Part shown: positions 1-51,152 of the stretch, in pieces
How the letters are laid out: each line of letters begins with the position of its first letter
Position numbering within the stretch: position 1 is the stretch's first letter
Virus record (IMG/VR): IMGVR_UViG_3300021373_000228
Span: 1-51,152 of that record
DNA from: a virus
Reading direction: 5' to 3' (one strand)
Length of the DNA: 51,152 nucleotides
Notes under the pieces: model-generated
Told to the model about the DNA's origin: nothing
The model's input: only the letters and a program-made list of their open reading frames with translations
Databases searched by the model: none
Position numbers and translations under genes: made by a program

Positions 1-654
1 ATAATTGCGGCGCGGATTGTTAACGATACGATTGATATCTTTCACGTAATCATAACATTGAACGCTTAGCATGTCGCATAGGTCAAACAATTCTGGAAAA
101 AGCTTTTCAAACTTAATCTCGCTAAAGACGTTAGGACGAAATGCCATTGCAATTCCCTTTGCGCGTAATGATTTTGCTTTCGCTTGTATCTCTTTCAAAA
201 GCTTTGCTTTGAATTGATCACGATATTTAAACCATAGGATGGTGCGAATAATACGGGCAATCGCTACTTTGTGTTCACCATCCGATGCAATCATGAATTT
301 CTGCCCCATGCCAGTAAACATTAAACAAGCTTTGGCGCATCCGTTTGATAGGCCATTACATGTATTAAATCCGCTGATGTAATGGGGTGCTAAAGATAAA
401 CCCCATATTTCTAAATCAGTATCGGTATTAGAAACGTCTTTAGCTATTTTTGTGTTTTGTCCAATAAGCTTTGGAAGCTTTGCCCATTGCACATTGCCAT
501 TTTCGTCAATCGCATTGTTTACTTTATCCCACGCAATAGCGCGGCAATGCTGAATGAATGTATCGCTTTCACATTCCTCTTTCGCTTGGCGCATAGCGTT
601 GCGCGTGTTGAATTTGTATTCATTGAAAGCGATTTCATTAATCATGTTAGTCAT
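1..654 (-). CDS. GP88-family phage protein, 3' end cut off
   Basis: The reverse strand is open from an ATG at 654 to the window edge, giving 218 residues without a stop, so the gene is truncated. Residues 85-120 carry the pattern typical of the phage GP88 family: LSLAP, then SGFNTCNGL, GCAKACL and a following FTGMG, with Cys99, Cys106 and Cys110 probably forming a metal or Fe-S site. The family is widespread in phages and has no established biochemical role. The ATG at 654 is preceded by AGAGGA about nine bases upstream; a second ATG at 645 is too far from it. It is transcribed divergently from the packaging genes, from the repeat-rich region 655-1724. Family assignment is good; function is unknown. 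Confidence 0.8.
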   Translation of the reverse strand, partial: MTNMINEIAFNEYKFNTRNAMRQAKEECESDTFIQHCRAIAWDKVNNAIDENGNVQWAKLPKLIGQNTKIAKDVSNTDTDLEIWGLSLAPHYISGFNTCNGLSNGCAKACLMFTGMGQKFMIASDGEHKVAIARIIRTILWFKYRDQFKAKLLKEIQAKAKSLRAKGIAMAFRPNVFSEIKFEKLFPELFDLCDMLSVQCYDYVKDINRIVNNPRRNY

Positions 655-808
655 TGTGTGTGTTCCTCTTGTTAAACGCAATTATGGCCTTGCCGCAGTT
701 GGTCGGCCTCTCGTAGAGAAGTGGCATATTTTCAAAACTGTCAAGATACCCACCACCATTTTGTTACCAATTATTTCAGTTTTGTAACATTTTGTGATGA
801 TAACGCAA

Positions 809-828
809 ACATTCAAAACCCGGAATAT
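809..828. repeat. Inverted repeat ACATTC-N8-GAATAT (putative operator)
   Basis: ACATTC at 809-814 and GAATAT at 823-828 flank AAAACCCG. The left half and spacer are identical to the copy at 980-999; the right half has one mismatch. It lies closest to the GP88 gene and could control it. Confidence 0.6.
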
Positions 829-901
829 ATATAGGTAGAATTACTCATATGTAATGAAATCAATAGCTTAACATTTTATGCATTCACATAATCGTTTTAA
901 T

Positions 902-999
902 GAATGTTTGAATGTGTTTTTCATGATCGCATTACATAAAAGAGAAACAATACATTCAATACCGGGAATGTTATGGCTAACATTCAAAACCCGGAATGT
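902..999. repeat. Operator-like array of ACATTC/GAATGT half-sites
   Basis: GAATGT occurs at 902-907 and 910-915. Half-sites then alternate in orientation exactly every 14 bases: ACATTC 952, GAATGT 966, ACATTC 980, GAATGT 994, each separated by eight bases. The 966-985 pair extends to an 8-bp inverted repeat (GAATGTTA/TAACATTC). This is the form expected for cooperative binding of a dimeric DNA-binding protein. No cognate regulator is obvious in the window. Confidence 0.7.
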
Positions 1000-1007
1000 A
1001 TTGCATT

Positions 1008-1091
1008 TGTGATCACATATGGTGGGGTGTGTCTGTTTTGTGATCACATGGGTATGGTATTTCATGCACGTTTTTCGCTTTTGTGATCACA
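1008..1091. repeat. Three copies of the palindrome TGTGATCACA
   Basis: Perfect 10-bp palindromes lie at 1008-1017, 1039-1048 and 1082-1091; the last is flanked to make TTGTGATCACAA. Spacings are 31 and 43 bases. The half-site TGTGA is that of CRP/FNR-type regulators, but those normally have a six-base spacer and here there is none, so a different phage or host protein is more likely. Confidence 0.65.
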
Positions 1092-1226
1092 AACATGAAA
1101 ACGCCTAAAAAATAAGCACATATTGTAATTTAATGATAATATATCAGTATAAAAATGTAATAATATCAACGCTTTAATCCAATAAAACAGCTCTTTCTGC
1201 ACAATTTAAAACGAAAACAGCCAAAA

Positions 1227-1254
1227 CGGCACCCCGCGAGGGCCACCGGGGGGT
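1227..1254. other. GC-rich island with potential hairpin
   Basis: A G/C-rich stretch inside very AT-rich DNA. It can fold as CCC-GCGA-GGG (1233-1242), a GNRA-type tetraloop, or as ACCCC (1231-1235) with GGGGT (1250-1254). It might be a cis-acting packaging, origin or RNA element; nothing in the sequence proves a role. Confidence 0.3.
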
Positions 1255-1436
1255 ATGACGTTACACGTATATGTACAAATACACAGAAGTGATTTTTAGT
1301 TTCTACAACTTATACGGGTACTTCTTACATATATACCAGGATACTAATCACAATTTGTTACAATACTGTAATATTTAGCAGAAAGGGGGTTGACTAGGGG
1401 TAAAATATGGGTACAACTGCGGAGCAGGAGCAGCAG

Positions 1437-1545
1437 AGTTAAACTTTTAGTGTATTAACTTAAAATAAAGTAATAAATAATAAATAGTTAAACTTTATAT
1501 AAGAGTGTTGCAATAAAGAAAGTGGACATAGGTAGAGTTTAACTC
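1437..1545. repeat. Three AGTTWAACT repeats spaced 49-50 bases
   Basis: AGTTAAACT is at 1437-1445 and 1486-1494, and AGTTTAACT at 1536-1544, the last inside an 11-bp palindrome GAGTTTAACTC (1535-1545). The starts are 49 and 50 bases apart. The third copy abuts the -35 box at 1546, so a bound protein would touch RNA polymerase. Confidence 0.6.
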
Positions 1546-1575
1546 TTGACATATTCACTATTTTATATGTATACT
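1546..1575 (+). promoter_or_regulatory. Sigma70-type promoter for the structural region
   Basis: TTGACA (1546-1551) is a perfect -35 box, followed by 18 bases and TATACT (1570-1575), one base from the -10 consensus. Initiation would fall near 1582, about 140 bases before the first plus-strand gene. The palindrome ending at 1545 touches the -35 box, which suggests regulation. Confidence 0.65.
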
Positions 1576-1610
1576 ATTATCAAGTAACACACAATAACAA
1601 GTATAAACAT

Positions 1611-1629
1611 AATAGTGTTACACTATAGG
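1611..1629 (+). promoter_or_regulatory. Phage-polymerase-like promoter motif (ACACTATAG)
   Basis: ACACTATAGG at 1620-1629 matches the -8 to +1 core shared by SP6-type single-subunit RNA polymerase promoters and nearly matches T7 (CACTATAGG). The upstream half (AATAGTGTT) matches only partly. The predicted start, G1628, is the first G of an 11-bp stem. No single-subunit RNA polymerase gene is in the window, and a 9-base match can arise by chance. Confidence 0.3.
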
Positions 1630-1702
1630 TACGTGTCACGAATATATGTGTCACTCTTCCTCTTGTCTCCTCTCCCTCACACGTAGTTTGCGACACGTAC
1701 CT
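1627..1702 (+). other. 11-bp stem-loop in the 5' leader
   Basis: AGGTACGTGTC (1627-1637) pairs perfectly with GACACGTACCT (1692-1702); the loop is 54 bases and pyrimidine-rich. The stem is followed by TTTTT (1702-1706), so it may act as an attenuator or a 5'-end stabilising or RNase III processing structure. It sits just before the Shine-Dalgarno of the first gene (AAAGG, 1713-1717). Confidence 0.6.
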
Positions 1703-1724
1703 TTTTCTCATAAAGGTATTGACA

Positions 1725-1982
1725 ATGAAACGTAAGCATATACAACTATATGCAGGCGATAACGTTATTGAAGAGTTTTACTCCGCTATAGCCGAAGGTA
1801 ACTCACGTAAATTACAACGCATACATATCCCCCGTAGTGATGTATTCTATGTTCGTGCTGCAATAGAGCAGGACACTGGTGTTCGCTACTCCTTAGACCA
1901 TGTAGAAAGAGCTATGTACCTAGAGGGTATGCTTGATCGCAAAGATGTATTAGACCCTGATAGAGAGCGAGACTATGGATAA
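1725..1982 (+). CDS. Small basic hypothetical protein
   Basis: An 85-residue protein beginning MKRKHIQLYAG. The ATG at 1725 was chosen because AAAGG lies eight bases upstream; an in-frame TTG at 1719 is too close to that site. No domain is recognised; the sequence is mixed charged and probably soluble, with several Arg/Lys and acidic residues towards the C-terminus. It is the first gene of the plus-strand run, placed behind the promoter and hairpin, and overlaps the next gene by eight bases, implying translational coupling. Confidence 0.7.
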   Translation: MKRKHIQLYAGDNVIEEFYSAIAEGNSRKLQRIHIPRSDVFYVRAAIEQDTGVRYSLDHVERAMYLEGMLDRKDVLDPDRERDYG

Positions 1983-2349
1983 CCTAAAGCTACCTATAGC
2001 ACTTGTGCTTGCTATGGCTGCTCAGCTAGCAGGTGGTGTGTGGTGGGTATCACAACAGGCAGCAACTATTGCTAGCCTTGAAGAGACAGTAGCACAGTTT
2101 GCTAGTAAGATGGCGGTAGAGGATAACGTCAATCTTAAGCGTGATGTGCAGGATAACGCAGACTACATAGCTGGTGCGTTTGATGAGATAGATGAACTTT
2201 GGGAAGAGACTGAAGAGTTGTGGGACGAGGCAGCATCAATGGCAAGCCATATGGTTAGCATAATGCAGTTACAGCAAAGAGTTGCAGTTCTAGAAAACAG
2301 CTTAAAGTTTCTTAACAGAGTGGACACCCCTAAATCTGATATGCGGTAA
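1975..2349 (+). CDS. Membrane-anchored coiled-coil protein
   Basis: A 124-residue protein with one hydrophobic N-terminal segment (about residues 5-25) followed by a long acidic helical region with heptad-like spacing (about 30-115, many Glu/Asp, Leu and Val). This signal-anchor plus periplasmic coiled-coil layout is like inner-membrane spanins (Rz-like), but the gene is far from the lysis genes and no outer-membrane partner is seen, so that is only one possibility. It overlaps the upstream gene by eight bases and shares one base with the next (TAATG). Confidence 0.65.
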   Translation: MDNLKLPIALVLAMAAQLAGGVWWVSQQAATIASLEETVAQFASKMAVEDNVNLKRDVQDNADYIAGAFDEIDELWEETEELWDEAASMASHMVSIMQLQQRVAVLENSLKFLNRVDTPKSDMR

Positions 2350-2825
2350 TGGACCCCGTTTCCTGCATAGCCCTTGCCAGTGGCGCTTATAAAACGCTTA
2401 AGGCAGCTATATCCACCGGGAAGGATATACAGTCAATGGGTAACACCTTGGCTACATGGGGTAAAGCTGTATCAGATTTTGGTAAGCTAGAAGAACGCGC
2501 TAAGAATCCACCCTGGTGGGAAAAGACCTTCAAGGGTAGTGACGAAGAAAATGCAATACTCATTTGGAATCAGCGCCGTAAGCTGGACGAAATGAGAAAA
2601 TCCATTAAGGATGAAATAAGTTTTTTGTATGGGCCTTCAGCTTGGGAGGAGGTTCTCAGAATTGAGGCAGAGCAGCGGCGTATACGTAAAGAAGCTGCAT
2701 ATGCTAAGCAAGAATTTATAGATAATATAATAAACTGGACGGTAGGCTTAACTATTGCTATAATAGGCGCTGGAATATTTAGTTTTATTATTTATCTAAT
2801 AGGAGTATCCCAAGGCAGATGGTAG
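2349..2825 (+). CDS. Hypothetical protein with C-terminal membrane segment
   Basis: A 158-residue protein. The first 30 residues are mildly hydrophobic (MDPVSCIALASGAYK), the middle is helical and charged, and residues about 127-152 form a strong membrane helix (IINWTVGLTIAIIGAGIFSF). It resembles conserved hypothetical proteins of marine phages, with no known function. The ATG overlaps the previous stop (TAATG), and the next gene starts directly after its TAG. Confidence 0.65.
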   Translation: MDPVSCIALASGAYKTLKAAISTGKDIQSMGNTLATWGKAVSDFGKLEERAKNPPWWEKTFKGSDEENAILIWNQRRKLDEMRKSIKDEISFLYGPSAWEEVLRIEAEQRRIRKEAAYAKQEFIDNIINWTVGLTIAIIGAGIFSFIIYLIGVSQGRW

Positions 2826-3167
2826 ATGCGACTAGTCGAGTTAGGCAGATTAAAGTATGCTCTATATGATGACAACGACAAGCTGGTTATACTAACATCT
2901 TATAAACGGATAGCTGAGAATATGGCACGTAACTACAAAAAAGAGTACGATAACTATCAGGGTAAGCCAACCCAGCGCAAACGTAATGATGCGCGTAAGA
3001 CAGCTAGACGTAAGATGGAAAAAGCTGGTAAGGTTCGCAAGGGTGATGGCAAAGATGTGGATCACAAGGATGGCAACCCTAAGAACAACAGCAGTAAAAA
3101 CCTACGGGTTACCAGTAAATCTAAGAATCGTAGCTTTAAGCGTACCAAATCAGCAGGGAAAGCATAA
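2826..3167 (+). CDS. HNH endonuclease-like protein
   Basis: A 113-residue very basic protein. The C-terminal half has an HNH core: DVDHKDGNPKNN (residues 77-88, with Asp79-His80), then SSKNLRV and Asn101 in KNRSF. A basic helix (about 47-70) precedes it and probably contacts DNA. Small HNH proteins near terminase genes in other tailed phages take part in DNA packaging (known for HK97-type systems); it could equally be a homing nuclease or act on host DNA. It starts immediately after the preceding stop and shares TAATG with the next gene. Confidence 0.75.
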   Translation: MRLVELGRLKYALYDDNDKLVILTSYKRIAENMARNYKKEYDNYQGKPTQRKRNDARKTARRKMEKAGKVRKGDGKDVDHKDGNPKNNSSKNLRVTSKSKNRSFKRTKSAGKA

Positions 3168-3436
3168 TGGCTAAACCAGCAAAAGGTAAAATGTTTGCTA
3201 AGACAGTGACAAACCCTAAAACAGGGCGAAAGCGTACTGTATCTTATGGTCAAGCTGGTAAAGCTAAGGATGGTGGTAAACGTATTCGTCCCGGTACTAG
3301 TAAAGGTGATTCATACTGCGCACGTAGCGCTGGGCAGATGAAGAAACACCCTAAAGCAGCTAAAGACCCAAATAGCCCCTTACGTTTATCTCGTAAGAAA
3401 TGGAAATGTAGTGGTACGAAATCGCGGAGAACATAA
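3167..3436 (+). CDS. Small basic conserved phage protein (DUF6321-like)
   Basis: An 89-residue, strongly basic protein. Its C-terminal half has the recurring marine-phage motif SYCARSAGQMKKHPKA followed by PNSPLRLSRKKWKC; I associate this with the DUF6321 family, from memory. The two conserved cysteines and the many Lys/Arg suggest nucleic-acid binding, but no function is known. It is part of a run of five small basic genes joined by TAATG overlaps. Confidence 0.65.
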   Translation: MAKPAKGKMFAKTVTNPKTGRKRTVSYGQAGKAKDGGKRIRPGTSKGDSYCARSAGQMKKHPKAAKDPNSPLRLSRKKWKCSGTKSRRT

Positions 3437-3750
3437 TGAGTCTGTGGGTAAACATTCACAACAAGCGTAAACGAATTGCTGAAGGTAGCGGTGAGAAGAT
3501 GCGTAAAAAAGGCGCTAAAGGTGCGCCTACAGCAGCAGCATTTAGAAAAGCACAAGGTTTAAATAATGGGGGAATGCCAATGAAGTGTACTTGTGGAAAA
3601 GGTGGGACATGCAACTGTGGTGGCATGGCAAAAAACAAAATGTCTAAAGGCGGTATGCCTAAGAAAAACTATGGTAACGGTGGCATGGCTAAGAAAGGTT
3701 ATCGCAACGGTGGCTTCTGCACTGGTCCAGCTAAAGGATATAAAAAGTAA
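3436..3750 (+). CDS. Gly/Met/Lys-repeat protein with cysteine cluster
   Basis: A 104-residue basic protein. The N-terminal part (MSLWVNIHNKRKRIAEGSGE) resembles a conserved leader in marine phage proteins. Residues 46-63 hold four closely spaced cysteines (KCTCGKGGTCNCGG), a likely metal site, and the tail repeats GGMxKKxYxNGG about four times. The same GGM-KK tag recurs in two large virion proteins in this window. It could be a small packaged or capsid-associated protein; the role is unknown. It is coupled to both neighbours by TAATG. Confidence 0.65.
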   Translation: MSLWVNIHNKRKRIAEGSGEKMRKKGAKGAPTAAAFRKAQGLNNGGMPMKCTCGKGGTCNCGGMAKNKMSKGGMPKKNYGNGGMAKKGYRNGGFCTGPAKGYKK

Positions 3751-4061
3751 TGGCACGTAATACACAACACTTGGCACCCTCTAATCGTTTCGCTAAATCA
3801 CGAATAAAGCTTTACTCAGGTCGTAGTGGATCAGCTTCTAATAATCGCTCCATTGGCGGCGGAGTACCCCAGCATACGTATAAACCATTAGGTAGTAGTG
3901 GCTCTCAAAAAGTACGGTCTGGTGCAGCATCTCAGAAAGAATACATCAATACTTCAGGTGTGGATTCTATGCGAGGGGGGAGCAATGGTAATTTAGGTTG
4001 GTCACAATCTAGGCTAGACGAGGTGAATGCAAAACGTAAAAAGAATAAGAGTAAAAAGTAA
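3750..4061 (+). CDS. Small basic Ser/Gly-rich hypothetical protein
   Basis: A 103-residue protein, low-complexity in the middle (SGRSGSASNNRSIGGG) and ending in a Lys-rich tail (KRKKNKSKK). No domain is recognised. It is probably disordered and may bind nucleic acid. It overlaps the preceding gene by one base (TAATG) and is followed by a 32-base gap with a fresh Shine-Dalgarno. Confidence 0.6.
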   Translation: MARNTQHLAPSNRFAKSRIKLYSGRSGSASNNRSIGGGVPQHTYKPLGSSGSQKVRSGAASQKEYINTSGVDSMRGGSNGNLGWSQSRLDEVNAKRKKNKSKK

Positions 4062-4093
4062 AACTTTGACAACACACACACAGGAGAAGTAAA

Positions 4094-4327
4094 ATGTCAA
4101 ATCCATATCAAATTCGTACAGATGTAATGTCTATGGCAAAAGAGATGCTAGATAAAGCATATGACACACAAATGACATTAGCATACACTGTTATGAATCA
4201 ATATAAAGAGAACTCAGAGCAGGCTTTAGAAGCATGGAATCGGTATGTACCAAAGATGTACACACCAGAAGAGCTAAAGAAGCAAGCTGAAACACTATAT
4301 GAGTTTGTAAGCAACGATAAGAAATAG
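4094..4327 (+). CDS. Small helical conserved marine-phage protein
   Basis: A 77-residue, almost entirely helical acidic protein starting MSNPYQIRTDVMSMAKEML. Proteins opening with a very similar NPYQIRTDVL-type sequence are common in marine myoviruses and podoviruses as conserved hypotheticals. A good Shine-Dalgarno (AGGAGAAG, 4082-4089) precedes the ATG. One base separates it from the next gene. Confidence 0.65.
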   Translation: MSNPYQIRTDVMSMAKEMLDKAYDTQMTLAYTVMNQYKENSEQALEAWNRYVPKMYTPEELKKQAETLYEFVSNDKK

Positions 4328-4328
4328 C

Positions 4329-4646
4329 ATGAGTTACTTTAAAAAATATGAAAAAGCTTTAAAGGCTGCAGGATATCGCTTAAACGGAAAGGGTGTTTAT
4401 GATGCTCGTGGGAATTGTGCAGCGATGGAAGACCGCTTTGGTACGGCTTATATTAATGATGTGCGAATTAAAAATATCATTACTGCAGAAGAGAGTAAGA
4501 TACTTAATAAAGTTAAGAAGACGGTTAAGAAAGCGACTCCAAAGCTGAAGAAAGTACGTGCGCGTAATGCTGATGGTACTCTTCGTGCTGATGATCCTAG
4601 CACACCTGATGTTAATGAAGCGTGGACATACGTAGAGGATAAGTAA
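4329..4646 (+). CDS. Hypothetical protein, basic with conserved C-terminal motif
   Basis: A 105-residue protein with a Lys-rich centre (KVKKTVKKATPKLKKVRAR) followed by NADGTLRADDPSTPDVNEAW, an ending I recall from several marine phage hypotheticals. It has no enzymatic motif. The ATG follows the upstream TAG by one base, and the stop overlaps the next start (TAATG). Confidence 0.6.
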   Translation: MSYFKKYEKALKAAGYRLNGKGVYDARGNCAAMEDRFGTAYINDVRIKNIITAEESKILNKVKKTVKKATPKLKKVRARNADGTLRADDPSTPDVNEAWTYVEDK

Positions 4647-5005
4647 TGGCACTTAATCAGTTAGGTAGGCCAGCTAGACGAAAATCTGTGTATGGTCATA
4701 ATACAGGAACTACAACAGAGACAATCTATACCTGCCCACCTAACTGTACTACAGAGGTGACATTCATCCATGTACATAACTCTAGTGGTAATACTAGTAT
4801 AGAGATTGAGTGGTATGTTGCTGAAGACAACTACACATCTCACTTCCTAGAGGGTAAAAACCTAGGTGCAGCAGAGTATATTCAGTTTCCTGATGTTGAG
4901 CTTGTATTACAGGCTGGTGATGAAATAAGAGTAACATCTGCATCTGCAGCACATATTGATACCATTATTACAGTTACAGAAACATTTGCTCAAACTAGAT
5001 CATAA
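4646..5005 (+). CDS. Small beta-rich protein, possible virion decoration
   Basis: A 119-residue protein predicted to be mostly beta strand (alternating hydrophobic stretches such as EVTFIHVHNSSGNTSIEIEW and IQFPDVELVLQAGDEIRVTS), ending in a short polar tail. It looks like a small jelly-roll or sandwich protein of the kind that decorates capsids or tails in marine phages. The assignment rests on sequence character and on its place just before the terminase genes. It is coupled to the upstream gene by TAATG. Confidence 0.55.
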   Translation: MALNQLGRPARRKSVYGHNTGTTTETIYTCPPNCTTEVTFIHVHNSSGNTSIEIEWYVAEDNYTSHFLEGKNLGAAEYIQFPDVELVLQAGDEIRVTSASAAHIDTIITVTETFAQTRS

Positions 5006-5084
5006 CGGGTATGCAAAAATAGGTACTACTACCTGACATAACCATAAGTATAACTATCTCCGCACACAAACAAAGGAGATCGTG

Positions 5085-5258
5085 ATGCTTAACTTTCTAA
5101 AACGTGTATTCAAGGCTATTGAAACAGCACAACAAAAACGCGCAGACTACAGACTATTACAAATGCTATCTGAGCGTGAACTACGTGACCTAGGCATTGG
5201 TCGCTCACAAATTAAGGAAATCATCTATGGCGAGGACACTAACGGAAAAGCAGCTTAA
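5085..5258 (+). CDS. DUF1127 (YjiS-like) small protein
   Basis: A 57-residue protein: MLNFLKRVFKAIETAQQKRA, then residues 21-48 with LLQMLSERELRDLGIGRSQI. The LS-x-REL-x-D-(I/L)G-(I/L)-x-R-x-x-I pattern is diagnostic of DUF1127, a small arginine-rich family abundant in Alphaproteobacteria. A strong Shine-Dalgarno AAGGAGAT (5073-5080) precedes the ATG. Its last 32 bases overlap the TerS gene in another frame. In bacteria such proteins have been linked to RNA turnover, and to phosphate and carbon metabolism; in a phage it may redirect host RNA. Host-derived origin is an inference. Confidence 0.8.
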   Translation: MLNFLKRVFKAIETAQQKRADYRLLQMLSERELRDLGIGRSQIKEIIYGEDTNGKAA

Positions 5259-5595
5259 GTTCCTTGAGGTACTATTTGACGAAGCTGGCGGTGATGTTGT
5301 TACAGCTAAGAAACTGGCAGGTTATGCACCTGAGTCCAGCACTGCAGCAATTGTGGAATCTCTAAAAGATGAAATCGCAGATAAAACACGCACTTATTTT
5401 GCTCGTACTGCGCCCAAAGCTGCTATGGCTATGGTTGGCGCTTTATATGATCCTACTGAACTAGGTATCAAAGAAAAGATGGTTGCGGCAAAAGATTTAC
5501 TTGACCGCGCTGGGCTTGGTAAGGTAGATAAGGTAGATGTCACCAGTGGTGGTGGCGTTTTCTATTTACCACCAAAAGAAGGTACGAACGAATAA
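5227..5595 (+). CDS. Terminase small subunit
   Basis: A 122-residue protein from ATG 5227 (AAGGAA seven bases upstream). A longer form from a GTG at 5197 would only read the DUF1127 gene out of frame. Residues 1-45 look like a helix-turn-helix DNA-recognition domain (LTEKQLKFLEVLFDEAGGDV, TAKKLAGYAPES), and the C-terminus ends GGGVFYLPPKEG, a typical TerS tail. TerS binds the packaging site and delivers DNA to TerL. It lies directly upstream of the terminase large-subunit region, and its TAA overlaps the ATA of the next ORF (ATAA). Confidence 0.75.
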   Translation: MARTLTEKQLKFLEVLFDEAGGDVVTAKKLAGYAPESSTAAIVESLKDEIADKTRTYFARTAPKAAMAMVGALYDPTELGIKEKMVAAKDLLDRAGLGKVDKVDVTSGGGVFYLPPKEGTNE

Positions 5596-6023
5596 GTAAA
5601 CCGTTAGTAATCCCTGAGAGGGAGCTTGGGTACTGGCAGTTACCCCTCCCTCCCAAAACACATAACAAAAACTGGCACACAATAGTTCGGGTAACAAAGA
5701 AGATACCGTGGGGCTATGAACAGCATCCAGACAATGATAGGCTTCTTGTACCTATTGAGTCAGAGCTAGAAGCGTTAGAGCTTGCAAAACGACACCTCAG
5801 GCAGTATAGTTACCGTGCGGTAGCTCAATGGTTGAGTAAAGAAACAGGCCGCTACATATCACACATGGGCCTAAAAAAGAGAATCGAAGTTGAGCAAAGA
5901 CGTAGGAAAGCAATTACAATTAAACGCAAGTTTGCCAAGTGGCTCCAAGAAACGCTACACGAGATCGAAAAGCTCGAAAGCCAAGGGGTCGGGGCATACT
6001 CAGAGTCCAGAGAAGACAGTTGA
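5592..6023 (+). CDS. Detached N-terminal domain of the terminase large subunit
   Basis: 143 residues in a frame that contains no upstream ATG, GTG or TTG before residue 81. The natural first codon is ATA at 5592, overlapping the TerS stop as ATAA, with AGAAGG nine bases upstream; a single G in place of A at 5594 would recreate ATGA. It reads SKPLVIPERELGYWQLPLPP, then WHTIVRVTKKIPWGYE and a helix-turn-helix-like part (YSYRAVAQWLSKETGRYISH, about 73-100) with a basic helix. I recall this arrangement at the N-terminus of marine-phage TerL proteins. A TTG at 5832 could start only the last 63 residues. A +1 shift is needed to reach the ATPase. Confidence 0.7.
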   Translation: MSKPLVIPERELGYWQLPLPPKTHNKNWHTIVRVTKKIPWGYEQHPDNDRLLVPIESELEALELAKRHLRQYSYRAVAQWLSKETGRYISHMGLKKRIEVEQRRRKAITIKRKFAKWLQETLHEIEKLESQGVGAYSESREDS

Positions 6024-7485
6024 AACAGTCGCACCCCCAGTAGAGACTGTACCTGCAAAAGTATCTGCTCCTGAGTTTGACGTGGATATTGCACAGGATG
6101 TTGTGTTCAAGCCAAACCCCGGCCCCCAAACATACTTCTTAAGTTCATCTGAACGAGAGGTACTTTATGGTGGGGCAGCAGGCGGTGGCAAATCTTATGC
6201 GATGCTTGCAGACCCGCTGCACGGTTTAAATGATCCTAACTTTAGTGGGCTATTAGTACGCCATACTACAGAGGAACTACGTGAACTAATACAAAAATCT
6301 CAGGAGTTATACCCTCGTGCAGTGCCCGGAATCAAATGGAGTGAGCGTAAATCCCAATGGACTAGTCCTAGGGGTGGGAGACTATGGATGTCTTATCTTG
6401 ATAAAGATCAAGACGTTACTAGGTATCAAGGACAAGCATTTAATTGGATTGGATTTGACGAGCTTACTCAATGGTCTTCACCTTTCGCTTGGGATTATAT
6501 GAGATCACGCTTAAGGTCTGCATCTAAAGACCTTGGGCTATATATGAGAGCTACAACAAACCCCGGTGGCGCAGGACACCAATGGGTAAAGAAAACATGG
6601 ATAGACCCAGCGCCTGCTGGAAAAGCATTTTGGGCAACCAATATAGAAACTGGTGAATTACTAACTTACCCGAAAGGACACAGCCGTGCAGGTGATCCAT
6701 TATTTAAAAGGCGTTTTATTCCAGCTTCTCTGTTTGACAACCCTTACTTGGCAGAAGCTGGTGACTATGAAGCAATGCTTCTCTCGTTGCCTGAACACCA
6801 AAGAAAACAACTCCTCGAAGGAAACTGGGACGTAAATGAAGGAGCAGCTTTCCCTGAGTTTGACAGATCAAAGCATGTCGTGGAAGCTTTTGACGTTCCC
6901 CGATCTTGGGTTAAGTTTAGAAGTTGCGACTACGGTTACGGGTCTTACACAGGCGTTCTCTGGTTCGCTGTTGCACCTGACGAGCAACTCTATGTATACA
7001 GAGAGCTATATTGTTCTAAGGTTACTGCTACAGATTTAGCAGATATGATCTTAGAGATAGAAAAAGATGATGGTGGAATGAGATACGGTGTGCTAGACTC
7101 ATCTTTGTGGCACAACCGTGGCGACACGGGGCCATCCCTAGCAGAGCAGATGATCATGAAGGGGTGCAGATGGCGTCCATCAGATCGCAGTAGAGGCTCT
7201 CGTGTCGCAGGTAAAAACGAAATACATAGACGGTTACAGATAGATGAATTTACTGAGAAGCCTCGTCTTGTATTTATGGATAACTGCACAAACACTATTG
7301 CGCAGATACCAAGCATCCCCTTGGATAAGAAAAACCCAGAGGATGTAGACACCAACGCAGAGGATCACTTATACGATGCTTTACGTTATGGGGTGATGAC
7401 ACGCCCACGCAGCAGCATATGGGATTATAACCCAGCAAAACAACGCACTGGTTTTCAAGCTAGTGATCCTAACTTCGGGTATTAA
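5890..7485 (+). CDS. Terminase large subunit, ATPase and nuclease domains
   Basis: The motor that pumps DNA into the capsid. From a TTG at 5890 it is 531 residues: Walker A GGAAGGGKS (94-102), Walker B WIGFDE (186-191), a coupling motif near TTNPGG, then an RNase H-like nuclease domain with SCDYGYG, GVLDSS and DHLYDALRYG. There is no ATG before the Walker A, the TTG has no evident Shine-Dalgarno, and the first 40 residues look like out-of-frame sequence. The real protein is therefore probably the preceding ORF joined by a +1 shift between about 5975 and 6020; GGG-GTC near 5983 (four Gs) is a candidate slip site. The next gene starts two bases after the stop. Confidence 0.9.
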   Translation: MSKDVGKQLQLNASLPSGSKKRYTRSKSSKAKGSGHTQSPEKTVETVAPPVETVPAKVSAPEFDVDIAQDVVFKPNPGPQTYFLSSSEREVLYGGAAGGGKSYAMLADPLHGLNDPNFSGLLVRHTTEELRELIQKSQELYPRAVPGIKWSERKSQWTSPRGGRLWMSYLDKDQDVTRYQGQAFNWIGFDELTQWSSPFAWDYMRSRLRSASKDLGLYMRATTNPGGAGHQWVKKTWIDPAPAGKAFWATNIETGELLTYPKGHSRAGDPLFKRRFIPASLFDNPYLAEAGDYEAMLLSLPEHQRKQLLEGNWDVNEGAAFPEFDRSKHVVEAFDVPRSWVKFRSCDYGYGSYTGVLWFAVAPDEQLYVYRELYCSKVTATDLADMILEIEKDDGGMRYGVLDSSLWHNRGDTGPSLAEQMIMKGCRWRPSDRSRGSRVAGKNEIHRRLQIDEFTEKPRLVFMDNCTNTIAQIPSIPLDKKNPEDVDTNAEDHLYDALRYGVMTRPRSSIWDYNPAKQRTGFQASDPNFGY

Positions 7486-7487
7486 GA

Positions 7488-9599
7488 ATGGCAGAACAAG
7501 AAGAAATGTTTGAAACAGATGAAATCGTAGCTGCAGAAGACAGTGAAGATTCTATCTTTGAAAACCAAGCTGGCGTAGTTGGCTTTGTTCAGGATCGCTA
7601 CAAACGAGCAGAAGATGCACGTTTTGCTGATGAAGAGCGCTGGTTACGTGCTTATCGCAACTATCGTGGTATCTACAGTTCTGAGGTTCAGTTCACAGAT
7701 ACAGAGAAATCACGTGTATTTGTAAAAGTAACAAAGACTAAAACTCTAGCAGCATATGGACAAATTGTAGATGTATTATTTGGAAATAATCGGTTTCCTC
7801 TTTCTGTTAACCCCTCTGTTCTACCTGATGGCGTTGCTGAGTCAGTACACATAAACGTAGACCCTAACGCAGCACAGGCAGGGCAACAGCTTAACGCTGT
7901 AACTTCAGATGCCCCAGCGCAGCCATACTTACTAGATGGTACAAAAGGGCAGCTACAACCAGGTGAGACTCTTATTGATCTACAACGCCGCCTAGGACCA
8001 GAGCAGAACAAGCTACAAGCTGTCTCTGATAAGATTGTTGAGGGTGACGGTACTACACCTAGCACAGTGACATTCCATCCTGCTATGGTAGCAGCTAAGA
8101 AGATGGAAAAGAAAATTCACGATCAGCTACAAGAGAGTGGTGCTAATACACATCTACGCTCTATGGCTTTCGAGATGGCTCTTCTAGGCACAGGTGTCAT
8201 GAAGGGTCCGTTTGCTGTAGATAAAGAATATCCTAACTGGAATGAAGAGGGTGAGTATGAGCCTCTCATTAAAACAGTACCAGAGTGTAGCCATGTAAGC
8301 GTATGGGATTTCTATCCAGACCCTGAAGCTAAATCTATGCAAGATGCAGAGTATGTGGTAGAGCGTCACAAGATGTCACGCACACAGCTACGCGCTCTAA
8401 AACAGCGTCCATACTTTATGGATGATGCAGTAGATATGGCTGTAGCCAAAGGACCAGATTATGTACAGAAATCTTGGGAAATGGTTATGGAAGATGATGA
8501 CACACAGCCTACATCTGAGCGCTGGGAAGTGTTGGAGTTTTGGGGTTTTGTAGATGTAGAGCTTCTAGAGCAAGCTGGAGTTAATATTCCTAAAGAGCTA
8601 AAAGACCTAGACGAAGTAAACTGTAACGTTTGGACATGTAACGGTGAAGTACTACGTTTTGTATTAAACCCATTCAAGCCTACACGCATTCCTTATTACG
8701 CAACACCATATGAGCATAACCCATACAGCTTCTTTGGTGTAGGTATTGCAGAGAACATGGATGATACGCAGACATTAATGAATGGTTTTATGCGTATGGC
8801 TATTGACAATGCTGCATTATCTGGTAATCTGATTATCGAAGTAGATGAAACCAACCTTGTACCGGGGCAAGACCTAAGTGTCTATCCTGGCAAGGTTTTT
8901 CGTCGTCAAGGTGGTGCCCCGGGTCAGGCAATCTTTGGTACCAAGTTCCCGAATGTTGCACAAGAAAACATGCAACTCTTTGATAAGGCTAGGGTTTTAG
9001 CTGATGAAAGCACTGGATTCCCTAGCTTTGCTCATGGTCAAACTGGCGTGTCGGGCGTTGGTCGTACAGCTTCAGGTATTAGTATGCTTATGTCTGCTGC
9101 TAACGGTTCTATCCGTACAGTAGTTAAGAATGTAGATGATTATCTGATTCGCCCACTAGGTAAAGCTTTCTTCTCATTTAACATGCAGTTTGATTTTGAT
9201 GAATCACTTCGTGGTGACCTAGAGGTTAATGCATCAGGTACAGAAAGCTTAATGGCTAACGAGGTACGTTCCCAGCGCCTAATGCAATTCTTACAGGTAG
9301 CACAGAATCCAGTTCTTGCACCTTTTGCTAAAATGGATTATATTATCCGTGAGATTGCAAAGAGCATGGACCTTGACCCTGACAAGGTTACTAACTCTAT
9401 GCAGGACGCAGCAATCCAAGCAGAAATACTCAAGGGCTTCCAAGCACCACAACCTACGCCTGAGGCTATGGGACAAGGTGTACAGGGTGTCCAAGATACT
9501 ACTGGTGGCGGCGGCGCACAGATGGGCATAGGTACAGCACCGACACCGGGCGAACAAGGATTTACAGGTAATGAGCAACCTCAAGCCGTTGGTCAATAA
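7488..9599 (+). CDS. Portal protein
   Basis: A 703-residue protein, the size of podovirus portals, encoded immediately after TerL. The N-terminal region has the typical helical start (EERWLRAYRNYRGIYSSEV and TKTKTLAAYGQIVDVLF); the centre has portal-like elements (YATPYEHNPYSFFGVGIAEN, MDDTQTLMNGFMRMAIDNAA) and the C-terminal part is helical with a Gln/Gly-rich tail. It forms the dodecameric ring through which DNA enters and leaves and on which the tail is built. The final 29 bases overlap the next gene. Confidence 0.85.
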   Translation: MAEQEEMFETDEIVAAEDSEDSIFENQAGVVGFVQDRYKRAEDARFADEERWLRAYRNYRGIYSSEVQFTDTEKSRVFVKVTKTKTLAAYGQIVDVLFGNNRFPLSVNPSVLPDGVAESVHINVDPNAAQAGQQLNAVTSDAPAQPYLLDGTKGQLQPGETLIDLQRRLGPEQNKLQAVSDKIVEGDGTTPSTVTFHPAMVAAKKMEKKIHDQLQESGANTHLRSMAFEMALLGTGVMKGPFAVDKEYPNWNEEGEYEPLIKTVPECSHVSVWDFYPDPEAKSMQDAEYVVERHKMSRTQLRALKQRPYFMDDAVDMAVAKGPDYVQKSWEMVMEDDDTQPTSERWEVLEFWGFVDVELLEQAGVNIPKELKDLDEVNCNVWTCNGEVLRFVLNPFKPTRIPYYATPYEHNPYSFFGVGIAENMDDTQTLMNGFMRMAIDNAALSGNLIIEVDETNLVPGQDLSVYPGKVFRRQGGAPGQAIFGTKFPNVAQENMQLFDKARVLADESTGFPSFAHGQTGVSGVGRTASGISMLMSAANGSIRTVVKNVDDYLIRPLGKAFFSFNMQFDFDESLRGDLEVNASGTESLMANEVRSQRLMQFLQVAQNPVLAPFAKMDYIIREIAKSMDLDPDKVTNSMQDAAIQAEILKGFQAPQPTPEAMGQGVQGVQDTTGGGGAQMGIGTAPTPGEQGFTGNEQPQAVGQ

Positions 9600-9774
9600 T
9601 AAAGAACTCTATGAAGCATTTCTTAAACATGTAGATGATTTAATCTACCTACAGCATAAACAAATGGAGCAGGCTACAGAGCCTGTGGTGTTCTACAGAG
9701 CGCAGGGTGCTGTCTCTACTCTGCGTAAGCTAAAGTTACTAAGGGAACAGGTAAACGATGGATCAAAGCCCTAA
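9571..9774 (+). CDS. Small helical head-completion-like protein
   Basis: A 67-residue helical protein (PLVNNKELYEAFLKHVDDLI, then FYRAQGAVSTLRKLKLLREQ). Small proteins of this kind between the portal and a virion protein are common in marine podoviruses and myoviruses. The size and place resemble small head-joining proteins, but no homology is provable here. It overlaps the portal gene by 29 bases and the next gene by 17, both in other frames. Confidence 0.65.
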   Translation: MSNLKPLVNNKELYEAFLKHVDDLIYLQHKQMEQATEPVVFYRAQGAVSTLRKLKLLREQVNDGSKP

Positions 9775-12739
9775 GCCTAAACTTCGCCCAAAGCTTCGCT
9801 TATCATACGATGATCTTAAAAAGATTGAACGTGTTGTTAATGAGGAAGCTAAGGGTGAGGGTGTAGAAGGAAGGAACGCTATTCGTGGCGTTATATTCAA
9901 TCGTTTAATGTCAGATAGATTTCCTGACAGTGTAGATGAAGTTCTGTCACCTAGAGAGTTTGAGCCAGTAGGCAAATATGGGTCTATTGATAAAATACCT
10001 GTTAACGAAGATACTCTACTTGAACGCCTCACAGAAATGGCTGACTATATTCAGTATGGTGAGGATGCATCTAAGGGTAGCACTTTCTTCCTTAACAAAA
10101 AGCTAGCCAAGAAACGTAAGACAGATTTTGGTGGTAAGGGTGGTATGACTATTGGTAACCACACTTTTTATAAAAGCTATGAAGGGCAGGAACCTGTAGA
10201 AGATATTAACTTCTCTCACAACATTGAAGTGTCTTATGATGGTTATGATGAAGGTGGTTTTATAGAGGGTTCTAAAAAGCGAAATAGCAGGCGCAGTGAT
10301 CCTAAAGGATTATATAAACAACGTGTAGAAGAATCTGATGCCTATGAAAATATAGCAGGTATGATACCCGGTATAGGTACTGCTATGACCTTTACTGATA
10401 TAGAAAACGAGCTTAAAAAAGAAGAACCTGATTATCTAAAAATAGGTATGCTAGCAGGTACAGAAGCTATAGGGCTTATACCCGGTCTTGGTACTGCTGC
10501 AAAAAGTATGATCCGTAAAGGTGCTGACATGGCAAGGCAAACGGATGAGGTTGTAGAAGTAGCAAGTAATGTACCAAAAGTAACTAAAACTACATATAAT
10601 AATACAGTAAAAGCATACAAGTTATTCACAAAAGGTGAGGACGGAAAGCTTTATCCTTTGTTTGTAGACGCAGACACAGAGGTGCCTTTAGGACAGTACA
10701 TGAAGGCTGTATTTCCAGAATATCGTTTTAAAGCAGAGAACGGTAACTTTTACGTACCTTCGCGTGGTACTGCTGGTAAAAAAGGTACAGGTGACAGTAT
10801 CAAAATACCTGACCAAGAAACAAGAGATATGCTTATTGAGGCAGGTTTCTTACCTAAAGGCTCTAAAGCAAAAACCATTAAAGCTGTTGCTGCAAGACCG
10901 GGTTGGCACGCTGGTGATAATCCTACTGCCGCGCATATTGGTCCAGAAATTAAGATAGACGGTAAAACATACAAGATACGTGGTGAAGATCAAGTATGGG
11001 CTGAAGTAGAAATGCCTGCAGATGTAGATTGGCAAGCTATTGCAGATAGCCGCGCTATTTTAAAAAAAGATGGTACGCCTAACGTAAAAACTGCGCACAT
11101 TACAGATGAACTACCTTTTGGTGGCTACTATCGTTATAAAACCAACCCTAATATGCAAGGTAATTGGCTTATTAGCGGTGACATGAAAGTTAATCGTATT
11201 TTAGATCGTGACGAGGTAAAACGATTAAATGCAGAAGCAGGTGTTGAAGATTTGCCTACAGAGGCAGAATTAAGAGAGCAATTAGGCAACGGCTTTGCCG
11301 CTGGTGGATTAGCAGGAGAAGATATGTACCAAGGTGTTGATGATTACCAGATGGCAGAAATGGGTGCTGGTATGAAAGAAGGTGGCATGATGTTTAAATC
11401 ATCACGCGGCTTAGCAATGAATGAAGGTGGAGAAGTAGGTGAAGCACCTGATACAACAGTCGGTGTAGACCCTGTATCAGGTAACGAGATTCCACTAGGC
11501 TCTACTGCAGAGAATGTACGTGATGACATCCCAGCGCAACTAAGCGAAGGTGAGTATGTTGTACCTGCTGATGTAGTTCGATACTACGGTGTTAAATTCT
11601 TTGAAGACCTACGCACAGAAGCCAAGATGGGCTTTAAACAGATGCAAGAGAATGGTCGCATTGGTGGTGAACCTGTAGGCATGGAAATGGCAGGAGATGA
11701 CCTACCGTTTGACATTTCTGAGTTACAGATGGTTGATGATGGTGAAGAACAACCTATGATGGCTGCAGGTGGCTACATGAAAGCTTATGCACCCGGTGGC
11801 TTTGAAGCATATTCACCTGCTGATTATCAACCCGGTGGCTCTATGGGTACTGGCGGTATTGAAATTGTTAAATATGTACACCCTGATGGACGCGAGATAT
11901 TTGTACAATTCATGAATGGCACCCCTCTAACAATGATTCCAGAAGGTTTTGAAAAAGCAGCAACTGCAGAAGAGCAGGTGGCAGAGGGTGTAACTGAACA
12001 AGTAACTCGTACTAATAATAATGATGATAGTGGACCAAGCACACCTATTGAGGCACCAGAGCCTATTGATTGGTCTAACGAGGCTACAGTAGAAGATTTC
12101 CAAAACTATGCTGATCGTCGTGGTGGGTTTGGTCAAAAAGCCCTTGCTACAGGTGTAGGTATGGTTGCAGGTTTACCCGGCCTTGGTTTAGTAAGATTAG
12201 CACAAAAAATGGAAGACAGTAGAGTTCGTGAAGGTCTTAAAGATCAGATTGAAGCTGCTAATGAAGCAGGTAATACACAAAAGGCTGCTACGCTTCAAAC
12301 CATCCTAGACGGTATGGATAAGCCAAAAGATAAAGAAAAAGATGATGGTAAAGCTATCTTTGGTGGTAAATCTAGTCTTTATGAAGACCTAGAATCTATG
12401 GATGACCCCACTAAACAAGGTGATTTCGGTGATACATGGTTGGGTGATCTACTAGGCTTTGATGATGACGGATTTGGTGTGCAAGGTGATTCACTAGCGG
12501 ATTCACTAGGTGGATCACGTAGAGATGGTAAACCCTCAACCACAACTTCATCAGGTAAAGATGACGATCCATTCGCCAGCATAGTAAAATCAGGTGATGA
12601 TAGTTCTAAAATTGGTACTGATGCAGGTGATGGTATGACATGGGTTAAATCAGAAAACAGTAATGCGCTTACTAGAGTAAGGGATGATGACCCACGTGCA
12701 AAAGGACAAACCGCCGCTATGCAAGGTTGGGATGAATAA
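9758..12739 (+). CDS. Large virion protein with SleB-type cell-wall hydrolase domain
   Basis: 993 residues, mosaic. Residues 20-130 match the SleB/Hydrolase_2 fold: VVNEEAKGEG with Glu30 as the likely catalytic acid, AIRGVIFNRL and FP-x-SVDEVL. Two glycine-rich hydrophobic stretches follow (PGIGTAMTF, IPGLGTAAKSM, about 200-250). Then comes a region with RPGWHAGD and VWAEVEMPADVDWQ that recalls a domain of large polyvalent or MuF-linked phage proteins. After that comes DDIPAQLSEGEYVVPADVV, a motif shared by marine phage structural proteins, and a Gly-rich tail. It probably cuts peptidoglycan during DNA entry and travels in the virion. Starts at ATG 9758. Confidence 0.7.
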   Translation: MDQSPKPKLRPKLRLSYDDLKKIERVVNEEAKGEGVEGRNAIRGVIFNRLMSDRFPDSVDEVLSPREFEPVGKYGSIDKIPVNEDTLLERLTEMADYIQYGEDASKGSTFFLNKKLAKKRKTDFGGKGGMTIGNHTFYKSYEGQEPVEDINFSHNIEVSYDGYDEGGFIEGSKKRNSRRSDPKGLYKQRVEESDAYENIAGMIPGIGTAMTFTDIENELKKEEPDYLKIGMLAGTEAIGLIPGLGTAAKSMIRKGADMARQTDEVVEVASNVPKVTKTTYNNTVKAYKLFTKGEDGKLYPLFVDADTEVPLGQYMKAVFPEYRFKAENGNFYVPSRGTAGKKGTGDSIKIPDQETRDMLIEAGFLPKGSKAKTIKAVAARPGWHAGDNPTAAHIGPEIKIDGKTYKIRGEDQVWAEVEMPADVDWQAIADSRAILKKDGTPNVKTAHITDELPFGGYYRYKTNPNMQGNWLISGDMKVNRILDRDEVKRLNAEAGVEDLPTEAELREQLGNGFAAGGLAGEDMYQGVDDYQMAEMGAGMKEGGMMFKSSRGLAMNEGGEVGEAPDTTVGVDPVSGNEIPLGSTAENVRDDIPAQLSEGEYVVPADVVRYYGVKFFEDLRTEAKMGFKQMQENGRIGGEPVGMEMAGDDLPFDISELQMVDDGEEQPMMAAGGYMKAYAPGGFEAYSPADYQPGGSMGTGGIEIVKYVHPDGREIFVQFMNGTPLTMIPEGFEKAATAEEQVAEGVTEQVTRTNNNDDSGPSTPIEAPEPIDWSNEATVEDFQNYADRRGGFGQKALATGVGMVAGLPGLGLVRLAQKMEDSRVREGLKDQIEAANEAGNTQKAATLQTILDGMDKPKDKEKDDGKAIFGGKSSLYEDLESMDDPTKQGDFGDTWLGDLLGFDDDGFGVQGDSLADSLGGSRRDGKPSTTTSSGKDDDPFASIVKSGDDSSKIGTDAGDGMTWVKSENSNALTRVRDDDPRAKGQTAAMQGWDE

Positions 12740-12812
12740 AGTTGGACCCGATCCTATAATAATATAAGGCTACCCGGTCTACTTGACTGGCCCCACATAA
12801 AGGAGTAAAAAA

Positions 12813-13772
12813 ATGTCGGAAGCCCAAACTATTGATGTAACATCTGCATCACATTTACGTAATATGGCACGTGTTAAGCGTGATGAAGAAGAACTAGAGG
12901 CACTGAAGCGGCAAGCTCGTGGTGAGACTGATGAAGATCAAACCGACGATACACAGAGTGAACCCAGTAGCGAAGACACTGAGGGAGCCGCAGTTCAGGA
13001 TGCGAGTGTATCTGAACAAGAAACAAAAGAGCAAGTTAAAGCAGAAGCACCCAAAGAAGAACCTGAGGGAGATGCTGGATTAAGTGCTGAAGAAAAATCT
13101 TTCAAGAAACGCTATGGCGATCTTCGCAAGCATATGCAAGAGAAAGATGCTGAGTTCAAGGCACAGCTTGAAGAGCTAAATAATAAGCTGGAGCTAGCAA
13201 CTAAGAATGAGCTAGTACTACCAAAGACAGAAACTGAGGTAGAAGCTTGGGCTAAGAAGTACCCAGATGTAGCAGGTATTGTAGAAGCTATTGCAGAAAA
13301 GAAAGCAGCAGAACGTTCTACAGATTTAGACAATCGTTTAAAAGAGATTGAGGAGCTACGTACAAAAGCTAAGCGTGAGAAAGCTGAAGCTGAGCTAGCT
13401 GCACTACATCCTGATTTCTCTGAGATTCGTGCAGATGATGCATTCCATGAATGGGCTAAGACACAGCCTAAAGTGGTTCAGGATGCTCTATATGAGAACA
13501 CAGAGGATGCTAAATCTGTAGCCCGTGTCATTGATTTGTATAAATCAGACAAAGGTATAAAAACTAAGAAGGACAACAGCGCAGATAAAGCTGCAGCCTC
13601 TTCAGTTAAAACTAAAGGTAAACCCACAATTGATCCACAGGACTCTTCACAGTACCTACGTGAATCAGAAGTAGCTAAAATGTCTATTAAAGAGTATGAG
13701 AAGCGTCAGGAAGAAATCCTAAACGCACAACGCTCTGGGAAATTTATTTATGATGTAACAAAAAGAGCTTGA
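12813..13772 (+). CDS. Capsid scaffolding protein
   Basis: 319 residues, highly charged (Glu/Lys/Asp) with an acidic disordered N-terminus (about 30-80), a long coiled coil (about 90-200) and a helical basic C-terminus (SIKEYEKRQEEILNAQRSGK). It lies directly upstream of the major capsid gene, the usual place of the scaffold that shapes the procapsid and leaves before maturation. AAAGGAG is seven bases before the ATG. Identified from composition and position; no family motif is diagnostic. Confidence 0.75.
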   Translation: MSEAQTIDVTSASHLRNMARVKRDEEELEALKRQARGETDEDQTDDTQSEPSSEDTEGAAVQDASVSEQETKEQVKAEAPKEEPEGDAGLSAEEKSFKKRYGDLRKHMQEKDAEFKAQLEELNNKLELATKNELVLPKTETEVEAWAKKYPDVAGIVEAIAEKKAAERSTDLDNRLKEIEELRTKAKREKAEAELAALHPDFSEIRADDAFHEWAKTQPKVVQDALYENTEDAKSVARVIDLYKSDKGIKTKKDNSADKAAASSVKTKGKPTIDPQDSSQYLRESEVAKMSIKEYEKRQEEILNAQRSGKFIYDVTKRA

Positions 13773-13796
13773 CACTCTTAACATCCTAGATAAAAC
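13769..13796 (+). promoter_or_regulatory. Possible sigma70 promoter upstream of the capsid gene
   Basis: TTGACA (13769-13774) overlaps the scaffold stop codon and is followed after 16 bases by TAAAAC (13791-13796), a weak -10 box. Initiation would fall at the foot of the hairpin at 13801. Only the -35 box is convincing. Confidence 0.25.
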
Positions 13797-13800
13797 TATA

Positions 13801-13832
13801 GCATATACACAGCATAAAGTGTGTATGCTTTT
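13801..13832 (+). terminator. Hairpin with T-run between scaffold and capsid genes
   Basis: GCATATACAC (13801-13810) pairs with GTGTGTATGC (13819-13828) with one wobble; the loop is eight bases and TTTT follows. It fits a weak intrinsic terminator or a processing site. The 213-base gap 13773-13985 otherwise holds two copies of a GATGA-containing direct repeat (13863 and 13919 area) and the capsid Shine-Dalgarno AAGGAGAA. Confidence 0.55.
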
Positions 13833-13985
13833 AAAGCACTAGCCACACAAAGAACTACCTCAGATGACAGGCCCAGCGCAGAGAAACAGCGCAGTTTCAA
13901 CGCAAGCTGACTACCCTAGATGACGAGCCTCTTTAGTGGATATGTAGTGTCACTTTTCACGCCATATCTATAAGGAGAATTAATT

Positions 13986-15059
13986 ATGGCTATTACTTCC
14001 GCATCAGGAGGTTTTGACGGTAACTGGTCCCCAGTTATTTATTCAAAACAGGCACAGATTGCCCTACGCAAATCTGCTGTCACAAACGCGATTACAAACA
14101 ACTCTTACTTCGGTGAGATTGCAAACCAAGGTGATGTTGTTCGTATTCAGAAAGAACCAGATGTAACTGTTAACGCACTAGAGCGTCACACAGCTATCTC
14201 TGTAGAGAAATTGAACGATGAAGATTTCTCACTAACAATTGACAAAGCTAACTACTTCGCATTCAAAATGGATGACATCGAAGATCAGTTCGCAAACGTT
14301 GATTATGTTAGCCTAGCTGCTGATCGTGCAGCATATAAAATGGCTGACGCGATGGACTCAGACGTTCTATCATACTTGTCAGGCCACACAACTGCAGGTG
14401 CTAAAATCACTGCTACATCTGGTGATGCACAGCACGACACACCAGCTAACCTATCAGGCGAGTTCTTGCTAGCAAACCACCTAGACGCAACTGATTTTGG
14501 TCAGCTAGGTACTGAAGACGGTCAAGATACACCAGTTGCTTATGCAACAGGTGACTCTATCCCTCTAGCACCACGCCTACCAGGTGCAACAGCATTGTCA
14601 GACCTAACAGTGTCTCCTTTGACTGTTGTAGCACGTATGGCTCGTCAAATGGACGTAGCAAACGTTGATGCACGTGGGCGCTGGATCGTTGTTGACCCGG
14701 TATTTGTAGAGATGCTTAAAGACGAAGATTCACGTATGCTTAACGCGGATTTCGGCGGTGCAGGTCTACAAAATGGTTTGGTATTGAATAACCTACACGG
14801 CTTCCGTGTTTATATTTCAAATAACCTACCAGCAGGCGGCACAGGTGCAGGTACTTCAGGTACAACCGCACAAGATTCCAACTTCGGTGTTATCGTTGCA
14901 GGTCAGGATGAAGCGGTTGCTTCTGCTGAGCAAATCAACAAGGTAGAGAACTACCGTGACCCAGATTCATTCGCAGACATTGTTCGCGGTATGCATCTAT
15001 ACGGTCGCAAAATTCTTCGCCCAGAAGCTCTAGTAACAGCACGTTACAACGCAGCTTAA
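13986..15059 (+). CDS. Major capsid protein
   Basis: 357 residues, following scaffold. The sequence has the composition of HK97-fold capsid proteins: early NGNWSPVIYSKQAQIALRKS-like helix region, a spine-helix-like DQFANVDYVSLAADRAAYKM, a conserved ending with REIVRG-like FADIVRGMHLYGRKILRPEA. Codon use is cleaner and more GC-rich than its neighbours, expected for the most abundant virion protein. A strong AAGGAGAA site lies upstream. Hairpins lie on both sides (13801 and 15071), so its mRNA may be a separate, stable species. Confidence 0.9.
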   Translation: MAITSASGGFDGNWSPVIYSKQAQIALRKSAVTNAITNNSYFGEIANQGDVVRIQKEPDVTVNALERHTAISVEKLNDEDFSLTIDKANYFAFKMDDIEDQFANVDYVSLAADRAAYKMADAMDSDVLSYLSGHTTAGAKITATSGDAQHDTPANLSGEFLLANHLDATDFGQLGTEDGQDTPVAYATGDSIPLAPRLPGATALSDLTVSPLTVVARMARQMDVANVDARGRWIVVDPVFVEMLKDEDSRMLNADFGGAGLQNGLVLNNLHGFRVYISNNLPAGGTGAGTSGTTAQDSNFGVIVAGQDEAVASAEQINKVENYRDPDSFADIVRGMHLYGRKILRPEALVTARYNAA

Positions 15060-15070
15060 TTAAAGTAAAC

Positions 15071-15099
15071 AGAGAGGCTGGCTATATGCTGGCCTCTTT
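15071..15099 (+). terminator. Intrinsic terminator after the capsid gene
   Basis: AGAGGCTGGC (15073-15082) pairs with GCTGGCCTCT (15088-15097) with two wobble pairs around a TATAT loop, and the stem can extend by two pairs. TTTG and then TTTT (15104-15107) follow. It probably ends or attenuates capsid transcripts before the tail genes. Confidence 0.7.
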
Positions 15100-15127
15100 G
15101 TGCTTTTAACCTATAAGGACATTCCCA

Positions 15128-15565
15128 ATGGCAATTACTACGGCAATGTGCAACAGCTTCAAGCAAGAACTACTTGGGGGTGTTCACGATTTAGATACAG
15201 ATTCTTTGAAGATTGCTTTGATTAAAGCATCTCCTACAGGCACATATGATGCCACAACAACTAATTACTCTGATGTTACAGGTAACTCAGATGAAGCTAC
15301 TGGTACTAACTATACAGCAGGTGGTCAAATTTTAGATAACCCTGTTATTACACTCACATCAGGAACAGCTTACGTTGATTTTGCAGATGAAGTTTTCTCT
15401 AACTTGACGATTTCTGCAGATGGTGCTATTCTTTATAATAGTTCAAATGCTAATCGTGCCATCGCAGTATTTGATTTTGGCGGCACAGTAACAGCTACAT
15501 CTGGTGATTTCACAATTGTGTTCCCTACAAACGATCAGAATAACGCGGTGATCCGTATTTCATAA
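15128..15565 (+). CDS. Small structural protein, decoration- or tail-like
   Basis: 145 residues starting MAITTAMCNSFKQELLGGVH, then a beta-rich body with many Thr/Gly/Asn (NYTAGGQILDNPVITLTSGT, AILYNSSNANRAIAVFDFGG). Proteins with this opening are widespread in phages infecting marine bacteria and are annotated only as structural. Likely a head or tail surface component. An upstream AAGGAC gives a Shine-Dalgarno. Its stop is two bases before the next gene. Confidence 0.6.
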   Translation: MAITTAMCNSFKQELLGGVHDLDTDSLKIALIKASPTGTYDATTTNYSDVTGNSDEATGTNYTAGGQILDNPVITLTSGTAYVDFADEVFSNLTISADGAILYNSSNANRAIAVFDFGGTVTATSGDFTIVFPTNDQNNAVIRIS

Positions 15566-15567
15566 TT

Positions 15568-15924
15568 ATGGCTCTTATACTTAAAGATAGAGTAAAAGAA
15601 ACTACATCGGTTTCAGGTACAGCGGATGCCGCACTTAACGGTGCGGCTGATACCTATGTTACGTTTAGTTCAGTTATGTCAGATGGTGATACGACATATT
15701 ATACTATCGTTACATTATCTTCAGGTGTAGATGAATGGGAAACAGGTATAGGTACATATGTTTCTTCTACAAACACACTACAAAGAACAACTATATTAAA
15801 CAGTTCTAACTCAAATAATAAAGTAAGTTTTGGTTCTGGTAATAAAGATATATTTCTTACATTACCAGGTGACAAGGTTATACAGCAAGCTGATGTTATT
15901 GCAATAGCAATGGCTCTAGGATAA
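15568..15924 (+). CDS. Small structural protein, fibre-associated type
   Basis: 118 residues starting MALILKDRVKETTSVSGTAD, with DTTYYTIVTLSSGVDEWETG and RTTILNSSNSNNKVSFGSG. This arrangement is common in marine phages near tail-fibre genes and is thought to be a structural, possibly fibre-joining protein. Mainly beta. It sits between the small protein 15128-15565 and the 1804-residue tail protein. Confidence 0.6.
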   Translation: MALILKDRVKETTSVSGTADAALNGAADTYVTFSSVMSDGDTTYYTIVTLSSGVDEWETGIGTYVSSTNTLQRTTILNSSNSNNKVSFGSGNKDIFLTLPGDKVIQQADVIAIAMALG

Positions 15925-15928
15925 TAAA

Positions 15929-18900
15929 ATGGCAAAAAAGCTAGTCTTCGATTATACGTTTGATGCGTCAGCGCAAACAGTTACACTTACTGACGATGTG
16001 TATCCAAAGCGTAGGCTTTTGATGATTACAAACGTTACATCAGGTGATATAATTTACCTGTTTAATGATGCTGCTAAAAGCGGCACATTTACTTTTAACT
16101 ATGAAGACTACTCAACCACAATTACGCTTGATTATGATACAACAAGCATGTCTGATACAGACGATCTGCAAATTTTTGTAGAGTGGGATAACCAAACAAT
16201 TGAGTTTGATGAAAGCTATGTTGATCCTGTTTCTAAGATTCGAGTTTCTCAACCAGAAAACTTGATTGATACCGATTTTGAATACGGCTTACAATCAACT
16301 AAATGGGAAACATTAGAGCTTACTAAAAACATTCCTACTTTTTATAGTCGTAATGGTGATCTATCATTTGAGTTAGATGATATAACCGTACAACAAGACA
16401 GTAACACCGTAACAGTAGTTACTACAAACCCACACGGCTTACAGCGTGGTACACCTATTCTTATTCAAGGTACTTCATCTTCTCTCTGTGATGGGGGTTT
16501 TACAAGTTTATCTGTTGTTGATGAAAATACTTTTACATATCAAGCAAAATCTAATTTAGGTTTTAGCGGTTCAATTAAGACAACTAATACAGAGGTTTTT
16601 CAAGGCTCTATATATTCTGGTACAGAGTTTAAAATTAGAAGTATCGCGGGTATTATTTCTGACGGTGTAACTGAAGGTTCTACTCTAACTGTTACTACTG
16701 AATATCCAACTGATTTTGTAACAGGAACACAGTTCGCATTGACTAATAGTTTTGCATCATCAGGTGTATCTTTTGAAACGGATGATGTTGAACCAGATAA
16801 TACTTCGACAAGTACAACTACAGTAACAGTGGGTTATGTTTCCTCAGAGGCATCGGATAATACAAATATTTCAAATTCAACAATTACTCCTTACAATTGG
16901 GTTGGTACAAGCACTCGTTCAATTTACATTGACCCTAATGATGTATCAGTAAGTAATGGAGATATAGTATTTTCAGGCTCAGGTCACGGTCGGTACACTG
17001 GTGATAATACATTTGATATTTTTTCTTTCTATTATAATTTACCTGCTTATACTAGCAATAAATATACTACAATTGGCGGTCTAGTAAGAGGCCAAATGTA
17101 TATTGGGAGATATATTAATTCCACCACACTTCGTATATGGGATAGAAGTGAATATGTTAACGCTGTTAACAATAACTCAGCAGGTAGAGTAACAATTACC
17201 AGCATACCCACTCGTCAAAATTTTAAGCACCAGTTTTTAGCTGGTACTATGATGGAAAATAGCACCACAGGTGATTATTTTTATAATTACACCAACCTAA
17301 ATGGCATATATGATTGGAATTGGCCCACTGTAGCTTTTACAAACACCGCCACCAATAGTGATAATTCTTTTGATGGTGGCGCTACCTTAGGTCGCCACCT
17401 AATTATGAGTGAAGACACCACTGATAGTAGTGTTGATGGCGGCGGTAAATTTACATTTGGCAGCGGTGGTACAGTAGGAAACTTTGAATCCTTAGCAACT
17501 TCTGATAATAGAATATTCCTTGTGTACAATGCAGGGTATTTTTACGTTTATCCTAGTGTAAATGGCTCCTTTAGAATGAGCCTTTCTACTGTGGTTAATA
17601 CTGATATAATTGTTCCTATTACTTTAAACCCTAATAGAAATACAATATATTTACAGAACCACGGTTTCAACACAGGAGATAGTGTAACTTATACTTTAAC
17701 AAATGGTATTGGTCAATTTGGATTAACAAGTGGAAACACTTACACAGTTCAAAAGGTTACTAATGATCGCTTTAGATTACTAAGCGGTACATCTGAAGTT
17801 AATTTTACTTCTTTTGCTGAAGCTGGAGATCAGTTTACTCTTACTATAGTTCAATATAATGATAATGGCGACACGGTATATGTAGAAGACAGCACCTTCC
17901 AAGAAGGTGATGCTGTTCTTTATAATACTAATGGCGGTACTGCTATTGGTGGTTTAGTAAATGATGAACTTTATTACGTTTATAGAAAATCAGGTGACCG
18001 CTTCCGTCTTGCATCTAATCCTGCCTTAGTAACAGGGGCGAGAGTTCTTTCAAGCTCTTTCTCTTATTATTTAAATACAGGTTATTTTAGAACAGATAAC
18101 TCAATACTTACCAGATATAGTACAATTAACAATTATAGCGTTATTGATTTTACTACAGGTAGCGCCGTTTTATACAATCAAAATTCTGGAACACCTGTGG
18201 GAAATTTAAAAGTTGGTGGTATATACTATATTAATAGAATCACCAGTAGACAATTTTCTTTGCATTACACAAAGGCAGATGCATTAGCTGACACTAATAG
18301 AATCTCAATAACGGTTCCAAGTAACTATCCTTCTTTTACTGAAACCTACGCAGTTGATCTAACTAGTAAACCCGCACAAAACGAAACACATAATCTTAGT
18401 AGTTCCTTCGTTGGTGCAGCAGATGGCAACTATTCTTTAGCTTCTACTTCAGCAGATCAAATGTCTTTTACATTATCATCTAATGCAACCATTAAAGGTC
18501 GTAAGATTGAGACAACTGTTCAGCAATCTTTACTTTCTGGTCAAGATGCGTTTTACTATCCAAGCCACGGTTTTTCATTAGGTGCAGATGTAGAATATAC
18601 ATCAACAACAACTCATATAACAGGTATAACAAGTGGTACTACCTATTATGTAATTCCCTTGGATAGAGATCGCTTTCAATTAGCTGCATCATCAAGTGAT
18701 GCTCTTGAGGGGACTAATGTTTCAATAACTGGCCCTAGTTCAGGTGTGGCGGCTCCTGTTACTGATAGTATTACATTTCAAGGAAATAGTATTGTAGCTG
18801 CTGCCACTGGTACTGGTACTGTTTCAGCGTCTTCTGGTAGTACACTACTTGTTGGTGATGGGACTCTATTTAATTCTATATTCAAACCAGGTGACACTAT

Positions 18901-21343
18901 TAAGATAACACCTCCTATAGTAGTGAATCCTTATTATTCTGACGGTGGTGGTGATTACATACAACTTTACAGCCAAGATTCAGCGGTTGTTATTTCTCAT
19001 AACCTTACAAATGGCGATGCTATTAGATTCACAGGGACTGCTTTTCCTGCTAATACTAACGGTACAGACATTTTTTTCATAAGGCTTCTTTCTAGTAATG
19101 CATTTTATCTCTACAACTCAGAGGCTGATGCGCTTGCTAATGTAAACAGAATAGATTTAAGTACCGTGAATGTCTCTTCACTATCCACAAGAGGTATAGT
19201 AAAATTAGATTCAACTGATAGGCCAATTGAGAGAACCATAGATTACGTAAATAGTAATACACAATTAGAGGTTACAGAAGAATATGATGACTCTATTTCA
19301 GATGGTGATTATTATGTAAGCTCTCAACTTTTACTACGTCCTGATGGGTTTGCGCTCCACAGACCATATGATGGTGGAGTGGAATTAATACCACCAACGA
19401 ATCCTGATAGCCAAATGATACGTCAAACACGTAAGTATTTCCGATACCAATCAGGTAAAGGTATTCAGGTTTCATTTGCTGTTAACTTTAGTCCTACAAC
19501 GCAAATTGATGATGCTTATTATGACAGTAGTGGTGATCTTTATATTAAAACAAGATTTCCACACAGATTATCAGCAGGTTTAGAAATTGAAGTTTCAGAG
19601 GCAACAGGGTCTAGTGCGACAGCTTTTAATGGTACGCGCACAGTTTCATCTATTGTTGATGATTATACAGCAGTTTTTGACACAGGTGTTACAGCAGATG
19701 CCAATAAAATAATTAGTGGTAATGCTGAATTTTATGTAAAAGGTTGGAGAAATAGCTCACTAAAATGTGGATTATTTGATGATCAAAACGGCTTATTCTT
19801 TTCCTATGATGGGGATAGATTATTCTGTTCTAGACGTTCATCAATCAGACAAATATCTGGTACAGCTCAGGTTACTTTCCGAAGCGGTGATGTAGTAGGT
19901 AATAATACTAAGTTTCAATCGCAACTAAATAAAGGTCAGTACATAGTTATAAAAGGACAAAGCTATCAAATTACAAAGATATCTAGTGATACGCTTGCGC
20001 ATATCACACCAAGTTATCGTGGTGTAGATGCATCAGGTGTTATTATCACAGTTACTGAAACTACCTCAGTACCACAAGAAAATTGGAATTTAGATAAAGC
20101 TGATGGTACAGGCTACACGGGTTTTAAATTAGATTTAGCTAGAATCCAAATGGCTTACATCGACTATTCATGGTATGGTGCAGGTAAAGTACGCTTTGGC
20201 TTTAAAGACCAGCACGGTAAAGTTCAATATGTACATGAATTTGTGCATGGTAACTTTAAGACAGAAGCGTACATGCGATCAGGTAACATCCCAGCGCGTT
20301 ATGAGATTCAAAATACTGGACAGCCAACATATGTTCCTGCACTAGCACATTGGGGTACATCAGTTATTATGGATGGTCGCTTTGATGATGATAAAGCTTA
20401 TGTCTTTAACGCATCAGGCAACAACATTACAACATCTGGCTCAAATAGTGTTTCGTTTGTGGGTGAGGTTGAAACGTTAAAGAAATATCGTGAACCTAAA
20501 AATGGAAATATAGTCCTAAACTATGCAGTTCATGTAGAGGTGCCAAACTCGCAGCTTAATGCTGCATTTGCTGGAGTAGAAATTACTGGGGCAGGTTTAG
20601 CTAGTGGTACAAAACTTGCGTTGCCAGAAAACTTTAATGCTACATACTATCAACCTTACCAACCCAGTATTTTTTCCAGAATTTATGGTGAGGGAAGTTC
20701 TACAGATAGAACAAGAACGCTTATGTTGATAGACAGAGCGCCTACATCACTACCCACCCCTGATCCCCAAACAGGATTAACAACAAGTACTTATACTCTT
20801 GATCTAGATGTTGGTGACGGTGGTGCTGACGCGGCACAGGTTACAAGAAATATTCCTCTGATTAGTGTACGCTTAGCTCCGTCTGTTGACACATCTACAG
20901 TTGGAAAGCTTGGGGAGCGTGAAATTATCAACAGAATGCAACTTATTCTAAGCCAAGTATCTATTTTGACCACACATACATGTGAAGTAAAACTGATTCT
21001 GAATGGTCTTCTATCTTCTAATGCATGGCAGAGGGTTACAAACCCATCACTATCTGAGCTAATTTATCATGGTGGTAATGATACAATCTCTGGTGGTGCG
21101 GCACTCTTTTCATTCCGTGCGGCTGGTGATACAGGTACAGCCCGTTCACAGCAGCTTACCAATCAAGAGCTAGGGGAAGTTGCTACACTAGGTAACTCAA
21201 TTCTAGGGGGTGACCAACCCTTCCCAGATGGACCAGATGTCCTAACAGTTGTTGCAACACTTACTGAAGACCCCTCAACAGTAGATACAACAACACCGTT
21301 TAACGTATCTGGTCGTATTTCATGGTCTGAGTCACAGGCATAA
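15929..21343 (+). CDS. Very large tail or tail-fibre structural protein
   Basis: 1804 residues, the largest gene of the window, beta-rich throughout (Thr/Ser/Asn/Gly). The N-terminus (MAKKLVFDYTFDASAQTVTL) is followed by DPVSKIRVSQPENLIDTDFE and YGLQSTKWETLELTKNIPTF, a signature I recall in marine phage virion proteins that sit at the base of fibres or baseplates. The middle has repeated modules of the type HGF...GDSVTYT...Y.V.....RF.L (about 570-1050), seen at least five times, a likely tandem beta-domain array. The C-terminal 300 residues are different and may carry assembly contacts. Probable host-contact structure. Confidence 0.7.
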   Translation: MAKKLVFDYTFDASAQTVTLTDDVYPKRRLLMITNVTSGDIIYLFNDAAKSGTFTFNYEDYSTTITLDYDTTSMSDTDDLQIFVEWDNQTIEFDESYVDPVSKIRVSQPENLIDTDFEYGLQSTKWETLELTKNIPTFYSRNGDLSFELDDITVQQDSNTVTVVTTNPHGLQRGTPILIQGTSSSLCDGGFTSLSVVDENTFTYQAKSNLGFSGSIKTTNTEVFQGSIYSGTEFKIRSIAGIISDGVTEGSTLTVTTEYPTDFVTGTQFALTNSFASSGVSFETDDVEPDNTSTSTTTVTVGYVSSEASDNTNISNSTITPYNWVGTSTRSIYIDPNDVSVSNGDIVFSGSGHGRYTGDNTFDIFSFYYNLPAYTSNKYTTIGGLVRGQMYIGRYINSTTLRIWDRSEYVNAVNNNSAGRVTITSIPTRQNFKHQFLAGTMMENSTTGDYFYNYTNLNGIYDWNWPTVAFTNTATNSDNSFDGGATLGRHLIMSEDTTDSSVDGGGKFTFGSGGTVGNFESLATSDNRIFLVYNAGYFYVYPSVNGSFRMSLSTVVNTDIIVPITLNPNRNTIYLQNHGFNTGDSVTYTLTNGIGQFGLTSGNTYTVQKVTNDRFRLLSGTSEVNFTSFAEAGDQFTLTIVQYNDNGDTVYVEDSTFQEGDAVLYNTNGGTAIGGLVNDELYYVYRKSGDRFRLASNPALVTGARVLSSSFSYYLNTGYFRTDNSILTRYSTINNYSVIDFTTGSAVLYNQNSGTPVGNLKVGGIYYINRITSRQFSLHYTKADALADTNRISITVPSNYPSFTETYAVDLTSKPAQNETHNLSSSFVGAADGNYSLASTSADQMSFTLSSNATIKGRKIETTVQQSLLSGQDAFYYPSHGFSLGADVEYTSTTTHITGITSGTTYYVIPLDRDRFQLAASSSDALEGTNVSITGPSSGVAAPVTDSITFQGNSIVAAATGTGTVSASSGSTLLVGDGTLFNSIFKPGDTIKITPPIVVNPYYSDGGGDYIQLYSQDSAVVISHNLTNGDAIRFTGTAFPANTNGTDIFFIRLLSSNAFYLYNSEADALANVNRIDLSTVNVSSLSTRGIVKLDSTDRPIERTIDYVNSNTQLEVTEEYDDSISDGDYYVSSQLLLRPDGFALHRPYDGGVELIPPTNPDSQMIRQTRKYFRYQSGKGIQVSFAVNFSPTTQIDDAYYDSSGDLYIKTRFPHRLSAGLEIEVSEATGSSATAFNGTRTVSSIVDDYTAVFDTGVTADANKIISGNAEFYVKGWRNSSLKCGLFDDQNGLFFSYDGDRLFCSRRSSIRQISGTAQVTFRSGDVVGNNTKFQSQLNKGQYIVIKGQSYQITKISSDTLAHITPSYRGVDASGVIITVTETTSVPQENWNLDKADGTGYTGFKLDLARIQMAYIDYSWYGAGKVRFGFKDQHGKVQYVHEFVHGNFKTEAYMRSGNIPARYEIQNTGQPTYVPALAHWGTSVIMDGRFDDDKAYVFNASGNNITTSGSNSVSFVGEVETLKKYREPKNGNIVLNYAVHVEVPNSQLNAAFAGVEITGAGLASGTKLALPENFNATYYQPYQPSIFSRIYGEGSSTDRTRTLMLIDRAPTSLPTPDPQTGLTTSTYTLDLDVGDGGADAAQVTRNIPLISVRLAPSVDTSTVGKLGEREIINRMQLILSQVSILTTHTCEVKLILNGLLSSNAWQRVTNPSLSELIYHGGNDTISGGAALFSFRAAGDTGTARSQQLTNQELGEVATLGNSILGGDQPFPDGPDVLTVVATLTEDPSTVDTTTPFNVSGRISWSESQA

Positions 21344-21364
21344 CACAGAAAGGCAAGTAGGTCT

Positions 21365-23050
21365 ATGCTAGGTTTTGTAGCATTATCAGATTCTGCCTTA
21401 AGTGATATAGAGGTTGCAGAACAGCTTATACAGGTAACACAAGCTGTTACAGGTGTAGCTGCCACTGTATCTGTTGGAACACTTAGTGTAAACAACGACA
21501 GAACTATAACATTAGGTAGTGTAGCAGCTACTAGCTCTATAGGTTCTGTTTCTGTAATACATGATGCTGCCATTAATCTTTCTGCTGTTACAGCAACAGC
21601 GTCAGTAGGTACTGCATCTGCTGCCCAAGACTCTAGCATACCACAAACTGGTGTATCTGCTACAAGTGCAATAGGTAGCTTAGATGTTCTACTCTCTGCT
21701 AATGTTGATCTTTCATCTGTAACTGCAAATGGAGAACCTCGCTCAGAAGTTAACTACACTGTCACTGTTGCCGACAATAATGGTAACAAATACTATATAG
21801 ACGGTGTATCAAACCCGACTCTAAACTTTAAAAGAGGTACTACATACATATTTGATCTGTCGGATAGTTCTAATACAGGACATCCATTTGCGTTTAAAGA
21901 CGGTCAAGGAAACAGTTATACAACTGGTGTAACAACATCAGGAACAGCAGGACAGGCAGGCGCTACTGTCACTATAGTAGTAGCTTCAGATGCCCCTAGT
22001 ACTCTAAGATATTATTGTACTGTACATGGCGAGGGAATGGGTAACACCATTTCTGTTTCTGATGCAGTATCTATAACAGTTAATGCAGATGCTAATACTA
22101 CACTAGCAGCCGCAACTTCTACAGGTAGTGCAGGCACATTAGATGTTAATCTAACTGCAAACCCAGTACTACCCTCAGATACAGTTACAGTCACAGCAGG
22201 TAGCTTAGATGTTCACCTAGATGCAGCAGTAGAGCTTACAGGTGTAACAAGCTCTATAGCCTTTGGTACAGCAGCAGACGCATTTGATGCAGACGCTAAT
22301 ATAACGCTACCAAGCGCAACGGCTATTGGTTCTGTATCTGATATAGCTGAGATACTACTAGATGCTGCACCTGTATTACCTGAAGCAGCAGCCACGCTTA
22401 CAGTAGAAGCTTTAGAGTTTGATGCAGATGCAAACACTAATTTAGCTTCTGTATCAGCCACTACAGCATTAGATGAAGTTGAATATAAAGGTGCTGCAGA
22501 CGTTGAAATAGATGATGTAGATGCATCAACTGATACAACAGCACCAACAATAACATTAAGCGCTGCACCAGAAATTAGTGGAGTAAGTTCTACACTTGCG
22601 TTTGGCACAGCAGCAGATGCGTTTGACGCTGATGCTAATATAATAGTTAGTGCTGTTGTTGCTAATGTTGTTGCTAATGCATTTGCAGATGTAGAAGCAA
22701 AAGCAGAAATAGAACTAGGTTCTGTAACAGCAGCTTCTTCAACGGGTGGTGTCACAGTATCAGTAAGTGTTGCTAGAGAATTAACGACTCTAGTAGCAGA
22801 CATTGTTATTGATACAGTAACAGCCAATGGTGTACAATTTGTATATGATCCGAATGACTATGATAGATCACGAGTTATATATCTAAACGCACAAGATAGA
22901 AACAACGTAGTAACGATAAACCCAGAATTACAAACAGTATATACAACAAACGTTAGATCATTTAACACAGTAATAATTGAACCTGAAAACAGAACAATAG
23001 TTGTAGATAAAATACCAGTAAACAGCACAACTGTTTATATTGCAGCATAA
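21365..23050 (+). CDS. Repetitive tail protein with cupredoxin-like domain
   Basis: 561 residues. Residues 30-120 and 235-480 are short beta repeats of the type SVGTxSV/ATSSIGSVSV; two copies of SxAFGTAADAFDADANI occur about 110 residues apart, also near-identical at DNA level (22255 and 22583 areas). Between them, residues 130-231 form a domain with GHPFAF, then YYCTVHGEGMGN: His173, Cys218, His221 and Met225 mimic type-1 copper ligands. Similar domains occur in marine phage structural proteins; copper binding is not shown. The C-terminus (YDPNDYDRSRVIYLNAQDRN) is a conserved-looking cap. Probably a tail or fibre component. Confidence 0.65.
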   Translation: MLGFVALSDSALSDIEVAEQLIQVTQAVTGVAATVSVGTLSVNNDRTITLGSVAATSSIGSVSVIHDAAINLSAVTATASVGTASAAQDSSIPQTGVSATSAIGSLDVLLSANVDLSSVTANGEPRSEVNYTVTVADNNGNKYYIDGVSNPTLNFKRGTTYIFDLSDSSNTGHPFAFKDGQGNSYTTGVTTSGTAGQAGATVTIVVASDAPSTLRYYCTVHGEGMGNTISVSDAVSITVNADANTTLAAATSTGSAGTLDVNLTANPVLPSDTVTVTAGSLDVHLDAAVELTGVTSSIAFGTAADAFDADANITLPSATAIGSVSDIAEILLDAAPVLPEAAATLTVEALEFDADANTNLASVSATTALDEVEYKGAADVEIDDVDASTDTTAPTITLSAAPEISGVSSTLAFGTAADAFDADANIIVSAVVANVVANAFADVEAKAEIELGSVTAASSTGGVTVSVSVARELTTLVADIVIDTVTANGVQFVYDPNDYDRSRVIYLNAQDRNNVVTINPELQTVYTTNVRSFNTVIIEPENRTIVVDKIPVNSTTVYIAA

Positions 23051-23059
23051 GGACTAGCT

Positions 23060-23377
23060 ATGTCTTACAAATGGCCTGATAAAGACCCAGATGAAACAGT
23101 AGATTACAGCGTAGATTGGTCACGCTTCCTTGGAACAGACACAATTTCTACAGCTACTTGGTTTATTAAAGATGCAGATGGAAACAAAGAGCAGGTTTCT
23201 AATACTGAAACTGTAAATGGTCTTCAGTTTGTTAGCGGAACAATCACCGACACAGTAGCAACAGCTAGGTTTGGTTTGGGTACAAATAATATACGATATA
23301 CTATAACATGTAGGATTAATACCGCAGGCGGTTTGCAGTACGAACGTTCTATCTTTCTACGCATTAGGGAGAAATAA
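23060..23377 (+). CDS. Small tail-associated protein
   Basis: 105 residues beginning MSYKWPDKDPDETVDYSVDW, followed by beta-strand-rich sequence (TISTATWFIKD, ITDTVATARFGLG, IRYTITCRIN). It looks like small phage-tail structural proteins with one immunoglobulin-like or jelly-roll domain. Proteins opening with this motif are frequent in marine phages near tail connector genes. It is two bases upstream of the connector gene at 23380. Confidence 0.6.
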   Translation: MSYKWPDKDPDETVDYSVDWSRFLGTDTISTATWFIKDADGNKEQVSNTETVNGLQFVSGTITDTVATARFGLGTNNIRYTITCRINTAGGLQYERSIFLRIREK

Positions 23378-23379
23378 TA

Positions 23380-24069
23380 ATGGCATATGATTACATATCT
23401 CTCGTTAATGATGTTAACCGTAGATTAAATGAGGTAGAGCTTACTAGCTTAAACTTTGCTAGCACTACAGGTTATTACAGTTTTGCTAAGGACTCTGTTA
23501 ACTCAGCTATTCGCCATATTAATCAAGAAGAGTTTGAATGGCCTTGGAACCATGTTGAGGCAACTGAGGTGCTAACTGCAGGTACGACTCGCTATAGCTT
23601 CCCTTACGATGCTAAAAATATAAACATGAACACGTTCAGAATTAAGCGTGATCAAAGTTTAAATGTCAGCACACAGAAACTAAGAGTGCTGTCATACGAA
23701 GAATATCTTGACAAATACGCTGATAGTGAATATAACTTGGAGTCATCTAATCGTAGTACACCGATGTATGTAGCACGTACTCCAAGTAGAGAGTTTGTAT
23801 TATTTCCTACACCAGATAAAGCATACGAATTAATATTTGAGTATTACAAAGATTCATATGATCTAGAAAATCCTGCAGATGTACCTAATCTACCAGAACA
23901 ATATCGTTATGTAATTGTAGATGGTGCTATGTATTATGTTTATCAGTTTCGTGGTGACACACAAGCCGCACAACTTTCTTTAGGTAAATTCCAGCAAGGT
24001 ATTAAGCACCTTCGTAGCTTACATATTAACCGCACAGATTATTTAAGAGATTCAAGAGTTAGATTCTAA
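23380..24069 (+). CDS. Head-tail connector or tail tubular protein A-like
   Basis: 229 residues, with an N-terminal helical part (YDYISLVNDVNRRLNEVEL, then FAKDSVNSAIRHINQEEFEW), a beta middle and a C-terminal helix (YVIVDGAMYYVYQFRGDTQA). This is the layout of T7 gp11 / P22 gp4-type adaptor proteins that bind under the portal. It overlaps the next gene by one base (TAATG); the next gene resembles the P22 gp10 type of nozzle protein, which supports the role. Confidence 0.7.
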   Translation: MAYDYISLVNDVNRRLNEVELTSLNFASTTGYYSFAKDSVNSAIRHINQEEFEWPWNHVEATEVLTAGTTRYSFPYDAKNINMNTFRIKRDQSLNVSTQKLRVLSYEEYLDKYADSEYNLESSNRSTPMYVARTPSREFVLFPTPDKAYELIFEYYKDSYDLENPADVPNLPEQYRYVIVDGAMYYVYQFRGDTQAAQLSLGKFQQGIKHLRSLHINRTDYLRDSRVRF

Positions 24070-25625
24070 TGGCTACACAATGGAATACATTTCCTATTGA
24101 GTTTAAGGGTGGATTGATATCTAACCTATCTGCTCTACAGCAGGGTGCTAATGCTGTTGGTTCAGCTACTATCTTACAAAACTTTGAAGCCAACAAAGAA
24201 GGTGGCTACTCTAAAATCAGAGGCTTTGAAAAGTTTAGTACATCCACCGTACCAGGTCAGGGTGAAGTAGTTGGACTAAAGGTTATTTCTTCTGGTCGCT
24301 ATGTAGTTGCTCGTAAGAATGCATCAAACAATACCGTTTATTATTATGGTACTGGTGGTGCGTGGCAGAGTATGACTAATAACGTTAGTACTCTTACAAA
24401 TGGTGGTAAAGTTCGTCACGTAGAGTTTAACTTTGATGGTGACGATAAAGTTATATTTGTAGATGGTGTTAACTTCCCTGCTGTGTATAATACATCAGGT
24501 AATACCATTTTCTTTATGAATGCTACAGATCATAGTTCTGACATTTCAGGTGCTTTACATGTAACTATATTTAAGAACACAGCTTTCTATGCAGTAGGTA
24601 GTGATCTTATCTTTACAGCACCAAACACTGTTGACGATTTTAGTGTAGCCAACGGCGCTGGGACAATTAACGTAGGTTATGACATTACAGGTATGGCTGT
24701 TTTTCGTGAGCAGCTAATTGTATTCACTAATAGCTCAATTAAAAAGATCACAGGTAGCACTGCTGCTGATTTTCTAATGGCACCCATCACTGACAGTATT
24801 GGTTGTATCAACGGCGATACAATTCAAGAAGTTGGTGGTGATATTATGTATCTAGCACCTGACGGTATTAGACTACTAAGTGCAACAGATCGTATTGGCG
24901 ATTTTGCTCTCGATGTTGCCTCAGATAGAATATTTAAAGATGCTGCTACTTTCTTAGAGAGTGCTTCAAACTTTAGCTCTGTTGTGCTTAGGGAAAAAGC
25001 TCAATACAGAATCTTTGGGTATATCGCATCTGAACAAAAAGATGTTGCACGTGGATTAATTGCCACAAAATTTATCACACAAGGTGCGTCAGGTATTCAA
25101 TGGTCAACCACTAAAGGTATCAAAGCATATGTAGCAGATAGTAGATATTTTAATGACCAAGAGATTATAGCGTTTGCACATAGTGATGGTTACGTGTATA
25201 CTATGAATACAGGTAATAGCTTTGATGGTGCAGCTATTGAGAGTATATATGAATCACCCTATATGCCAATAAGTGATCCGCAAATACGTAAAACATTCTA
25301 TAAAATGACCTTGTATACAAACCCTACAGGCAACATGAGTTTAGATTTAAACTTAAAATACGATTTTGCTTCACCAAATAATAGTCAAACAATACAACCT
25401 GATACAATAACAATAAACAGTACAAGTTCGGGTGTTTTTAGTTATGGCGCGGCTGATGCTGTATTTGGTACGGCTACCTATGGCGGCGAAGTGGATCAGG
25501 TATATAATAAAAACGTTATAGGTTCAGGTAAAACAGTAGCTATTAGAATAGAAGACCTTTCAACAAACCCAACGTATACATTGGACACAGCTATATTAGA
25601 ATTTTCTCAGGAAGACAGGCAGTAA
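24069..25625 (+). CDS. Tail nozzle / DNA stabilisation protein (P22 gp10-like)
   Basis: 518 residues. Beta-propeller-like sequence with features of P22 gp10 and similar nozzle proteins: GGYSKIRGFEKF at about 47-58, DITGMAVFREQLIVFTNSSI, then DSIGCINGDTIQEVGGDIMY and LAPDGIRLLSATDRIG. These proteins close the tail channel and hold packaged DNA. Position directly after the adaptor protein and before the tail fibre agrees. T7 gp12 is a functional alternative. Confidence 0.7.
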   Translation: MATQWNTFPIEFKGGLISNLSALQQGANAVGSATILQNFEANKEGGYSKIRGFEKFSTSTVPGQGEVVGLKVISSGRYVVARKNASNNTVYYYGTGGAWQSMTNNVSTLTNGGKVRHVEFNFDGDDKVIFVDGVNFPAVYNTSGNTIFFMNATDHSSDISGALHVTIFKNTAFYAVGSDLIFTAPNTVDDFSVANGAGTINVGYDITGMAVFREQLIVFTNSSIKKITGSTAADFLMAPITDSIGCINGDTIQEVGGDIMYLAPDGIRLLSATDRIGDFALDVASDRIFKDAATFLESASNFSSVVLREKAQYRIFGYIASEQKDVARGLIATKFITQGASGIQWSTTKGIKAYVADSRYFNDQEIIAFAHSDGYVYTMNTGNSFDGAAIESIYESPYMPISDPQIRKTFYKMTLYTNPTGNMSLDLNLKYDFASPNNSQTIQPDTITINSTSSGVFSYGAADAVFGTATYGGEVDQVYNKNVIGSGKTVAIRIEDLSTNPTYTLDTAILEFSQEDRQ

Positions 25626-25626
25626 G

Positions 25627-27327
25627 ATGGCAGGATATTCAAGACAGGACACCAATAACAATATTGCCAATGGTAACGTTATTGATGCAGATGATCTAGA
25701 CAATGAGTTTAACGCTATTGAGGATGCATTTAATGCCTCAACAGGTCACAACCACGATGGTAGTGCAGGTGGTGGTGCGACTATTAATAGTCTTGGGCCT
25801 AGTTCAGATTTTGTTGTTAGTGCAACAGAGATTAAAGGTAAGACAGCAAACACACTAGATGTTGGTACTTCTAGTACACCTTTTAAAGATGGTCACTTTG
25901 ATGGCACTCTTAATACAGACATTCTAAGCGTTGATGAAACATCTACTTTTACAGGCGCTGCAACTTTTAGTGGCGGTATTACAGGTGATGTAACGGGCGA
26001 TCTTACTGGTGATATTAAAAATGCTGATGGTACTGTTGTAGTAGATGTAGGCACAGATGCAGTAGCTGCTGTGTTAACAGGTAATGTAACAGGCAATCTT
26101 ACAGGTGATGTACTTAACTCAGATGCTACAACTGTTTTAGATGTAGGTTCTGATCTTGTAACAGCAACATTTACAGGTAACGTCACAGGTAATGCAGATA
26201 CAGCAGATGCTTGGTCTACAGGCCGCACAGTGACATTTGCTACAGGTGATGTAACAGGTTCATTTACTATTGATGGTAGTGCTGATGTAACAGATGTTGA
26301 TCTTTCTGTAGCATCTAGCCTAACTACTGATCTAGTAGGTGATGTATATGCATCTGACGGTACAAGCAAGATACTAGAGTCTGGTACAGATGGTACAGAT
26401 GCTGTATTAACAGGTACAGTTTCTTCACTATCAAACCATAACACAGATAACCTATCTGAAGGTACAACTAACGTATATTATACAGATGCACGTGTAGATA
26501 CACACCTTAACACAGGAACAGCTACCAGCAGCCAATTATTAAGCTGGACAGGTACAGATTATGATTGGATTGATGCAGGTGCATCAGCTAACTATTATGT
26601 AGATGGTGCGTCATGGGATGTTCAGACAGGTGTACTAACACTACAAGTAAATGGCACAACAAATGTTACAGTTGATCTAGATGGGCGTTACGCTGAAGGT
26701 ACTATCCCTACTGACAACAACCAATTAGCAAATGGTGCTGGCTACGCCACTACCGCACAAGTACCGTCTGACAACAACCAATTACAAAATGGTGCAGGAT
26801 ATGTAACTTCTTCACAAGTAGGAACTATCCCTACTGATAACAGTCAATTAACTAATGGTTCTAACTACGCTACCACATCACAAATTCCATCAGTACCAAC
26901 CAACAACGTCCAATTAAGTAATGGTGCTAACTACGCTACTACATCACAAATTCCAAGTAATAATACCCAATTAAGTAACGGGCGCAGCTACGCCACCACA
27001 TCACAAGTTCCAACCAACAACGCCCAATTAAGTAATGGCGCTGGTTACATCACTAGTGCAACACCCCCGACTACAGCGGGTGCCGTAGGTACATACGCCT
27101 TGATGAGATGGAGGGGCGTAGGTGTTACTTTTGGCACTACCAAATCTGGCTCTACCCTATACCCTGCTGCTGGCTATGGTAGCAATTCTTACGTTCCAAA
27201 TGCTCCGTGGAATGGTGATTGGACAACAACTGCTCAGTCAGGCACATGGAGACACATGGGTTGGGCGGGCTTAAGCAATAGTTCGGATGTGACCCGCTAT
27301 GGTTTATTTATTAAGATTTCCTCATAA
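25627..27327 (+). CDS. Tail fibre protein with beta-helix repeats
   Basis: 566 residues. The N-terminal 60 residues (MAGYSRQDTNNNIANGNVID, then LDNEFNAIEDAFNASTGHNH) are a common virion-attachment head of marine phage fibres. Residues about 110-260 hold repeats around GDVTGDLTGDI/GNVTGN, and residues about 355-480 hold six copies of NNxQLxNGxxYATTSQ, a triple-stranded fibre-shaft pattern. The C-terminal 90 residues are non-repetitive (TWRHMGWAGLSNSSDVTRYG) and probably bind the receptor. The fibre-assembly chaperone follows at 27346. Confidence 0.75.
   Translation: MAGYSRQDTNNNIANGNVIDADDLDNEFNAIEDAFNASTGHNHDGSAGGGATINSLGPSSDFVVSATEIKGKTANTLDVGTSSTPFKDGHFDGTLNTDILSVDETSTFTGAATFSGGITGDVTGDLTGDIKNADGTVVVDVGTDAVAAVLTGNVTGNLTGDVLNSDATTVLDVGSDLVTATFTGNVTGNADTADAWSTGRTVTFATGDVTGSFTIDGSADVTDVDLSVASSLTTDLVGDVYASDGTSKILESGTDGTDAVLTGTVSSLSNHNTDNLSEGTTNVYYTDARVDTHLNTGTATSSQLLSWTGTDYDWIDAGASANYYVDGASWDVQTGVLTLQVNGTTNVTVDLDGRYAEGTIPTDNNQLANGAGYATTAQVPSDNNQLQNGAGYVTSSQVGTIPTDNSQLTNGSNYATTSQIPSVPTNNVQLSNGANYATTSQIPSNNTQLSNGRSYATTSQVPTNNAQLSNGAGYITSATPPTTAGAVGTYALMRWRGVGVTFGTTKSGSTLYPAAGYGSNSYVPNAPWNGDWTTTAQSGTWRHMGWAGLSNSSDVTRYGLFIKISS
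26701..27060 (+). repeat. Six tandem coding repeats in the tail fibre
   Basis: Six units of about 51-66 bases, each coding PxxNNxQLxNGxxYATTSQ-like sequence. DNA similarity between units is high (AATTAAGTAATGG and GCTACCACATCACAA types recur), so copy number could change by slippage or recombination and alter fibre length. Confidence 0.75.
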
Positions 27328-27345
27328 GGATAGGCAGTTACTATT

Positions 27346-27771
27346 ATGACTATTGAAACTATTGAAATCACAGAGTACCGCAACGCGGTAGCATTAGACG
27401 CAAACGCTGACCGCATGGACGTTGAGATAAACCACCCAGAACATGGTTGGATACCTTACACAATGGATGCAAGTGTATCTGAGCCTTCAGTTAATCATGC
27501 TTTATTACGTTCCCTCATAGGTTCAGACTACAGTGCCTACGTGGCCCCTACCCAAGCAGAACTAGATGCAGAAGCTGAATTAGAAGTACGAGCAGAAAGA
27601 GATTATAGACTACTAACAGAGGTAGACCCATTGGTATCCAACCCTCTGCGCTGGGGCGATCTTACGGAAGCTAAACAAGCTGAATGGACTACATACAGAA
27701 CTGATTTATTAAATATCCCACAGCAGGCAGGGTTTCCAAATACAATCACTTGGCCTACTAAACCAGAGTAA
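27346..27771 (+). CDS. Tail fibre assembly chaperone
   Basis: 141 residues. The C-terminal half has the family pattern of phage tail fibre assembly proteins: ERDYRLLTEVDPL, then QAEWTTYRTDLLNIPQQAGF and NTITWPTKPE at the extreme end (R-x-x-LL...W-x-x-YR-x-x-L...FP...WP-x-KP). It folds or trimerises the fibre encoded just upstream. Nineteen bases separate the two genes. Confidence 0.8.
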   Translation: MTIETIEITEYRNAVALDANADRMDVEINHPEHGWIPYTMDASVSEPSVNHALLRSLIGSDYSAYVAPTQAELDAEAELEVRAERDYRLLTEVDPLVSNPLRWGDLTEAKQAEWTTYRTDLLNIPQQAGFPNTITWPTKPE

Positions 27772-27776
27772 GATAA

Positions 27777-28028
27777 ATGTCTAACATACCACCAGAAGAA
27801 CTAGAGGCTATGCTTGATCGTGCAGCTAGACGTGGCGCTAAAGAAGCTTTACGTTCTATTGGTTTGTTAGATGATGACGCGCACAAAGATATTACAGAGA
27901 TGCGTGGTTTATTAGAAGCATATAGAGATACAAAGAAAAGCGTATGGATTACAGTAGTACGTATTACAACAATTGCATTGCTATCATTTGTAGCAGCATC
28001 TGTTTGGATGCAGATAGGGAATAAATAA
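27777..28028 (+). CDS. DUF6127-like small membrane protein
   Basis: 83 residues. Residues 1-55 are charged helix (RAARRGAKEALRSIGLLDDD, then LLEAYRDTKKSVW), followed by one membrane helix (about 58-78). This matches small alphaproteobacterial phage or prophage membrane proteins known as DUF6127 as I recall them, sometimes listed as holin-like. It lies after the fibre chaperone and three bases before a large virion gene. Confidence 0.65.
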   Translation: MSNIPPEELEAMLDRAARRGAKEALRSIGLLDDDAHKDITEMRGLLEAYRDTKKSVWITVVRITTIALLSFVAASVWMQIGNK

Positions 28029-28030
28029 TT

Positions 28031-30250
28031 ATGGCTAAGAAGTTTGCAGGGTTTACACCAGACCAGCTAGGTAAAATTGATCCTTCTCTGCAGGGTAAAC
28101 AGAGTGATGAACAGAATGCTATCATTGCTGCTAACCCAGCGCTTGCTGCACGTGTAGGTAAAATGGCTATGGTTGCACAAAAGCGTATCAATATGGCTTA
28201 CGGTGGTATGGTTAAGAAGGGCTTTAACACTGGTGGTATGTCATTAGAAGAGATACAGGCTCAAAATGAAGCAGCCGCAAGAGATCGTATTCTTAATGAC
28301 GGTGACCCTAGCAATGATTACTTAGCTGCAGGCGCTACAGGTTCTACAGGTGGTGGCTCCACAGGTGGTGGCTCTACAGGTGGTGGCTATAGTCAGGCTG
28401 ATATAGATGCGGCTCAACAACGTTTAGCAGATGCACAACAAAGACTAAATGACGCTATGGCTGCATCACAGGCTAACCCTGAAGATGAGGCTTTAGCCCA
28501 AGCTGTTACACAAGCACAGGCAGATGTTGCTGCTGCACAGGCTGCACTTAATAATATTACTTCTGGGTTTGAAGCGGTAAATGTCCCAAGCCCCGGAGAG
28601 GTACGTGATACTCTGCTAAACGATCCCGGCAGTGTAACAACAACTGCTGATGTAGAAACTACTACTGAGGAACAAAAAGAAGCAGGCACCATTGAAGAGG
28701 GTACTGGTCAGGTAGACACAAAAACAGAAGCAGATGTTACAACAGTTGATACTACTAAAACAGTAGATCAGCCTGATAAAATAACAACAGAGACATACGA
28801 GCCTTTAGAGATTTCTGCTGATGTTGAAGACATCATGGAACGCCTTGAAGAGGTTACAGGTGAGGTAGGTGAGAACGCTCTAGTAAAAGCTCAAACTATG
28901 TCACCAGACGAGTTAGCTCAGCTTGGTCTAACTGCTGCTCAGATTGAGAAAGCGCAGACAGTACAGGGTGCGCCTACTCGTGTAGTAGAGGAAGGTGAGC
29001 TTATTGATGGTTCTACTGTCGATATGGATCGCGTCAAGAAAGAGACAAACTTTGAGGCAGCTACTGGACAGCCCTCTGAAAATGCTACGGTACAAGGCCA
29101 ACTTAATCAGTTAATGGCAGATTTTGAGGGTACTAACCCTCCACCTTGGGCTGCAGGTGCATTACGTGCTGCTGCTGCAATGATGGCTTCACGTGGTCTT
29201 AGCGCTTCCTCTATGGCAGGACAGGCTGCAGTACAGGCTGCTATGGAAGCTGCTCTACCCATCGCTAATGCTGATGCACAGACGTTTGCTAGATTTGAAT
29301 CACAAAACCTAAGCAACCGTCAGCAGGCTGCTATGTTTGCAGCAGAACAACGTGCTAAATTCCTTGGCCTAGAGTTCACACAAGATTTCCAAACTAAGGT
29401 TGCTAACGCTGCTAAGATCAGTGACATTGCTAACATGAACTTTACTGCTGAACAGCAGGTAGCGCTAGAAAATGCACGGCTTGCACAGTCTGTTGACCTA
29501 GCTAATCTACAAGCTGCTAACGCTAAGGTTCTTGCTGATGCTGCAGCTATGACACAGTTAGACCTAACTAACCTAACTAATCTGCAGCAGGCAGAAGTTC
29601 AAAACGCTAAAGCATTCCTACAGATGGATTTAACTAATCTTAGTTACCAACAGCAGGATAAGTTATTTAAAGCCCAATCTATGGTAAAAGCTATGTTGTC
29701 TGATCAGGCTGCTACAAATGCTGCTAATCAATTTAATGCAGCTAGTGAAAATCAGACAAATCAATTTATGGCTAACCTGACATCACAGATTAGTATGTTT
29801 AACACAGAACAGTCTAATTTAATGGAGCAATTTAACGCGGGGCAAACTAATGCTATGTCCCAGTTTAATGCTAACCTTGAAGCTGCTCGTGAACAGTTTA
29901 ACGCAACTAACTCTCTTGTGATTGCCCAAGCAAACGCTAACTGGGCGCAATCATACACGTTAGCAGATAATGCAGCTATTAATGCAGCAAACCGTGATGC
30001 GGCTTTGTTTACAAATGAACTAACAATGGCAGGCTACAATAACATCTTGCAGTATGAGCGTGACTCTATTAGCTACGCATTTAAAGCTTATCAGAATGAG
30101 TTGCAACGTGAGCTACAGCTTCTTCTTGAGCAGATGCGTAAAGATGTTGATCTTGCTAAGGCACAAGCAGAAATTGATATGTCGGCAGGACAATCACGTG
30201 GTGCTATAGAACAGATTATATTCAATAAAGTGCTTGATTGGGCGTTCTAA
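28031..30250 (+). CDS. Internal virion protein, Gln/Asn-rich helical
   Basis: 739 residues. The N-terminus has the AYGGMVKKGFNTGGM tag shared with the Gly/Met-rich small protein at 3436, then a GSTGGGSTGGG linker (about 98-118), an acidic Thr-rich zone, and a very long helical region (about 360-700) with repeated Q-F-N-A and N-Q-F motifs and Ala/Gln-rich heptads. Glycine/alanine-rich helical proteins of this kind in podoviruses are packaged and ejected with the DNA (T7 gp14/15/16 analogues). Position before the probable lysis genes is like other marine podoviruses. Confidence 0.6.
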   Translation: MAKKFAGFTPDQLGKIDPSLQGKQSDEQNAIIAANPALAARVGKMAMVAQKRINMAYGGMVKKGFNTGGMSLEEIQAQNEAAARDRILNDGDPSNDYLAAGATGSTGGGSTGGGSTGGGYSQADIDAAQQRLADAQQRLNDAMAASQANPEDEALAQAVTQAQADVAAAQAALNNITSGFEAVNVPSPGEVRDTLLNDPGSVTTTADVETTTEEQKEAGTIEEGTGQVDTKTEADVTTVDTTKTVDQPDKITTETYEPLEISADVEDIMERLEEVTGEVGENALVKAQTMSPDELAQLGLTAAQIEKAQTVQGAPTRVVEEGELIDGSTVDMDRVKKETNFEAATGQPSENATVQGQLNQLMADFEGTNPPPWAAGALRAAAAMMASRGLSASSMAGQAAVQAAMEAALPIANADAQTFARFESQNLSNRQQAAMFAAEQRAKFLGLEFTQDFQTKVANAAKISDIANMNFTAEQQVALENARLAQSVDLANLQAANAKVLADAAAMTQLDLTNLTNLQQAEVQNAKAFLQMDLTNLSYQQQDKLFKAQSMVKAMLSDQAATNAANQFNAASENQTNQFMANLTSQISMFNTEQSNLMEQFNAGQTNAMSQFNANLEAAREQFNATNSLVIAQANANWAQSYTLADNAAINAANRDAALFTNELTMAGYNNILQYERDSISYAFKAYQNELQRELQLLLEQMRKDVDLAKAQAEIDMSAGQSRGAIEQIIFNKVLDWAF

Positions 30251-30269
30251 TTTAATTGGGGTAATAATA

Positions 30270-31301
30270 ATGGCAGGGTTTTTTGAATCTGCGCAAGATG
30301 TTTATAAAATGCAGACACAGGCTATTGAGTCTTTAGCTAATTCTAAAGAGGTGGCTGCAGATGGTATTATGTCTAATGCTGCAGAAGAAAAGGATGACGG
30401 TGTATTAGGTTCTCTTAAATCATTTGTTAATGATATCAGAGCATCTCGTGAAAAGAGTAGACAAGAGGCTGCTGAAGAACCAGTTGTACCTCAAACAAAA
30501 CCTAAGCCTCTTATTTCACAAGAGAGCGTTGATGCATTTATGAATGAGACAAAACTCCGTTATCCAAATATGGTAGATAAGGCACCTAATAAGCCTCTAG
30601 ATTTTAGTGATGCGGCTGTTGAAAAGCAAGAAGCTACTAAGCCTGAATATCAGCCAAATGAAAAGATAGGTAACGCCCGTACTGAAGATCGTATGGGCTT
30701 AATGAGTCAGGACACAGTTGATGAAGAAACGACTACTACTACTGACAGCAGTACTAGCTCTGATACCCCTAGCCTCATGGAACCCCCAGCCAAAAAAGTA
30801 ACTAGTCTAGAGATTGTTAATGGGTCACGTGCAGACTATGCCCCTACTGCAGACATGCCAAACATATCTCTAGATTTTAATTCTTTTAAAGGTGCTAAAG
30901 GTACAGAGGTTATTATACCAGATAATGCCACACCAGAAGTACGTGCTGCTGCAGAAAAGTTTAATCAGTTAGTTGTAGAATTTGCTGCTAAACATGGTTA
31001 TGAGAACTATAAAAATCGCGGCGTAAAAACAAGAAGCGAAAATAAGCGTGGTGTGTCTAACACTATTCATTTAGAGCCTTTCTTTACACAAGACGCAAAG
31101 ATAGAAGCCATCATTAATGATAACATGGATGAGTTTGCACAGATTTATAAAACAGCATTTGAAGGTGTTACAGGCCGCATGGTATTACCACACGGTGTTA
31201 AAAACTCCAAAGGTATACAAGATAGAGGCGCTGTATCTAAAACATTTGGAGATGAATACTCTTTTGGTGAGATGATTATCTCAAGATTGTTAGGTGAGTA
31301 A
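30270..31301 (+). CDS. Probable peptidoglycan hydrolase (endolysin-like)
   Basis: 343 residues from ATG 30270; an upstream TTG at 30234 lies inside the previous gene. The N-terminal 200 residues are low-complexity and charged. The C-terminal domain (about 205-343) has RGVKTRSENKRGV, NTIHLEPFF (His267, Glu269) and LPHGVKNSKG with His308, a pattern I associate with phage amidase-like lysins. An adjacent three-helix membrane protein (31301) could be the holin. The long N-terminal region is unusual for a free endolysin, so a virion-bound hydrolase is possible. Confidence 0.5.
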   Translation: MAGFFESAQDVYKMQTQAIESLANSKEVAADGIMSNAAEEKDDGVLGSLKSFVNDIRASREKSRQEAAEEPVVPQTKPKPLISQESVDAFMNETKLRYPNMVDKAPNKPLDFSDAAVEKQEATKPEYQPNEKIGNARTEDRMGLMSQDTVDEETTTTTDSSTSSDTPSLMEPPAKKVTSLEIVNGSRADYAPTADMPNISLDFNSFKGAKGTEVIIPDNATPEVRAAAEKFNQLVVEFAAKHGYENYKNRGVKTRSENKRGVSNTIHLEPFFTQDAKIEAIINDNMDEFAQIYKTAFEGVTGRMVLPHGVKNSKGIQDRGAVSKTFGDEYSFGEMIISRLLGE

Positions 31302-31744
31302 TGTTTGGTTTACCCCTAGAACTAGTCACAATGTTGTTCTCCACCGTCTTAGGTGGAGTCATGTCTATTTGGGGTCAATCCATCAAGGCCCGACAAGCAG
31401 AGCAAAAGATGCTGCTGCAACGTGCAGAGTTTAATCGCAGTGCTGTAGCTGATGCGCGTGAAGCAGGTAAGGATGATAAACACTTTGCATGGACACGTAG
31501 ACTAATAGCTCTATCTGCTGTGTTCTCAATTATCGTATTGCCAAAGCTAGTCGCTGTATGGTATCCTGATGTTAGCGTTTATGTAGGATATACAGAGGTT
31601 CAAGGTGGTTTCATGAACTGGTTATTTGGACCAGAGGAAGCTGTGCAATGGAAAATGGCACGAGGCTTTGTTATCACTCCACTAGATACACACATTGTTT
31701 CCGCTATTGTGGGATTATACTTCGGCGCAGGATTTACTAAATAG
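31301..31744 (+). CDS. Holin-like membrane protein
   Basis: 147 residues with hydrophobic segments at about 5-23, 66-88 and 124-146, separated by a charged loop (residues 28-60, KARQAEQKMLLQRAEF). Starts by TAATG overlap with the probable lysin gene. Three-segment membrane proteins next to a lysin gene are typical class I holins, though the large charged loop also fits marine phage membrane proteins of unknown role. Confidence 0.55.
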   Translation: MFGLPLELVTMLFSTVLGGVMSIWGQSIKARQAEQKMLLQRAEFNRSAVADAREAGKDDKHFAWTRRLIALSAVFSIIVLPKLVAVWYPDVSVYVGYTEVQGGFMNWLFGPEEAVQWKMARGFVITPLDTHIVSAIVGLYFGAGFTK

Positions 31745-31752
31745 GTTATATT

Positions 31753-32289
31753 ATGGACTCTAAAGATATTCAATCACAGGTTTTTTCTGGCCCTGTTCCC
31801 GGCCACTCTCTTACAGATGAACCCGGTGCATTTCCTTGGGAACAGCCACCTATGTACAATGAAGTAGACGATGTACGTAATTATTATACTAAGAAGATCG
31901 CTGATGAAGAGGTTAGTGATAACTTATTAGATATGATGGATTTAGGTATTCCTATTAGTGTTATCTCTGGTTCAATGCTAAGTAAGGGTATCATGGATGG
32001 TATCCATACTGTAGATGTTAAACTTATTCTACAGCCTCAGATTGGTGTGCTTCTTAAGAATATGGCTGAAGAGGCAGGTATTTCGTATAAAGAAACTATG
32101 AATGATTATATTGATGAAAACCCTGCTAAAGAGCGTAAAAATAGAATGAAGTTAGCAGCTAAACTTGCCATCAGACAATCTCAGCGTGGTAAAGATGAAG
32201 GTGACATGATTCAAGAGGTCGTAGCAGAAGAGATCGTGGAAGAGCCACAAGAACAAGAAGAGCCTAAGGGCTTGATGGCTAAGGAGTAA
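31753..32289 (+). CDS. Conserved virion-associated protein
   Basis: 178 residues. An N-terminal motif GPVPGHSLTDEPGAFPWEQP is shared by many marine phage proteins; the middle has alternating helix (NLLDMMDLGIPISVISGSML) and the C-terminus is acidic (QEVVAEEIVEEPQEQEE). It precedes the two large internal proteins and may be an internal capsid component or chaperone for them. Identification rests on the N-terminal motif and context. Confidence 0.55.
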   Translation: MDSKDIQSQVFSGPVPGHSLTDEPGAFPWEQPPMYNEVDDVRNYYTKKIADEEVSDNLLDMMDLGIPISVISGSMLSKGIMDGIHTVDVKLILQPQIGVLLKNMAEEAGISYKETMNDYIDENPAKERKNRMKLAAKLAIRQSQRGKDEGDMIQEVVAEEIVEEPQEQEEPKGLMAKE

Positions 32290-32294
32290 ACACC

Positions 32295-34304
32295 ATGTTA
32301 AGAGGTGCATATGCAGCAGGTCGTGCTAAGGGTTTTACTGATTCTCTTGTTGCGGGTATAGAAAAGCGTGAAGAAGAACGTACTAAATATGTTGATCTAG
32401 CCATTGATAGTGCAAAACGTACAGCACCTAGATATGCTGCTGGCGAGGCTAATGCAAAACAAATAGAAGATATGATGTACCAAATGGAAGAGGATTTTGG
32501 TATAACTAATGAAGAGTTTATTGGATTAGTACAAAACTACGATATTAATAAAGTTTATGAAAATGTCTATGCAGCTAAAGCTGTAATGGAAAAGAATAAT
32601 ATTGCTGGTCAGATTGATAAGAGCTTAATCTTAGGTAGCCTTACTCTACCAGAGAAGATCAACTTAGGCGAAAATGTAGACCCAGCAAAAGCTCTACGTA
32701 TGATTTTAATGGGTGTATCTGCCCACACTGACCCAAACAATAAATCAGAATCACATAGAACAGGTGCTATTGGTAAAGCTATCTCTGATATGTTTGCATT
32801 GAACCCACGCCTGTCTGCAGAAGACATGATTAAGGGTATGCAGATAGCGGGTGTTCCTATTGAGCAGCTACAACAGTATGAAGCATCTGGTGGCATAAAG
32901 CAAACACCGTTCCCTCAATTAAAAGCATCTGGTCCTTTCCAAGGTGTTGAAATTGATTACACAGCAGATAACTTTAATACTACAAAGAATCGTTTTGCAT
33001 CTGTCTTCACTCGTTTAGGTACAGCCGGGCTAGCAAACGATGTAACAGGACTAGGAGAGCTTACACAAGAGCAGCTTGCTGCTACTGTATTTGGTAAAGG
33101 CAAAACTAAAGAACAGCTTTATGCTTTTGTTGATAATGCTGGTCTAACATTTGCTCGTTTAGAAAAAGCTCTTATTGCTAAAGGTCTAAATGTTGGTTTT
33201 GCAAACCGCAACTCTCGTATGGATGCAATGGGTGAAATTGCTAAACGCATTGGCGGTAACCCTACAGAAACACAAAAGTTTATGGCTATGGTAGCAGAAA
33301 GCCCTGCAGTAGCTGAGCGTATCGTTGAAGTGTATGGTAATGACCAGTATATCACTGATGAAGAGTTTGAATACATCATGTCTGGTGAGCGTACAACCAT
33401 TGATGATGGTGTGCCTGTAGTAGAAGCCCCTGATGGTGCAATGAAAGTAAAGCCAGAAGAGGCACCCTCTGTTACTGAGCAGACAGAAGAAGCACTTAAA
33501 GATTTCACTATGTCTCCAAATGAAGAGGAACAGCTAAGCGCTCAGGAGATTCCTACAATAGCTGATCCTGATGTACCGTCTTTACGTGAGGGTCCAGAGG
33601 GTCTGACTATGTTCCCAGACGTAGTACCACCACTAAACATTCCTGAAGATGTTATTAGTGAGGATACACTCTTTACTGCAAACCTTCGTAAGATTGCTGC
33701 ACAGAATGATATGACAGTAGATGAAATGTTAGGCACACCTGGTGGTGGACCACGTGCATTAGCTCTTCAAGCTATGAAGGATGCTTGGAAGCCTCAGATG
33801 GAGAAATACACTAAGGCTGAATGGAAAGCTATGGATAGAGATGAACGCAGAGATCGTGGTCTTCCAGTTCGTCCTATTGATATGTGGGCTGCAGGTTCTA
33901 GCAACTTCAAAGATCAAACACCTTGGTATGAAAAGTTCTCTTCACGAGATCAGGTGCAAGCAGGTGACGCTGGTAGCCGCCTAGATGCTGAAGGTAATGT
34001 TAAGCCTGACGTTAAAGCTGCAGAGGACGAAGACCTATTTGAGGATATTAATTCTGCAATTCTTGAAGCTGCACTAGAGGATAAACCTACATTTGCATCT
34101 ATCTTTGAGGCACGTGCATACTCTGAGCAGTGGTTAAAGAAAAACATCCCAGATTATGAAGAGTGGATGACAGAAACAGGCTATTCAATTGAGCGCATTG
34201 CATTGGATATGTTCAACGAACTAAAAGCTGTAGATACACCAACTACAACACCAAGTAATGTAGATTCTGAGGCGGCAAGCTTAGCAGACGAACTATTACA
34301 GTAA
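32295..34304 (+). CDS. Internal (ejection) virion protein
   Basis: 669 residues, mostly helical, starting MLRGAYAAGRAKGFTDSLVA. No enzymatic domain is seen; the middle is acidic and disordered (about 370-450), the C-terminus helical. It lies between the small conserved virion protein and a 1128-residue protein, and such a pair of large genes at the end of a podovirus structural operon is usually the internal core that forms the DNA-delivery channel. Confidence 0.55.
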   Translation: MLRGAYAAGRAKGFTDSLVAGIEKREEERTKYVDLAIDSAKRTAPRYAAGEANAKQIEDMMYQMEEDFGITNEEFIGLVQNYDINKVYENVYAAKAVMEKNNIAGQIDKSLILGSLTLPEKINLGENVDPAKALRMILMGVSAHTDPNNKSESHRTGAIGKAISDMFALNPRLSAEDMIKGMQIAGVPIEQLQQYEASGGIKQTPFPQLKASGPFQGVEIDYTADNFNTTKNRFASVFTRLGTAGLANDVTGLGELTQEQLAATVFGKGKTKEQLYAFVDNAGLTFARLEKALIAKGLNVGFANRNSRMDAMGEIAKRIGGNPTETQKFMAMVAESPAVAERIVEVYGNDQYITDEEFEYIMSGERTTIDDGVPVVEAPDGAMKVKPEEAPSVTEQTEEALKDFTMSPNEEEQLSAQEIPTIADPDVPSLREGPEGLTMFPDVVPPLNIPEDVISEDTLFTANLRKIAAQNDMTVDEMLGTPGGGPRALALQAMKDAWKPQMEKYTKAEWKAMDRDERRDRGLPVRPIDMWAAGSSNFKDQTPWYEKFSSRDQVQAGDAGSRLDAEGNVKPDVKAAEDEDLFEDINSAILEAALEDKPTFASIFEARAYSEQWLKKNIPDYEEWMTETGYSIERIALDMFNELKAVDTPTTTPSNVDSEAASLADELLQ

Positions 34305-34313
34305 GGAACGGCA

Positions 34314-37300
34314 ATGTCTTATACATACTACACAGAAGAGAGTATGAAGGATAAGAAGCTGTCAGATTTAGAGAACAACAAAGAGTTCCTTACTGATGCT
34401 ATTACCTTCCTTCGTAGTACTCGTAAAGGGTACACGGACGATGACATTCGTGCTGCAGGTAAAGAGCAAATCGTTTACGATATCCTAGAACATTTCCGCG
34501 TACAGAGTACAAATGAAATGACTATGGCTAAAGATTACTACTATCTTGAATCGCCAGAAACATCAGATAAAGATAAGCAAGCTTTTGGGCGCTTGATGTA
34601 TGCATTTGATCGCGCCAAGGGAGAGGGTATGCTTGATGGTGGGGGCGCTAAGATACGTGACTATGCAGAGGGTATTATTACAGCCCCTACAACGTATCTT
34701 ACAGCGCTGTCTGTTCCTTTCACTGGGGGTGCGGGTGCTGCTGCTGCACAGGGTACTAGAGCAGCCTCTTTGATGGCTTTACGTGGATTGGCTAAAAAGC
34801 AACTAGGTAAAGCTGCAGTAGTTGGTGCTATTGATGGCGCTGTTGCTGGTGGAACAGCTTATGGTATTGAGAAACTAAAAGAGGAAGCTGGTAAAGAGAT
34901 TGGCGAAGATTATGATGTTAATCTAGTCAATGTTGGTGCTTCTGCTGTATTAGGTGGCACAGTTTCTAGTGGTGCTTATTTAATAGGCAATCAGTTCCAG
35001 AATAGAGCAGCCAAGAGATTAGCAAGTACTATCGCTACGGGTAGGGAAACTAGAGCAGCAGAGATTGCTGCAGCCCAAGAAATGGCTAACAATACACTGC
35101 TACAAGCATCAACTAAAGACAGCGAACTTCTAAGCTATACAACAAGTAAGATACTACGCTCTATTGATCCTAAGCTTGTACGTGAGGGTGTAGATGTTAA
35201 AGAAACTATACTTAGTGAAAATCTACCAGATGGTTTAATTGGTGGTTTTGACAGAGGCACAATCAAGCGTCTAAGCGCTGCATCATTTGAGCTAGCTAAA
35301 GAGCTAGGTGTTAAGCCTGAGAAAGGCCAACGCATCACAGAGTTTCTAGCCCAGCGCATGGAAGCGGGTGATGGCGTAGCTATGTTTGATGAAATAGCTA
35401 AGAAGTATGGCCTATCCAAGCGGCAGCTAAGCGCAGCATATGCAGCAGAAGTATCAGAGGCTGCTCGTACTCTTGCCGCACAGCGTAACCTTGTAAGCCG
35501 TGGCGGTGTTAAGGTTAAGCCTATTGATGTTAAAGAGTTCAGACGTAAGCTAGACATGCTGTATGATGAAGGTATGTCATCTATCTCAGGGCGTGAGGCT
35601 ACAGAGCTAACACAAGCACAGCTAGACGCTATGACAGGTGTATCAGGTAAAATCTGGCGTGGTTTTAAAGAGGTTGAAAACCTTCGTCGTGCGTTTATGA
35701 CATCACAGCCTGCAACCACAATGCGTAACAATATCTTTGGTGTAGCCATGACAGGTATTGATATGGTTGACAACATCTATGCTGCTGCTATTCGTGGTGT
35801 GAGGGGTGAACGTGCTGCTGCAGCTTCTACGTTTAGAAATAGTGCAAACACATTAACATACCTTACGTATGACAACTACGTGTCTGAAGCATTAACAACA
35901 ATGCTTGCACAGGAAGCACCAGAAAAGATGGCGCGTGTATTCCTTGATGCAGCACAAGCAGAGTCAAACGTTGTTAAGAATACAGGTTTATCTAAGGTAG
36001 GTAACGCAGTTAATGTGCTGAACACAATGTCTGACCACGTGTTTAAACGTGCTGTTATTACAGCTTCTATTGATCGCCAGTTAGGGCAGCTAGGCAATAA
36101 GAAGATTGGCACATCTGTAATGGAGATGCTAGAGAAAGGTACACTATCTCTGCTCCCAGAGGATGTACTAGACAAGGCTATGAACGAAAGCTTTGCGTTC
36201 ACCTTTCAACGCCGCTTTGGTGGTAAGGGTGCCAGTGAGACTAATAAGTTTGTAGGTAAGACAGTTAAGTTTATCCATGATTCAGGATTGACTGTGGCTA
36301 TCCCATTCCCTCGTTATATTGCATCACAGGCTAAGTTCATCAGTGACTACACTGGTTTAACCATTGCACGGCGTGGTTTTAAGAATGCCATGACAGAGGA
36401 CTACGCCCGTTTCATGACAGGCGCTACAATGTTTGCTGGTGCGTATAGCATTCAGAAAGATAACATTGAACAGGGCCGTGAATGGTTTGAGGCTGAAGGT
36501 AGAGATGGGCAAATCTACAATGCACAAGCTGCGCTGGGTCCAGCAGCCGCAACGCATTGGACAGCTAACATGGTAGCTCGTGTTATGAACGGCGAAGAGA
36601 TCAAAGACCCGTCAATGCTGCTACGTGAGTTTGTTAAGATCGCAGGTGGTACAGAGTTTAGACCTAATGCAGGTATAGCTGATAAGATGTTCCAAGCTGT
36701 AGAAGCAGGAGATATTACCCCAGCGCTTGATACTTTCTTTGACTACTTTGCTTCATACACATACCCTGCAGCAGTTGTGAAAGATTTTTATGGTCAGTTT
36801 GATCCACGTTCATCTTATCTACCAGAGACACGTGATCCTACAGCAACATCATACTACGTAGAGATTCCTATCTTTGAGAAAGGTTTCAACCTACGCATGG
36901 CTAGCTTCCAGCGTATGTTTAGACAGCTACCTGATTTTAACTTTGGTGATATGGATTTGCCAGAGGGGATCACTGAAGAGCAAGCCCGTTCTATGTTTAA
37001 GTATGCAGGACTAGGCGCTCGTACACAATATCAGACTATGATTGATCCTACTAAGGGTGACACAGGTTACGACATGATTAGGTTTGACATCTTTAGTGAT
37101 GGGCCTATTCGTGTGCAGAACCCTCTGGTCAAGCAGGTCACTGGTTTTGTGGGTACACAGCCTAAGAATGAACTACAGCGTGAAATGTCACGGCTACAGA
37201 TTGATCCATTTAAACTGTATAACCCATACAGAGAGAAGAACCCAGCGCTTGAAGTTCTAGTACAATCATCATTACAAGGTGCGTTGGCTGCAGAGATTAA

Positions 37301-37700
37301 TACTCAACTTCTAAACACAAATGAATACAAAGCAGCAGACAGCAAGACGCAAAAGATCGCGGTTCAGAACTTTGTTAAAAATAAGATTAGCGATATGCGT
37401 ACTGCAGCTAAAGAGCATCTAGTCTCTATGGCTGGTAAGAGTCCTGATTTTGATGCCTATGTTCGTGGTGAAGTACAGGCACAATCTCGTCAAGAGCGTA
37501 GCATGGCTAACCTTTACTGGGAGTCTGTCAGGGGTGAGTTTGGTTATGACGATATGAGTTATAACAAAGCTGTGGGTAGTATCTATGATGATCCAGAGCT
37601 TGATGATTTAGAGAAACAGGCTCGACATACTACAATGGCCCTCATATATCTTAATGGGGGAAAGCAAACAAATAAACTCTTTAAGGGTATAGGTAAATAA
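34314..37700 (+). CDS. Large internal (ejection) virion protein
   Basis: 1128 residues, last gene of the plus-strand operon. Residues 105-210 have Gly/Ala-rich hydrophobic stretches (TGGAGAAAAQGTRAASLMAL, IDGAVAGGTAYG, GASAVLGGTVSSGAYLIG) that could insert in membranes. The rest is helical with many Ala, Arg and Gln, ending without a domain match. This is the layout of T7 gp16-type ejection proteins, but no lytic transglycosylase motif is visible. The terminator follows four bases after the stop. Confidence 0.65.
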   Translation: MSYTYYTEESMKDKKLSDLENNKEFLTDAITFLRSTRKGYTDDDIRAAGKEQIVYDILEHFRVQSTNEMTMAKDYYYLESPETSDKDKQAFGRLMYAFDRAKGEGMLDGGGAKIRDYAEGIITAPTTYLTALSVPFTGGAGAAAAQGTRAASLMALRGLAKKQLGKAAVVGAIDGAVAGGTAYGIEKLKEEAGKEIGEDYDVNLVNVGASAVLGGTVSSGAYLIGNQFQNRAAKRLASTIATGRETRAAEIAAAQEMANNTLLQASTKDSELLSYTTSKILRSIDPKLVREGVDVKETILSENLPDGLIGGFDRGTIKRLSAASFELAKELGVKPEKGQRITEFLAQRMEAGDGVAMFDEIAKKYGLSKRQLSAAYAAEVSEAARTLAAQRNLVSRGGVKVKPIDVKEFRRKLDMLYDEGMSSISGREATELTQAQLDAMTGVSGKIWRGFKEVENLRRAFMTSQPATTMRNNIFGVAMTGIDMVDNIYAAAIRGVRGERAAAASTFRNSANTLTYLTYDNYVSEALTTMLAQEAPEKMARVFLDAAQAESNVVKNTGLSKVGNAVNVLNTMSDHVFKRAVITASIDRQLGQLGNKKIGTSVMEMLEKGTLSLLPEDVLDKAMNESFAFTFQRRFGGKGASETNKFVGKTVKFIHDSGLTVAIPFPRYIASQAKFISDYTGLTIARRGFKNAMTEDYARFMTGATMFAGAYSIQKDNIEQGREWFEAEGRDGQIYNAQAALGPAAATHWTANMVARVMNGEEIKDPSMLLREFVKIAGGTEFRPNAGIADKMFQAVEAGDITPALDTFFDYFASYTYPAAVVKDFYGQFDPRSSYLPETRDPTATSYYVEIPIFEKGFNLRMASFQRMFRQLPDFNFGDMDLPEGITEEQARSMFKYAGLGARTQYQTMIDPTKGDTGYDMIRFDIFSDGPIRVQNPLVKQVTGFVGTQPKNELQREMSRLQIDPFKLYNPYREKNPALEVLVQSSLQGALAAEINTQLLNTNEYKAADSKTQKIAVQNFVKNKISDMRTAAKEHLVSMAGKSPDFDAYVRGEVQAQSRQERSMANLYWESVRGEFGYDDMSYNKAVGSIYDDPELDDLEKQARHTTMALIYLNGGKQTNKLFKGIGK

Positions 37701-37701
37701 A

Positions 37702-37723
37702 AGAGGGGCCAAACGGCCCCTTT
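37702..37723. terminator. Bidirectional terminator between convergent operons
   Basis: GGGGCC (37705-37710) pairs with GGCCCC (37715-37720) around an AAAC loop; A/T pairs extend the stem. It is flanked by AAAAGA and CTTTATTTTA, so either strand gives a stem followed by a U-rich run. The plus operon ends at 37700 and the minus operon at 37722. Confidence 0.9.
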
Positions 37724-37925
37724 ATTTTATTCCATGCATGTCTGCTGTATGTTTTGTCCATAGTACTGCTTCTGTGAACTTAAGCAGGGCTTCCTCTTTC
37801 TCTTGACTCTCCCAAAGATTATCACTGATAAGCTGTTTAATTTCTTTAATCTGATTTTCTAGTGTGTTAATAAAGATTTTCTTTTTAGCATCAGTGAAGG
37901 CTTTAGCTTCGTCTTCTATTTTCAT
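37722..37925 (-). CDS. Small helical protein, possibly Acb2-like
   Basis: 67 residues, predicted two-helix hairpin: helix one about 3-36 (rich in Lys/Glu/Ile), helix two about 43-62 with EKEEALLKFTEAVLWTKH. That second helix resembles the E/R-x-x-AL-x-K-x-x-EA-(V/M)-x-W signature of the Acb2/Vs.4-like hairpin proteins that sequester cyclic nucleotides and block CBASS. The match is from memory and short, and the protein is shorter than T4 Vs.4. It begins by ATGA overlap with PhoH and is the last gene of the replication operon. Confidence 0.4.
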   Translation of the reverse strand: MKIEDEAKAFTDAKKKIFINTLENQIKEIKQLISDNLWESQEKEEALLKFTEAVLWTKHTADMHGIK

Positions 37926-38638
37926 AAACCTTCTTTCATAAATACCTTAACCCATTCAGCACAGATATCACTGCGTACAATGTCATCCACACCAAACTCA
38001 ATAATAGGGATAGGCAACATGTGCTTCTTTGCTAGATGAATGATCTTTGATAGACCATCTGCTTCTTTCAAATCTGACTGTTGAATATCACCATTGAGTA
38101 CAATTGTACTACCTTCACCTACACGGGTCAACAACATCTTAAGCTCATGTGTCGTGATGTTCTGTGTTTCGTCTACAATTATAAAGGCATTATCAAAGCT
38201 GCGCCCACGCATAAGAGCAATAGGTGCCATTTCAATGTTACCATTCTTTATTCCTGTATCTACGGTACCTTTACCTAAGTGTTTCTGCAGTACATCAAGT
38301 ACTGGTAATGCCCAAGGGTATGTCTTTTCTTCAAGGCTACCAGGTAGGAATCCTAGGTCTTTACCAACAGCCACATGAGGGCGTGTTATAATGATCCTAT
38401 CTATTTCCTTTAGCGTGTATAGGTCTGCTGCATAGGTAGCGGTAACATATGTTTTACCTGTGCCAGCACACCCAAGTACGATGACCTGAGTGTTCTCGCG
38501 CATTGCATCCCATAAAGCCTTTTGATTATCAGTACGAGCAACAAAACCTGATGTCTGCTTATTAGCAGCACCTTTGTAGTTTGTTTTGCGTCTACTCCTC
38601 ACGGGCTTCTTTGGGAAATCTGTAATGTTATCATCCAT
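37922..38638 (-). CDS. phoH: PhoH-like ATPase
   Basis: 238 residues. Walker A GCAGTGKT (56-63), Walker B AFIIVDETQN (about 149-158) and the PhoH-specific stretches TRPHVAVGKDLGFLPGSLEE and LNGDIQQSDLKEADGL. PhoH proteins are RNA/ATP-dependent helicase-like enzymes carried by many marine phages; their function in infection is not settled. It overlaps the GIY-YIG gene by eight bases and shares ATGA with the next gene. Confidence 0.93.
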   Translation of the reverse strand: MDDNITDFPKKPVRSRRKTNYKGAANKQTSGFVARTDNQKALWDAMRENTQVIVLGCAGTGKTYVTATYAADLYTLKEIDRIIITRPHVAVGKDLGFLPGSLEEKTYPWALPVLDVLQKHLGKGTVDTGIKNGNIEMAPIALMRGRSFDNAFIIVDETQNITTHELKMLLTRVGEGSTIVLNGDIQQSDLKEADGLSKIIHLAKKHMLPIPIIEFGVDDIVRSDICAEWVKVFMKEGL

Positions 38639-39143
38639 TGATTGCTTCTTTGGCTAGGTCTACTGACATTTTAAACCATTCACCACCACTATGTTGCTCA
38701 CAAAGTTTCTTTGCTAGTTTATGTGCAGCCTTTTCAGCTTTACGCCTGTTACTTACAGGTAAGGTATAGACCATTTCATAGTCAGCAAAAGGTGAGCCAG
38801 TTTGAAAGCTACCTAAACGTTTGTTTGGCTGTACTGTCATACCAATTTTTACCCAACCTGGATATGCATTTTCATTGACAACTATGTAGATGTAACCTTC
38901 TTCCTGCTGTTCTAATTTAGTTTCAGCTAATAGTAGGTCTTTTGTTTTAAACCGTCCCGGCCCTAACAACTCATAGATGTAGCTGTATTTAGGAATGTAA
39001 TTACCATCTAGATATAAGCGTGTTTTATTAGTTTTTTCATCACTTTTTTGACCACAGGATTTACATTTAAATGTTTTATTTTTCCAGCTTTTATGCCAGT
39101 TGTTATCGTTTAGTTCTACGCTACATTTCTTACATGTATGCAT
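38631..39143 (-). CDS. GIY-YIG (T5orf172-like) protein with zinc ribbon
   Basis: 170 residues from ATG 39143, preceded by AAAGGAG; a longer reading from 39191 has no such signal. The N-terminus has a CxxC...CxxC ribbon (Cys4, Cys7, Cys27, Cys30). The C-terminal part is a T5orf172-type GIY-YIG domain: GYIYIVVN (83-90), GWVKIGMT and RLGSFQTGSP. These are DNA-cutting or -binding modules, often linked to homing or to host defence. Overlaps PhoH by eight bases. Confidence 0.75.
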   Translation of the reverse strand: MHTCKKCSVELNDNNWHKSWKNKTFKCKSCGQKSDEKTNKTRLYLDGNYIPKYSYIYELLGPGRFKTKDLLLAETKLEQQEEGYIYIVVNENAYPGWVKIGMTVQPNKRLGSFQTGSPFADYEMVYTLPVSNRRKAEKAAHKLAKKLCEQHSGGEWFKMSVDLAKEAING

Positions 39144-39144
39144 A

Positions 39145-39336
39145 TTAAACTCCTTTCGGCACCTCACTGCAGTAAGTGATTGCCCATGCATCTTCAGTTG
39201 GGGCGGTAGCCATAAGGTTTTCGTCCAACAATTCTTTAGCCATCATGCATATTTCATAATCTGGAAATAGCATAGGGGCAGGATCAATTTTATAGAACTG
39301 TTGTCCCATAAACAATATGGCTACCAAAACATACAT
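39145..39336 (-). CDS. Small hypothetical protein with hydrophobic N-terminus
   Basis: 63 residues beginning MYVLVAILFMGQQF, a short hydrophobic stretch that could be a signal or anchor, followed by a soluble part with two cysteines (YEICMMAKELL and ITYCSE). The start shares TAATG with the 46-residue gene upstream. No family is recognised. A similar arrangement of small exported-looking genes beside glutaredoxin is seen in related phages as I recall, unproven. Confidence 0.55.
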   Translation of the reverse strand: MYVLVAILFMGQQFYKIDPAPMLFPDYEICMMAKELLDENLMATAPTEDAWAITYCSEVPKGV

Positions 39337-39476
39337 TAGTTAGTGCCAACGATATGTTCTTGATACAATTCTGTACCTGTTTCATAAGCGTATGTACCTG
39401 CTGGTACTGCTACTTCTTTAATAACACCAACAGCAATAAATGCTGTTACAATTGATGCGAATGCTGTTGCGAACAT
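39336..39476 (-). CDS. 46-residue hydrophobic small protein
   Basis: MFATAFASIVTAFIAVGVIK followed by a short polar tail ending IVGTN. AGAAGGAGA lies directly before the ATG. The N-terminal half is one hydrophobic stretch (residues 2-19) able to span or sit on a membrane. It starts one base after the glutaredoxin stop and its own stop overlaps the next ATG (TAATG), so it is clearly part of the operon. Confidence 0.7.
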   Translation of the reverse strand: MFATAFASIVTAFIAVGVIKEVAVPAGTYAYETGTELYQEHIVGTN

Positions 39477-39477
39477 A

Positions 39478-39705
39478 TTAATCTCCTTCTAGGTATTTCT
39501 GCAACTCTGTATAACCACCTATGTGATTACCCTTTGAATCCCATACTTGGGGTACCGTCTTTATATCAGCCTTTTTGAAAAGGTCAAGTACCCATCGGGA
39601 CGACTCTAATGAGTAACAAGTATATGCTACCCCATTCTTTTTGAGTAACTCTGTCGCCAATGTACAGTAGCTACAATCATTTCGTGATACGACTACGTAG
39701 GTCAT
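39478..39705 (-). CDS. Glutaredoxin
   Basis: 75 residues with the thioredoxin-fold redox site CSYC (11-14) and a cis-proline loop KTVPQVW, followed by GGYTEL. It is shorter than most glutaredoxins but complete in motif. The most likely electron donor for the class II ribonucleotide reductase encoded two genes upstream in the same operon. It overlaps the DUF1289 gene by 29 bases. Confidence 0.88.
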   Translation of the reverse strand: MTYVVVSRNDCSYCTLATELLKKNGVAYTCYSLESSRWVLDLFKKADIKTVPQVWDSKGNHIGGYTELQKYLEGD

Positions 39706-39886
39706 CTTTTCTCCACATTAGTTCATATAGTAGTTTCTTTTGTTCATACTCAGACATGATCATCCAATCGCGTATCTCGTCTGTAGTGCGTAGGCACCCC
39801 ACGCAGTATTCACCTTCTATTCGGCAAACCTTTACGCAGGGTGACGGTACCTTACCTAGGCTGCGGTTAGGTCTACGATTTCGCAT
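39677..39886 (-). CDS. DUF1289 family protein
   Basis: 69 residues with the DUF1289 cysteine signature: SPCVKVCRIEGEYCVGCLRT (Cys17, Cys21, Cys28, Cys31), then DEIRDWMIMSEYE. The four cysteines probably bind a metal or Fe-S cluster. The family is common in Proteobacteria and unknown in function. It overlaps the RNR gene by 31 bases and the glutaredoxin gene by 29, an arrangement that suggests a tie to the reductase. Confidence 0.85.
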   Translation of the reverse strand: MRNRRPNRSLGKVPSPCVKVCRIEGEYCVGCLRTTDEIRDWMIMSEYEQKKLLYELMWRKDDLRSRITK

Positions 39887-41763
39887 GAGTCACCTGAACA
39901 AGCTAGAGTCTGCATAGCTGCAGTGTTATCTTCTTGCTCATACTCTGATAGCTTAGTCCAATCAATACGCTCTGGCATCTGTGCTAGTAGCTCTTCATAC
40001 TGTTCCTTTGTGCAATCCTGATAAGGCGCTTGCTGATAAGTATGATCAGAGTGTGGTAGGAATGATACGCCTGACATCTCATCAAAGTGTTCGTATACAA
40101 ACGCACCTACAGCTAGCCATTCAGAATCCCGTACTGAGATAGTCACCGATGGTTTATGCTCACACCAGTGTCGTTGATACGTAAGCCATGTTTCTAGCTG
40201 TTCAATAGCTGTCATATCATTACGTGTAACTGCACCTGCAGGGGCTTTCTGTGGGAAGCTAAACACTGTAGTACTATCAGGCTTAAACACACAAGGTTCA
40301 TTAGGGATACCATTATCAATCATGAACTGTGTTAGTGGGTCTTTGTTATCGCCACGTACAGTACGTATGTAATAGGGGCTATGGCGAGAGTGTATACCAC
40401 TGGCGCTATCCACCAACTGCGAGACAGTGCCTGATGGCTTGACGCAGGTAATAGCAGCGCTATGAGGGATACCAAGACGATCAGCCCACTCAGCGTTAGT
40501 GGCGACAGCAATATTTCGTAAATGCTCAAGAGTCTTCTCCAATCCTTTGTTCGCAGATGTCATAAGAGGGTTGTCCATGATACCTGTTAGGCTCACACCT
40601 AGTAGGCGCTCCTCTTCTGTGTTACGCTGCCAATCCTTAGATAGGTATGGAAACTTAGTGTAGCTAGATTGAATTGTACCCAAGATCGTAGCAAACTTTA
40701 CTTTACGTTCAATATCATCAATATTGTCTGTGGCGCGGATAACGCACTCAGTAAGGTTGCAAAACTGCGCTGATCTGAGGATGATCTCACTGCATGGATT
40801 AGTACCAAATTCCCAATTACTATCCCTTCGGTTATATTTAGCAGCCTGTTTCTGTGATGCTTCACGGTTGAACACACCACGCTCACCTGATTTAGACTCC
40901 ACAAGGGCTGTCCATTCACGCATAAACGTTTCAATATCTGGTTTCTCTGAGTAGGCTACAGAGTTATTAGCTAGCGCACGGTGCGCTGCTGTCTCCCACC
41001 ATTGCCCTGATTTAGCATGGCGCATACGATCATCACTTAGGTTAGACAAAGAGATCATAGCAGAACGGCGTACCCCACCGACTACCACGATTTGTCCTAT
41101 AAAACACATTAGATCGTGACATTCCATGCTAGTAAGCTTACGGCCTTGTGCGCCTTTGAATGTAGTGACAGCAAAGTTAAACAGTTCAACTAGAGGCGCT
41201 GGGCCTGAAGCGCGTCCACCAAATGTTTTTAGTCGCGCACCTGCAGGGCGTACCTTTGATACATCCCACTTGGGAATCTCACCTGTCCATAGTAGTGCCA
41301 ATAGTTGACGGAACGCTTTCGCCCAACCTTCTTTGCTGTCTTTGACTACAATAGTTGTTTCACTGTCAAATAACTTCTCTGGTACCTCTGGTAGCTTACT
41401 GATGTACTGGCGCTCTACAGAGAACCCTACACCTGTACCACACAATAGGATAAACATAGCTTCGTCAAAACGTGTAGGCTTGTCTACAGCTACATAAGAA
41501 CAGTTATACATACATGTGTTATCACGTGCTGCTGCTGCCCCTGCTGTCATCATAGAGCGCATAGAGGGCATAATCTCTAGATTAAGGATAGCCTCTTCAA
41601 TCTGAGTGATATAGCTGTCATCACCTGCAATAGGACGCACAATGTTTTCCATATAGCGTGATACTGTTTCATCCCAATTCTCACGGCCTTTACCATCAAA
41701 GTATTTAGCATAACGTGATTTGTGGATGAATGATTGATAGTCGGTTGGTAAGTAATTATTCAT
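39856..41763 (-). CDS. Ribonucleotide reductase, class II (B12-dependent)
   Basis: 635 residues from ATG 41763, behind a GAGGAG site; a longer reading upstream would only overlap the oxygenase gene. Active-site signature GTNPCSEIILR with the catalytic cysteine, the substrate pocket CVKPSGTVSQLV, GGVRRSAMISLS, and a C-terminal Cys pair (LACSGDSC) that relays electrons from glutaredoxin or thioredoxin. The sequence is monomeric, adenosylcobalamin-type (RTPR/NrdJm-like), slightly shorter than bacterial forms. Converts ribonucleotides to deoxyribonucleotides for phage DNA. Confidence 0.93.
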   Translation of the reverse strand: MNNYLPTDYQSFIHKSRYAKYFDGKGRENWDETVSRYMENIVRPIAGDDSYITQIEEAILNLEIMPSMRSMMTAGAAAARDNTCMYNCSYVAVDKPTRFDEAMFILLCGTGVGFSVERQYISKLPEVPEKLFDSETTIVVKDSKEGWAKAFRQLLALLWTGEIPKWDVSKVRPAGARLKTFGGRASGPAPLVELFNFAVTTFKGAQGRKLTSMECHDLMCFIGQIVVVGGVRRSAMISLSNLSDDRMRHAKSGQWWETAAHRALANNSVAYSEKPDIETFMREWTALVESKSGERGVFNREASQKQAAKYNRRDSNWEFGTNPCSEIILRSAQFCNLTECVIRATDNIDDIERKVKFATILGTIQSSYTKFPYLSKDWQRNTEEERLLGVSLTGIMDNPLMTSANKGLEKTLEHLRNIAVATNAEWADRLGIPHSAAITCVKPSGTVSQLVDSASGIHSRHSPYYIRTVRGDNKDPLTQFMIDNGIPNEPCVFKPDSTTVFSFPQKAPAGAVTRNDMTAIEQLETWLTYQRHWCEHKPSVTISVRDSEWLAVGAFVYEHFDEMSGVSFLPHSDHTYQQAPYQDCTKEQYEELLAQMPERIDWTKLSEYEQEDNTAAMQTLACSGDSCEIVDLTAA

Positions 41764-41773
41764 GTCTATCTCC

Positions 41774-42376
41774 TCATTGATAGTTTGGAAAATTATAAAA
41801 GTTTGATATGCAGTAACGTCCTCTATTAGGTACATCTGCTGTATATTTTACAGGTGTTACTTCATGAGCTAGCTTCATAGACATAGCTAATGCTCTATTA
41901 TGCTTGCACTCAATCGTTACATCATTATCAAGTATAATATCCCCACCTTCAAAACCTTTAGGTTGCTTGAAAGCCCAAAATAACATAGTCATAATGCTAA
42001 CGTCTGTATGCTGTCCGTAGTTATCTTTGTCTTCATAATATAGTATCTGAATAGACTCTGTAAGTTCTCCACCGTTTAAAGCATCAAAAGCCCAGTGTTG
42101 CGCAGAAAGTGGACCCATCATTTCAGGGGTCATATACTTTCTAGTATTCTTATATATGTTAGAAGCCTGAGAGTCTTTGAACACTTCATTTAAGAATATT
42201 GCATTAGTATGTTTCTTTTCTGTACCACCTGTATTTTCTCTACGCATCAGAGGTTTAATGTTAAGATCAATTTCTAACATCATGCGAGACAATGCATCAT
42301 CCGTAAATACATTATCGAATACCATGTAGGGTCTACCTGATTTGGTAAAACCAGGTGTCATAATCATATCACTCAA
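41774..42376 (-). CDS. 2-oxoglutarate/Fe(II)-dependent oxygenase
   Basis: 200 residues with the facial triad: His123 and Asp125 in GQHTDVS, His171 in LAHEV, plus the 2-oxoglutarate arginine Arg187 in GRYCISNF. It looks like a prolyl-4-hydroxylase-type fold. The start is most likely TTG at 42376, overlapping the MazG stop as TTGA with GGAGA eight bases upstream; ATGs at 42367 and 42361 are further from that site. Inside a nucleotide operon, it may hydroxylate a nucleobase, protein or small substrate; no evidence decides. Confidence 0.8.
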   Translation of the reverse strand: MSDMIMTPGFTKSGRPYMVFDNVFTDDALSRMMLEIDLNIKPLMRRENTGGTEKKHTNAIFLNEVFKDSQASNIYKNTRKYMTPEMMGPLSAQHWAFDALNGGELTESIQILYYEDKDNYGQHTDVSIMTMLFWAFKQPKGFEGGDIILDNDVTIECKHNRALAMSMKLAHEVTPVKYTADVPNRGRYCISNFYNFPNYQ

Positions 42377-42720
42377 CGCTTATCTCCTGATCCTGCAATT
42401 TTACCACGGCGTTTACGGTCATCTAGCTTTTGAAGGTTATTATTTGCTAGGTCTGCCATGTTTACGTTTAGGTCACGACATAGGGCAGCAATGTACCATA
42501 AGCAATCACCTACCTCATCTGCAATAGCCTCACGGTTAAACGTTCCATCACGTAAGATTTTCTTTACCTTGTTAGCTACCTCACCTGCTTCTGCAGCTAA
42601 GCCCAGCGCTGGGTAGATTACTGCATGTTCTGCTTTATAGATAGCAGTATTTGCAGCCTTATTTTGATATTCATTCATTTCCATATTAATATAATCTTCT
42701 TGGTAGTGCAGTATATCCAT
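42373..42720 (-). CDS. mazG: MazG-like nucleotide pyrophosphohydrolase
   Basis: 115 residues. The conserved ExxE...ExxD pattern is intact: Glu44 and Glu47 in AAEAGEVA, Glu69 and Asp72 in DEVGDCLW. The C-terminus ends KLDDRKRRGKIAGSGDKR, typical of phage MazG. It removes pyrophosphate from nucleoside triphosphates and may clean the pool or lower ppGpp, as proposed for cyanophage MazG. An RBS GAGAGGG precedes the ATG. It abuts the 55-residue gene upstream by two bases. Confidence 0.88.
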   Translation of the reverse strand: MDILHYQEDYINMEMNEYQNKAANTAIYKAEHAVIYPALGLAAEAGEVANKVKKILRDGTFNREAIADEVGDCLWYIAALCRDLNVNMADLANNNLQKLDDRKRRGKIAGSGDKR

Positions 42721-42722
42721 AC

Positions 42723-42890
42723 CTATGCCCTCTCTTTCACAGTTAGGTTGTCTATCTTTACATCATCAACATCATACATCACATTAGTGATTAGATCATG
42801 TACATCTTCTTCATGATTATCGTCAAACGAAGACAGTATATTATTATCCTCGTCCATCTCTACAACAAACGTGACGCTGAACTTTTTCAT
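42723..42890 (-). CDS. 55-residue acidic small protein
   Basis: MKKFSVTFVVEMDEDNNILS, followed by an acidic stretch and a basic end (TVKERA). Its ATG overlaps the upstream DUF3310 stop by ATGA, and its TAG is two bases from the MazG start. No domain is recognised; a small beta/alpha fold is possible. Translational coupling and codon use show it is real despite its size. Confidence 0.65.
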   Translation of the reverse strand: MKKFSVTFVVEMDEDNNILSSFDDNHEEDVHDLITNVMYDVDDVKIDNLTVKERA

Positions 42891-43171
42891 TTATGGTTCT
42901 CCACGTATCGCTTACGCAAACGGTTAAGATACCAGATAGCCTTATCAATATCTTCAAGACCATTCTTATATTCATGCCGCCACAAATACTTTAGTACGTT
43001 TGCTGCATGTGGTGCTGTTGTACCTGACATATTTTCTGTCATTGCCTCAATAGCATCAATACACTCTATCCCTGCCTGATTGTAGTGAACAGGTTTATTT
43101 ACTGGGTCTACTTCCATTTCATGTGACGTAGATGATGCAGTAATTGTAGTTAATGTAGGTTCGATTCTCAT
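42887..43171 (-). CDS. DUF3310 protein
   Basis: 94 residues from ATG 43171, chosen because AAAGGGAAG precedes it and it overlaps the upstream stop as ATGA; an ATG at 43195 lies inside the previous gene. Signature residues: VNKPVHYNQAGIECIDAIEA, then NVLKYLWRHEYKNGLEDIDK and AIWYLNRL. DUF3310 is a frequent phage family, sometimes labelled a putative nucleotide kinase, with no proven activity. Confidence 0.85.
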   Translation of the reverse strand: MRIEPTLTTITASSTSHEMEVDPVNKPVHYNQAGIECIDAIEAMTENMSGTTAPHAANVLKYLWRHEYKNGLEDIDKAIWYLNRLRKRYVENHK

Positions 43172-43548
43172 GCGCTTCCCTTTGTCTCTGTCCATCTATT
43201 GAGGCGAATTACGTTATCTTCACGTTCATACTTAACACCACCATCAGCCTCTACTTCTTCAGCTTCTACCTGTGCTAGTGCTTCAGCATGAGCCTCAGGA
43301 AATACCTCTTGAAGGATTAAGTTTTTGTAGTAGTCATAGTCTTCCATAAATTCAGGATAGTCTTCTAAGAAACGCTCTGTTGCCGCCATAGTGATAGCAA
43401 TGTCTAAACCTACCTTCATAGCTTCAGCATGTTTCTCAGGACCGAAGATAAGCCCTGTGTTTAACCGTCCGTTCCAGTAACCTTCTTCGTCTTCTAGTGG
43501 ACGCAAGACTATAGCTATCTCACCTGGTTGTACTTTGTAGCTCATCAT
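43168..43548 (-). CDS. Hypothetical acidic protein of the replication operon
   Basis: 126 residues, acidic, starting MMSYKVQPGEIAIVLRPLED. Short beta strands are followed by a helical middle rich in Glu and Ala (AHAEALAQVEAEEVEADGG). No domain is recognised. It is coupled by ATGA to the endonuclease I gene upstream and to DUF3310 downstream, so it belongs to the DNA-metabolism operon. Confidence 0.65.
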   Translation of the reverse strand: MMSYKVQPGEIAIVLRPLEDEEGYWNGRLNTGLIFGPEKHAEAMKVGLDIAITMAATERFLEDYPEFMEDYDYYKNLILQEVFPEAHAEALAQVEAEEVEADGGVKYEREDNVIRLNRWTETKGSA

Positions 43549-43973
43549 GTTCTCCGTTTCACTTTTAATCGTTGTTCTTTCATGCGACTACCTTTCTCAA
43601 GTAACCAACCTTCTGGTATCACACGGTGCGCCCACTTGAAACCTTTTTGTTCACACCAATCGCAATACCTAGATTTAGCACCTTTGTAAAGCTTTGCATT
43701 AGCATTGCTGAACACGAAGCGAATATCTAAATTAGGATGTTGCCTTTGTATTTCAAGATGTTTGCGTCTATCTGCAGCACTGAAGATTCCCTTAGTTTCT
43801 ATTATGATACCGTTGTCCAATTCAAAATCTGGCGTGTATGTACGATACTTAAGGTCTTCCCACTCAATCTTAAGCTTTTCATATTCTACCTTCTTTTGCC
43901 TAGTTTTTAGAAACGCAGCGGCTTCTTCTTCTAAGCCACTACGATATGTTTTACTAAGATGTCTGCGCTTCAT
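43545..43973 (-). CDS. Endonuclease I (T7 gp3-like Holliday junction resolvase)
   Basis: 142 residues. Alignment by eye to T7 endonuclease I is strong: RSGLEEE with catalytic Glu15, TYTPDFEL with Asp49, IIIETKG with Glu59 and Lys61, then RRKHLEIQRQHPNLDIRFVF and AKLYKGAKSRYCDWC. The spacing Asp-x9-Glu-x-Lys matches T7. It cuts branched DNA before packaging and helps break down host DNA. It overlaps the nuclease gene upstream by 20 bases. Confidence 0.93.
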   Translation of the reverse strand: MKRRHLSKTYRSGLEEEAAAFLKTRQKKVEYEKLKIEWEDLKYRTYTPDFELDNGIIIETKGIFSAADRRKHLEIQRQHPNLDIRFVFSNANAKLYKGAKSRYCDWCEQKGFKWAHRVIPEGWLLEKGSRMKEQRLKVKRRT

Positions 43974-44820
43974 CGCCTACAAACACATAGTCCACCTCAG
44001 GTGGGTTAGCTGATTTAGAAGCACGGCTTGGTAGTGTCTGTAAAGTGGGATGACACTTGTGCTTGAAGCTACAAAACTTACATGCGCTGGGTAGCACAAT
44101 GTTACCTGTAGGCTTACGATAGTATGTCTCAGGCACAGGCTCAAAGCAACGCTCAAACGGCGCATCACTATCCATGTAATCCACTAGGGCTTCGATGTCA
44201 TCCAGTACCGCTTCTTTGTCTACCTCAGAGGCATCCACATACTTGAACTCACCATTACCTTTATTGACTACCCACCAACCACCAACATCTTTACCTGCTG
44301 CTGTGGCGTACCCTACAAGCTGTGCGATGTAACCAAAGCTATCACCTTGTGCTAGGGCATCGAAGGATGCAAACTTGTTCTTGTATGACCACGGGGATGC
44401 AGATTTAACATCGTCAATCTTACCATCCATTTCCATGTCGTACTCGCCATTGATCTCTTTACCGCTTTTAAGCTTTAGCGTTACTTGATCATTGTCTTTG
44501 AACTCTTGCCCTGCAGCACGTAACAGACCTTTAAACACAGCCTCAACAATATCGCCAAGGATCATGTTCATCAGGAAGTGTGGTGGCAGAGGTGTCTTGT
44601 CTTCAGGATCGTTCTTTTCAAACCACAACTGGCACTTAGGCTTACCTATGTTAGACATACGTAGCTTAAACTCGTCACGTGGGCCTGAGTTAAACTGTTT
44701 GTTCAACGCAGCCTCGACATCAGAGGCAACCTGTTTGGTCACCTCTTCTGCCATTGACGATTCACCAGCCATAGCTTTCTGCAAGAAACTGTAGACAGCT
44801 AATTCAGCAGGATGATTCAT
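43954..44820 (-). CDS. Cas4/RecB-like PD-(D/E)XK exonuclease with Fe-S cysteines
   Basis: 288 residues. Nuclease core: DGKIDDVKSAS (Asp-x-Lys, Asp137 and Lys139), Asp90-Glu93 in LGDIVEAVF, and a Q-x3-Y motif (Gln167-Tyr171). Cysteines at 63, 247, 250 and 256 (ACKFCSFKHKC) match the Fe-S layout of Cas4 and AddB. It is a likely 5'-3' exonuclease for host DNA degradation or recombination, filling the place of T7 gp6. It abuts the SSB candidate (one-base overlap) and precedes endonuclease I. Confidence 0.82.
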   Translation of the reverse strand: MNHPAELAVYSFLQKAMAGESSMAEEVTKQVASDVEAALNKQFNSGPRDEFKLRMSNIGKPKCQLWFEKNDPEDKTPLPPHFLMNMILGDIVEAVFKGLLRAAGQEFKDNDQVTLKLKSGKEINGEYDMEMDGKIDDVKSASPWSYKNKFASFDALAQGDSFGYIAQLVGYATAAGKDVGGWWVVNKGNGEFKYVDASEVDKEAVLDDIEALVDYMDSDAPFERCFEPVPETYYRKPTGNIVLPSACKFCSFKHKCHPTLQTLPSRASKSANPPEVDYVFVGDEAQTS

Positions 44821-45695
44821 TACTCGTCCACCTCTACAAAATCATTGTTTAGGATTTCTTGAACAAGCCCTTCGTCTTCATCCGTATGCCCCTTGGCACG
44901 TTCATGGTGTAGATCAAGAATCTTACCATTGCTGTACTCAATTAGCTCAATGAAATCTTTGAGCATACCATTATCTGCCTCAGCAATATCAATGCGATCA
45001 CCTAGTGATGCTTCGATTTTACCAAACTTAGCACCTGTTGGGATGCTATCCTCTACGCCTACCAACTTAACAGTAGACATAATTGGCAGGATGTTCTTGC
45101 GCTGCAAACCATTCAACACTGAGTCAATGCTCTTCAATGAGTCACGGTTCTTTACATCCATAACAAATGGTTCATCAACAAACTCACCGCTGACAGGCTG
45201 TCCTTGTTCATCCATAGGGTTGTCTAGTGTTACAGTACCATAGAATACCTTGACACGCTTAACACTACGGATGACCCGTTTAGTTTCCTCAGGAAGTGAT
45301 TGGAAATCTTCAATGTAACCTGAAGGACGCCCTAGGTTTAGACCACCAATGCTATCCTTTAGATCGCCATTCAATGAGTTAGACAAGACAGATTTCTCCA
45401 TCTCTTCTGTCTCACTGTTCCAACGCTGCCATTGATTGCGCTGGGCGAAGATGCGAACAGAGACACCTGTGCTGAACACTTTGGTGTCACCCTTTGTGAA
45501 GGTAAACGCACCGACAGGAATAACCTCTGTCTTGATTGCTTTACCGTTGTACTCCACCTCACCCATGATAGGCTGATGGATCATACCAAGCCGCGCAATG
45601 GACGGTGTTGACTCAGCAGGGGCTGTAGATGATACGCCCATTAGTTCTGCCATTGATTGACCGCGCTCTGTTGCGATTGATAGTTCTGTACTCAT
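44820..45695 (-). CDS. Probable single-stranded DNA-binding protein
   Basis: 291 residues, no catalytic motif. A beta-rich centre (EVEYNGKAIKTEVIPVGAFT, then VFSTGVSVRIFAQRNQW, KVFYGTVTL) resembles an OB-type fold, and the C-terminus is acidic (VQEILNNDFVEVDE), the protein-docking tail typical of phage SSBs such as T7 gp2.5. It lies between DNA polymerase and the exonuclease, where an SSB is expected, and overlaps the latter by one base. The assignment is by context and composition. Confidence 0.5.
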   Translation of the reverse strand: MSTELSIATERGQSMAELMGVSSTAPAESTPSIARLGMIHQPIMGEVEYNGKAIKTEVIPVGAFTFTKGDTKVFSTGVSVRIFAQRNQWQRWNSETEEMEKSVLSNSLNGDLKDSIGGLNLGRPSGYIEDFQSLPEETKRVIRSVKRVKVFYGTVTLDNPMDEQGQPVSGEFVDEPFVMDVKNRDSLKSIDSVLNGLQRKNILPIMSTVKLVGVEDSIPTGAKFGKIEASLGDRIDIAEADNGMLKDFIELIEYSNGKILDLHHERAKGHTDEDEGLVQEILNNDFVEVDE

Positions 45696-45737
45696 TTCTA
45701 TACCTTTCTATAGAGTCAAAAGAGTCTTAGTTATACA

Positions 45738-47789
45738 CTACACATCAACTGTGTCAAGCCAGTTTGTACCTATTTTTGCTTCTAATAATAGAGGCACATT
45801 CATAGTGACACCGTAGGCTTCCTCAATAAGATCATTCAGATCATTATTCATATCATTAACCATTTGAATTACTTGCTCCTCTTCTTCAGGGTGTACATCT
45901 ACAACCATTGAATCATGAACTGTATTCACAAGACAGGACTCCATAGGCTGTAATCGTTTGTGCATTTCATTTAGTACAACAGGGACAACATCACCTGTGG
46001 CAAAACCTTGCACTGGGTAGTTCTTAATCATAGTGAAGTGTGTTGGTGTGCCACTGCTGCGGCGTGTAACTTCAGGAAAAGCATACTGTCGGCCTGACAC
46101 ATTAGTAATCTTAAGAAACCTTAGTGCCTCTTCACCTAGCTTTTTATGCCATGCAGCAATCCCTTTATACTTCTCTATGAAGTGTGTGTAATAAGCTTGC
46201 TCAGCTTTGGTTCTTCCGTAACCAGTTGCGCCAAAGAGGGGTGCGAAGGTGTGTTCCTTAGCTTCTTGGCGTGTCGTTGGTTGACCTGCATCAGAGATAA
46301 CTTTCGCTGTGTAGCTGTGTACATCAAACCCTGTTGCAATCTCTTCCATTGCTGTCTTGTCCTGCGCGAGAAACGCAGCCGTTCTAAATTCAAGTTGTGC
46401 AAAATCCGCTTCCATTATTTTTCCGTTTTCCCACCGTGATATAAACACTCGCTTTATGGGGAAGGTACCACCTCTTGGCATGTTTTGCATGTTGGGATTT
46501 CGTCCAGAAAATCTACCTGTATGTGTGATTGATTGAGTGAGTTGGACGTGTAAGTTTGAGGTGGTAGGTTTTCTATAAGTGTCAATACCATTAACAAAGC
46601 TAGTAATGTAACTAGAAACAGCAGAGTGACGCATAAGATCACCAAGGAAGCGAACAGCATCATCCATATTATTGTTTTTAGCAGTGACCATAAGCTTTTC
46701 CAATTGCTTCTTGGATGTTGAGAAGCCACTGTTGCTAGCCCATTCTTTACTTGGTGCTGTGAACCTAAGGCCAGCAACCTGGTTTGTTTCCATAAGTTTA
46801 AAGCCACGTGCATCACACTCCTTACATTTGTTTGGTTTGGCATACTTACTGCCATCTTTCTTTACTTTGTATGTCTTGCCTTTACCATAACAAGATTCGC
46901 ATTGATACGCCTTAGTCTTGAATATTGTTTCGGAGTTCGCTTTAACGGCTTCTTTAAATTCTTTGGGCGTTGATGTAAATTCAAACAAGCCTTCCCAATC
47001 TTTTTTGTTCTTGGGTTTGCGGCTGAAGATAACCTGTGATTTCTGTTCGGGGGATGCAAGATTAACAGGGGTATCGCCCATGAGGGAGCGTACCTTCTCT
47101 TGGAGCCTCTCTTCGATCTCTGCTTTTTCTTTTTCAAATTCATCTCTTACTCGCCCAAGCTCTTGAATATCGACTCTGAATCCGTGCATACGCATGTGGG
47201 TAAGGGTTTTGCAGGTTTCAAAGGTGATGTCTCTAACTTTGGTGAGGGAGCTTGAATCGGGGTCTGCATAGTCTCGTTGCTGAGCCTTGAACAGCTCACT
47301 AGTTGTGAGGATATCAGCCCTAAGATAAAGGCTAAGAGAATGTAAATCTGTTTCATTTGTGTTGATCCCTTGTTTGATACACTTGCTAAGGTAGTCTTCC
47401 TTTTGCTCAGCTAGGCCACGCGCTTCTGCTACAGCAGCCAAGCTTAAAGGTTTCTCCACCCCACGATGCAGTAGATACTCAGCAAGCAGTGTGTCCCAAA
47501 TAAGGCCATCATACTTAAACCCTGCTTCCCATATCCACATTAGGTCATGGCTACCATTGTGCATGATCAGTAGTTCTGTCATGTCCAACACTTGCTGCAC
47601 AAGCTTATGCCCAGCGCCTGATGTATCCTTCTTTTCGTTGTGATCAAATGTTACAATGTGTAACTCTTCGTGATTATCTGCATTGACCAAACCGATCTGT
47701 GTAAGTGTGTTACCCGCCTCAAACGGATCGTTAAGAATTTTACCATCACGCCATGTGACGCTATTCTCTACATCTAATACTAGTCTCAT
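45738..47789 (-). CDS. Family A DNA polymerase with DnaJ-like zinc insertion
   Basis: 683 residues from ATG 47789 (GAGGTGAG upstream); a reading from 47828 would start inside the hairpin region. The 3'-5' exonuclease is intact: Asp6/Glu8 in DVEN, Asn78 and Asp82 in MHNGSHDL, Tyr155 and Asp159 in YLRAD. Residues 295-332 form the insertion CESCYGKGK (Cys297, Cys300) and KCKECDARG (Cys322, Cys325). Polymerase motif A ADFAQLEFR (Asp462), B with Arg507, Lys511 and Phe515, C VHDS (Asp626), where the usual HDE Glu is Ser. The insertion is the HMO-2011 hallmark. Confidence 0.95.
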   Translation of the reverse strand: MRLVLDVENSVTWRDGKILNDPFEAGNTLTQIGLVNADNHEELHIVTFDHNEKKDTSGAGHKLVQQVLDMTELLIMHNGSHDLMWIWEAGFKYDGLIWDTLLAEYLLHRGVEKPLSLAAVAEARGLAEQKEDYLSKCIKQGINTNETDLHSLSLYLRADILTTSELFKAQQRDYADPDSSSLTKVRDITFETCKTLTHMRMHGFRVDIQELGRVRDEFEKEKAEIEERLQEKVRSLMGDTPVNLASPEQKSQVIFSRKPKNKKDWEGLFEFTSTPKEFKEAVKANSETIFKTKAYQCESCYGKGKTYKVKKDGSKYAKPNKCKECDARGFKLMETNQVAGLRFTAPSKEWASNSGFSTSKKQLEKLMVTAKNNNMDDAVRFLGDLMRHSAVSSYITSFVNGIDTYRKPTTSNLHVQLTQSITHTGRFSGRNPNMQNMPRGGTFPIKRVFISRWENGKIMEADFAQLEFRTAAFLAQDKTAMEEIATGFDVHSYTAKVISDAGQPTTRQEAKEHTFAPLFGATGYGRTKAEQAYYTHFIEKYKGIAAWHKKLGEEALRFLKITNVSGRQYAFPEVTRRSSGTPTHFTMIKNYPVQGFATGDVVPVVLNEMHKRLQPMESCLVNTVHDSMVVDVHPEEEEQVIQMVNDMNNDLNDLIEEAYGVTMNVPLLLEAKIGTNWLDTVDV

Positions 47790-47811
47790 TTCTCTCACCT
47801 CATTGAATAGA

Positions 47812-47872
47812 CACAGGGGGCAGTGCAAAGCGCAACATGCGTTCCAATTATGTTACAAGGTTGCCCCCTGTG
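47812..47872 (-). other. Two-tier RNA hairpin upstream of the polymerase start
   Basis: CACAGGGGGCA pairs with TGCCCCCTGTG (47812-47822 with 47862-47872), 11 perfect pairs. Read as minus-strand RNA, the 39-base loop folds again: GTAACAT with ATGTTGC gives seven pairs, one wobble, with an 11-base loop. The outer stem ends 22 bases before the polymerase ATG, at its Shine-Dalgarno. It may be a translational operator, an RNase III site, or a terminator of helicase transcripts (no U-run, so less likely). Confidence 0.65.
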
Positions 47873-47878
47873 CCTAAC

Positions 47879-49099
47879 TTATGCTGAATAGATAGAACGT
47901 GATCCATCTAGGACACAGGTAATCTTACCTTGGAATCCATTCAGTTTGTTCTTAGCTAAGTTCAAGTGACGAACTGGGTCTTCGTCTTCACCCTCTGCCT
48001 GTTGTGTCTTGCCTATCAAGATCATCAGGTCAGCCTCACTTGCCTTGCCTGTCTTACTTCCTTCCATCATAGACTGATTCAGGTCTGCTTTACCTTCAGC
48101 CTCTGCGCTTAGCTGCGACATCCAGATAACACAACAGTCATATTGCTTAGCAATGTTACGAGCGTGGATAGCTGCTGCTTTAAGTGTGATGTCGCTACGC
48201 TCACTCTTTATATCAGCAAACTTATCACCCATGTCAAGTATTACGATGTCAGGCTTCTCAAACTTAACTACAGACTCAACCCAATCCATGCTCTTGCCTG
48301 TGCTATCCTTGAACATAATGTTCTGTCGTACAGGTTCGTAACGTTTATGTGCTAGAGCTTTGTTCTCTCGTACCTCTTTCATGGTCATGTTAGATGATGC
48401 ACTGATGTACCGTGAAGCAACACGTGTATAAGCTTCCTCATTACACAACACGATACACTTAGCACCTTGATGTGCAAAGCCACCGTCTGCTGCTATAAGA
48501 GAGGCATGGAAAGAAGTTTTCCCAGTATTAGGCCGTGCGCCCACGATAACAAGATGACCGCCGCTAACACCTTCCACCCTACGAGCCAAGGAAGATATGT
48601 TAAACTTCCACTTGGACTCCAACGCTGTTGCATCAAGTATTGTATCAAGGCTATTATCATCCCACTCAACACGGAGATTGGGAGTAAAATCATTTTTGAA
48701 ATCCTCTAGTAGTTGACGCAAAGGCTGTAAGCTATTCTCTGTACCATTGACGAAATCAAAACCTAGGTTTGCAACCTGGTCGCCCACATATTGTTGGAAC
48801 AATTGTGATAACGTATCCTCTGCAATCTCTTGCTTGATAGGCTCAGTGATCTCAATGCGTTTAAACAGATCGTCATAGGCACCACGTGTAGCTGTTGTCA
48901 TACTAGCATTCATGCGGTTGAACACAGCCTGTAGATCAGCAACTGTCATGTCACCATCATAGGCTTCCATTGCACCGTCTAGTGCTTGCTTAATCTTACG
49001 CACATCTTTGCTAAAGATTTTATCAGGGCAACGAATACCCTTATGGTCATTGTAGAAATCACGGTTAAGCAGTGTTTTAATCAGTGCCAGTTCCATCAT
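47879..49099 (-). CDS. DnaB-like replicative helicase
   Basis: 406 residues. Walker A GARPNTGKTS (187-196), Walker B KPDIVILDMGDKF, a conserved glutamine-type motif VIWMSQLSAEAEG and a C-terminal Arg-finger-like ending (KNKLNGFQGKITCVLDGS). It is the T7 gp4B counterpart without a fused primase, the primase being a separate gene at 50439. Start ATG 49099 is behind GGAGA; ATG 49096 is the next codon. It overlaps the membrane protein upstream by 23 bases and is followed by the polymerase hairpin. Confidence 0.88.
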   Translation of the reverse strand: MMELALIKTLLNRDFYNDHKGIRCPDKIFSKDVRKIKQALDGAMEAYDGDMTVADLQAVFNRMNASMTTATRGAYDDLFKRIEITEPIKQEIAEDTLSQLFQQYVGDQVANLGFDFVNGTENSLQPLRQLLEDFKNDFTPNLRVEWDDNSLDTILDATALESKWKFNISSLARRVEGVSGGHLVIVGARPNTGKTSFHASLIAADGGFAHQGAKCIVLCNEEAYTRVASRYISASSNMTMKEVRENKALAHKRYEPVRQNIMFKDSTGKSMDWVESVVKFEKPDIVILDMGDKFADIKSERSDITLKAAAIHARNIAKQYDCCVIWMSQLSAEAEGKADLNQSMMEGSKTGKASEADLMILIGKTQQAEGEDEDPVRHLNLAKNKLNGFQGKITCVLDGSRSIYSA

Positions 49100-49274
49100 T
49101 ATCGAAATCTCCTCTCAGGAATCTAAACATTACTTCTATTGCAGCCAAAGGCCAAAAGATTGCAAAGCGCAGTGAGACATCTCTTCCTTCACTGTCCTGC
49201 GCTTCTACTACTAAAGCTAAAAAGGGTATAGCTAGTAGGTACATTACAAACATACCCTTGAAAAACTCTATCAT
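49077..49274 (-). CDS. Small two-helix membrane protein
   Basis: 65 residues from ATG 49274, with GGAGGAAG directly upstream; an upstream reading has no signal. Two hydrophobic segments at about 4-22 (FKGMFVMYLLAIPFLALVV) and 37-53 (LRFAIFWPLAAIEVMF) separated by a charged loop. A membrane-tethering or phage-growth role is unknown. It shares ATGA with the zinc-ribbon gene upstream and overlaps the helicase start. Confidence 0.65.
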   Translation of the reverse strand: MIEFFKGMFVMYLLAIPFLALVVEAQDSEGRDVSLRFAIFWPLAAIEVMFRFLRGDFDNDGTGTD

Positions 49275-49471
49275 TCTTCCTCCAAGCAGAAACCACAAAA
49301 GTTATCTTGCGCTGGTCCACCACAGCTTACGCATTTTCTCCATACGCTGTTGGCTTTTTTCCTTTGCTTTGCTCTTTTGCGTTCCTCATCAGTCATTGGA
49401 CTAATTTGTTTTGCTTTGTCAACAAACCATTCGTCAGATAATGGCTCACGCCCTTCAGGTAGTTTCGCCAT
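49271..49471 (-). CDS. Small zinc-ribbon protein
   Basis: 66 residues from ATG 49471, with GGAG seven bases upstream; a TTG 12 bases earlier is less likely. The C-terminus has two CxxC pairs (KCVSCGG and FCGFCLEEE), a zinc ribbon. The rest is charged and helical. It shares ATGA with the membrane-protein gene. The role is unknown; it could bind nucleic acid or act as an adaptor. Confidence 0.65.
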   Translation of the reverse strand: MAKLPEGREPLSDEWFVDKAKQISPMTDEERKRAKQRKKANSVWRKCVSCGGPAQDNFCGFCLEEE

Positions 49472-49700
49472 CTTGTACTCCAAATATATACTCTGTCAGT
49501 TCTTGTTTCTCTTGGTTTATATGATCTTCTATAAAATCATACACTACCTGTAAATCTAACTTAGCTGCTGCGCAGTACAGTACTAGCTTAAGACCCTCTT
49601 CCTGCAATAGCTTTGCACAGTTACTATCAAGGTGGAACTGATAGGTGGCACTGCCATCCTCGTGTTCCTCTACTTGTTCTACTCCAATCATACCTGTCAT
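49455..49700 (-). CDS. Conserved hypothetical protein of the replication operon
   Basis: 81 residues. MTGMIGVEQVEEHEDGSATY, then a helical region with KLVLYCAAAKLDLQVVYDFI. I recall proteins of the same pattern in other marine phages near ThyX and helicase. No function is known. The start overlaps ThyX by ATGA; the stop region overlaps the zinc-ribbon gene by 17 bases. Confidence 0.65.
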   Translation of the reverse strand: MTGMIGVEQVEEHEDGSATYQFHLDSNCAKLLQEEGLKLVLYCAAAKLDLQVVYDFIEDHINQEKQELTEYIFGVQDGETT

Positions 49701-50368
49701 TCTTCATACATCCTTAATGCTTCCCATGATACAGGGTATAGCTTCATCATTACATCTTCGATCTTCTCAGCTACAATACGTGTCTCAGCCTGTGTGTCTT
49801 CCTTCAAGCGTAGGCCACACATCTTAGCAAAGGCGAACAGTGTGCCAGACCAGTACCACTCTGTCATCATAGATTGTGGCAGTACCATACGTGCTTGCTC
49901 TTCACATGCTCCTAGCTCTAATAACCTGCGATAGGTACGTGCTGCACCCTTGGTTAGCTGATCGTATTTATTTTGCACAGCTTTCTTTGCACCATTTTGC
50001 ATTGGATCACCGCTGCCTTGCTTCTTATCCTCTGCTGACTCACGCCACTGCGGTACATAGAACTCAGGCTCACTATCGACATACCGCCTCGACACCTCGT
50101 TCCAAGGCATGTACTCGTGCTTAACTAATTGACGTGCCACAAAGATAGGTGCCTTGACGTGGAACGTGGCAAAGGTGTGGTTAAAGGGTGATTTGTGGTT
50201 ATGCTTGGCAAGGTAACGAATCAGCCTAGCATCCTTAGGCTTAAGCACCAACTCTTCACCATAGTGGATACGCGGCATCCATTCTGATTTCTTACCAAAG
50301 CTAACACGCGCTGCGTTAACTACTGATAGGTCACTACCCATGTGGTCAATGTATGTTGCTTCAATCAT
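49697..50368 (-). CDS. thyX: Flavin-dependent thymidylate synthase ThyX
   Basis: 223 residues. ThyX features: NAARVSFGK, LIRYLAKHNHKSPFNHT, then RQLVKHEYMPWNEVSRRYVD, with Ser93 and NE-x-SRRY in the usual places. The canonical RHR-x7-S motif reads KHE-x7-S here (Lys83, His84, Glu85), as in some phage ThyX as I recall. It makes dTMP from dUMP using FADH2 and methylene-folate. It starts by ATGA with the micropeptide upstream. Together with RNR it makes phage dNTP supply independent of the host. Confidence 0.92.
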   Translation of the reverse strand: MIEATYIDHMGSDLSVVNAARVSFGKKSEWMPRIHYGEELVLKPKDARLIRYLAKHNHKSPFNHTFATFHVKAPIFVARQLVKHEYMPWNEVSRRYVDSEPEFYVPQWRESAEDKKQGSGDPMQNGAKKAVQNKYDQLTKGAARTYRRLLELGACEEQARMVLPQSMMTEWYWSGTLFAFAKMCGLRLKEDTQAETRIVAEKIEDVMMKLYPVSWEALRMYEE

Positions 50369-50442
50369 TTGTTCATTTCACTCCAAGCTATCCATGCAAA
50401 CCCGCCAATAATAAGAACTAGTATTGATATTGCTTCAATCAT
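50365..50442 (-). CDS. 25-residue membrane micropeptide
   Basis: MIEAISILVLIIGGFAWIAW ending SEMNK. One hydrophobic stretch (about residues 4-20) makes a single membrane helix. Its ATG overlaps the primase stop as ATGA, and its own TGA overlaps the ThyX ATG as ATGA, so it is placed by translational coupling on both sides. The first 13 bases are identical to those of ThyX (ATGATTGAAGCAA), suggesting a local duplication or recombination. Function unknown. Confidence 0.5.
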   Translation of the reverse strand: MIEAISILVLIIGGFAWIAWSEMNK

Positions 50443-51152
50443 CTGCATACCTCTGTCAATTTCTCCATGTCCTCATCCATGCGATACTTAATATCATCAA
50501 GCAAACTAACTGCAATAGTTTTTATGCCTGTCCATAGTTCTATCTCTCTGCGATACTCAATCGTCTTACCTACAGCGTCAGGATCAAGAGCGATCACTAC
50601 CTTCTCAAACTCTCCAATCTTTGCAAAGTGTTTGGGGTTCATAGATGTGCCAAGGATAGCCATAGCTGTCACGTTTGGAAACTCTTGTGCTGCCACAATA
50701 GCTGATACAACATCCTCAACCACAAGGCAAACCTGGCCTGTGCCAATCGTGTAATAGTTTGCTGCACCAGTGTAGCGATACCACTTGGGGTGTGCTTTCT
50801 TACCCACAGCCCTGCCTATCGCATCAATCATCCTGCCCTTGTAGTAGATAGGAAAAACTACACGCTCTTGCTGTACATCATACATGCTCTTGCCAAGAGA
50901 TATACCCCAGCGCCGTACAAAGCGTTTATGCTTGGTGTGTGATTGCTGTGGGCTAACTACCTGCGCTGGGATTTCCCATGTATCAGGTTCTTTCTTAACT
51001 ACTTCTAGTTTTGGTTTCATATGTCGCCGTATCTCCGCTGCTGTCATGTCTGTATCAAATACACCACCCACATCACAACCTAGTTTATAACAGTTGTACT
51101 TCAATACACCTGCATCTTTGCTTGCACTGAAGGTGTTCTTACCTTTGCAGAA
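50439..51152 (-). CDS. DNA primase (toprim type), 5' end cut off
   Basis: The open frame runs off the window edge, so at least 237 residues are seen and the true start is outside. The visible N-terminus shows FCKGKNTFSASK and YNCYKLGCDVGG, remains of a zinc-binding domain with CxxxxC-type cysteines. A Toprim catalytic part follows: VCLVVEDVVSA (Glu) and VVIALDPDAVGK (Asp-x-Asp). Primes lagging-strand synthesis with the separate helicase. A TTG at 51104 could be mistaken for the start but lies inside the zinc-finger region. Its stop overlaps the micropeptide gene. Confidence 0.85.
   Translation of the reverse strand, partial: FCKGKNTFSASKDAGVLKYNCYKLGCDVGGVFDTDMTAAEIRRHMKPKLEVVKKEPDTWEIPAQVVSPQQSHTKHKRFVRRWGISLGKSMYDVQQERVVFPIYYKGRMIDAIGRAVGKKAHPKWYRYTGAANYYTIGTGQVCLVVEDVVSAIVAAQEFPNVTAMAILGTSMNPKHFAKIGEFEKVVIALDPDAVGKTIEYRREIELWTGIKTIAVSLLDDIKYRMDEDMEKLTEVCR

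Follow-up and report, generated by a model that had tools for sequence, protein, structure and literature searches.

A conserved ATA codon at the terminase small subunit stop as the probable start of a gene overlapping both terminase genes in HMO-2011-type phages

The window analysed here is the whole 51,152-nt stretch of the virus record IMGVR_UViG_3300021373_000228, and the features of the terminase region described below lie on its + strand. The gene for the terminase small subunit, TerS, runs from ATG 5227 to TAA 5593-5595 (5227..5595; PHROG 2538, E 3e-5). A small DUF1127-like ORF at 5084-5258 overlaps its start by 32 nt, and the counterpart in the isolate CRP-603 is annotated as DUF1127. 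TerS is followed by an open reading frame that we call mid (5592..6023), which extends over 143 codons from ATA to TGA 6021-6023 and encodes a member of a conserved protein family with an N-terminal segment, a helix-turn-helix core and a 41-residue C-terminal helix. The ATA (5592..5594), which we propose as the mid start codon, overlaps the TerS stop as ATAA; 9 nt before it lies a Shine-Dalgarno-like AGAAGG (5577..5582) that also encodes the KEG part of TerS. The frame of the large subunit, TerL, is open over 5875-7485, has 149 nt in common with the mid ORF, and matches large-subunit ATPase profiles with Walker A at ~6172 (Pfam PF03237, PHROG 979, PHROG 2). As the earlier note on this sequence had stated, no ATG precedes Walker A in this frame; TTG is found at 5890 and 5932, in the overlap, and GTG at 6082 and 6103, codons that the note does not mention. 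Counted from TTG 5890 (5890..5892), the putative TerL start codon, TerL comprises 531 codons (5890..7485; Pfam Terminase_6N E 1e-7; PHROG 979 E 4e-58) and its first 134 nt (5890..6023) would be read in two frames, mid in frame 0 and TerL in +1. A purine-rich stretch, AAAAGAGAA (5875..5883), precedes this TTG and is weakly Shine-Dalgarno-like (dG -2.9 in the window). No tRNAs were found in the window.

The earlier note had judged that this ORF codes a sensible protein, and hundreds of HMO-2011-type contigs with mid at the corresponding position bear out that it is a genuine gene. Three other metagenomes each supplied a contig with 99-100% identity over the ORF, relatives of its product are encoded in 306 viral contigs, and searches with the CRP-2, HMO-2011 and CRP-13 homologues yielded many more. 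Among isolates, mid lies between TerS and TerL in CRP-207, CRP-2, CRP-603, HMO-2011, CRP-345, CRP-1, CRP-9 and CRP-13. The layout of CRP-207 is that of the window, including the ATA at the TerS stop, and window positions 4646-7600 share 77% DNA identity with it over 97% of their length. TerS, mid, TerL and portal follow one another as in the HMO-2011-type packaging module, and their products are homologous to those of that module; in 91 of 95 loci the TerL frame is +1 with respect to mid. In the GenBank record of CRP-207 (MZ892987.1), gp62 covers only about the last 52 mid residues and the annotated TerL begins 64 nt beyond the first base of the mid stop codon, with a loss of about 65 residues; both annotations look truncated.

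The mid protein of the window matched nothing in Pfam or PHROG. Its AlphaFold model (pLDDT 78) has a helical core, which we read as a helix-turn-helix, and a long C-terminal helix. Besides uncharacterised phage proteins, a fold search returned weak matches to serine-recombinase DNA-binding domains and to small terminases, and PDB searches by sequence and by fold gave no significant relative. No profile of the recombinase-type or homeodomain-like helix-turn-helix classes scored above its curated cut-off, the nearest match among mid relatives being HTH_32 in two of them at E 0.46. On the other hand, the mid core matches the N-terminal domain of TerLs encoded in a single frame (hhalign probability 98.1%, E 8.8e-14), namely those of CRP-3, CRP-738, CRP-212, CRP-235 and RHph_N3_19. 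These fused N-termini are themselves weakly similar to the homeodomain-like HTH_32 and to the serine-recombinase Recombinase domain (PF13565 at best E 2.5e-4, PF07508 at E 0.009; in the member for which scores are given, neither reaches the cut-off). The ORF had been described as the TerL N-terminal domain placed in a separate frame: the homology holds, but mid is a separate conserved gene and not one half of a frameshifted TerL. The existence of split and fused versions of one domain suggests that mid works with TerL. In the CRP-9 type (L088, L321-L334), most mid proteins are extended at the C-terminus by a segment that contains a zinc-finger-like CPFCG motif, and the DNA for this segment encodes the TerL linker in its second frame.

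To locate the TerL start we used codon alignments of mid in three groups: A, the window and CRP-2 types (131 sequences); B, the HMO-2011 and CRP-1 types (67 sequences); and C, the CRP-13 and CRP-9 types (70 sequences). Columns are numbered from the GLxKR motif of mid, so that TTG 5890 falls at +7. Up to GLxKR, the synonymous rate of mid in groups A and B is mostly near the level of the TerL core, and after the motif it falls to 0.08-0.37 (A) and 0.02-0.41 (B) of that level. Third positions pass from being the most variable in mid codons to being among the least variable (0.442 to 0.109 in A, 0.393 to 0.127 in B), and a single change point fits best at +7 in each of the two groups. This is precisely where the TerL frame bears, at +7/8, TTG in 131 of 131 group A sequences and ATG in 66 of 67 group B sequences, the latter being the annotated TerL start of HMO-2011; the annotated start of ctYwJ313 falls in the homologous column as well. 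The mid residue at this column is V, I or L in group A and N, H or Y in group B and yet the third base of its codon is constantly T, as retaining TTG or ATG would demand. Just upstream, the TerL frame contains stop codons at +1 (129/131) and +5 (97/131). The dG of the Shine-Dalgarno duplex averages -3.9 over the group with TTG and -5.8 over the HMO-2011 group, whose homologous codon is ATG. We read the switch in third-position variability at the TTG 5890 column as the mark of selection on two reading frames at once. Taken together, the conserved TTG/ATG column, the change point, the upstream stops and the annotated starts make TTG 5890 the most likely start of TerL, giving a 134-nt overlap with mid. 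TTG 5932 was considered too, and has no Shine-Dalgarno match; the constraint starts before it.

The frozen synonymous sites could also represent a DNA or RNA element, such as a packaging site or a regulatory motif, acting instead of or besides the TerL frame. Short frozen blocks without dual coding do occur in the CRP-13/CRP-9 group, which speaks for such an element, but in groups A and B the block sets in right at a start codon and RNA folding showed no consensus structure, and we regard this explanation as unlikely. The constraint attributed to dual coding loosens in group A after +28 (ratio about 0.4-0.9). In group C a GTG at +4/5 is invariant (70/70), and the region from +7 to +25 shows no dual-frame constraint. 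The frozen blocks of the L086/L088 group correspond to the mid codons for EELELLEKA and ISHVGLDKRV (ratio 0.11-0.25), outside the dual-coding signal, and group A has a milder synonymous dip at the place of EELELLEKA; these blocks are possible packaging or regulatory DNA motifs.

The start of mid itself is less conventional. As had been noted, its frame is open from the ATA through 143 codons and contains neither ATG nor GTG, nor any TTG, before residue 81: the first canonical starts are TTG 5832 (residue 81) and ATG 5865 (residue 92). Initiation at either would lose at least 80 conserved first residues. Our comparison supports the non-standard start that the earlier note had put forward. All 92 loci without an ATG bear an ATA that overlaps the TerS stop as ATAA or ATAG, in a 4-nt start/stop overlap of the kind expected for translational coupling, although these loci are related and their number is therefore not one of independent events. 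ATA is the sole near-cognate codon common to all of them; it is conserved, and no usable canonical start precedes the conserved coding sequence. The last TerS codon at ATA loci is GAA, CAA, GTA or TTA, its final base always being A. In sister lineages an ATG opens mid, at positions from -11 to +10 as counted from the TerS stop, and where this ATG is at +5 TerS ends in GAG in 56 of 58 loci. Mid keeps one fixed phase to the TerS stop in 92/92 ATA loci, as opposed to a 58/6/1 distribution in ATG loci. The AGAAGG motif yields mean duplex dG values of -5.9 kcal/mol in 76 loci of the window clade and -5.7 in 16 CRP-2-type loci, against a background mean of -2.05 and a 5th percentile of -6.0; since the motif is also coding sequence, its conservation is not independent evidence.

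The ATA state is found in two separate clades of the tree (66 and 15 unique sequences), and on this tree the ATA start arose twice. No ATG was found at the ATA position within the ATA-bearing clades. A scan of viral contigs for the conserved TerS end pattern followed by ATG at that position returned two contigs, neither of which encodes mid; with ATA in the pattern, 71 contigs among the matches listed encode mid in frame. A single A-to-G change would give ATG, and its absence suggests, without proving it, selection for a weak start. The locking of the phase at -1 in every ATA locus would also be expected if mid were produced not by initiation at AUA but as a TerS-mid fusion, through a -1 frameshift at the end of TerS. 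Such a fusion is quite unlikely: some lineages have a stop in the mid frame 10 nt before the TerS stop, no slip site is common to the loci, the last TerS codons vary, and sister lineages begin mid with an ordinary ATG.

TerL had further been thought to need a +1 frameshift, with GGG-GTC at about 5983 as the candidate slip site. We find no support for this need, given that TTG 5890 provides TerL with a likely start of its own and the dual-frame constraint begins exactly there. A programmed shift at GGG-GTC or elsewhere in the overlap, fusing mid and TerL, would agree with the +1 position of TerL relative to mid at nearly all loci, and the single-frame TerLs indicate that the joined product would be functional. 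However, the constraint starts at the start codon, about 31 codons upstream of GGG-GTC, and GGG-GTC is not conserved: close relatives have GGA-GTC in its place, and more distant loci ATC-GGA, ACA-GGC or CTT-GGT. No slip sequence is common to the loci, the site varying both between and within groups. Slippage at the mid stop codon was rejected, the stop contexts varying among relatives, and slippage at the start column would need Ile, Val or Leu codons in one group and Asn, His or Tyr codons in the other. No consensus RNA fold was found in the overlap. In a gene that depends on frameshifting, the downstream frame would be expected to lack a conserved start of its own, whereas here TTG and ATG share one column. 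We consider a frameshift very unlikely. The remaining suggestion, that sequence or assembly errors hide an ATG at 5592 and introduced an indel close to 5985, is conceivable for a metagenomic record but is refuted, since hundreds of independent contigs and also cultured phages have this layout (near-identical contigs from other samples, relatives and the isolate CRP-207 all look alike, and the frames are split in the isolates CRP-2, CRP-603 and HMO-2011 too).

The explanation that we hold to be probable is a TerS-mid-TerL tandem in which AUA re-initiation serves mid and an independent UUG start at 5890 serves TerL. Ribosomes ending TerS at UAA would start anew on the AUA that overlaps this stop (A-UAA), with the AGAAGG 9 nt upstream as a guide, and thus yield the 143-residue helix-turn-helix protein; the AUA probably sets a low mid yield coupled to that of TerS. 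TerL would be initiated independently at UUG 5890 in the +1 frame, its first 44 codons serving as mid codons too. As the counterpart of the N-terminus of single-frame TerLs, mid probably takes part in DNA recognition during packaging, together with TerL and TerS. We further lean, with less assurance, towards the view that AUA evolved at least twice in these abundant marine phages and was kept against ATG as the start of a packaging gene at the TerS stop, fixing a low ratio of mid to TerS and TerL. Gene callers restricted to ATG, GTG and TTG miss mid, and in this case the N-terminus of TerL was cut as well. If true, a conserved AUA start would make the cultured phage CRP-207 a natural system for testing how the subunit ratios of a packaging motor are set by near-cognate starts and by overlaps of stop and start. 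The role of the mid domain can be tested through its split and fused forms.

In the main paper on HMO-2011-type phages, TerS and TerL both appear in the list of core genes, and the word overlap does not occur (PMC9038755). A limited literature search returned no report of a phage with a conserved AUA start. AUA starts are documented in Staphylococcus aureus for infC, ccpN and citZ, where they gave roughly 10-30% of the AUG yield in the fusions tested (PMC13009471). Mid resembles these in combining AUA with an upstream Shine-Dalgarno-like motif, and in being conserved, non-canonical and probably attenuating. It differs in that it is a phage packaging gene whose start overlaps the upstream stop, in having two origins within one phage group, and in that its Shine-Dalgarno motif is ordinary instead of extended; moreover, initiation of mid is deduced from sequence. 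Short start/stop overlaps of the ATGA type couple translation by termination-reinitiation (PMC10666635). The TerS-mid junction has the same A-TRA geometry and likewise joins genes of one complex, and some HMO-2011 relatives do bear ATGA there; at the mid junction of the ATA loci, in contrast, A replaces G, so that the start reads ATA and the stop TAA or TAG. The single-frame TerLs share with mid the homologous N-terminal domain, which in the roseophages lies in mid's position after TerS, but they consist of one continuous frame with a canonical start and neither overlap nor split. Finally, HMO-2011 itself, with phage1322_53 (hypothetical protein) and phage1322_52 (TerL), has the same gene order, overlap frame and TerL start column as the window, and differs in using ATG for both genes, at -5 in the case of the mid homologue.
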